Source of the DNA: Cokeromyces recurvatus
Taxonomy: Eukaryota > Mucoromycota > Mucoromycetes > Mucorales > Mucoraceae
Assembly: GCF_025118155.1 (NCBI RefSeq)
Contig: NW_026251406.1
Location: forward strand, 131,501 to 195,500
DNA: 64,000 nt
Reading direction: 5' to 3'
A program made the translations under genes and the position numbers. The notes beneath the pieces are model-generated. The model saw only the letters and a list, made by a program, of their open reading frames with translations, was not told the origin of the DNA and did not search any database. This document shows positions 1 to 64,000 of the stretch, piece after piece (within the stretch, counting starts at the first letter, position 1; each line of letters starts with the position of its first letter).

Positions 1-110
1 ATAAATATATAAATGTATATATATATATATATATCATGTAGAGTCATATCAACATGAGTACTATTCTTTACATATGTATATATATATATATATTTATATT
101 TATCACTTAC

Positions 111-731
111 AGGTTGGCTTAAAAAGATTTCCATAGCAGCACGACAAATAGCAGTAACTTCTGAATTTTTTAAACAAAGTTGTTTGGGTACCTTTGAAAG
201 ATAGCCTGCGTCTAATAAACGTCGAATATAATCATCAATTTGATTAAGAACAGATATGGGTGTTATACTGGTCATTGAGCTCACTGTGAGTTGATTCATA
301 GAACTCACAGTAAGCTGATTATTATCATCTACATCTAATGATGGTTTTTGAAGTGGTGGCCAAAAATCAGATTGTGCTAAAAGTTTATGTTGCTGTGGAT
401 TAGCTACTTTGCCCATATAAGCATCACGTGAAGCAACTGTATCTTCATTCTCATTTTCGTTAGTAGACTTGCTGATAGGATAATCTGGATTCAGTTGTGA
501 TAAAGCCGAATTCGAAATTTGTTGTTGTTGTTGTTGTTGATTACGGGGATGATGAGAAGATGTAATGAGAATAGAATTAAGAGATTGAGCTGTATTCACA
601 CTATATTCATTATCATTCGAAGGAAGATCTAAACGTGGTACTGAAAGTCGTTGTGGTGTGACATCTTTTGCACTACTAGAAGCTGCACGTTTATTTTTTT
701 TACTCTTTTTTTTAGAAATTGAATTACCCAT
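111..731 (-). CDS. PPZ1: PP-Z-type serine/threonine protein phosphatase, N-terminal exon (partial)
   Basis: First exon of a gene that continues off the left edge; 207 codons, phase 0, ending at a GTAAGT donor just below 111. The protein starts MGNSISKKKSKK, an N-myristoylation signal followed by a basic patch as in yeast Ppz1. A low-complexity, Q- and S-containing N-terminal extension follows. The last ~40 residues (LDAGY, CLKNSEV, AMEIFLSQP) match the start of the PP1-like catalytic domain of PP-Z enzymes; the metal-binding motifs would lie in missing exons. Ppz-type phosphatases control cation homeostasis and cell-wall integrity from the plasma membrane. The intron at the window edge holds (TA)n tracts at about 1-35 and 77-92. 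A plain PP1 is less likely because of the myristoylated extension. Confidence 0.85.
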
Positions 732-1753
732 TACAAAGAAGAATAATAAAAAAAAAAGGAAATTAAAATTTTTTGAAATAACAATAAGAAAAGGTAAATC
801 TAATGACTTGGAACCACATTATTATTATTATTATTTATTTTGGCGGGAATGTAATACATACCACTAGATGCACACCATTTTATGCAACAAAATGAATAAA
901 AAGGAAATTTTCTAAAATAGAAGAATAGCTATTTTTTTTTTTTTTTTTTTTTTTTTGAGTCAACCCTTCTTCATAATAAAGCTCTTTTATATAGCGACGA
1001 CTCGTATAATCCACAACTGGAACATATCAATAAAGATTGCTATTTATATTATGTCTTGATAATAATAGTATAATAAAGCCAATTTTATCAAACTATACGT
1101 AATATTTCAAACTATTTAAAAAAGATCTGATTAAATTTAATATTTCTTCAAGTAAATAAAAACTGTTCAAGTGGTGGAATTATCTAACTCCATAGTAGAC
1201 TATCACACGTCAAAGGAGTAATAAGTAATGATACATATATAAGACCCATTATTAGAAAATAGTGCAAACCATATTAGAAGAAGAAGAAGCAAGCAAGCAA
1301 ATGAAAACATCATTTAAATCAAGAACCCTTTTATATATAGTCATGCATAAATTAAGTGTGAATTCAATCCATATTCCTCAATAAAAGCTTAAAAGGAGGA
1401 GGAAGGGAAAGCAATTCTATAGATTAGAAAGCATCATGACGATAGTGTTGTAGTAATAGCTGAAAAATAGATATTTGTATACAAATCTATAAAAAGAATT
1501 CTTAAATACTGCTTATTACAACAGTGAAAATTACTTGTGATTGGCTTTTTAAAAAAAAAAATAGTGTTGTATAACAACAACAATTATGCTTTATAGTGTC
1601 ACATCTATGCGCTTACTATGCAACTTTGTATATATACGCGTATTTTAATTACTATGTAAAATCTGGTATTTTCTAAATTTAAACAAATAAAAATTATTTT
1701 TAGAAAATTACATGTCTGAAACCATTGTTTTATTAAAGAATTTTTTTTTCTTT
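732..1753. other. Intergenic, no gene seen
   Basis: About 1 kb between two minus-strand genes. It should hold the promoter of the PP-Z-type gene and the 3' UTR of nothing recognisable on the plus strand. A T25 run lies at 932-956. No coding frame or RNA gene is apparent. Confidence 0.6.
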
Positions 1754-2628
1754 TCAGTTCTTGACAGCGACATGGTTATATGAAATAGATCTTGGTGGTA
1801 TATAAGGTGGATTATTATTATTGTTATTATTAGAATAATAATAAGTATATAATGGTGCTGCAGTTGACTTGTATGATTGAAATTCAGTATTAGCAGTCAT
1901 GTAGTAGTAGTGTTGTTGTTGTTGTTGGTATTGCATTCTTGCTGTATAGGAAATTAAGATATTTGAAATTAAAACTTGTTCTCTTAATGGTCGTTTATAA
2001 TCTGATAATTTCATAAAAGACAATTCACAAATCATTCTTTCTATTGGTAAAGGATATCTTTTAGGTAAAGTGGGTATCAATGTTGGTTCCTCAGGTAGAA
2101 GTGATTCTGTAGATGATTTTTTAGATAATGATTTTTTATGAAATAGTCCAGTTAACCAAGAAGAAGAAGAAGACTTTTTTAATGAAGGCTTTTCTGCTGC
2201 TGTAGTAGTTGTCGTTGTCGCTGCTGTAGTAGTTGTCGTTGTCGCTGCTGTAGTAGTTGTCGTTGCCGCTGTCGTTGCCGCTGTCGTTGTTGCTGTCGTT
2301 ACCGCTATCGTTGCCGCTGTCGTTGTCTTTTTTAATTCGTTCTTTTTTTGATTCGTTGATTCCTCCTCTTCTGTAAAAAATGAAGAATAAGACATTGTCG
2401 ATAATAAAGATTTCCTCTTCCTTCGTCCTCTTCTCCTTATTACATTTGTATTAATTAACGCACTTAAATTCTGTTCTCCACCATTTGTTTCTATCCAATG
2501 TTCAAATTCACTTGGAACAATTTGTGTAATTTTTTTATTACTAAAAGAAATAAACAAACGTTTAATTTTGAAAGATATAATCGTTTATCACCCAGCGCAT
2601 ACCTTCTTAATGGTTGCCCATAAGTCAT
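1754..2628 (-). CDS. Zds_C-domain-like protein, low-complexity
   Basis: Two exons: 2603-2628 (MTYGQPLRR) and 1754-2540, joined over a 62-bp intron (donor GTATGC, acceptor TTTTAG) in frame; about 270 residues. The middle is a Thr/Ala repeat of about 45 residues. After it, a short ordered segment (RYPLPIERMICELSFMKL, then RPLREQVLISNIL) resembles, from memory, the C-terminal Zds domain of fungal Zds1-type proteins, which bind the PP2A regulatory subunit Cdc55. A Q-, Y- and N-rich tail follows. No enzymatic motif is visible. The Zds assignment rests on about 40 residues and needs a profile search. Otherwise it is a fungal-specific disordered protein. It is the neighbour of a PP-Z-type phosphatase gene on the same strand. 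Confidence 0.55.
2196..2330. repeat. 24-bp and 12-bp coding minisatellite (Thr/Ala repeat)
   Basis: Three near-perfect 24-bp units, starting near 2196, 2220 and 2244, then degenerate 12-bp units. In the minus-strand gene each 24-bp unit encodes two Ala and six Thr. Confidence 0.85.
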
Positions 2629-3257
2629 TCTATATTAACAAGTTAGAAAACAAAACAAAACAAAACAAAAAAAAGATGAATAGATAAAACAAATAAAATT
2701 TATTCATTTAAAATATGACAGTTTTTTTTTAACATAAAAATTAAAAACTCCCCTTTCTTTTTTAATTTTAATTTACTCAAGATTATGTGCTGTTGTAGAA
2801 TATAGAAAGAAAGATGGACAAGAGTAGTGAAAATGAAGACTCTTTTCTTTTGAGTCTTGCCTTTATTTAATACATTTAAATAAAATCACTTTTTAATATA
2901 TAAAGTCTTGCTGTTGTTGTTGTTGTGAATAATAGATGCTACTAAAATATGTACTACTACTTTAAAATCAGACAATCTTCAGGTTGTTATTTTCAGATCA
3001 ATTTAGGTTAAACTTTAGGGATTTAAAATCTTTCTACAAAGAAAGAAAATATCGCGATTTGAATGATAAATAATATTATACACGTATTTTTACTTTGTTT
3101 AGAAAATAAAATAAAATATATCTGACTAAAAAATAAAATAAAATAAAATACAATAAAATAAAATAAAAGGCTGTTATAGGGCTTGACACTATGACTGCTT
3201 TGTTTCAATTACAAATAAAAAGTAAAATTAAAATAAAACTTCCCTCATATATATTTT
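2629..3257. other. Intergenic, no gene seen
   Basis: About 630 bp containing an (AAAAT)n-like stretch around 3106-3170 and A/T runs. Short open frames here are translations of these repeats. Confidence 0.6.
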
Positions 3258-3569
3258 TTATTTAAATGCATAGATAAGTCTAAATCGAGTTGAGATATGT
3301 CCTGTTTCCACTTCTTCAAATGCTAATTTTAAATTATCTTCATAGATTTCATTTGTAACAAAAGGAACTAGTTCAGTGACCATCACTTTAACAGCAGGTA
3401 AAGCTAATTTCTGAATAGCTAAATATATTTCACCATTAAGTCCACCCCATGTGCCAATAGGTACATCATAATCTATTTCCTTGATATCTTTATAACCTGC
3501 CTCTTTTAGGAATCTTGCAATTTTATCAGCAATAAATGAATCCATATTTCTAGATGATAACGCCTTGTC

Positions 3570-3608
<39 letters not shown>

Positions 3609-4457
3609 AAAATATTATTTGCCTGGTTAAGGATTGAAAATCATATTTATTTATTTTTTTTTACTTACTCCATGTATTCATATTCTTAAACGCAGGTCCT
3701 CCATTCTTGTATTCATTCACAAGTTCTAATATTTCAATAGATCCGCCTGGTTTTAAAATACGCTTCATTTCTTGAATTGACCATAGATATTGATCCAAGG
3801 GGAATCCCATAACCAAGAAACGTTGAAAGACAAAGTCAAAGGAATCATCTTCAAATTGACTCAAGCCAGTTGTGCCTGCATTCAATATCTTGAATGTGAC
3901 ATTTGAGGGAAGGTCTTGATTGATAAAGACATCTGCCATATCTATACCGATGAATTCAGAGTTAGGGTAAAGACGTGCCATATCCTATTTTCAGAAACAC
4001 AACAAGTCTTTTAACATTGTGTAATGTAATGTATGTATTTATATCTATCCTTTACCAAACTCCACCAGCCAGGGCCACAACCAATATCTAGAACACGAAT
4101 ACCTTGCACTAGCTTTTCATGAATAGGCGATTTAAATAAACTAAATGAAAAATAAATAAATAAATGATGTATATAAAAAAGCTTCTACTTTCATTTTACC
4201 CTTCAATAACAAGTCTACGATAATAATAATAAATGAATACAAAACAATACAAAAAAAAATTCCTTTTATATAATCATCACTTACTTCCATAATTCATGGT
4301 TTAGCTTTAATCGATCCACTTCAGTTTGATCACTGGGCAAAATATAGGCTACATCTTGATCATTCGCAAGTCGACGTCCATTTTTCCATTCAAAGGAAAT
4401 CGTTTCTTCTTCTTTCGAATTTTGAATTTGGCTCTTATGTGTGATATCAGAGTACAT
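3258..4457 (-). CDS. SAM-dependent class I methyltransferase
   Basis: Four exons on the minus strand: 4285-4457, 4056-4140, 3669-3984 and 3258-3571; 888 nt, 295 residues. The Rossmann methyltransferase core is clear. Motif I is VLDIGCGPGWWSL, the acidic residue after beta-2 is in FIGIDMAD, motif IV is in DDSFDFVFQR, and a post-motif is RILKPGGSIEILE. The C-terminal helical part ends in a Trp-Gly-Gly-containing segment. The substrate is unknown; it resembles the large fungal 'methyltransferase type 11/25' group. The start is the first Met in the only frame that splices into motif I. The last intron is odd: the only acceptor restoring frame is the AG directly after an A32 tract (sense strand), giving an uninterrupted IDKALSSRNMDSF junction. 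Confidence 0.82.
3573..3604. repeat. T32 homopolymer in the last methyltransferase intron
   Basis: Uninterrupted T run; on the coding (minus) strand it is A32 immediately before the 3' splice-site AG. Confidence 0.95.
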
Positions 4458-4858
4458 TGTGTGTTTTAAAGAAGAAATAAATGCTTTACGATGATTGCCT
4501 CTTTATATACATTTATGTATTCTATGTTTTCTTTATTCATGATGGACTGTCAAAAGATGTTATCTTATTGGTCAGTTTGATGAATAGACCTGCATTGGTT
4601 GTTCCCTAATAGTCATGAAGGCTGTTGCTCCTCCCCCTTTCTTTTTATAATTTTTGTTCTTGTTCTCTCCCCCCCCCCACAATTTTATGGCGGATAATAA
4701 AAATATATACATCTATAATATGACATCATTTTCAGTATCTTAAATAAAGCGAAGGAGGGGGGGGATGTCTCCGAACAAGTGGCATGAGTGGTGTGTTTCC
4801 AATTATGTGGGGGACAATTTACAGATCTTGCTCTTTTTTTTTATAATCTTACAAATAC
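4458..4858. promoter_or_regulatory. Divergent intergenic region between methyltransferase and ESSS genes
   Basis: About 400 bp separating two divergently transcribed genes, so it must contain both promoters. It has C-run (4669-4678) and G-run (4757-4764) blocks, unusual for this AT-rich DNA. No specific site is assigned. Confidence 0.5.
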
Positions 4859-5450
4859 ATGATGATTACAAAAATCCTTAGTCGTTCATCTCGACTTGCT
4901 ACAGCTCGACCCATGTTACGTCGTGGTGGACATGGTACACCTTCTTATAATGAACCTGGAGGATATCTTTTCAACGAAAAAGTAATGCCAATAAATAAAA
5001 AAAAAAGAAATTTCAATTATTCTTCCACTCTTTATACAGCACATTATCACAAAAAAAAAAAAAATTATACACTCTCTTTTTTTCTTTTTTTTTTTTTTTC
5101 TATTCATCCAATGCATAAAATTGAAATTTTACCATCTTTTGATTAAAAAAAAACGATGATTACTTACAAAAGATGTGCTTTTTTCTATAGGTTCGTGTTA
5201 AAGAAGATTGGGAAGATATTTATTATGTCGGCATGGGCGGTGGATTTCTGTTGATAGCCGTCGCTTTATATTACAAACCTGATACCAGGTAAAATACATG
5301 GTTATGTTATATATATATAAATGTGTGTGTATGTGTATTCATATAAAAATATTTTTTTTTCCTTTTAGCGTTGTCACTTGGGCGAAAAAAGAAGCTGAAA
5401 AGTCATTAAAAGAAAAGGGAATTAGTCTTGACTATAAAAAGACTGCATAA
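4859..5450 (+). CDS. NADH:ubiquinone oxidoreductase ESSS subunit (NDUFB11-like)
   Basis: Three exons: 4859-4981, 5191-5288 and 5369-5450; 303 nt, 100 residues. The start is a basic, Ser/Arg-rich presequence-like region (mitochondrial). The family core follows: NEPGGYLFNEK, then VKEDWEDIYYVGMGGG, one hydrophobic membrane segment (FLLIAVALYY), KPDTS and a terminal WAKKEA. This fits the small single-pass accessory subunit of the complex I membrane arm. Either of two adjacent ATGs (4859, 4862) could start it. It lies 121 bp upstream of elongin C on the same strand. Confidence 0.78.
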
Positions 5451-5571
5451 AACTATTTAATTTAATAAATTTCTCTTTCCTCTCTCTATTTTTTTTTTTT
5501 CTTTCTCTCTATAGATAACACTTTTTTTTTTTTTTTTTTTTACTTTTTTTTTTTTGTTTTTTTATTTGGAA

Positions 5572-6037
5572 ATGTCGAGTGAAGAAGAATCAGAATATGT
5601 AAAGCTTATTAGTGGTGATGGCTTTGAATTCATTATTCATCGCGAAGCTGCTATACGTTCTGGCACTATCAAAAATATGCTTTGTGGTCCAGGTATTATA
5701 ACAATAATCGATGAAAGGAGAGGGGGGGGAGGGAAAAGAAAAAGAAAATGGGATGATAAAGTAACAATGCTCTTCAAGTCCAATTTAGAGAATCAGTCGA
5801 TAATGAAATTACTTTTCGAGACATAAAGTAGGATAAACCTAATCTCTACTACTACTACTAATGATAATAATAGATACTCATTTAAATTGAAATAGGGCTG
5901 TTATATTGGATATCGTTTGTCAATATCTTTATTATAAATGGAATTATGAAGGTTCAACTACGGAAATTCCTGAATTTAAAGTTGATCCAGAACTTGTATT
6001 AGAAACTCTCATGACAGCTGATTTCCTTGAATGTTAG
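5572..6037 (+). CDS. ELC1: Elongin C (Skp1/BTB-fold adaptor)
   Basis: Three exons: 5572-5692, 5779-5827 and 5896-6037; 312 nt, 103 residues, the usual length. Family landmarks are [53 protein letters not shown] and a final ADFLEC ending at the stop, as in other elongin C proteins. It is an adaptor in cullin-type E3 ubiquitin ligases (with elongin A/BC-box proteins) and in transcription elongation. The first junction gives Gly-Pro-Val where GPG is usual. An unspliced reading of exon 1 would run on into intron sequence and lose the family motifs. Confidence 0.92.
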
Positions 6038-6882
6038 CAGTTTATTGAAATAGATGTGACAAAAAAAAAAGGAGGAATGAAAGAATTATTTTATTTCAAA
6101 AATCAATAAATAATGTAGTGACAAATTACACATTGTAGCGAACTTTAATCATTCATTTCAATTGTCATTTTCAACAGCCTTTTTTTTTTTTTAAGGGATA
6201 AATGATGTAGTGTTCTTATAGGTAGTTATAAGAGCTTCTTCTTGTTTTGAATTATGCGTAATCCAAATACACGCATGAGCTTACCAGCCATCATGTTTAT
6301 TTAGAATCGAAAGCTAATGTTGGTTCTATGTAATTATAGATTGACGATGAATATAACTTCCGCCTTTTATTAGTATAGTCTACATTATTGCTTTCTAAAA
6401 AAAAATGTTGCGATAAATTCCACTCCTTGATGAAATCATCAAAATGCTATGTTTATTTTTATTATTATTATTATTATTATTAAAAAAAAAAAGCATAATG
6501 TTTGATCCTCTCAGAAAAAAAGCTAGGAAACTAAATGATATACATGATCTGTAAATGCTCTGATAAATAGGTTATTTCTCCTGCTCTCAAAACAAAAAGA
6601 GATGTGTCCCTTATTTTTAAGGTGATATCTTTAAATAGACCATCTTACTTCCTTGCTTGAAATAGAAGAGACCCTCATTGCTATAATCATAATATATATA
6701 TTGATCATGTCTCATGTATACAAAAGGACAAAAAGGGTTCAAAAGCAAAGATAATACACACACACACACAAAAGGTGATTTTATTCACGTATATGGATAG
6801 TAACAATAATGCTATTATTCACTATTAAATCAATGCCTGGATAGGTCAGAAAGACATGGGATATTATCATACTATTTTAGAA
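6038..6882. other. Convergent intergenic region, no gene seen
   Basis: About 845 bp between the 3' ends of elongin C (+) and the Kre9-like gene (-). It has a (TTA)n stretch at about 6459-6482 and a (CA)n stretch near 6760. No coding signal recognised. Confidence 0.55.
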
Positions 6883-7729
6883 TTAGTGTGATTCTTTGCC
6901 CTTTTTTGTTGTAGTCGTCTTCTTCTTTTTGATAGTATGGACTTTTTGTTTAGGAAGAGAATGACAGCGGACATATTTTCCAGAATTGTTTTGGATACGC
7001 TCATCATGTGCAGGATACCCGATACAGATAGCAGAAGAAGAAGGGGACTTTTTCTTATCTACATTTTTCTTCTTGGTGGTCTTTTTGGCAGGAGTTGACT
7101 TTTTAGCTGACTTTTTTGTAATTGATTTCTTTTGACGAGTGGTGGTGGTGGTGGTAGTGGTGGTGGTCTTCTTTGTACTCTTCTTCTTCTGTGTCGTCTT
7201 TTTATGTTTAGTTGTAGTTGATTTAAAATACTTGTTCTTAATATGAATATAGCCTGCAAACGAAATATCATTCGCACTTGGCCCTGCTTCAATTACACTT
7301 AAAAAAAAAAAAAAGAAAGTAAATACAAATATGAACATAAACATAGACTACATTACATGCTTACTATTTCTTTGGTTTAAGACTTTTGGGAATCTTCCAT
7401 GAATAATGACCCAAGGAAGCATCGACATTATCAGCAATAAGACCATTAATGACAAGAGCCTTTGAAGGACCAGAAGCGTATTGAAGACGAATAGGTTTTG
7501 TATCTTCATCATTGACATTCCTGTTAAGCAAAGTTTCAGGTTTTAATAAATAAAAACAAAAAAAAAACGAATGATAATAAAAGACGTTTTAAAGTGTATT
7601 ATAGTACCATTTGATTTGTACAGTAGATCCAGCTTCCCATACATCATTTGGTTTTGGAGAAGTTAAACTAATAGAACTTGCCCATGCAAATGAAAACGAT
7701 AACCAAATCAAGACTAAAGATTTCAACAT
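6883..7729 (-). CDS. Secreted Kre9/Knh1-like N-terminal domain protein with Lys/Thr-rich tail
   Basis: Three exons: 7608-7729, 7365-7520 and 6883-7297; 693 nt, 230 residues. It begins with a signal peptide (MLKSLVLIWLSFSFAWAS). Next comes the motif found in the Ig-like Kre9/Knh1-type domain of fungal surface proteins (SLTSPKPNDVWEAGSTVQI; later PIRLQYASGP and HYSWKIPKSL). The second half departs from the usual Ser/Thr-rich GPI tail. It is a very basic Lys/Thr block with one T10 run, a Cys-containing segment (ICIGYPAHDE, YVRCHSL), then a Lys/Thr tail. No GPI-like hydrophobic C terminus is seen. It is probably extracellular or wall-associated, with unknown function. Confidence 0.75.
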
Positions 7730-8191
7730 TTTTTATTTTTTATAAATAAAGGAATGGGATGAGTAAAAAGTCTAATAGAAACAAAGAGAGAAATGAGGAA
7801 TAAAATAATATATATTTTTTTTTTATTTTATCATACAATAATTTACGGTAATAAATTTAGTCATACATTTGTTTTTATCCTAGCTTATTATTGTAGATCC
7901 TTACAAAGTAACACAAACAATAGAACAGAAACAGGCACGCTAACCATTACTATATTACGATTAAACATTTTTATTATTTTTATAAATTAAAATTTATAAA
8001 ATGACCTATAAGCACATAATACCTTTGTTATATTAGATTGCCCAGGTCAGTTCAAATTGTGTGGAAAAAAAAAAGTATCTAAAAACCCTCTTACGGGACA
8101 AGAGGTAAAAAGGCAAAGGAAAGGAAGAAGAGAAGATGATAAAGAAAGGAGGGGAATATTGCTAACAAGTTGAAAGGGACAACCAGTTGAG
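7730..8191. other. Intergenic, no gene seen
   Basis: Promoter side of the Kre9-like gene, ending at a mobile-element relic. No recognisable coding sequence. Confidence 0.5.
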
Positions 8192-8582
8192 TCATTTCCT
8201 GTCTAGGTCAAGAAGTGGAGGTGGTAATTCGTCGTGTATTAAGTAATCCATTTCCTGTAGAATGGTGCACACAACTGGCCAGCGATAAAGCCAGGCAGAA
8301 ACATCTTGAGAATTTCGGTACTTCTGCTGAGGAAGATGATTTAAAAGAAAGGAAAGGGGATCTGCAATTGATCGTGGCAAGAATAAACGGGTGTGTATGT
8401 GCAAGCATTTAGTGGCATGTGACCGACCAAAGTGTACATAAGGATGATAGAGGCAGGCTTTAGGTATTCCTTCGGGTAGCCAACCAAGACGCCATCGAAT
8501 AGTTCGATTACGCTCACTGTGTGTCATGGGTAACCAGAGTATCGGATCAATAATCAGATTGGGGCGGCAAGCGGGAGGGTAT
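8192..8582 (-). mobile_element. Non-LTR retrotransposon fragment (C-terminal part of reverse transcriptase)
   Basis: About 130 open codons on the minus strand. Landmarks: CRPNLIIDPILWLPM, HSERNRTIRWRLGWLP, a Cys-His-His-Cys knuckle (C..YHP, then FGRSHATKC), RSIADPLSFLLNHLP and WLYRWPVVCTIL. I recognise these as the C terminus of LINE-like reverse transcriptases abundant in Mucorales genomes. The polymerase domain is absent, so this is a truncated relic. Base composition is less AT-rich than the surroundings. A second, homologous but more damaged fragment lies at 10741-11020 in the opposite orientation. Confidence 0.75.
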
Positions 8583-8608
8583 ATTTTATTTCAAATTCAG
8601 ACGATGTT

Positions 8609-8610
<2 letters not shown>

Positions 8611-8649
<39 letters not shown>
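8611..8649. repeat. T39 homopolymer
   Basis: Pure T run between the reverse-transcriptase fragment and the Fanzor relic; on the minus strand it is A39 about 85 nt after the Fanzor stop. Confidence 0.95.
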
Positions 8650-8650
<1 letters not shown>

Positions 8651-8734
8651 AACGAAACAAAAATGGAAATTAGATAAAAAGAAAAAAAACAACAGTTTTC
8701 GGACAATCAAGTGTATGTATGTAAGTTACCTGCA

Positions 8735-10634
8735 TCATACTTTTACTCTATCAGTATTTCCTCCCTCAGGAGAACCGTCGTCGGGAGGCATAGAGCGGAC
8801 TTTTTTGGAAGTGGAAGTGGTGGTGCTTGTTGAAGCACGTTTTGATGTTTCCCTTTTGAATCTAGAGGAGCGACCAAGGGCTTGCCTGTGGCTTAACACA
8901 ATATCTCTAAAATTCAAAACGGTAGCCAAGTCTCTGTTCCAGAGTCGAGAAGGCACTAAACATTTTTGATTTGTACATCTAGCGAAAGAAAATATAAGAA
9001 ATTGTCTTTTTTTTAAAAAAATAAAAAAAAATAAAATAAAACTGATGTTTACCGTAACAGGCCGTGGTACTCGACTACTGGATACTTGCCTCGCATATGC
9101 AGTCGAGGGTTCTTGACATGAGATAATTTTCTCAACTTCCCATTTTTACATTCGGGGAAGAACAACGATGTCTTGTATTCGTCTAACAAGTATACTTGTA
9201 ACCCTTCTTTCTTCAACATCCTCCTCATACCAACACCTCTGATAGGTTCGTGATATTTTGTATTACTGGCGAACCAGTTGCCAAGAACAAGTACACAGTC
9301 ATCACCGAATTTTTGCTTTAACGTCTTTGCCAGACGGGCGTCTGATTGTTTCCTATTGATATTAGAGGAAAGCTTTATTTTCCTGAAAGGAAGTGATCCA
9401 GGATAATCACTTCGATAATAGTTTGAAAGGAGATTGCTTGCATCTCATCTTGCTTCTAAATATCTAGAGTACTTCTGGGGATCAACTGTCGAAGTGGAAT
9501 GCGTAGTCAAAAACTATTTCCAAATCACTGACTGTCTTGGGCTTGTTTTACTGACGAAATTTCCTAAATTTCCTTGACTTTGTCTCCTTAGCCCTTTGAT
9601 TGATGGTGTACCGATATATGAAGCTATCGTGTCTTGATTCGCGTTTCTCGCCCATGCAAAATAACACATCCCTTCTACCAGGATCTATAAATATGCATTT
9701 GATGGTGGTACGTTGAAGCTCTTTGTTGTTCAACTTATCGATATATTGAAACTCGTTTTTGTCTGTTTGCAAACTTTTACTGGTATTTCTTGTGCCTCCT
9801 TTGCTGGTTTCCTTGTTTTGTTTCAATATCGAGACCCCAACACCATCTGTATGGATCATTCCACGAAACTTGAGTGACTTTGCATCACCTTGATCTTTTA
9901 GAGCCTTGCAGGAAATGTTGACGACTTTTCCCCCCAAATAAGGTTTTTATCTAGTTTTGATCTTTGGGGAATCTTCCAAAATAGTGTTATTTAATATTAT
10001 AGAATTAATGGTGACATAACATGGTATATGAGTTCGCCTTCATGGGAAGCATGCGAATGATTTGGAACCTAAACATTCACACAAATCAGCTAATTTATAA
10101 TATGCTTTTAAGTGAGTAATAGGACTCGCTTTGCAGTCATAATAAATGTTGTTGTTCTTGAATTTATATTGTGAACTGTAAATGCAAAAAAAAAAAAAAA
10201 ATCTTGTATATGCGCGATCGCTTCTTCGGTTAACTGATCCACAGGTAAACTTTGGATATTTCCTGAAGCAACTGATAACTTCAATTGAGTGCAAGGTTGT
10301 GTTATCTCGTTTTTAATGTTAATCTCTTCTTCAGCCACTTTTCGCTTTTTCAATATTTTTCTTCTTGCCGCTGTTCTGTCTTTTTGCTGTGTCAGTAAAT
10401 TTACGAACATCCTAAGCTTATTGCCAAATTACAGCATGATGCCGTTTTTGTAGGCAGTATCTATCTTTGCACACTCGTATGCAGCAATTTTGTTGAGAAT
10501 ATTTCAATTCTAAGAGGGGGTATAGCCACATAATCTACACTATTCGTTCAAGTATTTCTTAATCAAATTTCTAAACTCTGTGATTTTAGTTGATTTTGTA
10601 GGTGGTAACTTCTTCGTATGTTGCACAAGTGACG

Positions 10635-10672
<38 letters not shown>

Positions 10673-10722
10673 TGTATGTAGAAGTCTTTTTCAGCATATT
10701 TTTTTGATATCGAACGCTTCAC
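8735..10722 (-). pseudogene. Fanzor-like (eukaryotic TnpB/OrfB-type RNA-guided nuclease) relic
   Basis: Minus-strand copy of a Fanzor/TnpB-type gene with stops and frameshifts. In order: a basic N terminus (KKYAEKDFYIQ, TEFRNLIKKYL; about 10722-10540); a helical part (LTQQKDRTAARRKILKK, SLPVDQLTEEAIAHIQ; 10410-10200), frameshifted at a T run; LKAYYKLADLCE; the wedge/RuvC region 9937-9548 with FRGMIHTDGVGVSIL, RuvC-I FIDPGRRDVLF (Asp codon 9683-9685) and RYTINQRAKETK; then LPFRKIKL and VLVLGNW. RuvC-II is LLDEYKTS (Glu codon 9178-9180) and RuvC-III is NRDLATVLNF (Asp codon 8930-8932). A zinc-ribbon remnant shows FFPEC, with the expected first Cys replaced by Phe, then CTNQKC. A 74-nt intron (8979-9052) still splits the ribbon in frame. 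In-frame stops include 9548-9550, 9455-9457, one near 10040 and a TAA between that one and 9937. Non-functional as it stands. Confidence 0.8.
10635..10670. repeat. A36 homopolymer
   Basis: Pure A run inside the N-terminal part of the Fanzor relic; it interrupts that reading frame. Confidence 0.95.
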
Positions 10723-10740
10723 ATCTTTTTAATTCACTGA

Positions 10741-11020
10741 TGAATAAACCCCAAGCCTGCCCCTTCCATCCAAATGAACTCTTCACACGCTCACATAGTT
10801 TTTCTTGTTTGCATATGCATAACTGCCTTCAGATGCCCCAAATCTATTGAAGATCCACTCTCTTATCTCTTGAATCTCCTATTACCATCAACATTCCTTA
10901 CTAAGGAAAGTGAGAAAATCATTTGATGCCTGGCTCATACGCTGGCCTTCCGTATGTGCAATTCTGCTTGGAGATGGACTATCCAGCTTCACTCCCAAAT
11001 CCCCGAACCCTCTGACCATC
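10741..11020 (+). mobile_element. Second non-LTR reverse-transcriptase C-terminal fragment
   Basis: Plus-strand relic homologous to the fragment at 8192-8582: QACPFHP, FTRSHSFSCLHMHNCLQMP, then after a frameshift SIEDPLSYLLNLLLPS, and after a further frame change AWLIRWPSVCAIL. At least two frameshifts break it. The two fragments differ at many positions, so they come from separate insertions or old, diverged copies rather than a recent inverted duplication. Confidence 0.7.
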
Positions 11021-11398
11021 ATCTTTTTTCAATACAACAATGATTTTCTGATAGTTAATTATCATCACTTATACATACACTTTAACATTTTCCCTTTTAT
11101 CCCAAAAGGGTTTTTTCTTTCCATAGTGATCTGATCGGGACAAAACAGCATATATAAATGCTATGTGCTCATTGGTCATTTTTTTTAATTTTTTAAATAA
11201 AATTCTTCTTTAATCGTACTATTGTAAAGGACCCAGTTTTGGGAGAGTAAGAATTTTTTTTTTTAAGGATTTCTATATTTTCTTTCCCCTCTCGCCTCCT
11301 TCCATATACACACACACACACACACACACACCCTTTAGACGACGACGACGACGACAACGGCTGAGAATAATAGAATGAAATGTAAAGTTTATTATGAT
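11021..11398. other. Intergenic with (CA)n and (GAC)n microsatellites
   Basis: A (CA)n run lies at about 11309-11331 and a (GAC)n run at about 11338-11354. No gene seen. Confidence 0.6.
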
Positions 11399-12684
11399 TT
11401 AGGCAACTATAATATGTTGAAAAGTTTTCTCTTGAATTTCCTTTTCTAGAATAGCTTTATGATTCTTTCTCTTTTGTCTCTCTTCAAAGCTATACATGAA
11501 TCATATATATTTATTTAAATAAATGTATTACAGATGATAATAATAAACTTACATGACTCTATTTTCAACAATTCGATTAATGATGCCTTGTGTTGTAATG
11601 GTATGATTAGGATTATCGATTTCTATATACATATTGCGTTCTTTTGGCAACTACAAAAAAAAAAAAAAAAAAAAAAAAGTCAGAAAAGAGAGAAAAGCTA
11701 TATAGTCCTTTTATAAAGAGGACTTACTTGGTAAGGATCTTTGCCATCTAGATCTGGATCAGTGGGAGTATTTCCATGCACAACTAGACTCACACGATAT
11801 TCTTTACTTAGCACATCTTCCGTCACACTATAAGGTGCACCCAAGATGACTTCATCTACATAACGACATGCCAACACACTTAGAGCACGTTCATGCAAGT
11901 TCATCAAAGGGTAATTTGAACCCTTGATAGCATTGACCGTTTGATCATCATGTATACCCACTACCAAAAAATCCCCTAGTGTCTTGGCTCTCTTTAAGAA
12001 TTCAATATGACCTACATGAAAGAGATCAAAGGTACCATCTACATAGACTACACGATCTGTAGGCTTTGGTTCACGACCGTCCGCGAATTGAACAATACGT
12101 TTTGAAGTAGGTAAAAAATGAGATACTCTACTATTATTTGTTGTCGATGATGAATGACTAATAAAGGACTTGACAGCTTCCTCACGATTACCAACTACGT
12201 GTCGTTGTTGTTTATGATGATGCTCTTTTGATAAGAGCAACATACGACCTACTAATTCAGTTGTCGAAACACCCACAGTACGTTTACATTCCTTATATAA
12301 ACCAGCATCCTTGACAGCTTGATAACAATCCGTACCATCTGCCATCGTCGTCACATCATCACCATGTACACAAAAATCAATATGATGTTGCTTTAAACAT
12401 TCCACAGTTGTGTTATAAGGTGCATCCCTGACTACCTCATCTACCCATTTACAAGCTTCCACTGCTGCATAACGTTCCTCTTCGTTCATGACCGTGGGCC
12501 CCTTATTGATCTCAATAGACTGATCTGAATGAACACCTACAACAAGAATATCCCCCATCGATTTAGCTTGACGAAGTGCATTTGCATGTCCATAGTGCAT
12601 CATATCAAAGCAACCATCGACCCAGACTCTATCATCATCATCATTATTATTTATTTCAAAGCTTAAGAAACATTCAAAGTACAC
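11399..12684 (-). CDS. ECT1: CTP:phosphoethanolamine cytidylyltransferase
   Basis: Exons: 11728 to about 12684, 11553-11650 and 11399-11489, joined in frame. Two nucleotidyltransferase domains are obvious. The first has RVWVDGCFDMMHYGHANAL, the second VVYVDGTFDLFHVGHIEFL; each carries the HxGH CTP-binding motif, and a TTELVGRMLL motif closes the first. It makes CDP-ethanolamine in the Kennedy pathway for phosphatidylethanolamine. The conserved ending (IINRIVENR, then FEERQKRKNH) comes from the two small exons. About 381 residues, the normal size. The 5' end is unresolved: no ATG lies in frame before the first HYGH motif. The only upstream ATG (12741-12743) opens MSTVNSQLNKGSL and stops at a TAA one base before the single usable GT donor. 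Coordinates give the open frame only. Confidence 0.88.
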
Positions 12685-13687
12685 ATAAGCTTATTATTAC
12701 CTTATAGGCTTCCTTTGTTTAATTGAGAATTGACAGTTGACATTTTTTATTTATTTTTTTATTTAACAGAAAACAAAAACTAAAAAACCAAAAAACCAAA
12801 AAAAAAAAGTTTAAATAAGCATTATTATTACTATTATTTTCACGTGCAGTTGTTAATCCTACTGACTAGTATGACAAAAACTTATACCCAACAAAAAAAA
12901 AAAAAAGGCTCTATAAAGAGTTATTATTATATATTAAAAGAGAAAGTGTAAAAGTCATAAGACTTGTCATCAGACTTATCTATTAAATTCGAGCTAGTCT
13001 ATAGGAGACAAAATGATACTATTATCTACACTAATATTACTTTTTTTTTTTGCACTTGATGCGTTTCCCTCCCTTCCCCAACTTTTTTTTTTTTTTTTTT
13101 TTTATATACATGTTTATAAAGTTATTAGAAAAAACGTAAATCTTTATTATTGGAACGGATCTTGAATTAAAAGAAGAAAAAGGTACTAAAGAAGACTTTA
13201 TGATTATGATCATCTTCTTTTTGGGAAAAGTTGATTATTCTGTATCAGATTCTCGACGTGTATCTTTTTTGGTTAATTCTTTCAAATAATGTGAATAGTT
13301 ATAGTTTTTTTTTTCAAGCTGTATACGTATCTATTCCTTAAGCTGGTAAAGAAGAGAAAGATATGTGCAGTTTCTTTTATATTACATTAAATCTTTAACA
13401 TTTATTAATTGGTTGGATATGTAATAAAGGAAAGTTTATTACTAAAAATAAAATACATAGCCTTCAACTATTATTCGCTTTAAATGATTTTTTTTTTTTA
13501 CTACTTTGGTGATGAATACGAGTAGTTAGTGCAGAATGTGTGTATGTATGTAATACAAAGTAACGAGTTGAGTTTGTAGCTCCTTAATCAAGAAACCGTG
13601 ACGCGCTAGAACGCGCTTTATTTATTTATTTTTTTAGACCAAGAAAAAAAAAATTATTTACCTCTTATTATTATTATTATTAACAAA
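12685..13687. other. Divergent intergenic region between ECT1 and CDC6
   Basis: About 1 kb of A/T-rich DNA with a T20 run (13083-13102) and a (TTA)n tract just before the CDC6 start. It should hold both promoters. An ACGCG-type element (acgcgctagaacgcgct, around 13600-13617) lies about 75 bp upstream of CDC6. It resembles the MluI cell-cycle box core that drives G1/S genes in other fungi; this is inferred only. Confidence 0.5.
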
Positions 13688-13814
13688 ATGATATCGGAGA
13701 GTCGATCAAAAAGTGATCGATCATCTACTTCTATAAAAAAGACGACATCAGAATCAGTAACACAAATAGGTAAAAAAATCCAAACCATCAACAAATATAA
13801 TAATAAATCTAATG

Positions 13815-13859
<45 letters not shown>

Positions 13860-15246
13860 TGTTCAGGAATTAAACGTAAAAATAGTAATGATGAATTAGA
13901 AAACCAACTGTCAGCACAAAAGAAAGCAGCCATACAACCTTCTTCTACATTAAAAAATAAACAATGTAAAAAAAATAAAAATAAAAATAAAAATAAAAAG
14001 TGGCTAATAATCAAGTCTTATAGCATCACCCAGTACAAAGTCTGAAGAAACGATCTTTCAAAAAGTGAAAACATTATTTCGTCGTACAACTGTCCCTTCA
14101 CGATTAGTAGGTCGAACGAACGAACGTCAGATTCTGGTTGACTTTTGGGAAAAGCATGTGTTGAGTAATTTACCTGGCTGTCTTTATATTTCAGGTATGC
14201 CAGGCACAGGTAAAACGGCTTTATTAACAGAGGTGATGCGAACGATGGAAGAAGAGGTCAAGAGACAATCACATCAAGTTCATAGGGTGGTTATCAATTG
14301 CATGTCAATGAAGGAACCTAAACAAATTTATCATGCTCTAGTAGATGCATTACCCACTAGTCATAATAAGGAGACATCCTCTGATATTGTGAAAAGAGCT
14401 GAAGAGATCATGTTGAATTCAAAAAGGAATGCATTGAATGTCGTTATATTAGATGAAATTGATTCGCTCATCACTAGAGATCAAGATGTGCTCTACAAGT
14501 TGTTTGAATGGGCCTCTATACCCACATCACGTTTAGTGTTGATCGGTATTGCAAACGCACTTGACTTGACAGATCGTATCTTGCCACGACTGAGAGCCAA
14601 GAACTGTGAACCTGATCTATTGAATTTTAACCCCTATCGAGTAGACGAAATCACAGAGATCATTCAAGGACGATTAGAGGAGGAACCTGAGAGATTGATA
14701 CAACCGACTGCGATTGAATTATGTGCACGTAAGGTAGCTGCCTCAATGGGTGACTTACGTACAGCTTTAGATGTCTGTCGTCAAGCCACTGAACTCGCTG
14801 AATTGGAATACAAAAGGAGACAAACCTTAAAGGATGCACAACAGATGCCCTTACCGAAAGTGACAGTAGCTCATGTCATGAAGGTCTTGAATGGTGTCTT
14901 TGGTACCTCAACACAGCAAAAATTAAAGCAACTTAATTTACAACAAAAGGTCGTCTTGGGTGCCTTATTGGTCCTACAACGACGTCAGTCCGGGAAGGCA
15001 TTAACGTTAGGACAATTTCGTGATCAGTACAGTGGCATGTTGACAGGGACTTCAATGACAGCTGTATCGAGAACAGAATTAAACGATTTAGTGACACTAT
15101 TAGAGACATTAAGTATTATTAGTTTAGGGAAACATAGAGAGGAACGAATGAGGAAGATACAATTGAATGTACAAGAAAATGAAATTACAGAAATGATACA
15201 CAGTGTACCCATCTTGAAGGAATGGATGGAAGAAGTTGTTATTTAA
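13688..15246 (+). CDS. CDC6: DNA replication licensing AAA+ ATPase Cdc6
   Basis: Three exons: 13688-13769, 13867-13965 and 14024-15246; 1404 nt, 467 residues. A short, basic, Ser/Lys-rich N terminus (about 70 residues, with an SSPSTK site suited to CDK phosphorylation) precedes the AAA+ core. That core has RLVGRTNERQ, Walker A SGMPGTGKTALL, Walker B VVILDEIDSL and the sensor regions LIGIANALDLTDRILPRL and GDLRTALDVCRQA. A C-terminal winged helix follows (KVVLGALLVLQ to the end). Cdc6 acts with ORC to load MCM at origins. A short Orc1-like protein is less likely: there is no BAH domain and the length fits Cdc6/Cdc18. Intron 1 contains A43. It converges on the LAMMER kinase gene, 171 bp away. 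Confidence 0.9.
13815..13857. repeat. A43 homopolymer in CDC6 intron 1
   Basis: Longest pure homopolymer seen in the window; it ends 9 nt before the TTCAG acceptor. Confidence 0.95.
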
Positions 15247-15417
15247 ATATGTATGTGTGTGTAATATAAATGCATATGGATATGGATATGTATATGTATA
15301 TAGAGACCATATTGAACGTAGAAAAAAAAAAAAAAAAAAAAAAAAAGCTGGATTTCTTTATTATTATTATTACTATTATATATTTATATATAGAGAAGGT
15401 GGTATCTAGTGAATGTA

Positions 15418-16909
15418 TTAAATATAGAAAAAGGGATGCTTTAATGCTTCTCGAGCAGAAATACGTTGACTTGGTTCATAGACAAAGAATTTCCTTAAAA
15501 GATCTAATAAATAACTCGTTTCTTTAGAAGTGGGTGGTATCAGTTTTTCAAGTGGTTTTATATTTTTGTATTGTCTTGTAGATCGACGTACAGTTTGCAT
15601 ATGTTTTGGAAGAGGACCCAAGATGATGTCCATCATCACTAAATGTTCCTCATTATCGTGAGTTTGAAAGAGTGCTTCCCCAATAAATAATTCAACCAGT
15701 ATACAACCTACAGACCATAAATCACAAGGATAAGACCATCCTCTTTCCAAGATGATTTCGGGGGCTCTATAATGTCGTGTAGAGACAATATTTGAATGAT
15801 AATCATGTTCAAACGTTGCAGATCCAAAATCAATGAGACGAATTTCTAGATTAGCGGGATTGACAAGCAAGATATTTTCTGGTTTGAGATCTGTGTGGAT
15901 AAGTTTGAGATCGTTGTGTAAGAAAGCAACACTGTTAAGAAGTTGTTTAGCGAGATGTTGAATATTATGTGGGGTTAAGGGTTTGAAATGATTTGATTTT
16001 AAGTGATCAAATAAGGAAACACCCAATAGTTCAAAGACCATACAAATGTGATTACGATAATCAAACCACTCAATTAAATGAATACATTGACTAATTTATA
16101 AATAAATAAATAAATAATTGATGGTTCAAAATATCCATCTACTTACTTCAAATTGAGTGGATCATGTTTTTTGAGCGTATTAAGGACTTTGATTTCAGTT
16201 TTACTAGCGTCACGATATTTAGGTATAGCACGAATTATTTTTATGGCACAGAACGTTCTACGTACACGGTCAAAGCATTCAACTACTTTACCAAATGTAC
16301 CTTGACCTAATAATCTCATTATTTTATCTAGTGAGGTTTTTAATTAGTAAATGTATATGTATATAAAAAGAATTCTTACATTGGTCAGTTAACAAGTCAT
16401 TAGGTCTAACAATGTAGTGGCCATCCTTATCATCAAAAGGAGACTAGAAATAACTCAATTAGCTTTCACATTATAACCCCATCTCCCTCATTAAGCTTTG
16501 TAATTTACCTCTTTTGTTGTCAAACGTGGTTCATTAGTATTCGATATAAATGTCCTATTTTTGCTATTTATTGTAAAACTTTTATTATTACTAGGAAATA
16601 AATGATATGCTAAAATGCCTATCATTATAGAGTTAGATAAATGATGATAAAAGATATCAGGAGGGGTGAAGCTATCTTACTTTGGTCATTATTATAGTTC
16701 CATTTTTGTCGCTTTGGATCTGGTTCTAATACAAGTGTCTTTAATATATCATGATTTGTTGCTGAAGAAGAAGAAGTGCTGGTTGTTGTACCACTACTTG
16801 CAGGTGGTTGTGGTGATTCAGAAGAAATGACAATGACTTCTGTTGGATACCCGTTTTTATAGAATTCTTTTTCCCAATTTTGTCTTTTTCTTTTATTATG
16901 AATTGGCAT
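15418..16909 (-). CDS. LKH1: LAMMER (CLK-type) dual-specificity protein kinase
   Basis: Five exons: 16681-16909, 16509-16609, 16380-16443, 16147-16327 and 15418-16090; 1248 nt, 415 residues. The N terminus is short and disordered (KRKRQNWEKEF, then a Ser/Thr run). The kinase domain begins at DKDGHYIVRPNDLL and keeps the glycine loop LLGQGTFGKVVE, the VAIK equivalent FCAIKII, the catalytic loop IHTDLKPENILL and DFGSATF in place of plain DFG. The signature is EEHLVMMDIILGPLP (LAMMER motif with V for A). The end is APE/HPFF-type. Lkh1/Kns1 kinases phosphorylate SR splicing factors and regulate filamentation, stress and Pol III output. The exon 2 acceptor (ATTTTAG before 16609) is the one that keeps frame; the downstream CCTAG does not. 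Confidence 0.9.
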
Positions 16910-18700
16910 TTGTTTAAAAAGAAAAAACAAAAAAAAGAAAAAAAGAAGAAAGAAAGAAAAAATAAAAATAAAAATAAAAATAAATAAATATGTATTTAAT
17001 ATATGCAAAAATACATTAATACAATTATTATTATTATTATAATTATTATTATTAATAACTGTTATGAGTGTATAATATATATTGTGCTAATGAGTGTATG
17101 ATATGTATTGTGCTAATGAGTGTATGGCGGGGAGGAGAACAAAAAAAGAAAAGTATTCAGTATTGCTTCAAGAGATAAAACGTGGAAATAAGGATAGATA
17201 AGTCAATAATCCTGAGTTATAAAGAGGAAAAAGTTATAAATGAATGATGTATTATTTCTTTTGGAAGGATGTGAACATAAGTAGTCTTCTATTGATGGGT
17301 TCAAGTAAAAAAAAAACATGTTGAGTGTCTTCAAGTTTATAATACCATAGCGGCAGTAGCAGTAGCAGCATATTAAAAAAAAATAACAATATAGTCTAGA
17401 TATAATCTCTAGTAAAATAAATGTAAGAGCAGACAGGAATTGACACATCTGAATTCATAATTTTAAAGTGCTTTATTGATATACTCAACTATGAAAATCC
17501 TAGCAAGGGATGAGAGAAAAAAAAAAAAAAAAGTAAATAAGGCTTAAGGTAATTAAATGAGTCAAGGATAACGTGTTTGTTGGTATCCCAACAGTAATCT
17601 AAATGGTGTCTATATTCTTTAAAAAAATAGGACTAGAAGAGTGAACAAATCTATTAGAATAATATACACATAGAATTGAGTGATGAGGACGCTGGTTGGT
17701 TTGATGGATAAAACAATGTCTTTTACAAAGTAAAAAATGATTGTTGCTCGGCTAGTTCTTTTATATAGATAATGAATAAGAATGACACGTTTTGCTATCT
17801 CTGGCGTGATGAGTATCTATTAATTGAAATTCTTCCAAATAATTAAAATAACTCACGATATGCTTAATTTGATTATTTATAAAAGCAATAAGGGGACCCA
17901 ATTTAAATTGAGGGAAGCTGGCTCCAGATTATTGTATTTAGGTTTCATTATCGAGCCTCATTGCTTCATAAAAAAAAAAAAAACTACCTGGTGTAACTCC
18001 CAAGGGTAATCAGTTAGAATGAACCTAAAGACAAAGATACGATTCATTAAGCTAGAAGAATGGTTCAATTCCATGCAAGTGATGATAGTTTTAGCAGTAA
18101 TGCTATAGATGATGATGACGCATAGACCAATAAAACAAAGATAGTGCACTAAAAATAGAAGCAAGGTAGACGATTATTTTACATTTAGTATGATGAATAC
18201 TTAAATGTTCTATAAATGAATAAGATATATATCATTTTAGGTAAAAGGAAAAATAAATAAATAAATGAATATCTATAAAAAGTAATATTTGAAACACTGT
18301 TTTATAAAAAGAGAAATGTTAATTTAAATATCCTATTTCGATGAATACTGCAAACTTGTACTTGACCAGAAGTCCTTTATAATTTTGCTTGTAAATTCGA
18401 AATACAGTAATTCATATTTTAGGCAATACAACAATGGATGTTATGCGTTATTCTATTACTTAAAAGACGATAAGGCTGAATAATAAGTTAAAAGTGACAA
18501 ATGATATGAATGGGAGTGTGTATTAATCCTTTTACAAATCCCTTCACGCTGATCTGCTATAAAATAGTATCATTTACTTGGACAAACTACATTTGTTACA
18601 TTAAGTCTTATATTTCATATTTATTATATGAAAATGATAGCATTATAATTCAATATACGTGTATACATTAATTTACTAGATGATTTCTTTTTTCTTTTTT
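16910..18700. other. Intergenic, no gene seen
   Basis: About 1.8 kb between two minus-strand genes. (TTA)n and A/T tracts near 17020-17060 and a duplicated ~33-bp phrase (about 17064-17124, 'gtgctaatgagtgtatg') are present. Open frames here are short and lack any family motif. Confidence 0.55.
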
Positions 18701-19795
18701 TTACAATTCATCATGTTGGTTAACAGGACTCTCTTCCTCCTCCTTATCCTTCTTCTCACTTTCGATATTAATTTTTAAGCCGGTTTGTTCGTTCAAAAAT
18801 TTAACTAAATCCTCAAGACTACGATCACCATTATAGTCGACCATCTCATTTGTCTCTGCCTTGAATAACTTCAAAGTGGGGAAACCAGTAACTTCAAATC
18901 CACCTTCTTCAGGGATATCATTTTCAGTACCATCCATCTTAGCAATCATAAGTGATTCATGTCCAGAAGCTAATTCACCCAATTCTTCCCAAATAGGTGC
19001 TAATCTCTTACAATGTCCACACCATGGTGCATATACTTCCAAAAACACATTCATAGACTTATCTAACACAATATCATTAAACTCTTTAGCAACCACAACC
19101 TTGACAGGTCCATTATTATCGACGGGGGCTTCAGCTGATTTAAGTGTAGGTTGGAGTTTTCCAGCAGTATATTCTTCAAGGAAGGCAGGCAAATCTTCAG
19201 ATGTTAAAGCCTTAGATTGATCAAAGGGATATTTGGCACCATTATCTAAATGTTGAATAGCAAATGCAGGCCATTCACCTTGCTTGAGAGCCAAGTTATT
19301 AGCGTGAGCACCAAACTTATTGGCGTCAATAAAGACAAAGTTGATACGACCCTTATATTTTTGTGCAAGTGGTTGAATAACAGGACGTAATTCATCTTGT
19401 TGTTCAGTACTATCATGGAAGACAAAGGCTAAAGGTAAATTAGCATTGACATAGTATGCAAAATTGGAACCATCAATATTGTCCAAAAGGGGTACAGATT
19501 CGGTCATAACAAATTTTTCAATAGCAGCAGCGTCGGTGCTCACTAAATCACTACGGCCTTCATCAAATTGTTTATAGAGGACAATACTAGGGAAGGCAGC
19601 CTTGTGTTCAGCAGCCAAAGTGGGATCAGTAACGAGACCAAATAAGAAATCTTCACGAAGTTTTTCAGCAACAGTAGATAAAGCCTGTTGTGTAGCTTCA
19701 TCAGTACCATAACCAACAATAACAACACGATCAGAAGATTGGAATTCAGTAAAGTTAGATGAATCTAAGGGTGTAACAGCAGGAGCAGCTTGCCT

Positions 19796-19826
<31 letters not shown>

Positions 19827-20326
19827 CATGAGTATCCATATTCATATATTAAAAAAAATTGCATATCATCTTACTTAATCATGTAGCTGACAATACCGTC
19901 AGCCTTACGAGATCCTTTATAATCAGATGTTTCACCATTTCTAAATACTTTAAGAGTAGGATATCCACGGACACCATACTTGATACAAAGGTCTTGGTTT
20001 TCTGTACAGTCGACCTTAGCAACCTTCATTTTATCTTTGAGTTTAGTAGCAGCGATTTCATATTCAGGAGCTATAAAAAGAAGAAAAAAAAAGAAAAGAA
20101 ATGTTAACAATGAACAAACATGATTTCAAATTGACAATTTACCAAGTGCTTTGCAGTGGCCACACCAGGGAGCAAAGAATTCAACCAACATCAAGTCTTG
20201 ATTAAGAACTTCTTGATCAAAAGTCTTTTCAGTCAAGGAAAGAACATCACTATCAGCCAACACAGAATGAGTAAGGGCAGCAAAAGTAGCAGCAATGGCT
20301 GTGAACAAGAAAGTTTTCTTAACCAT
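18701..20326 (-). CDS. PDI1: Protein disulfide isomerase
   Basis: Three exons: 20143-20326, 19875-20070 and 18701-19793; 1473 nt, 490 residues. A signal peptide ([24 protein letters not shown]) leads into thioredoxin domain a with [11 protein letters not shown] (active-site Cys pair about 55/58). The non-catalytic b and b' domains follow, then domain a' with [14 protein letters not shown], an acidic tail (KKDKEEEES) and the ER-retention signal HDEL at the C terminus. It catalyses disulfide formation and isomerisation in the ER lumen. Domain order and length are those of canonical fungal Pdi1. The antisense open frames are shadows of biased codon use. Confidence 0.96.
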
Positions 20327-21463
20327 TTTTTTTTGTTATTATTATTATTTTGCAAGAACAAACACAATGAAAAAGAAATAATAATTAAAAAAAAAAAATT
20401 ACTAAAATAAAGTATTAAATAGGTTATAAGCTTAAACTCAGTTTTTATTTGTGTTGGTTGTTGATTGGATGTAGGCGAGAAAATATGCTGGGAATTGTTT
20501 TTGAATAACCGCTACTTATTGTATCTAGTATAATGATGATTAATATTCTATTATGCATTACAAAAAAAAAGTTTGTAATGCAAAAAGGAATAAAGCAAAA
20601 AGACCATGTTTATATGCATTTAATACATGTTTAAAACGTCTTTGTTGTATTTAAAGTATTAATATTAACCTTTACGCGTTTAAATAAATAAATATATAAA
20701 TATTCATATTTATTGCTAAATGATAAAAATAGATAATTTTACCTACTTTGAAACCGAGCAATGAATTCAGGACTTTGATACTATTTCAGGAAAAAAAACA
20801 TACCTTATAACAATAAAAAAATTCGTTTACATACAAAATAGAAGACTACTTTAAATCATTGTAGTAAATCTCTACTAGATCTAAATTATATTAAGCCAAC
20901 AAAGAAAAAAAACATTGTTTCGCATTACTACTTTAAAAGAAAAATACGACTATACTTCATAAGTTAATACATGTATATTTATTCTAGAAGAATGGTAATT
21001 TGAATGAATTTTTTTGACATTGTAACAAGTTCTCTACTGAGTAGTATAACACATTTTACGAGTATTTTAACTCTACAATACTATGAATACAATGATAACA
21101 AACACATAAATAGAAAACTATTGTAAACTTGTTAAATCAATATATTGATGATATAAGATTACTATACATGAATAAAAGGCTAAGAAGGTCTACTAATATA
21201 TCTTTAAACTAACTATTTTCATACAAATCATTTATTATCTATCATCATAATTGTCATATTCATTAAACTTGCAATACTTTTTTTTTTTTTTTTGTAGGAA
21301 ATAAAATTCGAGTTTAATTAGCACATAAACTACCTTTTATAGTATTTGCTTTCTTTACCATTAATTTATAGTGTAACTCTTCTCATATTTTAATATCATA
21401 GCCCTTCCTTAAAAATAATAATCATGAACTATTTTTTTTAATTGTATATAATACGCTAAACCA

Positions 21464-21507
<44 letters not shown>

Positions 21508-22523
21508 CAAACGATTTAAATCGAGAAAAAAAAAAGGGAGGGGGAGAAGGGAGAGACCATCTCTGTCAGTTATGAATTACAAAAGACTTGTTTGGGTTTA
21601 AGATAATAGGCATTATACGAGATTAAGTAAGTTGTATATAAAGAGATGCAATATTACCTGGGATTATTCTTGTTAACCGACTCTGATAAGAAAGTCCATA
21701 TACTAACAAATGTATAAGAACATAATGTATTTATTTGACTTTGATATGAATCTATTTTCAACTTTTACACTTTTACATTAATAATAAAAAAAAATACGTA
21801 TTAAATGTAAAGGTAACATTTTTCTTACTAATTTCATATGATCGTACTTTGATATATAAGTCTATGTGTTTATTTATTTATTTATTTTTTGTAATACATC
21901 ATTAAAATGCTCAAAAATATATATAAATAAGCCTTGTAATTTGAGTTAATCGACTACCAGCATGTGACAATGGACGCCATATCTTTATTTAGTATTTGAT
22001 ACCTATTTAACGTCTTGGAAGAACTTATGATTTGGCTTTATAACTGAAGAAATTAATAATAACTATCATCAAGAAGAGCTTGGAGAATCATCATTATTTT
22101 ATTTTATATTAGATTAGATTAGTTACTTTTATTTATCTTTACCATGTGAAATATGTACATTGATAAAATGTGACTTTTCTAGGCTTTGTAGTATCTAAAG
22201 CATGTACATTCAAATCTCTTTATTTATATTCTATTATAAAATTTTAACTATAACCTTGTCAAAAATACTTTTTTTTTCTCCCCGCTCCTCCGCCCCAATG
22301 AAATAAATAAAAAGTTAGAGATTATAGACTAATATCACACAAACAAATATACATAATCGAAGAAATAGTATTCTTACTAATCTGACAGACAAACATTCTG
22401 TAACTTTTTCAAAGATATTTGAATAATAATAATAAAATAGGGCTTAAGATGGGGGCGGAAGAATGACTCGAAAATATGGGAGAGGGCGAAAATCTCATTA
22501 CGCATTAACTCTATCATCGTTAT

Positions 22524-22557
<34 letters not shown>

Positions 22558-22817
22558 ACAGAGAGAAAGGGCTAGTTATTAAGATTTACAAAGTATATAC
22601 ATATTTTTTTTTCCTTTAAAAAAATTGCTAATTGATCTTTGAGGAGATAGAGAAAGAAGCCGCTATTTGTTACTGTGGGACAAAGGAAATTGTCCGTGCT
22701 TATATATTGTATTCCATCACCAGATCTTACTCTCTAAAAAAAAATAAAATAAAATAAAAGCGCATTCACATTCTATCTCTCTCTCTCTTTTTTTTTCCCC
22801 CTTTATAATTCTATATT
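20327..22817. other. Divergent intergenic region, gene desert
   Basis: About 2.5 kb of A/T-rich DNA between PDI1 (-) and the prolidase gene (+). T40 (21466-21505) and A30 (22526-22555) runs are present. I see no coding frame, tRNA or element signature. The last ~100 bp before 22818 are CT-rich, as before many fungal starts. Confidence 0.55.
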
Positions 22818-24590
22818 ATGGCACCTCATCCAGTTAATATTATACCAAAACAACATCATTACATTAATGAACACTTCATTCCTACAAAACAACATTGTCT
22901 TAAAGTTAAAAAATTATTACTTGATCAAGCCCATCTTGATTCATCATCCGTCATTTACATGAAAGGGAACACTGAAATGACAAGAGACAACACTGATATT
23001 GACTTGGAGTTTCGACAAGAAAGTAATTTTTTTTACTTAACAGGCAAGTTTTTTTTTTTAATATGAATATAGTGTACCTTTTCTTTTTTAACTGACTTTC
23101 ATATTTATTTATTAGGCGTAGATGAACCTGGCTTTCAACTTATTTTTCATTTAGAATCAGAACAACTCTATCTTATTGCACCCAACATAGCACAAACTGA
23201 TATCTTTTGGAAAGGACCCAGCCATGACAGCCAAGACTTATTGAAACGTTACGACGTAGATAAGATCATAACGGAACCTGACCTCCCCCTTTTATTTAGT
23301 AATCTACAACCCACACGACTTTACTTGTTCGATAACACGATTCAGACACTTGCATGGATGAGGGTGACTGAAGATTGCATCATAGATTATCAATCATTAT
23401 CACTTGCATTAAATGAAGCACGTCTTATCAAGTTCCCCTGGGAGGTGAACATGTTGAGGGACGTCATGAGAGCATCATCGGAAGCCCATATTAGGGTGAT
23501 TCAACAATGTCGTCCAGAGATGCGGGAGGCCTATCTGGCAGCCGTCTTTCAATGGGCCTGTGCTGCTCATCAACATGAGGTCTATCGTCAGGCTTATCTG
23601 CCCATCATTGCCTCGGGCCCCCGCATAGCTACCTTGCATTATTCTAAAAACAATCATATCATTCGTCAAAATCAACTCGTCTTGGTTGATGCCGGTGGTG
23701 AAAAGTGCTGTTATGGCAGCGATATCACTCGTACCTTCCCCGCAAATGGTCTTTTCTCCAAGGAAGCTCGCATTATTTATGAAATTGTTCTAAAGATGCA
23801 GGAGGTATATAACTAAAAAAAAAAAATAAAAAAAAATGAACGAAACGAATTGTATACAGTTAATTAATTAATTTACTTTTATGATAGAGCATTTTAGTAG
23901 AATTGAAACCAGGCGTATTTTGGACAGATATGGAAAGATTAGCTATCAGTGTGTTGTGTCATGAGTTGATCAAAATTGGGATTTTAGTAGGAGAAGAAGA
24001 GGAATTGATTCAAAGACGTGTGCCTAGTGCATTTTATTACCATGGTAAATTAAAATGAATAAATAAATAAATAAAAAATTGAATCTATTTACTAAACATC
24101 CTGCACTCCTCTTCTTTTCCCACCTCCCTAAATATACAGGACTCGGGCATTCGGTTGGTTTAGATGTTCATGATGTAGGAGGGTAAAATAGTGTTATTAA
24201 CAAAAAATAAAATAAAAACAAACAAACATAATATTTAATAACTAGTCTTAATATAGAAAAGATGATTCTACAGATGAAGACGAAGAAAAGGAGTTTCTCA
24301 AAAATCGACCCCTCGAGGCCAACATGGTTCTGACAGTTGAACCGGGTCTTTATTTTAATGATACGATGTTATCCATCTGGACAGAATTTCCGGGGTATCA
24401 AAATTATTTTGATCTCAATGTGTTGGCCAAGTACCGAGAAGTAGGTGGGGTCCGAATTGAGGATACGATTGTAATTACACAAAACGGATATGAAAATCTG
24501 ACACTTGTGCCAAAAACTATAGAGGCCATTGAAGAACTCATGCAAGCTACTAAACAACACCCATCATCATCATCATTATCATTATCATAA
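22818..24590 (+). CDS. Xaa-Pro dipeptidase (prolidase, M24B)
   Basis: Five exons: 22818-23043, 23116-23804, 23888-24044, 24140-24182 and 24257-24590; 1449 nt, 482 residues. The N-terminal aminopeptidase-P-like domain (MKGNTEMTRDNTD, FRQESNFFYLTG) precedes the pita-bread catalytic domain. Metal ligands are recognisable: LVDAGGE (Asp), YGSDITRTFP (Asp), GLGHSVGLDVHD (His), LTVEPGLYF (Glu) and VRIEDTIVI (Glu). It hydrolyses X-Pro dipeptides, normally in the cytosol, with Mn2+. Intron 1 begins with GC (ACAG|GCAAGT) rather than GT; using the nearby GT breaks the frame. A Ser-rich stretch ends the protein. Confidence 0.9.
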
Positions 24591-24650
24591 AAAAAACACA
24601 TAATAGAAAAAATGTAATAATAATTATAATATTCATATAAATATTAGCGC

Positions 24651-24698
24651 ACGTATGTATGTATGTATGTATGTACGTATGTACGTACGCACGTGCGT
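24651..24698. repeat. GTAT/ACGT microsatellite
   Basis: Tetranucleotide run decaying from (GTAT)n into alternating ACGT-rich units just after the prolidase stop. Confidence 0.85.
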
Positions 24699-24979
24699 GA
24701 CATAAAGTAGATAAAAAAAAACGTACGATTTGCTTTAACATATACATACACACATATATTTATAAAAAAAAAGCTTACATTTACCTTTTCCTTTTCTTTT
24801 TTTAAAAGGAAAAAATTATTCTAAAATAATATTATGATTTTCCATCCTGTTTTTCAATACTATTTAATTTCCAGCAAGTGACTTCTACATAATGTTAATA
24901 ATGTAACACAAAGTACCGGTTTCTGAAATACACTTGCCACTTTTTAATCAATTTTGAAAAAAAAAAAAAAAAAAATCTG

Positions 24980-25082
24980 AAAGGGCAGTTTTGATTTTTC
25001 CAAAGGAAGGTTTTTTTTTTTGGTCTCAAAGGGCAGTTTTGATTTTTCCAAAGGGAGGTTTTTTTTTGGTCTCAAAGGGCAG
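24980..25082. repeat. 46-48 bp direct tandem repeat, 2.2 copies
   Basis: Two copies (24980-25027 and 25028-25073) and the first 9 bp of a third. Each copy starts aaagggcagttttgattttt and ends in a T run plus ggtctc. They differ mainly in T-run length and one A/G change. Confidence 0.85.
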
Positions 25083-28045
25083 ATATTATTCTTTTTTTAA
25101 CAAAGTTAAATGGATAACATGCCTTTTTTTTTCTTTTATCTTCTTTTTTATGAGTGTGGGCAGAGAGAGAGAGAGGGGGGGGGAAATTGTTAATGATGCA
25201 GTAGAATGAATAAATAGAAAGAAGAAATAAACTCCCTTTCCATTTAGAAACGTTAACACCTGCCTTAGGTTTTAACTGAGAAAAGCAGCAAAATTCAGAG
25301 CCAAAGTCAACTGACGAAAGTTTAGATGCTAGCTAACTGAAATGAAGGAAATGATTGTCAAAGAAGAAGAAAAAAAAAGTAAACATTATAAAAACTACTC
25401 CTATAATCAAAAGCTACTTTTTTATTTTTTATTTTCTACTATTACAGCAGGATAAAATTGTTTAATGCTGCTAAAATCTGAGAAACTTAAAGAGGACAAA
25501 GATTGGAACATCTTTGGAAAGAAAAAAAGGAAAAAGAGAAAAGAAAAAAAAAACCACTCACTACCCAAGCTCCTAGGAATGATCCACGGGGGATTGAAAG
25601 TGAAGTGAAACAGATATGAATATTACCTTGAAAACTGTATTTTTCATTGGTGAATCAGGCTTCGATATCAATATCAGACCTACAGGAGGATATGTCTATT
25701 AAGGACACACCAAACATGGTTGTAGTGAGAGCAGTATCACGTGCAGTTTCGGGTGCAATTTCAGCAAAAATATATCATGTTAATGTGGAGCTTCGGAATC
25801 CTTAAGAGCACTCATCAAAAAAGGATAAAAAGTGATATTCGCAATTCCAAAAAAAAAAAAGCGTCATTTAAACCAAAGAAGTCTACCTCCGAAGGTACCG
25901 TTACAGGCCATTAAATATGAATTTTATTCCAAAAAAAAAGGATAAAATGTCAAGTTTGCACGTAATATAATAATAAAATAAGCATAATCATCTCATAATG
26001 TTGCTTTTGCCATGTACAAAAATAAAGTTAAAAGTTAAAGTTAAATTAAAATATTCATATACAGCACTAATAAACAATTCTCTGAACCCAAATTTAAGGT
26101 ACCATTAATAATTATAATTCAGCTGGCTGTTAGATTAAATATAAATAATTATCGATACATACATAAAATATATTATCGTATATAACAAAATCAAGATGAG
26201 TTTGTAATAAGCATGTATCCATTATTATGACTATTTGTGTATGTATAGCATACATTGGACTGATTACCTAATAATAGATAATCCCAGTGTACGAACTAAT
26301 ATAGAGTAAATATACAACTTGGGACGTATAAGTCGTTAATAAGACAATCATATAAAAAAAAGTATAAATGACAAACATTATCATATATACAATTTTCTTT
26401 TTTTACCTCAATTAGTTTTAACTAATATCATTTTTTTTTTTTTTGCTTTAGTTTTAATAAAAGTAGTAATAAGTCTTACGCATTTTACCTCTCTCTATTT
26501 CTATTATTTCTCTTTATTAAGCCAAGTATCACAACTTTGTCACATCTTGATCTAGACATACTTTAGACATAATTCAGTTTAAAGACTCTTTGATCTATAG
26601 CTTTAATTTATGACTTTTTACCGTCAGTTTCAATAGTCTTACATTACTTGTTTTTTTTAAAAAAGGAATATATATATATATATAAATCCAAGTCAACATG
26701 AAAGGGAAAGTTGTAAGATTATAATAGTTCATCGTTTTTCTTTAGAACCACCCAATTTTTTTTTCCTTATTGTTATTAAATATGCCTCTTCAGATTCAAA
26801 TTTTGAGCAGTAAGAGTTCGATGGGGCTGAGGATGATTAGAGGTAATAAATATCATGGTTGTAAGGTTTTGTAGCTTAATTGAATAAGATAAATAGAATA
26901 TACAGTGCACTTTTATATTATAATTCTGTCTATACACATATTTACTCTTGTATAGAAAAATAATTAATAAAAGTCCTGCATCTAAAAATATATATCTTAT
27001 TCTGCTGAATATAAATTTATATACATATATAAAAAAAAAATAACTTTGTAAGTCAAGCCGGGGTAAACTAAGAATAATGCAAGTACGCGTAATAATTGAT
27101 TTTCAGATAACTATATGTCTATATGATCTCAGTATTTAAGAAAAAAAGAACCAGTTTAGGGCTTGTCATTTTATTACATATACACCATTTTGTTATGACT
27201 TTTCCCCCCAACTCATTATAAGATAGAATGACTATTTCAGCAATTTGTAAAATATCAATAAGAATTTTCTTGGTGGAAATCTTTAACAAACAGTTGAACA
27301 TACGCAGAATGAGTCATTATACTATGTCTCGTTCACCAACTCTATCCATGGATCTTTATTCTCTGGCTATCTATGCACCCTATTGAATGTAGTCATCCTT
27401 TTTATTTTCAATGATGTTTAGGATGACCACCTGATGGTGGGGAAACATTAAATTTGCTCATATCAATAATATACAATCACAAAAACACATATCATGCAAT
27501 ACCATTTACTTGCATTCTTATTGACACGTTCTTGTTACTAGAGCCCATTTCATCTGCTATCGTAAATATGCTACTGAAGTAACCTCTTAAACCATCCACT
27601 TTCTAAGCTAGCATTATACTTGCGGGGAGGGGGGGGGAGGGAGGGACAGGAAAAAAAAAACTCATAAGACACTTTTACAGCGAATATTACAACTTATTCA
27701 TCCGATTCGAAATATAGTATGATTGTGAGGCCACAGTCTGCCACAATCTCCCATCAAATATATATTTTTTTTTTAATTATAACCTTTGATTACCTTATTT
27801 TTGTTGATCGTGACAAACTTACTTTTTATAATATCTTAAGTTCGCGATCACTACACTGTATAGAATAGTCAAAATGTTGACAAAGTTAATTGTTGAATAT
27901 TTACTCTAATCGCGAGAAGACACTTTAGTCAATATATATTAAATTGCAGCATAACTGCTGGACTTGGAGTTCATGCAGCGTATAATTAGCTATTGCTTGT
28001 CAACACTTAAAATGCACTCATAAAAAAAACCCGGACCATTTCCTC

Positions 28046-28088
<43 letters not shown>

Positions 28089-28981
28089 AGACGCGTTATA
28101 GACATGAGGAAAATATGAATTATGGATTTAGTACTACCTAACAAAAAAATTGAATTTAAAACGTAAATCAATGTATTCTCCTTTTTCCTAAAAACGGAAA
28201 TTATGGCAGAAAACTTTTTTTTTCTTTTTTTTAATATTAAAAAAAAAAAAAAGATGGATCAACATAATTGATAAAGAAAGATCATATCATAATTTAGACA
28301 TAAATCCCGAAATATATAACTGTTAAAATATCATTTTTTTTTGCCTTTAATATCTGTGTATTTATTTATGTTATATTGCAAATAGAAATAATAACCAAGT
28401 AAATAAAATAAAACTGTATATAATATCTTGTTCTTGTGTGTAAATGATTTTCTTTCAAACTATATGATACAGCTCACATCTTTTTTTTTTTTTTTGTGGA
28501 TAAAAAAAATAAATGAATTAAATCTGGCATTAAAAATAAAATCGTGCCACAATTGACTTTTAAAAAAAAAAAAAAAAAGAAAAAGTTTATTTTTAGCGGA
28601 TTTTTAATTAATTTTTTTTTTTTTTTGGATCAGGGAAAAAGTATATTAGGTAATATATAATGATTTGAACCAAAAAAGGATATAACCCGATATTATCAAT
28701 TACTACTATGCAGTATCGTAGATCCGCCTTTTAGCCTTTTTTTTTTTGGCAAGTTGGTTATTTATTCTCTGATTGTAAAAGGCAATAAAATAAAATAAAC
28801 AGACTTTAATTATCATTCAAACAAAATATCGTATTTACTATTATACAAATTTTTATTTATTTATTTATTTATGTTTTGATTAAAGAAAAAAAAACTAAAA
28901 ATATACATGATTTACAATAAAATTACTAGAAAATAAAAAAAAAAAAGGTGGAGGGGGGGAAAAGTTGAGTGCAAATGTTAT
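25083..28981. other. Gene-poor region between prolidase and ERG1
   Basis: About 3.9 kb in which the only recognisable content is the transposase relic at 25612-25911. A40 lies at 28047-28086 and a G-rich block (ggggaggggggggg) near 27620. No other coding signal found on either strand. Confidence 0.55.
25612..25911 (+). mobile_element. Tc1/mariner-like DDE transposase relic
   Basis: Plus-strand fragment readable only by changing frame several times: YEYYLENCIF, FIGESGFDINIRPTGGY, then VVVRAVSRAVSGAISA, VNVELRNP, and KRIKSDIRNSK to EGTVTGH. The order (aromatic-rich strand, [D/E]-x-GF, 'GAIS', 'GTVTGH') matches the middle of Tc1-like transposases I associate with Mucorales genomes. The first catalytic Asp region reads GESGF instead of DE-SGF. 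The second catalytic Asp and the Pro-Asp-Leu-Asn region are not found downstream. No terminal inverted repeats identified. Confidence 0.6.
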
Positions 28982-32231
<3,250 letters not shown>

Positions 32232-35200
32232 ATGTTCTGGCGATTTGGATTTAATAGTTCAACTTTAGATAGTTTACTAGACAAAGATGATGTAACTTTA
32301 GAGGATATCTTGGAGGAAGAGGATATACTTCAAGAAGCTAAAACAATGAATCCAAAGCTTGTTAACTTGTAAAATAACGCGTTTTATTATGCATACGAAA
32401 TTACTAAAAGAAAAAAAAACCCTCCCCCCACACACACGCACACATATATACATCTATTATTACTTTATATAGTTTGAGTAAACCTGAAATCATAAAGGCA
32501 TTATTAAATTACATTGTTTCTAATGACTTGGAGGAAAATAAACGATTCAAGTAAGATTTCCCTGAAAGTTTCCCCCCTCTCCCATTCACATTATATACTT
32601 ATGTGTGTATGTATGTATGTGTGTGTTTTAAAATAGGTATCCATTTCTTGCAAGTGAAATTATAGCTTGTGAAATTCAATCCATCATTGAAGCCATTGTT
32701 ATTGAACATAAACAAGATCTTTTAGTTCCTTTTTGGTCTTATCTTGACCAACCCTCAACAACTGAAGGACTTGACTCTTTACAAGCCTCTTACTTTTGTA
32801 AAACAATTGGAGTTTTGTTATCAAAATATCCAAGTGAGGTAATTAAAAAAAAAATGTTGACTTTATGTTTACATTATTACTAATAAGTTTTTTATTTTCT
32901 TTTTCCAGCTAATGACATTCATTCAATCTGATTCTGAGAATTTAAATAAAATTTTATCTCATTTACAAACCTCAGCTATTATGGATTTGTTGTTAACCTT
33001 GATTCGAATGGAAGAATTACCTGAAGGAAAAGGAGTTGTTAAGGTATAAACATATCTTTCTTTGAAATGGATACTATTATTGACTCCACATAATTTAATT
33101 TAGTGGCTAAGTGAGCATGGGTTATTAGTAAATTTAGTGGATAGATTAAACCCCTATCTTGATACTGAAGTAAAAAAAAAAAAAAAAAACAAAGATAGAC
33201 TACTGATACCATGATAAAAAGCACTAAATCTTGGATATTTGTTTAGGAACATTCTATTGCTCAACAATGTATATGCGATATTATTCGCTTGTCACAAACC
33301 AGTTTACCTGAATCACAAAGTATTGGAAATAATGATTTAATTATGGAGCTAAAAAGGTATTATTATTGGATACAAATAAAATAACTCTTACTGAAAAAAA
33401 ACCAAATAGTGAAGCTATAATGCAAAAATTAGCAAATTTCATGTTGGATCCTAATGCCCCTAATGCTACCTCAACACTCATCAATGGGGTCTCTATTATT
33501 ATTGACTTGATTCGTCATAATAATAGTGACTTGGAAAATGACCCATCTATGACAGCTGCACTTTATGATTATCAATTAACCAACATACCACGTAGTACTG
33601 TTTCATTAGGAGAGATGTTAAAAGTCATGGCAAATCATATATCTGATTTTACTCACCTCTTATTAAAGCCACGATCTGTTCATGGTACTATGCAAACAAC
33701 ATTAGGTGAACTTGAACCTTTAGGCTTTGAACGGCTCAAGATTTGTGAACTCTTTGCAGAACTCTTACATTGTTCCAATATGTCTAACTTGAACGAAATA
33801 CATTATGAACAATATACACCAAATCAACAAGAACAACAACAAGATGATCATTTATCAGTTGGAGATTATCTTAAATCTAAATTTGTAGAGAATAGAGCAA
33901 TGCCAATTTGTATTGTAAAGTATATACAAATAAAATGAAAATAATAAACGTAACTAACAAGCAAATTCCCTTTATAGGATTTATTTTTTGCTTTTCCATG
34001 GAACAACTTTTTACATTACGTAATCTATGATATGCTACATCAAGTCTTTAATGGACGTATGGATATTGGGTTAAATCGTCATTTAGCTATTTCTATTCTA
34101 AAAGATGGACAATTAACAGAAAAAATAATCGCTGCACAAAAATCGAATGATGAAGCATGGTAAAAGAAAGAAAGAGAAAAATGAAAGCCATCCTATTTCT
34201 AATATGTCTACTTCTTTAGTGCAAAACCAAAAGGAATGAGAGCTGGTTATATGGGACATTTAACATTTATTTCGGATGAAATTATAAAGTTATTTGAAGG
34301 GTATCCTGAAACAATTGTCCAAGTCATTAAAGATGATATTGATATGGAAGGATGGAATCATTATTGTCAAAATGAACTTAAAGATACCAAAGAAAGAGAT
34401 CAGTTACCATTAGGTGGATTACGTCCAAACAATGAAGATGATTTGCAACATAGTGAAGATGAAGAAGATGAGGAAGAAGATGAAGAAGATGTAGCTATGA
34501 ATGGTTTGATAGAAAACAACACAGCTGCTAGTCAATATTCAAGGTTTTTAGCTCAACGAGGAGGAGAAGAAGGTCATTTTGATGATAATGAAGAAGACAC
34601 AAATCACTGGATAGCGTAAGAAGAAGAAAGAAAGAAAGAAAAAAAAAAAAAAGAAAACTAAAGAATTCAAAAATCTTATATTTATTTAGTGGTAGAGATG
34701 ATTTTACCAATAAATGTAATTCAATTCAAATTAATTTACATTCTTATGACGACGACGACGACGAAGAAGAAGAAGAATATAACAGTAATAATGAAGATGA
34801 AGAGGTAAAAAAGGACATGCATAAAAATAGACAAAAAGACCTTATGAATTACTTTTCGTTAGGATGCTCATTTTACACCAGATTGGACACGTAATTTTTC
34901 TAAATTTTCACAACCTACATCACTTCGTCGTATTCCTAGTCATAATAATGAACATCCTAAAGACATAGATGATGACAACAATGCTGTTGATGTTAATGAT
35001 GACGATGATGATTTTGATCATTTAGCTGATGCAGAAGAATTAGAAAGAAGAACATCACTTCGTTATAGAATTGCCTCGAGTAATAAAATACAAAATGATG
35101 ATGATGATGATGACTTTGGAGAATTTGAAAGTGCTACAGAAGATAATAACAGTCAACAATGGAATTTATTAACAGAAAATTTGGAACAATTAGATATAAA

Positions 35201-35300
35201 TCCGTTAACAGATGATGACGTTGTAAGGGCCATAAAGACAAAAGAGGAAAATGGACTGAAAGAGTATCAACATGATGAAGAACAAGAAGGAGAAGTCTAG
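32232..35300 (+). CDS. SAPS-domain protein (SIT4/PP6 phosphatase-associated)
   Basis: Eleven exons: 32232-32368, 32473-32550, 32637-32838, 32909-33043, 33104-33169, 33247-33356, 33410-33914, 33978-34159, 34220-34615, 34690-34804 and 34863-35300; 2364 nt, 787 residues. It starts MFWRFGFNSSTLDSLLDK, the SAPS opening, followed by FKYPFLASEIIACEIQSI, SYFCKTIGVLLSKYP and FAFPWNNFLHYVIYDM. The C-terminal half is very acidic (long Asp/Glu tracts in the last three exons). Such proteins are regulatory subunits of Sit4/PP6 in cell-cycle, TOR and stress signalling. Exon 7 ends at GTAAAGTA rather than the GTATAT three bases on; only the former keeps frame. Intron 6 is just 53 bp. Confidence 0.9.
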
Positions 35301-36724
35301 AAAGTAAAAAGAACCCTTTCCCTTCCCTCCCCCTCTCCTTTGTATAAACTTGAGTCTCTTTCTCTTTTCTTTTATTATTATTATTCTTATTTAATATTGT
35401 ATTCCTTCGTAATAAATATAACATGATAGCACATTTCTACTTCGTCATAATGTGATACGATATTTTTTTTTTTTTTTTCAGGGACAACAACAATTAAGTT
35501 TTGTGTAACATAATTGACAATAGAGAGTATGATGTAATCGATTCTATCTCATCGCAATTGAGTCATGAAATAGGACGACTAGACCTTTCTCAATTCATTT
35601 TGTCCTGGACTATCATGATTGGACAATCAAGTTTAATCACTGTCTTTTTATTCAAACTCCGATAAAAAGAAAAGAGAGGACTGGACATCAAAGAAGAGAC
35701 TTTTAACTTGTTAATGATAATTCATAAAGGATGATTCGATGGCGACTACTAAATCCCCCTTTTTTCTCTAAGCTTGCAGTCATTCTTGTATGAATACTTG
35801 TTATGCATAAAAATAATCGATGTTTTACAATTATATATGTATGGTTGCTCATAGTATCTGAACTGTCAATTTCATATTTGTACATCAATAGTGAAAATAT
35901 ATTTTCTTATTTGTTTGAATTAATTATTTCTACTGCAGTCCGTGAATCCGTCCAAAAAAAAAAAAAAAAAAATCATAATTGTAAAATGCTTAAGTAAAAG
36001 TGTATCCACTCAAACCAAGCCAGTATTGGAAAACAATTCTTTCTATATAACAATAAGAAGAAAGGAACAAGATAAACCTCCCCTCCCCTTAAAAAAAAAT
36101 GAAGTTAAGATGGATGCAACTACCGCTTATATTGTAAAATTCATGAATTATATTATATCAGCAGGAAAAAAAATAAAAATAAAAACAGGACGTCTATATT
36201 GCCATGGATTGGATTCATCACTTGCACTTTTGCTGCTAAAGATGTAAAGTAGCGCAGTTACAAGCCTTTATGTATTCTACCGTCTTATTTGTCCTCTTTT
36301 TAAATTTTATTAAAGAATGCTGATCAAAAGTTCAAGTCGTACATGAAGTAACATTCTTTGACAGAGAAGGGCCAATTGAAGTTAATGAGAGCGGCTGCTT
36401 GTAAGATTGCCTCAGTATAGCAATTCCCAGGGGGGGGAGGGAGATGTATTCAGGTCATTCAATAAGTTGCTCAGCTAAAGACTATTTTCTTTTCTGAATA
36501 TCGGTTCAAGAGAATCTATTTTCTAATAATGATGACCTGGAAAAACCAAAAAAAAATATATTGTACCTGAAAATAAATAATTTGTTCACAAAAAAAAAAA
36601 AAAAAATCATCCGAACAACTTGAACTCAAAATATTGCATCATAAAAGAAAGCACATACATACATTTTCAAGCCCAATTAAAATTATTACACAAAATCTAA
36701 AAAAAAAGTTAAGAATAGACAGGA
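35301..36724. other. Intergenic, no gene confidently seen
   Basis: About 1.4 kb. An open frame near 36110-36247 (ATAYIVKFMNYI, LYCHGLDSSLALLLL) has no recognised relative and ends abruptly. It could be eroded coding DNA, but nothing supports a gene. Confidence 0.45.
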
Positions 36725-37396
36725 ATGATGACCGCTGCCGCAGAAAGTATATAATAGCTTTATTCCTCCTTCCTTCCTTCCTTCTTTTTTTTTTTATTTA
36801 TTTAGTTTCTTTTATTTCGGTCATACTTGTATATAAACATGAATAAAAAAGGTGATAAATAACTTTTTTTTTCTCTCTTACGAATGATAATAATAGACTA
36901 AATTACATATTCATAACAGATCAAAAATCAAACTCCTGTAAACATAGTTTTTCTCCTGAAATTAAAATCATATCAGGAACAGCCATGCGACATTACAATG
37001 TAAGTTCATAAAAAAAAAACATAGATATTAATTTTGATTTATTCACGCTTCTATACACATAGGTTGACACTTTATTCATTATAAATAATAAACTTAAAGG
37101 GAAAAGTAAAAGCAATCAAAATGACTCTAAAAAACGACAGGATTTTCTTGAAAGAAACAGAAAAGGTAGTGGTCATCATTATCTTTAATAAAATAAATAA
37201 TACTCAATTTTTATCTTTAACAGCTGCATTAAAATGCCGTCAAAGAAAGAAACAGTGGATGTCTGATTTAGAAGATCAAGTTGAATTTTTATCGAATGAT
37301 AATGAAAAACTTGAATTAGAGGCAGATGCTTTACGTAAGGAAATTAATGAATTAAAATTTCTCTTGGTGACGCATAAGCATTGCTCGATTATATGA
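36725..37396 (+). CDS. bZIP transcription factor, ATF/CREB-type, small
   Basis: Four exons: 36725-36746, 36920-36999, 37063-37165 and 37224-37396; 378 nt, 125 residues. The bZIP is unmistakable. The basic region is split by intron 3 (RQDFLERNRK + AALKCRQRKKQW) and is followed by leucine heptads (LEDQVEFLSNDNEKLELEA, ALRKEINELKFLL). The closing THKHC motif resembles the AHKDC end of Atf1/Pcr1-type factors. Exons 3 and 4 are certain. Exon 2 and especially the 22-nt first exon (MMTAAAE) are inferred because they splice in frame; a longer upstream N terminus is possible. Likely a stress- or mating-related DNA-binding partner that dimerises with a larger ATF. Confidence 0.72.
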
Positions 37397-37958
37397 ATTA
37401 CATAGTCATTATAAACATCTATTTTACGCTTATTTCAACACACACACACATATATACACACATATATACTTGTGGATTTCTAAGAAAATGCCAAGAGTAT
37501 ATATGCATACATTTATACATACATACATACATACATACATTTATTATATTAAAAAAGAATTTTATAAAAAACTGTTATTATAAATCAAGAAGGAAACACA
37601 ATCTACATTGTTTGTAGATCTTTCTATGTTTTAAAAGAGATAAATTCTATTATATATTCATCTTATACGCTTATTTATGAAGAATTGGGTTCCTTTGTAA
37701 TTAAATTAGAGAGGAAGGAGGGGGGGGGAGGAGGACACCTTTATATTTAACTTTGCTTAATCATAAAAGAAAAAAAAAAGGGGGGGAAGTAAGTTCTTTA
37801 TATGATTCTATATAGAAATTAAAGAACACATATTTACAAACACATACACACACACATATATATATATAAATATATGTATTTATACACATATAAAACAATG
37901 AAGATCATCATTTCTTCTTCTTTGTTTTTTTTTTCTTATTATTTTTTTTATATTATAA
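37397..37958. other. Intergenic with CA/TA microsatellites
   Basis: Short (CA)n, (CATA)n and (AT)n tracts around 37440-37545 and 37840-37870, and G-runs near 37722 and 37781. No gene seen. Confidence 0.55.
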
Positions 37959-38693
37959 ATGCTTTATTCACAAATTATTAATGTATTACCACATAGAATT
38001 TTAACAAGTTTATGGACAAAGCAAGAAACTCGAATTTCGGTAAAATAATGTTATGAATATATGCACATAGTTATAGACTTTAATGTTAACAATCATATAG
38101 CTTTCACACCTCATAAACTATGATAATAAAAAGTAAGATTATATACTATATTCATGTTAAATGAGTAAAGACTTATTCATATATATATATATATGATAGT
38201 GAACAACCTGCAGCTATAACATCTAATTTCCTATGTAATGAATTACCTATTCGATATACACATATATTACGTTTATTATCTACATTATCACCAGAGACAT
38301 TAAAGTCACCCATTATTCGACATGTAGCGCATAATTATTTACGCGATATTTGTACTTTATTACATCCTTCTTTAAAAGAAACTTCACCTAAAGCATTTAT
38401 CAATGTTTTAACTGATTTACGTCAACGTCAATCTATTAATCTTATTCGACTTAAATATGCTCTTTTATCATCATCCTTTTCTTCTACCACGAATACTATT
38501 CAACTCTTAGAGAATTTGAATACAATTGGCACTGGTATTTATCTTTTACTTGGTAAGTAACACACTCTTCTTTTACCTCCTCTCCTCTTTTCCTTCCCCC
38601 CCCCGAATTTTTTTTTTCTTTTCCATCCCCCTCCCTAACATGAACCCTTCTCTACTATTACTCCTTCCCGCCCGCCCCTTGCAATTATTCTTG

Positions 38694-38735
<42 letters not shown>

Positions 38736-39672
38736 TTTTTGCTAACATTTACCAATAGATCAATATGTTTCATGGAATTTCAATAAAAACGATCATGTAC
38801 AACCTATTTGTCCTGAAGAGATAGCTCAGAAAGCTGTGTCTGATGCACACGATATGGTATCGACTACTTTAGGCACGAGCCAAATTCCTAAGATTGAAAT
38901 TATTAGAAAGAATATGTATACAAAGGATACATCCTCCTTTGTCTATATCCCTAGTGTCTTTCATCGTATTCTTTACGAAACAAGCTTATTAGCATTAAAA
39001 GCTCATGTATTTCAACAACAGGGATCATCATCATCACCTACTAAATGGTTTTCGTGGCTTTTTAATAAATCACCACCTAAACTTTCCATGTGTTTATTTG
39101 GTGGGCCTACGAGTATTGGATGTCGATTAGAGACAAGTGAGCCCCTGATAGAGAGAGATCTATTACCAGATATACCACGTGATGTATTGGGTATACCTAC
39201 CTCTGCCTCTGTTCTTTCCACCATGACCCAAACTCAAGGAGAACGACGACGACGACGACGACCACAACAACAACAACAACAACAACGGCTTTTACCTCAT
39301 ACAGAATGGATGAATGGATGGCAGGTAGCCAAATCATTGGCCAATCATTGGGGTGGACAACTCAACGTTGTCTCAGCAGAAGGATTAGGATCCAGCCTCT
39401 ATTTGAGTTTAGATCGTGATACAAGTCTGAGGGAACAATATCCTACTAATTCTAATTTTATAAGGGGTGCATCAGCAGAATTACTTCGACACGATCGTCG
39501 TGTATCTGCCATTGGCTTTACCTCGGTCCAAGCAGCGACTGCTCAATTAGATGCCTTTCTATATGCTATCTCTGATCATCATTCACCACCACCACCAAAC
39601 TGGCATGAGACGCAACAACAGCAACCTTATCATCATTCAGTTTCTTTAATGGCAGCAGTTGGTCATGCTTAA
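37959..39672 (+). CDS. Mitochondrial PDK/BCKDK-family protein with degenerate ATP site
   Basis: Four exons: 37959-38039, 38101-38132, 38200-38552 and 38759-39672; 1380 nt, 459 residues. The helical N-terminal domain is clear (FLCNELPIRYTHILRLLS, then PIIRHVAHNYLRDICTLL), as in pyruvate and branched-chain ketoacid dehydrogenase kinases. The GHKL-type C-terminal domain is recognisable from YIPSVFHRILYE and GGQLNVVSAEGLGSSLYLSL. The N-box Asn expected after the Glu (family E..KNA.RA) is replaced by ETSLLALKA. The G1 box (family DRGGG) is unrecognisable, reading SMCLFGGPTSIGCRL. Arg and Gln homopolymers sit in the ATP-lid region. Probably imported to mitochondria; it may be catalytically inactive. 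Intron 3 holds A38. Confidence 0.75.
38696..38733. repeat. A38 homopolymer in an intron of the PDK-like gene
   Basis: Pure A run 23 nt upstream of the acceptor AG at 38757-38758. Confidence 0.95.
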
Positions 39673-39961
39673 CTATATATATGAATATGTCAAAAAGAAA
39701 AAAAAAATATATATATATATATACATTCCTTCAATTATCAAATTTATTTATGAAAGAGAAAAATTTTCATTTTAATAGTTTTGTATATAATTCATTCTAT
39801 TATTCTTATATAGTAATAAATGAATGATAGTGTAATGCAATAATAATAATAATAGTAATAAAGTGTGGCTTTTATTATGATGTTATGAGTGTGGCTAATA
39901 CAATAAATAAATATGTTTTAAATATATATATACAAATATGATACAAAAGGGCTTAAATTGG

Positions 39962-40498
39962 TTATTATCTTAATCTAATAGGTTTAACTTTTGTAATAGA
40001 AAAAGATTTTGCTTTAATCATGACACGACTCTTTCTTGTTATTGATTCTTGTGGATGATAAGTCACTATTGGAGCTCCTTTACAATCCAGTGACTAAATA
40101 AAGGATATTAGTTAGTTTATATTAAAAGAAAGAAAGAAAGAAACACATATATACGCTTTTAATCTAAACTTTACCCGATAAAAAGTAATTTTAACTAAAG
40201 GATCATTTAATTCATATGAACCTACTCTTTTGGATGCCAAATTCCGGCAGAATGAAGATGCTATTATTATTATTATTATTATTTAGTAAATAAGCAGTGT
40301 AAATTAGTTTACATAATTGATTAGATGGGTAGTACCGTCATTGTTTGCACGAACAGTTTGAACTTGTCCTTTGTTATCTGGTCTAGAAAAGAGTTGCATT
40401 CTAAATTGATATGGTCGTTTATGCCAAGGCGTCTCTATGGCTACTACAAAGGTAGATAGAATATACATGACAAGACAGATTAATATGAATTTATTCAT
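39962..40498 (-). CDS. Small secreted protein, unknown function
   Basis: Three exons: 40336-40498, 40175-40260 and 39962-40093; 381 nt, 126 residues. A strong signal peptide (MNKFILICLVMYILSTFVVA) precedes a short domain with QLFSRPDNKGQ, SSFCRNLASKRVGSY and VKITFYRSLDCKG. The spacing of two F[YS]-x-x-x-[NC]-[KN]G strands around a lone Cys recalls small beta-strand-rich, crystallin-like secreted fungal proteins; this is a weak resemblance. The tail is basic. Exon 1 must end at a GTACTA donor to keep frame. Reading through gives a 64-residue form ending at 40304, so intron retention would produce a shorter product. Confidence 0.6.
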
Positions 40499-42666
40499 AA
40501 TATAAAGATAAAAATAAAAGTAAAAGTAATAAAAATAAAAAAATTGATAGCATTGAATTTACATATTTATATTACATGTAAACATTTAGACCGTTGTAGT
40601 ACCCAAAAAAAAAAAAAAAAAAAAAGTATAAAACAAGCCCTTTTTTTTAAAAAAAAAAAAAAAAAAGCAAAAAGTTAATTATAGAAACTACGCCAAGTGC
40701 ACTTTTACATTCACCTGATATATCAAGTATATATAGTCATAAAACATAACTTGTACGATTTATAATAAACAAGCCAAAAAAAAAAGAAATAATGTTCACT
40801 TACATAATAAGGAATTCTAATAAATTAAATCTACCGCTTTTTGGCTTTATCATATTTATAGTCTTATTGTTATTATACTTTTGTTACTAATTATAGAAGA
40901 TGTTTTATATCTTGTTGTTGTCTTTCTTTATTACACACGAACACATTTTTTTTTAAGTATAATAATGACGTTTCATATTTGATGTGTAGACAACACTACT
41001 AAAAATTACTTTTTTTTTTTATATATTTGTATATATTTTTTATATTTTACTTTCCTTTTCGATGAATTTCACTTGTATAATACGTAAATATTTTAGTATC
41101 TATAAAGTTTGATCTATAAAGGAGTATTTTTTTTTGTACAGAGTCAAAAGCAGCAGAATACTAGTTTTATTTATTTATTTATTTTTTTTTATTTTATTGC
41201 CTTGGAAATAATACGGGGTTTTCTCATATCTTTAGCGCTCTTTGAAATCGAATTAACATTTTTTTGACAGAACTGACCAAGTTCTTTTTTTTTTTTGTCT
41301 TTGCGAGTTTAATTTCAATGACAGATCAGGTTTGTGTTTTTTTCTTATAAATAAAATTTAAACCCAATGAACAAAACTAATAAACCATTTGTCTATCAAA
41401 ATTATCTGGTAGGGGGAGGGGGAGAGGAAGTTGGTTAAGAAATAAAGGAATCAAAAACCTTTGATGGGCTCAAGGAAAAGGAAATCTAGATAGCAGAATG
41501 GAGGGAGAGTGGCAGAGTGTAAGGGGACCTATCGATGATCAACTTTTGAGGGTGCATACATTCAATTGAGAAAGCCGTTGAACCTATTGTTTTTTTTTTA
41601 TTACAGTGCAACAACTGATTGATTTCGTTTTCAAGAAAGAAAGAAAAAAATTGAATTGTCGGCTATTTGAATTGTCATATGTGTGTGTGTGTGTGTCTTT
41701 TTTTAATGGTTTCTTCAAAGCAGCATAGATAACACTACAGGAATATATGGGATAGCTACTTGATTCCCGGGATTGTTACTTTAGTAGGTGTTCCAATGAC
41801 AGCACTAGCCCAAAAAAATTTTTTTTTCTCAAGTTAATATGAAACCCAGTTTCCTCTCTCTCTCTCTAATATATATATGTATATACATACATTTATACAA
41901 ATATACATAATGTATAATCCAAATCTGCGCCATTTCACTTCATAAACCAAATCATATCTTATCTGTAAACTGGTCTCATAATTTCCTTCATTTTAGTTTT
42001 GAAGATGGGCCTCTTGAGAGACAGAGGCATAGTATCCTTCAAATGATGATTTGAGTTGTGTCTTTGAATGAATAGAGTCCATAAATTGTTAGTTAAAGAT
42101 TCAATAGTGATATCTTTAGCAAGAAACAATCTGGTGTGTGTGTGTGTGGGGAAATCCTTGTCAAGTAACTTCTTAATATATACTTCTCAGACTCAACATA
42201 TTTGAATTTTATTTCGAATTAAAAAAATATATATATATACGTATACATATATAATTATCCAATGTCAGTATTTCATATATAAATATGTATACACATTGTA
42301 TTATACTTTAGTTTTATATTCTCAAATTTATATATGATTAGCACTAAATATAATTAAGGAGACTAATCTAGAAATATTCCAGTCTCAAGGCTATTAATTA
42401 AAATATTTATGGCCCTATTTATTTGTCAAAGTATGTCGAGCCATTATAGTTGTATGATATAAATGCTCTTCTTTAACATGAATATCCCTTTTTCTCTTAA
42501 AAATACCTTCTTTACAACGTTATAGATAATGTACTTTATTCATTATACAAAATATTACGTAATAAACTATTTTACTTTACTCTTTGAAAAAAAAAAAAGA
42601 TGATGACAAGTTGCTGTGAAACAATTCATATAATATACACTATACAATCATCCATTTGTATTATTT
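40499..42666. other. Intergenic, no gene seen
   Basis: About 2.2 kb. (GT)n runs lie at about 41680-41696 and 42132-42148, with (TA)n tracts near 42228. A GC-richer, G-rich patch at 41410-41580 has no open frame with a known motif. Confidence 0.55.
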
Positions 42667-43337
42667 CTAAAATCCAGCCCATTCAATGGAATAAGAAAAT
42701 ACTTGATCTTCATCGACAACAGAAGCAAATACAAATATCTTTTTCACATTAGTCGCCACTCTTCCTGCCGCTATGATGTCAATGGGCAAAATGATCTCCT
42801 TTGGCTCTTTAACAGATACAATGTAATCACTATGAACACACATGGGGTCATTACTATATAATACAAAATCGCCACCAAACTTGATGCCGTTTGTTAAATA
42901 AAAGCCCATCGACCAAAAATGATCAAAGATGATGGCTCGACTTGATGTTGATGTAGGAGGCAAAGAGCGAGATGAAGTAATCAAAGTTGCCCAGCCTAAG
43001 ATAGGAATTATTGGAGCATGGTTAAGATTAATCATATAACACTCACAATCCATACAATGGGATCACCTTTTTTTAACAACAACTCAACTTCTTCTTGTAA
43101 TAATATGAGTGGTAATCCAAAAAAAGTGTTTTGTGATGGAAATGAAGGTAAGGTGCCGTTTAGTGCACCTACAATACGGTATTCACATCGCAATTTTTTT
43201 ACATCTAATCTTTATATAATTGAGAGAAATTATTGTAGAGGGGACAACTACATTCTAGTTTTACCATGAGCATTAAATATAAAGTATTTATTTCCAAATT
43301 GCTTTATTTGGATCAAGTCCTTTTCTTCATTTATCAT
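42667..43337 (-). CDS. SEN34: tRNA-splicing endonuclease subunit Sen34
   Basis: Three exons: 43265-43337, 43067-43204 and 42667-42995; 540 nt, 179 residues. N-terminal domain: KYFIFNAHDVKKLR, YRIVGALNGTLP, NTFFGLPLILLQEEVELLL. Catalytic domain: GFYLTNGIKFGGDFVLY (Tyr of the catalytic triad region), DPMCVHSDYIV (His), GRVATNVKKIFVFAS (Lys) and IEWAGF at the end. It cuts the 3' splice site of pre-tRNAs as part of the Sen2-Sen34-Sen15-Sen54 complex. It is much shorter than animal TSEN34 because the linker between domains is minimal. Donors were chosen because only they keep frame. Confidence 0.88.
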
Positions 43338-43521
43338 TGAAAAAAATTTCAAAGAAAAAAAAAAAAAGAAAGAAAAAACTTACTGAAATAATTATTTTAT
43401 CATTATGATATTATTTTGTCAAGTAGCGGTATTCACGAAAAAAAAAAATGCAGATACGTATATATACATTACTCTTTTTTTTTTTTCTTAAACTTCTTTT
43501 AAAATTAATTAAATTCTCGAA
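43338..43521. promoter_or_regulatory. Compact divergent promoter, SEN34 / NAD(P)HX dehydratase
   Basis: Only 184 bp separate the two divergent start codons. The interval contains poly-A and poly-T stretches and no other gene, so it must serve both. Confidence 0.55.
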
Positions 43522-43922
43522 ATGCCAGCAAGGATTCCAGATCTTTCCAAAGTACGTCAAATTGTTCCTCCTCTTTCAAGTAAATTACATAAAGGCCAAG
43601 CAGGTAAATTCACATTTCCCCCCAAAAAAAAAATGAAACGAAAAAAGCGAGAAAAATAAGTTTATTTGTTGTGTACTAAAATGAAACGTCCATGTATATA
43701 TTTCAGGAAGAGTAGGCGTTGTTGGTGGTTCAGAAGAGTATAATATTTATTTACTTTTAGCTTGAACCTGCATATTTATTTGTTTTTATTTATTTATTTA
43801 TTTATTTCACTATTCATTGAAGGTATACAGGTGCACCCTATTTTAGTGGTATAGCTTCTATGAAAGTGGTAATAAATAAATGTAGGATACAATACATAAA
43901 ATAATATATTCTAAATCCTTTT

Positions 43923-43957
<35 letters not shown>

Positions 43958-45117
43958 TGTTGACCTTTGCCATATCTTTTGTGAACCTGGAGCAGGCACT
44001 GTTATCAAGGTAAATGCAATATAAATTCTTTATTATAAAACATAACATTTATTTCCTTTCATTTCCCTTACAACTTGTAGAGTTATTCACCAGGTATACA
44101 TACACTCATAAATAGATAAAGACACACATCTACTTATTTATAATAATCATGATATAGACTTAATTGTTCATCCTTATCTTCGAACAAAAGAAAAAAAGGA
44201 AACTGACTTAACAGTTGATAAAATTGTTGAACGAGTGACAAGTGTATTTTCAAGAGTACATGTCTTGGTAGTTGGACCTGGTCTATCAAGAGATGAAGTC
44301 ATGCAGGATACAGCTAAAGAACTAATTAAAAAGGCGCGTGAACAAGATATGGCGATTGTGATTGATGCGGATGGTCTTTATCTTGTTCAACAATATCCTG
44401 AAACAGTGAAAGGATATAAAAAAGCTGTATTAACTCCTAATGTAGTTGAATTTAAGCGACTTTGCGAAAAAATGGTAATATATAGATGATTTTTTTTTCT
44501 TTTCATAAATGAATCATATCTTATATTCTATATGATAGAATGTACAAATGAAAGATGAAAAAGAAAAAGAGGAAATTGCTAAAGAGCTGAGTCAGGCATT
44601 AGGAGGTGTTACAGTAGTCCAAAAGGGAACAGTCGACTACATTACTAACGGTGACGAAGGTAATTTAGATATATTCGAGCGAGCATTATACAAATTATAT
44701 GTTTATATTTATATATCAAATTAAAGTTTTGAAATGTGATATTGATGGTGGTCTAAAACGTATGGGAGGACAAGGAGATATTCTCTCAGGTGCTATTGCG
44801 GCATTTTTAGCATGGGGTAAAGCATACGAAAATAATGTTTGGGAGTAAGTAGTCAAACACGTACACACACACACACACACACAAAAGGGTAATTAAACAG
44901 ATTAAACATATTTTCTTTTTTTTTTTTTATTGGAAAACATAATAGACATTCAAATGAAGTTGAAACTAAAGATATTGCTTTATATGCTACTTATGGAGCT
45001 TGTCATATTACAAGAACGAGTTCAAGATTGGCCTTCCAAAAGTATGGTAGGTCCGTTTTAACTTCACATATGTTAGAAGAAATTGGTGCTAGTTATGATC
45101 AATTTATGAAACACTAA
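43522..45117 (+). CDS. ATP-dependent (S)-NAD(P)H-hydrate dehydratase
   Basis: Nine exons: 43522-43603, 43707-43737, 43823-43868, 43956-44009, 44081-44093, 44158-44474, 44539-44659, 44727-44844 and 44946-45117; 954 nt, 317 residues, the usual size. Ribokinase-fold landmarks: GRVGVVGGSEEYTGAPYF, GVDLCHIFCE, VLVVGPGLSRD, VIDADGLYLV, VLTPNVVEF and the anion-hole/catalytic motif GGQGDILSGAIAAFL. It repairs hydrated, damaged NADH and NADPH. Exon 5 is a 13-nt microexon coding SYSP. The intron before exon 4 ends in A28-G, so the acceptor AG is formed at the end of a homopolymer. Confidence 0.92.
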
Positions 45118-45231
45118 ATAAATAAATAAATAAATAAATTGTTTATATATAGTTTTCTTTTTTTTTCTCTCTCTCTCTCTCATTCTCTTTCTGTTTCTCC
45201 TTTCTTTTTTTTTTTTTTTTAATAATAAAAG

Positions 45232-45814
45232 ATGAAGGTATCTACACTCAATACAAATACAAATAATACTATCGAAGAAAGAAAAGGTATTCCTGATTCT
45301 TTTATCGAAATTGAAGTTAAAGCTCCTCAAACACATGGTAAATAAATAAATAAACAAATACATACATACATAATATATACACATATATATCCTAATACAA
45401 TCATCACTGTAGGTAAAGGATTTAATATGTACACAGATTATGAAATTGTTTGCAAAACCAATTTGCCCATGTTTCACTTTAAAGAGTCCACAGTAAGAAG
45501 AAGATATAGTAAGTTTGAATCATTAAAGTTCAAATTGGAAGAAAATGATTATGAAATCAAGGTACCCAATTTACCTGGTAAAGTCCTTACAAATCGATTC
45601 TCCGATAAAATCATTGAAGAACGAAGACAGAAGCTAGAAAAGTTCCTACAAATGTAAATAAAAAAGTAAATTCAAAGAGGAAAAAAAAAAGAGATAATAA
45701 CAGATTCTTATTCCTTTTAATGATAGTCTCTGCAGTAATATCGAATTAATACAAGATTATGAAGAGTCAAAGGCAAGGCTTATTGTCAAATTCATTCAAG
45801 GGGTTAGATTTTAA
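45232..45814 (+). CDS. SNX3: PX-domain sorting nexin, SNX3/Grd19-like
   Basis: Three exons: 45232-45337, 45413-45653 and 45727-45814; 435 nt, 144 residues. The protein is little more than a PX domain: FIEIEVKAPQTH, YEIVCKTNLPMF, the phosphoinositide-binding RRRYSKFESL, LPGKVLTNRFSDKIIEERRQ and LEKFLQ. This is the arrangement of SNX3/Grd19, which binds PI3P on endosomes and recycles cargo with retromer. The C-terminal helix (last ~28 residues) is divergent. Its stop codon is one base from that of the convergent HAUS4-like gene. Confidence 0.85.
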
Positions 45815-45815
45815 T

Positions 45816-46695
45816 TTAGTTATTTTTTATTCTTTCAATGTCATCTTTAGTTGCTTGAACTCTATAAATTAATCGATGATATGCATTTGTTAATATCTCA
45901 AATTCAGGTCCAAGTTTATTGTATTCTTCTATTCGCTGACTCGTATATTTTAACCTTCTTTCTGCTGCCATATATTCTTTTTCTAAAATGTTTCTATTAT
46001 ATGTTATTAGTTAAAATAAAGCTTTGTAAAAAAAAAAAAAAAGAAAAAAAATAGAATACTTTAGTGATACAAGTGCTGTTCTCATTTCTTCATCTTCATA
46101 AGTATCAAGTAGTACTTTTAAATGAAGAATTCTATCATATAACGTTTAAGTACAAAGTGTGAAATGTATGTATATATGCATGTATTACTTGATGCTTATA
46201 AGTAATGTATCGACTAGAGTTGTATAATAATGATCTAAATCTTCATTTTTATCTTTTTCTGACTTGAATTTGTATTCTTCAATAATAGACCATGTTACAT
46301 CTAATAGCTCTAAAGCAGTTTTGACATAATCTGTCACCTTCAATATTAACTGACTTCGTTTTTGATTCATTTCATCTTGCACTTTTTCTAATTGTTCTAC
46401 AGTTTCAGGTATATTAACCATGGATGATAAAGAAATGAAATCTGAAACTTGATTATATTTTAATTGTATTGCTTCATTTAAAGAATTTTCCTAATTAATC
46501 AAGTTAAAGCTTTGAAATATTATAAACTTGATTTTATTACTTTTAACTTTTTGATTTCATTTAATAAGATTTCATTTTTGAGACGATTAAAATTATTTGC
46601 CTTGGCCTAGTTAAATTATAATTATAAAAAATATTTTTGAATTACTTGATGTTTAATTCTGTTACATTGGTTAATTCTTGTTCAAAAACGTTCAT
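45816..46695 (-). CDS. HAUS augmin-like complex subunit 4 candidate (coiled coil)
   Basis: Proposed exons: 46666-46695, 46541-46606, 46189-46490, 46060-46131 and 45816-45993; 648 nt, about 215 residues. It is mostly helical and charged, with coiled-coil-like heptads (TVEQLEKVQDEMNQKRSQL). The segment LKVLLDTYEDEEMRTALVSL followed by RIEEYNKLGPEFEILTNAYHRL resembles the C-terminal part of HAUS4, an augmin subunit that recruits gamma-tubulin to spindle microtubules. Shorter than animal HAUS4. The first exon is uncertain: only a weak GTAACA donor keeps frame, and translation could start later. Without a profile match, 'coiled-coil protein' is the safe label. Confidence 0.5.
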
Positions 46696-46827
46696 GTTTT
46701 TTTTAATAATAAAAAGAAAAAATGCACAAACTTTATAAATAAAATTTTTGTAAATATTCATTTTATTTTATTTTTTTATTTTTTTTTTCATTTAAAAACT
46801 AGACATGGTGGAATTTGTAACATAAAA

Positions 46828-47883
46828 ATGACCCATCAACAACTTAATTCTATTTTTACAATTGTAGTGAGCGACACAGCTTTTCAAATTAGTTGGAAAT
46901 CACTCATCTCTGATGGACCCAGTAACTTTTTTACACGGCATTTCATAAAGTCTAATTCTCGCATCATTCACGTTGATCGTAATCCAAACACATTTACACT
47001 TATTATGAAACATCTTCGAGGCTATCCGATTGTAGCTCGTGATGAATGTGAACATCAAGATCTTCTCAATGATGCGTATTTTTATGATCTTAAAAGACTC
47101 AAACAATATCTTAAAGAGTTTATCTATCTTAATGTGGGTGGTACTCACTTTAGACTACGTTGGGATATCTTTAATAAAGATGGACATAATTATTTTACGG
47201 GACCCCTTAAGCATTCATTACTAGCACCTCATCCATCTCCAGGTGAGGCTCTACCTTTTACAATTGAACGTGATCCAGAGACGTTTAAGGATATGATTCG
47301 ACACCTTCAAGGTTATCATATTGAAATTCGGGATGAACATCATCGACAGTCCCTTTTATCAGATGCCGAATTTTATTTATTTCGAAAGTTACGAGATCAA
47401 TTATGTAAAAGTGAGAATAGACAAGAAGATGAGATTCTTATGTTTATAGAGGATGTCAGACCGGCCTCTTTCCAAAAGATAGGTAACTGTATAGGATATG
47501 AAAACGATGGACGTCTTTATGAGTCATTATTAGTAGAAATAGATGATGTGAATGTAAGATGGTATGGTGGCCATGTATTTTTATTAGAGAAACATATAAA
47601 ATTACCAAAGGATCCAAACTGGTCCATTTTAGAAACCATCACGTTGGACCCTCATTGTGCTATTGTGATGGACGACAAGATATGGAATCTAACAGAGTTT
47701 ATTGAACAGCTTTCTAATTCAAACCAAAATTGGTTTGGTATTGAAAAGTCCATTGCTAAAGTCTTTCCCGTCGTTTTAGAATCGTTATCAAAGCAAAGGT
47801 TATCCTTGTCTATTCTTAAGATGCAGGTTATTTTATCAAGGACACAGGCTAATATGAAGCGTGAATTTTTAAATCCTTTATAA
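46828..47883 (+). CDS. Protein with two tandem BTB/T1 (KCTD-like) domains
   Basis: Single exon from the ATG at 46828; 351 residues. An in-frame extension up to 46678 is translation of A/T-rich leader and is not trusted. The first BTB spans about residues 8-95 (FTIVVSDTAFQISWKSL, FFTRHF, then HVDRNPNTFTLIMKHLRGY). The second starts near 97 with the T1 hallmark IYLNVGGTHFRLRW and NYFTGPL, then IERDPETFKDMIRHLQGY. The duplicated [DR]P-x-TF...HL.GY pattern shows the two domains are related. The C-terminal ~150 residues are unassigned. Possibly a cullin-3 adaptor or oligomerisation protein. It is divergent from the HAUS4-like gene, with 132 bp between starts. Confidence 0.75.
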   Translation: MTHQQLNSIFTIVVSDTAFQISWKSLISDGPSNFFTRHFIKSNSRIIHVDRNPNTFTLIMKHLRGYPIVARDECEHQDLLNDAYFYDLKRLKQYLKEFIYLNVGGTHFRLRWDIFNKDGHNYFTGPLKHSLLAPHPSPGEALPFTIERDPETFKDMIRHLQGYHIEIRDEHHRQSLLSDAEFYLFRKLRDQLCKSENRQEDEILMFIEDVRPASFQKIGNCIGYENDGRLYESLLVEIDDVNVRWYGGHVFLLEKHIKLPKDPNWSILETITLDPHCAIVMDDKIWNLTEFIEQLSNSNQNWFGIEKSIAKVFPVVLESLSKQRLSLSILKMQVILSRTQANMKREFLNPL

Positions 47884-48048
47884 TTACCATAAAAGGAAAA
47901 TTAGAAATCGGGTAGATTGCAGAAAAAATTCGATTTTTAAATTATCATAATAAAGTCTAGTATTTTTATTATTTATTTATTTATTATTTATTTTATTTTA
48001 TTTTTTTTTTTTATTTTTTTTTTTTTTGTTGTTGTGCTTTCTATAGAA

Positions 48049-49049
48049 ATGAAGGATTTGCTTTTAGATGATTCACTGTCTACTTTAATATTAAAAAAGA
48101 GTAAACGAACTTTTATACGTCGGTCTTCTCATCAGCGTCATATTCCAGCTTTCTTATATAAGCTGTACAAGTAAGAAACCCCTTTTTATTTATTTATTTA
48201 TTTATTTATTTATCTATTTATTTATCTATCTATTTTTGGTTACTTGTCTATTTTACAAGTATGGTAGAAGATAATTCAACAAATCAATATATTCAATGGT
48301 GTAAAGAAGGGACTTCATTTGTAGGTAAATACCGATATACATGCATGTATTGCCTTTTTTAACTAAAGAAATCTATTCTAGTTTACAATGATGAAGAATT
48401 TGCTACAAACATATTGCCTCACTTTTATAAACATAAAACGTTCTCCTCATTTATTCGACAACTGAATATGTATAATTTCCGTAAAATACCTCGTACCTCA
48501 CTCTGGCAATTTGAAAATCCCTTTTTTAAACGTGGTCAACCTGATTTACTTGCTTCTATAACTCGAAAAAGAAAGTCACAACAAACTCCCTTATTAGGTG
48601 GTGATGATGATTTGAAAGGAATTTTAAAGAAAGAGTTAAATAAGCTGAAAGAGCAACAGACAAACATGTTAAACAAGTTGAAGACTCTACAAGGACAACG
48701 TCAAATGGTGTGGAAGGAAAGGATGAAAGTGTATGACTATCAACAAAGACATCAACAAGTGATTTCCAAAATTTTACAATTCTTAACCACTCTTGTTGTC
48801 TTTAGTAATCAGCATCACATAAAAAATGTATTAGCAGCAGATCATACACAAGCTATGTTGGGTCAACAGGCTCATCCATTTACTAACACTACTACTTCTA
48901 CTTTGATGACTGATAATGTAACAATACAGCCTTCTATAGTCACAAATGGCTATTCTTCTTCTTCTTCTTCCTGTTTAGATACTATTCTGTATTATACATC
49001 ACCTCTAAATCAGTCTTTTATAAATGCAGCGAATACAACTTATCCTTAA
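48049..49049 (+). CDS. HSF-type DNA-binding transcription factor
   Basis: Three exons: 48049-48170, 48260-48324 and 48382-49049; 855 nt, 284 residues. The HSF DNA-binding domain is assembled across exons: IPAFLYKLYNMVED, IQWCKEGTSFVVYND, FATNILPHFYKHKTFSSFI, RQLNMYNFRKI and FENPFFKRGQPDLL. A coiled coil follows (LKKELNKLKEQQTNMLNKL...), consistent with the HR-A/B trimerisation region, then a Ser/Thr/Asn-rich tail. Compared with canonical Hsf1, 'MYGFHKV' reads MYNFRKI, as in several fungal HSF-like (Sfl1/Skn7-type) proteins. No receiver domain, so it is not Skn7. Confidence 0.87.
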
Positions 49050-49116
49050 AGATTAGAATCATATATGATGATAACATTTAAATCCTCTCTCTCTCTCTCT
49101 GTTTCTTATGTAATAT

Positions 49117-49149
<33 letters not shown>

Positions 49150-50437
49150 TACACTCATACACTCATACATTTATATATTACTTATTAATACATTGAATTA
49201 TATGTAACGGTTCACAAATAATTTCTATTGTAATAAGCCTGTTACGCATTCAAAATAGGTTTCATTAATAGCCAATAAAAATAGTTCAATCTTTCCTGAT
49301 GATAGAAATGGCAGATATCCTATATAGCTAAGAGCGTATTGTATTAATCTATGTATATATGAACTTGTATTGTTTATTCATTCATAAACAAAAGAAAAGA
49401 AAAGGAAATATATAAAAAAAAAGAGAGAGAATTGAGTGTAAAGATAAGGAAGAAGCTATCAAGTAAAATATATACGTGATTTCCCGAACTTATCCGAATT
49501 GTAAATATCAAACTTATATATCTATTTACTATATAATAAATAAGAAGCCAATCCCACTTTTAAGAGTGTTCTATATTCAACCAAAAAACTTGCTTGAATC
49601 AAGATATTAAAACAGTCCTTTAGGATAAAAGGTTTATTGCATATCACCAATTGTCAATACTATCATTCTCTCTCTCTGTATATAACGTCTATCGTCAATA
49701 CTATCATTCTCTCTCTTTCTGTATATAACGTCTATCGCCAATACTATCATTCTCTCTCTTTCTGTATATAACGTCTATCTTTAGTTCGCTTACATGTTGA
49801 ATAGATCATTCAGAAAGACAAAAAAAGTTCATCCACAATGCTTAGAGAATGAGTGAATGCTTTTATGTTCAAATCATGTGAGAAAAAAAAAGACGTTATT
49901 TACATAAGCAAATTGTGTTTTATATACTTGTTAAAGACATTTGTTGTAGATATATAAAGTGGCTTAAAAGATCATGTTTTTTTTCTTATTAGAAAAGGAT
50001 CCATAGCTGATAGACTCATGACTTGTATCTCATTCATTAAAAGCCTCTAAAATCAACGTATATCTTGTAATGTTGAATAAAATTATAAAAAAATAAAAAT
50101 AAGAATATAAAAAAAAAGGATTTGTACAATTCGGGAAGTTTTTACAATGCAAAGATCCGACATACAAAATATGCTAAAAAAACAAAAACTAATTACAGAT
50201 AAACTAAATTAAGTCAAATTAATATATATGATAGAGATTGGATCCATGCAGTTCATTGGCTAGATTTATCTATGTTAGATTTGTTACATAAACTATAAAA
50301 TAAAATATCTTGTGTACATTTATTTTTTTCCCGTTATCTTATCAAAAAAAAAAAAAAAGCCATATTATAATTATACTGGTTTAACCCCTGCTGCTTATTA
50401 AACTTTATTTAAACATAAAGGATCGGTTTCAGTTCCC

Positions 50438-50469
<32 letters not shown>

Positions 50470-50752
50470 CGCGTGCACACACGCATTAATAAAATAACAT
50501 ACGTATTAAGTTTTATCCTGGTTTGATTATCTTTCCCAAAAAAAAAATTTGCATGTGATGCCTTTTTTTTCCTAAAGATCAAAAACTTTTCTTAAAAGTA
50601 TTGTATTTTATTGGTCATTTAGTATATAAAAATGATAAGAAGTTTGATGAAACTTTAAATACAAATCTTCCCTTTTTTTTTTTATTTTATTTTATTTCCC
50701 TTCTTTCTTTCTTTCTCACTTAAAAATCTTAAATACTCCTCCCTTAAAAATA
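49050..50752. other. Intergenic with minisatellite and CA repeats
   Basis: About 1.7 kb of promoter/3' flank. Besides the 41-43 bp minisatellite listed separately, there are (CA)n tracts near 49131-49148 and 50438-50475. The region before the GLT1 ATG has T- and CTTT-rich blocks. No gene seen. Confidence 0.6.
49653..49779. repeat. 41-43 bp minisatellite, three copies
   Basis: Units at 49653-49693, 49694-49736 and 49737-49779. Each reads g[t/c]caatactatcattctctc, then a CT run, then gtatataacgtctatc; they differ by CT-run length and one T/C. Confidence 0.9.
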
Positions 50753-53700
50753 ATGACAATAACAACACATAATACTTCTTGGGCAGAATCTATTCCATCT
50801 GCTCAAGGTTTATATAATCCTGAATATGAAAAAGATGCTTGTGGTGTTGGTTTTATGGTTCATATAAAAGGCGAACGTTCTCATAAAATTTTATCTGAAG
50901 CCAGTCATATCCTTTGCAACATGACTCATCGTGGTGCTAGTGGTGCTGATATTCGTGATGGTGATGGTGCTGGTGTTATGACAGGTAAATAAATGTTTGG
51001 TAAACAAGTTTTTTTTTCTTTTCTTTTCTTTTTTAATAAACAAAAATCCTTTCCTTTTTCTTCTTTTTACAACAATAAGGTATTCCTCATCAGTTCTTTG
51101 TCAATGAAACATCGCGTGAATTAGGTATTAGATTGCCTCAAGAAGGTCATTACGCAGTAGGCAATTTATTTATGAAGGGAGAACAAACATCTATTATGGA
51201 AAGTCAAAAAGTATTTGAACAGTTAGCAGATGCCCTCCATTTGAAGGTACTTGGTTGGCGTAAAGTACCTGTAGATTCAACTATCATTGGTCCTGCTGCT
51301 CGTTCTAAGGAACCAGCTATCATGCAACCCTTTGTCATCCTCAATAATGATGTTGAATTTGATGAGCCTTACTTTGAGCGTCAGCTTTATGTCTTGCGTA
51401 AACATGCTACTCATACAATCACAATGAAGAAATGGTTTTATGTCTGTTCACTTTCAAATAAGAATATTGTCTATAAAGGACAGTTGACACCTAAGCAAGT
51501 ATATTCCTATTTTCATGATTTAAATAATGTACAATATACCACTCATTTTGCCTTGGTTCATTCTCGTTTTTCAACAAATACATTTCCTTCTTGGGATCGT
51601 GCACAACCTATGCGATGGTGTGCTCATAATGGTAAGTTATTAATAAATAATAAGGAAAGCGGAAGTTTTTTTTTTTGATTAATTTTTATTTTATTTTATT
51701 CATTTATTTATTCTTTTTTTTTTTCCCTTTTGTTATAGGTGAAATTAATACAGTACGTGGTAATAAGAATTGGATGAGATCAAGAGAAGGTGTGATGACT
51801 TCAGATACCTTTGGAAATGAATTAGATCTCCTTTATCCAATTATTGAGGAAGGTGGATCTGATTCTGCTGCATTTGATAATGTACTCGAACTCTTGGTCA
51901 TCAACGGTGTCTTGACATTACCTGAGGCTGTCATGATGATGATTCCAGAGGCATGGCAAAATAATGAAGCCATGAGTCCTGACATGAAGGCCTTTTATCG
52001 TTGGGCTGCTTCTTTAATGGAACCCTGGGATGGTCCTGCTCTGTTTACCTTTTCGGATGGTCGTTACTGTGGTGCCTCATTAGATCGTAATGGTCTTCGT
52101 CCTTGTCGTTACTATTTAACTTCTGATGATATCATGATCTGTGCCTCTGAAGTAGGTACCGTCTTTGTGGACCCTGAAACAATTGTTGAAAAGGGTCGTT
52201 TAAAACCAGGTCGTATGTTGTTGGTAGATACGATAAAAGGTAAAATCGTAGATGATCGACAACTCAAGTTACAGACAGCTGCTAAACGTCCCTTCCGTGA
52301 ATGGATTGAACGTCAAGCGATTCATTTGAAAGAGGTTGTGAATCGATATGATAAAGAACGGCAACAGCAACAATATGAATTGGATGAAACAACGGTTCAA
52401 ACAGATCCTCGTCTCAAGGCCTTTGGTTACACACTTGAACAATTCAATTTAATCATAGCTCCCTTAGCTTCTACTGGTAAAGAACCCCTGGGTTCGATGG
52501 GCAATGATACCGCTCTAGCCTGTTTAGCTGAACAACCTCGTCTCATCTATGAATACTTTCGTGAATTATTTGCTCAAGTCACAAATCCACCTATTGACCC
52601 CATTCGTGAAGAAATTGTCATGTCACTTGAATGTTATGTGGGTCCAGAGGGGAACATCTTGGAGATAGCTGAGGAGCAATGTCACAAGTTGGCTTTATCT
52701 TCTCCCATTCTATCTATGGACGAATTGGCTGCAATTCAACGTATGGATCAGCATTATGGTTGGAAGGTAGCTACGATCGATATTACATTTGATAAGACAG
52801 AAGGTGTTGAAGGTTATGTCAATACCTTGGAACGTATCTGTCAAGAAGTCTCAGAGGCTATTCAAAATGACTACAAAATTCTTGTCCTCTCCGATAGGGC
52901 CGTTAATAAGGATCGTGTTGCCATCTCTAGTTTAATTGCTGCAGGGGGTGTACATCATTATCTGGTACGTACTAAGCAACGAAGTCGTATTGCATTGATG
53001 GTTGAGACAGGTGAAGCAAGAGAGGTACATCATTTTTGTGTTCTATTAGGTTACGGTGTAGACGCTATCTGTCCTTACCTGGCTCTAGAGGCCATACTCA
53101 AGTTACATCGTGAGAGAGCTATTATCTCAAATGATTTAACACCCAAGCAACTGATCTATAACTTTAAAAAGGGGATTGATAATGGTATTCAAAAAGTCAT
53201 GTCCAAGATGGGTATCTCTACCTTGGCCTCTTATAAAGGTGCACAAATCTTTGAAGCCCTTGGGATTGATGATTCCGTCATTTCACGTTGCTTTTCAGGT
53301 ACAGCGAGTCGTATTAAGGGTGTTACATTCGATATCTTTGCCTTAGATGCCCTAACATTACATGAGGCCGGTTATCCATCTCGTAATAAAGTTCAGCCTG
53401 TATCATTACCAGAATCAGGTGAATACCATTGGCGTGATGGCGGTGCTCCTCATATTGCCGAACCCAACGGTATTGCAAACTTACAAGATGCTGTTCGACA
53501 AAAGAATCAATCCTCCTACGATGCCTATTCACGTAATGCTTATGAAGCTATCAAGAGATGTACCCTGAGGGGTCTGTTGGAATTTGATTATGAGAATTCA
53601 AGGCCTATACCCCTGGAGGAGGTGGAAAGTTGGGATAAGATTGTGAAAAGATTTGTAACAGGTGCCATGTCGTATGGTTCTATCTCGATGGAGGCTCACT

Positions 53701-56700
53701 CATCTTTAGCTATCGCCATGAATCGTTTAGGTGGCAAGTCTAATACAGGTGAAGGTGGTGAAAAACCTGAACGCTCTATACCATTAGAGGATGGCTCCTC
53801 AATGCGTTCTGCAATCAAACAAGTCGCCTCAGGTCGTTTTGGTGTCACGAGTTTCTATTTATCTGATTCAGATGAATTACAAATTAAGATGGCACAAGGT
53901 GCAAAGCCGGGTGAAGGTGGTGAATTGGCTGGTTCCAAGGTCTCAGAGGAGATTGCGTCTACTAGAAAGACAACACCTGGTATTGGACTTATCTCTCCAC
54001 CTCCACATCATGACATTTACTCTATTGAAGATCTTAAACAGTTAATCTATGACTTGAAATGCGCTAATCCAAGATCGCGTGTCTCTGTCAAACTGGTATC
54101 TGAGGTCGGCGTTGGTATTGTGGCTGCTGGTGTAGCAAAGGCAAAGGCAGATCATATTTTAATTTCAGGTCATGACGGTGGTACCGGTGCCTCTCGTTGG
54201 ACAGGTATTAAATATGCTGGTTTACCTTGGGAGTTGGGTCTTGCCGAGACACATCAAACATTGGTGCTGAATGATTTGCGTGGTCGTGTGATAGTCCAGA
54301 CAGATGGTCAAATCAAGACAGGTCGAGATGTGGCGATTGCCTGTTTATTAGGTGCTGAAGAATGGGGTTTCGCTACTACACCTCTTATCGCTCTCGGATG
54401 TATCATGATGAGAAAATGTCATTTAAACACATGTCCTGTAGGTATCGCTACACAAGATCCTGAGCTTCGCAAGAAATTTGAAGGTACCTCTGAGGATGTG
54501 ATTAACTTCTTTTATTATCTGGCTGAGGAGATGCGTGGTTACATGGCCAAGTTGGGTTTCCGAACCGTCAATGAGATGGTAGGTCATGCGGAAAGACTCA
54601 AGGTGAACGAATCCTTAAGGACCTTCAAGACGGCTAACCTTGATCTCTCTCCAATCCTTACACCTGCTGCCTCTCTTAGACCTGATGTAGCAAATTACTG
54701 TATTACCAAACAAAAACATAACTTGCATATTCGTCTTGACAATTACTTTATTGAAGAGTCTGAAGCTGCTCTTACGAATAGCCAGCCTGTTATGATTGAA
54801 GCAGATGTCGTTAATACTGATCGCGCCTTGGGGACAACACTCTCTTATCATGTCTCTAAACGTCACGGTGAAGCTGGTTTACCACCTAAAACGATTCATA
54901 TTAAACTTAGGGGCTCAGCGGGTCAATCCCTGGGTGCCTTCTTGGCTCCTGGCATCTTTATTGAGCTTGAAGGTGACTCTAATGATTATGTTGGCAAGGG
55001 TTTGTCGGGTGGAGAGATCGCTATCTATCCTCCCAAGAATTCAACTTTCAAGTCGGAAGAAAATATCATTGTAGGTAATGTCTGTCTTTACGGGGCAACA
55101 AGTGGACGTGCATTCTTTAGAGGTATTGCAGCAGAACGTTTCTGTGTTCGTAACTCAGGTGCTTCTGCTGTCTGTGAGGGTGTAGGCGATCATGGTTGTG
55201 AATATATGACAGGTGGTCGTGTTGTGATTTTAGGATCCACAGGTCGTAACTTTGCTGCAGGTATGTCCGGTGGTATTGCCTATGTTTTAGATATCTCTAG
55301 CGACTTTAAGGAAAATGTCAACAGAGAGATGGTTGAATTAGAAACTGTGAATGAACCTGAACGTATTGCTGAACTTCGTGATTTAATTGAGGATCATCAT
55401 CATTATACAGGATCTCAAGTAGCGGATCGTGTTCTTAAAAACTTTAATGAATATCTACCCAAGTTTGTCATGGTGATGCCTACTGAATACCGAGCTCTCT
55501 TGGAAAGGGAGAAGTCCCCTAAAATCAAACAACAAAATTTATGTGAGAACTTGCACAAGAAAGTTGAACCTATTGTTGAGGACTTGGAAGATAGCGTATT
55601 AGGTGAAGAAGTGATTTTAGCTCGTCGTGCTAAACTTGACAAGGTACGTGGCTTTATGAAGTATAAGCGTAGAACAGATAGATACCGTGATGCTAAAAAG
55701 CGTACCTTGGATTGGGAGGAAATCAATCATCGTTTAACACGTTCTCAATTACATGAGCAAGGCGCTCGTTGCATGGATTGTGGTGTCCCCTTCTGTCAAT
55801 CTGATACTGGTTGTCCTATTGGTAATATTATTCCTAAATGGAACGAGCTTGTCTATAAAGATAATTGGAAAGATGCCTTAGATCGTCTTTTAATGACTAA
55901 CAACTTTCCTGAATTTACTGGTCGTGTTTGTCCTGCTGTAAGTTTTTTTTTTTTTTTTTTTTTATTTTTTTATTTTTTTTATTTTTATTATTTTTTTTTA
56001 TTTTATTTTATTTTATTTTATTTTATTTTATTTTTTCTAAAAAAAAAATTGTTACTAATGTCATCTCCCTCTTTATTTATTTTTATTTTATTTTATTTTT
56101 TTTAGCCTTGTGAAGGTGCTTGTGTATTGGGTATTAATGAACCTCCAGTAGCTATTAAGAGTATTGAGTGTGCAATTATTGATCGTGGTTTCGAGCAAGG
56201 CTGGCTTGCTCCAAAACCTCCAGTTCAACGTACTGGTAAAAGAGTAGCCATTATCGGTTCTGGTCCAGCAGGTTTAGCAGCTGCTGATCAACTTAATAAA
56301 GCAGGACATCTTGTTACTGTCTATGATCGTAATGATCGTATTGGTGGTTTACTTATGTATGGTATTCCAAATATGAAGCTTGATAAAAAGATTGTTCAGC
56401 GACGTGTTGATCTTTTAGCAGCAGAGGGGATCCAATTTGTTCCTAATGCTCATGTTGGTGTTGATGTGGATATTCATAAAATTCGATCTCAGAATGACGC
56501 ACTCATTATTGCTACAGGCGCTACTTGGCCTCGAGACCTCAAGATTCCAGGTCGTGAAGCAGATGGTATTCATTTCGCTATGGAATTTCTTCAAGCCAAT
56601 ACCAAGAGTTTACTTGATTCAGGTTTGAAAGATGGCCATTATTTATCAGCAAAGGGCAAGCATGTGATTGTGATTGGTGGAGGTGATACCGGTAATGATT

Positions 56701-57320
56701 GTATTGGTACCTCTGTCCGTCATGGATGTAAATCAGTGATTAATTTTGAATTATTACCACAGCCACCTGAGACACGTGCAGCCTCAAACCCTTGGCCTCG
56801 TTTCCCAATGGTCTTTAAAGTGGACTATGGTCACTCTGAAGTTCGTGAACATTTTGGTAAAGACCCTCGTGAATATTGTGTTCTTTCAAAAGAATTTGTT
56901 GTCGAAGATGGCCATGTAAAAGGTATCAAGACGATACGTGTTGAATGGACAAAGGATGAAGCAGGACGCTGGACGATGGCTGAAAAGCCTGGAACAGAGC
57001 AATACTTTGAAGCTGATCTTGTATTGCTTTCTATGGGGTTCTTGGGCCCTGAAGAAGCAATTATCAAGCAATTAGAAATTAAACAGGATGGTCGATCGAA
57101 CATTGAGACACCCAAGGGACAATACGTTACTTCAATACCTGGTGTATTTGCTGCAGGTGATTGCCGTCGAGGTCAGTCATTGATTGTTTGGGGAATTAAT
57201 GAAGGGCGAATGTGCGCGCGTGAAGTGGATTACCATTTAATGGGAAATACTTATTTACCTGTGACGGGTGGTATTCAACAACGTATCTTGCCTAAACTTG
57301 CAACTGGAGTGGCTGCCTAA
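50753..57320 (+). CDS. GLT1: Glutamate synthase (NADH), single-chain GOGAT
   Basis: Four exons: 50753-50984, 51080-51631, 51739-55937 and 56106-57320; 6198 nt, 2065 residues, typical of fungal Glt1. After a ~29-residue propeptide comes the N-terminal nucleophile Cys30 ([13 protein letters not shown]) of the class II glutaminase domain. Next are the central and FMN-binding synthase domains ([28 protein letters not shown]), the 3Fe-4S cysteines ([13 protein letters not shown]), the GXGXG beta helix ([21 protein letters not shown]), a linker with 4Fe-4S cysteines ([25 protein letters not shown]), then FAD and NAD sites ([28 protein letters not shown]). It makes two glutamates from glutamine and 2-oxoglutarate. 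The last intron is almost pure T/TTTTA. Confidence 0.97.
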
Positions 57321-57968
57321 TTTCAAAATTTGTACAGAAGCTTTTATATATATATGTATATGTATGTATGTATGAGTATTTATATAGTATATTAAATTCC
57401 ACTTATTGTTAGATATGTATCAAATAAATAAATAGTATATATTATTATATATTTTTTATTATAATCAAACATATAATGTAGTAAAGGATGATAGTAATTT
57501 CAATACTTCTATTTGCTATTATTAATTAGTAATAAGCCTTTTTACACTTTTTATCATTATCATTATTATTTCATAAACTATCATGTATATGAAGACATTC
57601 TTCATTAAGCTATAAATATATTTGATTTTAGATACAGTATAAAACTATAAAGTATTGTAATTTGCTATCTGAGTATTTTTTTTGTATTATACATTATTAG
57701 TGTTGAAAGAAGCAATTACAAATGTTACATTTGTAGAACTTTAATTTTTATAACCATTTTAAAGATAGACTCCGTGTTTTCAGAAGTGGATTGTGTGTGT
57801 GTTTCTTTTCTTTTTTATAAATAAGATATTTGAATATTCTTCTTTCTTCAGATAATTCATCAAATATATTCCACTTGTTAGACAAGGTAAATAATGGTAG
57901 TTCTTGTATCATTAAAAAAAAAAATACAGAAGAATTGTTCTAAAATCTTAATTTTTTTTGTAGAATTT
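57321..57968. other. Intergenic between GLT1 and the PLD6-like gene
   Basis: About 650 bp. (TATG)n tracts follow the GLT1 stop. A possible upstream untranslated exon with donor CAAG|GTAAATAA lies at about 57890 and an acceptor TTTTTGTAG at 57963, just before the next gene's ATG, suggesting a 5' UTR intron. Confidence 0.45.
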
Positions 57969-59283
57969 ATGAAATCTGTAGACGCACTTATCTCTAACAA
58001 CTCACTGTTAGACAAAATGGCTGTTCGCCTTAATCGTCTTCTACATCATGAGGAATCCCAGTTTGATAAATCCCTTGAACTTTTCGATACACTATTTGAA
58101 AATGCAGCAGGCTCTATGTCCACTGATCAAGATAAGCAAGTATTGGAACTTTTGAAACATCAAATGAAGAGTTTTATTGGTATTACTCTAGGTGTTCCAC
58201 AATTTGTTTCAAACGAGGATGAATGGTTAGCATGTAAAGATCGATATGAGCAACAGGGCATTGATATCTATGCACCTGAACGGCTTGAACATGAAAGAAT
58301 ACGTAGAGAGTTGGAAGAAGAAAGATATGATGAGAAGGTTGGTAGTGGAGAAGAAGAAGATGATGATGATGATAATGATGATAAAAGCAATGAAGAAGAA
58401 GAAGATGATAATGATGATGAAAGCAATGAAGAAGAGGAAGTTCAAGTTAAATCTCGTGAAATGAATTCAAATGGGTTTCAAACAGTTAGTCGTCAGAAAA
58501 AGAAAAAGAAGAAGACAACGACCACAACATATAATGTCACTAATAATAGTTACACCAGTAACAGACCTTACCGTAGACAACAAGTAATTAAATGTGAGTT
58601 TTATCCAGAATATATGGCATGTAATGACTTGAATGGTGATATTTTTTGTATGCCTGTCTTTTTCCCTTCTGAAGAAAGTTATAGGGTAAGTAAATGTATG
58701 GGGGGGCTTTTTTATTATTATGAATGGATCATTAAACATGTATTATAGTTATTTCATTCGGCTTTATCCACAGCTAAAGAGACATTATACGTTTGTGTAT
58801 TTTCTTTGACAGATAATGATACAGCAGGTGTCTTGATTGATGCAAAAAAGCGTGGAGTAGATGTCAGGATTATTACTGATAATGACCAAATGGATGCATA
58901 TAAAGGGGCAGATGTAATTCGACTTTATGAGCAACATAGTATTCCATTTAAAAAAGATGACGGGTAAATATGGTTTTTAAAATTAATGAATATTTGTGTA
59001 TATATTTATATGAACTATATAGCGAACAATTTATGCATAATAAATTTGCTGTAATTGACCAAAAAATGGTTATTACTGGAAGCTTTAACTGGTCTGCAGG
59101 GTAAATATTTATATATGCGTATATAAAAAAAAAAAAAAAGAAAAACAAAACAAAAAGCTTATATGTATTTATACTTTATACAGTGCTCGTTACAAGAATC
59201 GAGAAAATATTATTATTACCAATATTCCATCTGTAGTTAATGCTTATGATGAAGAATTCAATAAACTGTGGAGATACTTTTAA
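57969..59283 (+). CDS. PLD6/Zucchini-type phospholipase D (single HKD) with acidic extension
   Basis: Four exons: 57969-58685, 58749-58963, 59023-59100 and 59184-59283; 1110 nt, 369 residues. The C-terminal ~170 residues form one PLD domain: a Cys-containing entry (CEFYPEYMAC, DIFCMPVFFPS), ALSTAKETLYVCVFSLTDN, KRGVDVRIITDNDQM, then the HKD catalytic motif FMHNKFAVIDQKMVITGSFNWS. One HKD per chain means it acts as a dimer, like mitochondrial cardiolipin hydrolase PLD6/Zucchini. The N-terminal ~200 residues are helical, then highly acidic (Glu/Asp tracts), then Lys/Thr-rich; no clear transmembrane segment. An ATG further upstream (57894) is in frame but reads A/T-rich leader. Confidence 0.83.
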
Positions 59284-59425
59284 ATCAATTCCTTCCCTCC
59301 CTTTTTCTATTAATTCCTATCCTCAGTGGCTTATTGTTTAAATAAAAAAAAAAATACCAACTGCATATTTAACATGTAGTTATTTTATATTATTTTTATC
59401 AAAAAAAAAAAAAAAAAAAAAAAGT

Positions 59426-61130
59426 ATGTCAGCTATAAAAAAGATAGCAGCAGTTGTTGGTAGTTCAGGCATTGGTAAATCAAAGCTAGCTGTTGAATTA
59501 TGTAAAGCATTGACTGGCCAAGTAATTAATGCTGATGCCCTACAGGTAAAATCAAAAAGCTCACATCTGCGTAATTATTTTCTTCTTCTAACTTTTATAC
59601 TTAGGTTTATAAAGGTCTTGATATAATTACAAATAAAATGCCCATGAATGAAAGAGAAGGAATTCCTCATCATTTAATGGATTTTTTGGAACCTGATGAA
59701 GAATATCAAGTAACGAATTTCTTGAAGGATGCCTCGCAAAAAGTACACTTGTTCTATTTTTTTTTCCTGCCTCGTAACTAACATACATTAGATTGATTCA
59801 ATTTCAAATATGAATCAATTACCAGTTGTAGTAGGGGGTACTCATTATTATGTACAATCATTACTTTGGCATAATACAACAGTCAGCGATCAACCTTCAG
59901 ATAGTATTGAAGTAAATAACAAGTTCATGGAATTGGATCTATTAGAAACAAGTGAGCTTTATAAGCGTCTTTCTGAAGTTGATCCTATCATGGCAAATAA
60001 ATGGCATCCTTCCGATAGAAGAAAAATATTACGAAGTTTAAAAGTAAAGGTTATCCGAATTTATTAAATTTATTTGTGATTAATTCCATTATTTTTTTAT
60101 AGATTTTCCATCAAACAGGAAAGCCACAAAGCGAGATTATAAAATCACAGAAAGAACTCTTTACTCTTAAAGGAATGGAATCAAGATATAAGGCATTAGT
60201 GTTTTGGATCTACTCAGATCCTCAAAAATTGAATCCACGTCTGGATGCACGAATAGATCAAATGATTGAGACAGGTTTATTTGATGAGATTAAAGATCTG
60301 AGACGCCGAGTAGTAGAAGGACAGGTCAAGATGCCCGGTATAGAATTAGAACAATATCAAAGGGGATTATGGCAAGCGATAGGTAAGCATAAAAGAGGTG
60401 GTGAAAAAAAAAGGTAGTTATACATATATTGAACGGTAATACAGGATATAAGGAATTCGACCCATACTTTGTAGCATTAGAGGAAGGAAATAAAAATGAA
60501 AATGAATTAGAGAAAATTAAAGATGAATGTACAGAGCAAATGAAAGCAGCCACTAGACGATATGCTAAATCACAAATTAAATGGATTCGAAACAAATTAT
60601 TACCAACTTCACTGTATTCCAAAAATAAAGATGTTATCATATATTGTCTTGATGCAGGAGGTATATTTACATATACACGTTGAAATTCTGTTTATATTCC
60701 AACTTAAAATTATAAATATTTAGATTTAGCATGTTGGGATACAAATGTAAAAGAGAAAGCTATTCAAATAGCAAAAGCATTTCAATTGGATCAACCTTTA
60801 CCTGACCCTAAAAGTCTAAGTGATATTGCTGCTACAATGTTAACTCCTTCAGAAGACATAAAAGAGTAAGTCTATTTCATATATTGTAAAATCCTCAAGT
60901 TAACATTGTTAAATATTAGTACGCAGACAAAGATTTTAACTTGGAATAAGCATGTTTGTGAGACTTGTAAGACAGATAAAGGTGAACCAGTTATACTAAA
61001 TGGAGATAAAGAATGGGAACAGCACAAAAAGGGAAGATACCATAAGAAATACTTAAAACATTTACGTGTTCAAGCACAAAGAAAAGCTTACTTTGAATCA
61101 CAACAGCAAAAAAAAGATAAAAATGAATGA
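59426..61130 (+). CDS. MOD5: tRNA dimethylallyltransferase (i6A37) with C2H2 zinc finger
   Basis: Seven exons: 59426-59545, 59605-59742, 59792-60043, 60103-60382, 60445-60660, 60724-60865 and 60920-61130; 1359 nt, 452 residues. Landmarks: P-loop VVGSSGIGKSKLAVEL, INADALQVYKGLDIITNK, HHLMDFLEP, VVVGGTHYYVQSLLW, DRRKILRSLKIFHQTGK, LDARIDQMIETGL and RYAKSQIKWIRNKLL. The C terminus carries a matrin-type zinc finger (HVCETCKT, then EWEQHKKGRYHKK), as in eukaryotic nuclear/cytosolic forms. It adds dimethylallyl to A37 of UNN-decoding tRNAs. Exon 3 ends at the first of two nearby donors, giving the canonical RSLKI spacing. Confidence 0.93.
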
Positions 61131-63241
61131 TTATATCCTTTAATGTGATCATGACAAATCTCTATGTAACAAAGTTACTTTCTTTTTTTTCTTAAAAAAA
61201 CATATATTTGTTTTATTGAACTATGCTTGTTGATACCCAAACTGTTATTTGCAGTTATATTGCTTACACTTTTTTTTTTATGAAAGAATATGTGTAGTAT
61301 TTAGCTTTACTTCTGCATTATATTGAATTAGACTGCATCTATTTTGATGTTCAAATAGTATTGCTATATTTATGTATATCTATTGACTACAATGACAGTT
61401 GTTTATAAATTGTAATGTGGACATTATTTGTTAAATTGTTATACTTCAATATTACAGCTGAATTAGGAGGTTTATTTGCTAGCAAAAGATCAAATAAAAA
61501 TACACAAAAATATGCTGGATACATGGAAGAAAAAGCTCTTTATAGTTACTTTATATATGCAAAAGCTAATATATTTATACGTAGTAGATGGTTCACGAAT
61601 TAAATGGCCCCAGTCTATACTGTATATTCTACATAATAGATCAGGAGCAGATATGGTATTTATCTCATCGTGCATGAATTCGACGGGGACATTTGGCTTT
61701 TGCGGTAGTAATTTTAAGCATCAGCTTGTTGACAACGATAATAGATTGTAATAGTGGTACATTAGGTAAACTGAGGACTTATTATGGGACAATGCGGATA
61801 GCTAATTATATTCGTTGATGACAAACATGTTGAGATGTATTTGTTTACAGAAGCAAAAGGCAGTTGTCATAAATTTGTTTGACTTATGCAGGATTCGCAA
61901 CTAACCTCAATAACTTACAGAAAATTATAAAGCGAAATCAAATGAAAACTACATGCTTATTCTAAGTACAAATGATTAAATAAAAGGAACTTATAGGAAT
62001 ATAAAATACTTGATAGTTGATGATTATATATAATGATATTATTTTCATGTTTACTCAAGATAAGATAAACCATGCAGAAAATTAATCTAGCTAAGATACA
62101 AATAAACTAAATATTGTTAATTCAACAATATACAAAAAGCAATATTAATTGTTTGAATAAAAGCTTTCTATCATAATTGCTATTGCCCTAACACGATACT
62201 ATTCCATTCTTATTAGCAATTATAAGATAGTTTCTATATGTGTCATAAAGGGTATAGCTAAATTACATACTTTATTCAATTAAAGATATATCTTTTCCGG
62301 TGGTGCTTATCCCTTTATATATATATATATATATATATATAAAGTGCCCCAAAGTTATGCAATTCCCTAATCCTCACACTGTTTCTCTTCATGCACATTC
62401 TATACATCATTACACTACGAATGTAGGATACTCTATCCTACTGTTATTAATTCTGCTCATTATTGGACATAATTGAAAGCTGACTAAGCAATTTATTCAG
62501 TGTATCTTTTTAATTATAATCCTATGTAAACTAACTAGGAGTATTTTTAAGCACAAACTTATTAAGTAGATCTAGTAGTAAATATCTGGAGTATTTTCTA
62601 GGCATACTACTAATGCAAAAATGGAACAAAAATATTAGCAATATGATACGTTTTGGTGAGTACCCTCATAATGTCGAGAGTGTAGTTTCTTTTTTTTTTA
62701 AGATTTTTTTTTCTTTTTTAAGGAGCACATGCCAACTCTATGAATTGTTTGCTCAAGTTTGTAAATTATAAGGTCAAAGAGTATTAAGTTTACTTCAATG
62801 ACCGCCAAATATTTGACAAAAATAAGAGTACATAAGATGAAGTCAACTATGGTTCCATTTTGTATATATTTACGCTCGGATCAATTCCGGTAATGAATGT
62901 ATATCCTTAATGTAATCAAAATTAGAATGCATAAATAAATACAAAAAGCCATTAAATATCTACTAATTATATTAGGTAATTTAAGGGAATTTGCTACATG
63001 GAAATAAATAAATAAATAAATACATAATAGACATCTTTATATATTATTATAATAACACTGGATAATTTGTAATTCATTATACACATATAAAAATGTATAT
63101 ATTTGCATTTTATATATTATTAAACGTAGTTCTTGATATATGCTTGTCATACGTAAAAAGTACCTAAAGTTTTAATTTCTATTTTTTCTTTTTTTTTTTA
63201 GTTTTTTTCTTTTTTCTTTTTTCTTTTTAGTTTTTAACGTA
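61131..63241. other. Intergenic, no gene confidently seen
   Basis: About 2.1 kb. Overlapping open frames at 61415-61751 (such as YVVDGSRIKWP, DMVFISSCMNSTGTFGFCG) have no recognised family and no start context. A (TA)n run is at about 62319-62341. The final 60 bp before 63242 are T-rich, as upstream of other starts here. Confidence 0.45.
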
Positions 63242-64000
63242 ATGGATCTCATATCTTTACCTGATCAGATCCTTATCAAAATTACATCGAAATTAAGCCT
63301 ACAAGATTTACTTTCTTTAGGTGATAGCCATACAAGACTTCGATCCTTTATTTACGAAAGCCCAGAAATCTGGACAAGCAATATTCTTTTCCCTAAAAAT
63401 GATCGAAAAATCACAGATATTTTCATTCAACTTATTATACCACGTATCACTCGACATTACGGTATCCTTTCTCTTCGCATGATTCAACTACCCTCAGTCA
63501 GTTGGAAGGGGTATTTTCTAATTTTTGATCAATTTGCCCATTCTGTTAAACGTATTCATATTGAACTTACTAATACAAAAGTGCTTTGGGACCTTGCTCA
63601 CCATTTAGCTATCTTTGCTGGTTATTTAGTAGTTTTACAGAAGACTAACCAAATACCAATTACATTTAAACAATATTATGCGTTACATGATGAAGAGCGT
63701 TATGCAGCTATTTTAGCCAAGTCTAAATATCTGGGACAACACAGTCTGGAAGCATTGTGTGAAAATCTAGTGAAAAGATATCAGTTAGATGATCCTCCAT
63801 TTGAAAGACTTGAACTTTTTGACTTGAAGTTTGTTTCAGTATTGGAGACATATCATGAAGTGAATAATGCTATTAGGCAAATAAAACTATTATCTCTATT
63901 TTTATCAGGCCATCATCTTCAACTTGACAAGAGAAAGAGAGGAGAGGATCATGGATTAAATAATGAGAGCTATAAATATATAAAACCTGATAAAGAAGAA
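63242..64000 (+). CDS. F-box domain protein, N-terminal part
   Basis: Open frame of 253 codons from the ATG at 63242 to the window edge, with no stop, so the gene is cut off. The first ~45 residues are an F-box (ISLPDQILIKITSKLSL, DLLSLGDSHTRLRSFIYES, PEIWTSNILF). The rest is a helix-rich region without clear repeats so far (LRMIQLPSVSWKGYF, RIHIELTN), with a basic stretch (DKRKRGED) near the edge. F-box proteins link substrates to SCF ubiquitin ligases through Skp1; the substrate domain is not identifiable here. Confidence 0.82.
   Translation, partial: MDLISLPDQILIKITSKLSLQDLLSLGDSHTRLRSFIYESPEIWTSNILFPKNDRKITDIFIQLIIPRITRHYGILSLRMIQLPSVSWKGYFLIFDQFAHSVKRIHIELTNTKVLWDLAHHLAIFAGYLVVLQKTNQIPITFKQYYALHDEERYAAILAKSKYLGQHSLEALCENLVKRYQLDDPPFERLELFDLKFVSVLETYHEVNNAIRQIKLLSLFLSGHHLQLDKRKRGEDHGLNNESYKYIKPDKEE

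Follow-up and report, generated by a model that had tools for sequence, protein, structure and literature searches.

A probable Fanzor1 pseudogene of Cokeromyces recurvatus in a transposon of Tc1/mariner-like appearance, and LINEs inserted at the tips of related repeats

Fanzor-only mariner elements, whose inverted repeats are mariner-like and accompanied by TA, were described by Bao and Jurka in 2013 (PMC3627910), and a Fanzor in a Tc1/mariner-type carrier is thus already known in kind. The section of that paper on these elements (section 7) describes no LINE at their tips, unlike what we find in Cokeromyces recurvatus, and its section 12 lists other carriers for Mucor circinelloides, the MuDr-like MCi-4 and the unclassified MCi-2 and MCi-5. 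The same source gives the Fanzor1 pattern D-X(125-275)-[TS][TS]-X-X-C4-X(5-50)-RD. The alternative RuvC-II glutamate (Ealt) and the RuvC-I DPG criterion are defined in the relevant part of PMC10711439, and PMC11423790 reports the FRI domain from Parasitella and Rhizopus only. Among retrotransposons, Utopia (PMC4640811) is a target-specific non-LTR element, inserting at a favored or constant place within a repeated target, much as the LINEs described below appear to do. In the literature we searched, which lay mostly outside subscription papers, we found no report of LINEs targeting transposon ends, or of retrotransposons with Fanzor in Mucorales. Tx1L is reportedly a LINE residing in a Xenopus DNA transposon. 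The apparent target in Cokeromyces differs from those of both Tx1L and Utopia: it is fungal, and it lies at the tip of a mariner-type inverted repeat.

The window analyzed here is a stretch of 64,000 nucleotides (positions 131501-195500 of contig C13) in the 28.05-Mb C. recurvatus assembly. A GC-rich block far from the locus under study (51654-57320, GC 0.41-0.42) has the look of a normal gene for glutamate synthase (GOGAT), an identification made by eye on its translation. Fanzor remains occupy 8738-10745 on the minus strand. A preliminary description of this DNA, made from the letters alone, had recognized a decayed Fanzor with all three RuvC acids still encoded and with its motifs in Fanzor/TnpB order. 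Our searches bear out both points, and the phylum it had in mind, Mucoromycota, is right as well: five minus-strand pieces (8738-10428), each searched alone, match Parasitella parasitica Fanzor1 (PpFz1, PDB 9cf0) in five of five cases, colinearly and with a best E value of 2e-32. The parts of the gene are as follows, with E values for the PpFz1 match.

10543..10745, minus strand: N-terminal part (FISELKRCEAFD...), cut at 10745; matched by eye to subfamily B (see below)
10111-10428, minus strand: frame preceding RuvC-I; PpFz1 chain 651-733, E 6e-5
10043-10312, minus strand: frame preceding RuvC-I; PpFz1 chain 717-776, E 7e-11
10043..10428, minus strand: extent of these two overlapping frames, mutually shifted, from their PpFz1 matches
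9551..9946, minus strand: frame with RuvC-I FIDPGRRDVLF; PpFz1 chain 813-935, E 8e-26; 23 own-genome matches
9685-9683, minus strand: RuvC-I Asp codon GAT in the DPG of FIDPGRRDVLF, read from the sequence
9053..9444, minus strand: frame spanning the RuvC core, DEYKTS and the ribbon's first half; PpFz1 chain 1094-1206 (query 9052-9444), E 2e-32; 34 own-genome matches
9180-9178, minus strand: RuvC-II Glu codon GAA (LLDEYKTS) at the alternative position, with the ribbon's first position six residues further on
8738..8978, minus strand: last Fanzor exon with second half of the ribbon, RuvC-III NRD and C-terminal tail; PpFz1 chain 1206-1258 (query 8738-8983), E 2e-3
8932-8930, minus strand: RuvC-III Asp codon GAC (NRDLATVLNF), aligned to the NRD of PpFz1

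The catalytic D, E and D codons thus lie where they had been placed (9683-9685, 9178-9180 and 8930-8932). No profile match of its own was obtained for the N-terminal part at 10543..10745. The second match for the two best pieces is the more distant SpuFz1 (8gkh; 3e-13 and 3e-10), and the relatives L031 and L035 match PpFz1 at 7e-105 and 4e-105. Judged by sequence comparison, the colinear Fanzor1 matches of the window pieces are not due to chance. The window gene has the same colinear order as PpFz1 over chain 651-1258, and likewise the DPG, the alternative Glu, the ribbon and the NRD; it differs in being dead and, like its subfamily, in being without the probable FRI insertion of PpFz1. Beside homology to characterized Fanzor1 proteins, it has the RuvC-I DPG and, six residues ahead of the ribbon, a RuvC-II Glu (E-YKTSLF-, with F for C). 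Its DPG-to-Glu spacing of ∼165 residues is just above the 120-160 apparently used by the search expression of PMC10711439. Set against the pattern given in PMC3627910, the window has ∼171 codons from D to TS and an RD eight residues past the last Cys, and one of the four Cys is Phe.

No Fanzor/TnpB match was found among the window pieces in Pfam (7 pieces) or NCBIfam (4 pieces), probably because an intron splits the short ribbon model; in copy L024 the PF07282 ribbon match (E 0.0093) falls below the cut-off. The preliminary description had counted empty profile searches against itself, and read literally this is such a result, which is outweighed by the direct matches to a solved Fanzor. The missing Pfam and NCBIfam matches would also suit another RuvC-fold nuclease, an identity that is barely conceivable next to five colinear matches to a solved Fanzor1, the DPG, the Glu six residues before the ribbon, the ribbon itself and the NRD.

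The window Fanzor gene is dead, with stops, 1-bp and 2-bp insertions and a 5' truncation. Compared with L026 over 298 codons, it has two stops and a 1-bp insertion; the 2-bp insertion is common to the window and L026, relative to the four other aligned copies. At its 5' end the gene is cut at 10745, with LINE sequence upstream, and the window, L024 and L025 lack ∼242 bp, N-terminal codons among them, that L026 and L028 have. Of the N terminus formerly located in the interval, the N-terminal part at 10543..10745 is indeed present, and the start of the gene is not. Similarly, the stops and small insertions support the earlier claim of a gene killed by in-frame stops and frameshifts, except that one supposed frameshift is a 74-bp intron in the zinc ribbon:

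9148..9159, minus strand: first ribbon knuckle, with the first Cys changed to Phe (9159-9157) and the second Cys kept (9150-9148)
9052-8979, minus strand: GT-AG intron of 74 bp within the zinc ribbon, interrupting an Arg codon; PpFz1 is contiguous at the same point (HGLLRC)
8977-8975 and 8962-8960, minus strand: third and fourth ribbon Cys codons, 3' of the intron

The intron falls between HGLLR and CTNQKC of the window copy. Its GT and AG are both retained in the window, L026 and L028, the AG is lost in L024 and the GT in L027, and L025 switches sequence inside the intron; a GT-AG intron is found at the same ribbon codon in four copies of subfamily B and in L035. Because the supposed frameshift is an intron, the window ribbon keeps three of its four Cys codons, and its earlier description as half-lost has to be given up, only one of the four ligands being gone. 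The change of the first Cys to Phe was correctly noticed; the Phe occurs also in L028, and L024, L025 and L026 read CPKC at this knuckle. Two homopolymer tracts of 36-39 bases lie in the dead element (8611-8649 and 10635-10670, the second being poly-T on the minus strand); expansion is similar in L028 (first site) and in L045, and the tracts are short in other aligned copies. Just past the end of the Fanzor open reading frame the window has a CAG/GTRA-like 5' splice site (8725-8732). A similar site is kept at the equivalent place in L029-L031, L048, L049 and L002, across otherwise different subfamilies, and is absent in L050; it could serve splicing into the flank or shape the RNA of the right end.

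We located 70 matches to PF07282, the Fanzor ribbon model, in the genome, 60 of them above the cut-off. The subfamily of the window (A) has seven further copies, L024-L028 and the deletion derivatives L051 and L052, which have one internal deletion in common; a related subfamily B (L029-L032) shows ∼60% protein identity. An intact relative had been thought possible elsewhere in the genome. Relatives there are: counting the window, the two best fragments have 34 and 23 matches in their own genome. None of the six aligned subfamily copies is intact: L024 has lost 126 bp including RuvC-I, L025 is broken by two stops and a 1-bp deletion, L026 has no stop in the compared frame and a 2-bp insertion, L027 has four stops and a 32-bp deletion, and L028 has two stops and two deletions. 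dN/dS between subfamily copies is 0.33-0.72, which suggests that constraint has been partly lost. A single tree of the copies from common lesions was rejected, the sharing of lesions being in conflict (a 2-bp insertion in the window and L026, a 1-bp deletion in L025 and L028, a 5' deletion in the window, L024 and L025). L039, a longer relative, retains an open N-terminal frame of 653 amino acids.

A stretch of ∼100 residues in PpFz1 (chain ∼982-1092) and L035 is absent in the window, L024, L025, L026, subfamily B and L018. This RuvC insertion is probably the cyclophilin-binding FRI domain, since the spacing of its prolines (chain 1023 and 1025) fits P614/P616 as given in the FRI part of PMC11423790. 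Cokeromyces Fanzors with a PpFz1-type insertion are found at L035:4901-5860, L039:5144-7102 and L041:4106-5053, and that of L035 is without the PpFz1 proline pair.

Downstream of the gene we identified one end of the element that carries it:

8594..8611, minus strand: right terminal inverted repeat (ACTAACATCGTCTGAATT) of the Fanzor/mariner element, an exact site in the motif scan

In the window a degenerate tip of this right repeat extends to ∼8577. The 18-base motif has 97 listed sites at up to two mismatches, 14 of them exact including the window, and at up to three mismatches 153 sites are counted versus 75 for the reversed control. It lies 200-304 bp downstream and on the same strand in 15 of the 70 PF07282 matches. 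The right terminal repeat is common to several Fanzor subfamilies and reads ...ACTAACATCGTCTGAATTTGAAGTGTAAAAACTG then TA, with the tip AAAAACTG/TA; in L047 the left repeat tip is TA/CAGTTTTTACAC, and the left end reads TA/CAGTTTTTACACTTTAAATTTGGACGAAGTTAG. CAGT tips adjoining TA are seen for the family at the left end of L047 and at the right ends of L048, L049 and L052. The carrier looks like a Tc1/mariner-type transposon, as far as its ends can tell. In the window unit itself we saw neither a left repeat nor a transposase gene, and the right tip is degenerate. Beside copy L025, which ends at about window position 9008, a weak DDE_3-like frame (L011:1053-1460, E 0.029) is possibly part of a mariner transposase. 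A ∼200-bp element with both repeats (L044:800-1330) bears two L-type LINEs successively at one tip and an R-type LINE opposite. A living copy, by analogy with characterized Fanzors, would encode a protein that binds RNA from the 3' end of the gene and the right inverted repeat, takes its guide from the flank and cuts matching DNA; the window copy would have lost this function through its stops, frameshifts, missing N terminus, missing left repeat and mutated ribbon Cys. A search of 12 right ends for a conserved guide-RNA fold yielded 0 pairs, and Rfam gave no match on 7500-11700.

The interval first proposed for the element, 8735..10722, covers the gene and only the gene, which lies within a larger composite with LINE pieces at both ends:

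7951..11223, no strand (3.27 kb): composite of a LINE 3' fragment, the dead Fanzor element and a second LINE 3' fragment; homology to other loci ends at ∼7953 and 11218-11222
7951..8577, minus strand: L-type LINE, 5'-truncated, 3' end pointing left and outward; 85-91% identity to own-genome copies (40 of 97 candidates scored)
10745..11223, plus strand: R-type LINE, 5'-truncated, 3' end pointing right and outward; 81-92% identity to own-genome copies (40 of 111 candidates scored)

Both identity ranges exclude the self-match of the window piece. The ends of the composite form inverted repeats (74.7% over 75 bp, E 5e-7), and both read as LINE 3' ends. The L-type piece encodes the C terminus of an RVT_1 open reading frame (frame 8195-8590), and a longer LINE copy, L050, matches RVT_1 at 4e-22. 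A single DNA transposon with long inverted arms spanning 7951-11223 was rejected, coding potential and copy number identifying the arms as LINE 3' ends. At the right end of the window element, the LINE shows a duplication of at best six matching bases (AATATA, by eye) and none in the automated scan. Within the window the LINE at 7951-8577 is the sole plausible case of targeting, and its eroded duplication counts as no evidence for it.

The R-type LINE is joined inside the gene at one and the same base (10745) in five loci, the window, L024, L025, L051 and L052. Together with L026 and L028, which keep ∼242 bp more at this junction than the other five, these make seven loci in which an R-type LINE stands where the left repeat is expected, and in none of these seven capped units was the left repeat seen. 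Such units might have been spread by LINE copying, a transcript antisense to the Fanzor and ending in the R-type LINE 3' end having been copied as a unit by the LINE reverse transcriptase. The LINE 3' end as outer end of seven loci speaks for this route; the flanks differ, and the internal deletion common to L051 and L052 indicates that dead units moved. The other end, however, is a precise repeat tip in L024, L028 and L052 rather than a ragged 5' truncation, and no convincing duplication surrounds the whole units by eye. We therefore regard LINE copying of the subfamily as a tentative possibility, with the probabilities somewhat against it.

At repeats elsewhere in the genome the relation of LINE and tip is clearer than in the window. 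In ten LINE insertions at nine loci, the tip of the Fanzor-carrier repeat is the starting point of the target duplication. Their lengths in bases, given here, include a terminal triplet GTA/ATA that is possibly LINE-derived, and each is three shorter without it:

L031: 16
L044: 13 (two LINEs at the same base)
L049: 10
L050: 10
L052: 13
L046: 13, triplet differing
C16: 16, one mismatch
C38: 13, triplet differing
C4: 15

The LINE of C4 has an unbroken frame of 1117 amino acids, and ∼ten bases of the repeat tip are absent there; in L049, ∼130 bp of non-LINE repeat lie between tip and LINE. We had considered GTA/ATA as a proven target sequence and withdrew this, the two sides disagreeing at L046 and C38; this boundary triplet may come from the LINE and not from the target. 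The closely read loci were chosen for nearness to Fanzor or repeat, or for the presence of both LINE types, and for that reason give no frequency among all LINEs. L045 and L046 have much the same inner LINE-repeat-LINE composite, with the duplication after the LINE retained only in L046, and L045 may thus have moved or arisen by recombination. At L047 (1290 and 3775) the flank of the left tip recurs beyond the opposite LINE with two differences in 15 bases, and the interior of this composite seems inverted.

Automated scans gave a similar picture. After a LINE-like end, a duplication of at least 10 exact bases follows in 4 of 18 automatically found termini versus 1 of 2975 random positions, and one of at least six bases in 5 of 18 versus 39 of 2975. 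Of the 14 termini listed in a second scan, 5 had a duplication after the LINE end when two mismatches in 12 were tolerated and 3 when one was, with 0 of 2000 in its null (one mismatch allowed); the remaining 9 of the 14 repeat tips were without a LINE duplication, one of them (L045) having been assigned a misplaced tip. The repeat motif is also found near LINEs more often than in shifted controls. Among 79 LINE protein matches (of 84 reported, five small secondary ones being omitted; 79 of 719 first-look candidates were scored), 10 have the motif on their 5' side at a distance of up to 500 bp, the tip facing the LINE in 8 of them, and none has it on the 3' side, while shifted controls (n = 58) have a mean of 0.07 and a maximum of 1. 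For L-type DNA copies the motif lies within 3 kb on the 5' side in 13 of 40 and on the 3' side in 0 of 40 (shifted controls, n = 42, mean 0.40, maximum 2), and for R-type copies in 8 of 40 and 0 of 40 (mean 0.60, maximum 3). The L-type test used 40 of 42 matches, two secondary ones being omitted, from 40 of 97 candidates scored, and the R-type test 40 of 111; both lists contain the window copy, and some other loci are in both. Only motif sites with up to two mismatches entered the proximity tests, and this, with the partial scoring of candidates, means that missed associations are to be expected. A repeat within 3 kb was found for 12 of 32 L-type protein matches versus 3 of 47 less L-like ones, and the association is mainly with the L-type LINE.

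The association might instead be a by-product of a general LINE preference for T-rich or A-rich sites, such as happen to occur in these repeats. The repeats are A/T-rich, the window has 25-42% GC, and 69 of the 79 LINE protein matches have no recognized repeat within 500 bp, as such a preference would allow. We consider it improbable: 10 associations were observed versus 0.07 in shifted controls, the duplications start at one fixed point, the tip, with a second LINE at the same base in L044, and random positions yield 1 of 2975 versus 4 of 18 termini and, under the stricter null, 0 of 2000.

The likeliest reason for the fixed position would be that the LINE endonuclease nicks the repeat tip and that reverse transcription is primed there from the flanking strand. 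The insertions do sit at the tip; for the enzyme that nicks it we can offer an inference. Since the LINE is joined to the flank by its 3' end, with the duplication running from the tip, the primer of the first strand would have been that strand of the flank which ends at the tip, provided that ordinary target-primed reverse transcription was how the LINE moved. The fixed position, the varying far edge of the duplication and the APE-type domains in relatives point to the LINE's own endonuclease. An APE-type endonuclease is present in the Rhizopus LINE relatives P0066 and P0080, and a frame (7339-7713) of the LINE beside the L039 Fanzor falls just below the cut-off (E 5.6e-6); in none of the L-type copies of the Cokeromyces genome was one seen directly.

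The main rival for the nick at the tip is a transposase. LINEs could use nicks or breaks made by the mariner transposase (or by Fanzor) at transposon ends, priming on those 3' ends. The primed strand is the transposon 5'-end strand, which transposases also cut, and the joint lies from 1 nt inside to 2 nt outside the transposon in 9 of the 10 insertions, depending on where GTA/ATA is placed, the tenth, C4, having its tip partly deleted. Tc1 and mariner transposases, however, cut 2-3 nt inside, and a transposase cut alone yields no flank duplication of seven bases or more. Moreover, the transposon is still present beside the LINE, and the LINE relatives have an APE-type endonuclease of their own. 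We thus think a transposase nick unlikely, if less so than a mere A/T preference, and favor nicking by the LINE endonuclease.

Taken together, the window very probably holds a PpFz1-type Fanzor1 pseudogene in a non-autonomous Tc1/mariner-type carrier, at whose repeat tips the same LINE families insert elsewhere in the genome. A dead Fanzor1 copy is by itself ordinary; its surroundings are less so. This is one genome with many Fanzors, in which at least 15 ribbon matches have one transposon-end type in common, and Fanzors with and without the probable cyclophilin-binding insertion occur side by side, which makes the role of that insertion comparable between close relatives. The wider reading, for which we see the chances as evenly balanced, is that an APE-type LINE lineage in a mucoralean fungus uses as its home target a repeat tip common to several Fanzor-carrying mariner-type transposons, rewriting or silencing the Fanzor, and that some capped units lost the left repeat and yet spread. 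If this is true, the LINE lands next to the presumed first base of the Fanzor guide, so that the Fanzor is parted from the genomic site it occupied and LINE sequence enters the guide region. Should the targeting hold, it would set two mobile elements in natural conflict at the point where the Fanzor guide begins, and would provide a LINE whose DNA target is both short and defined.
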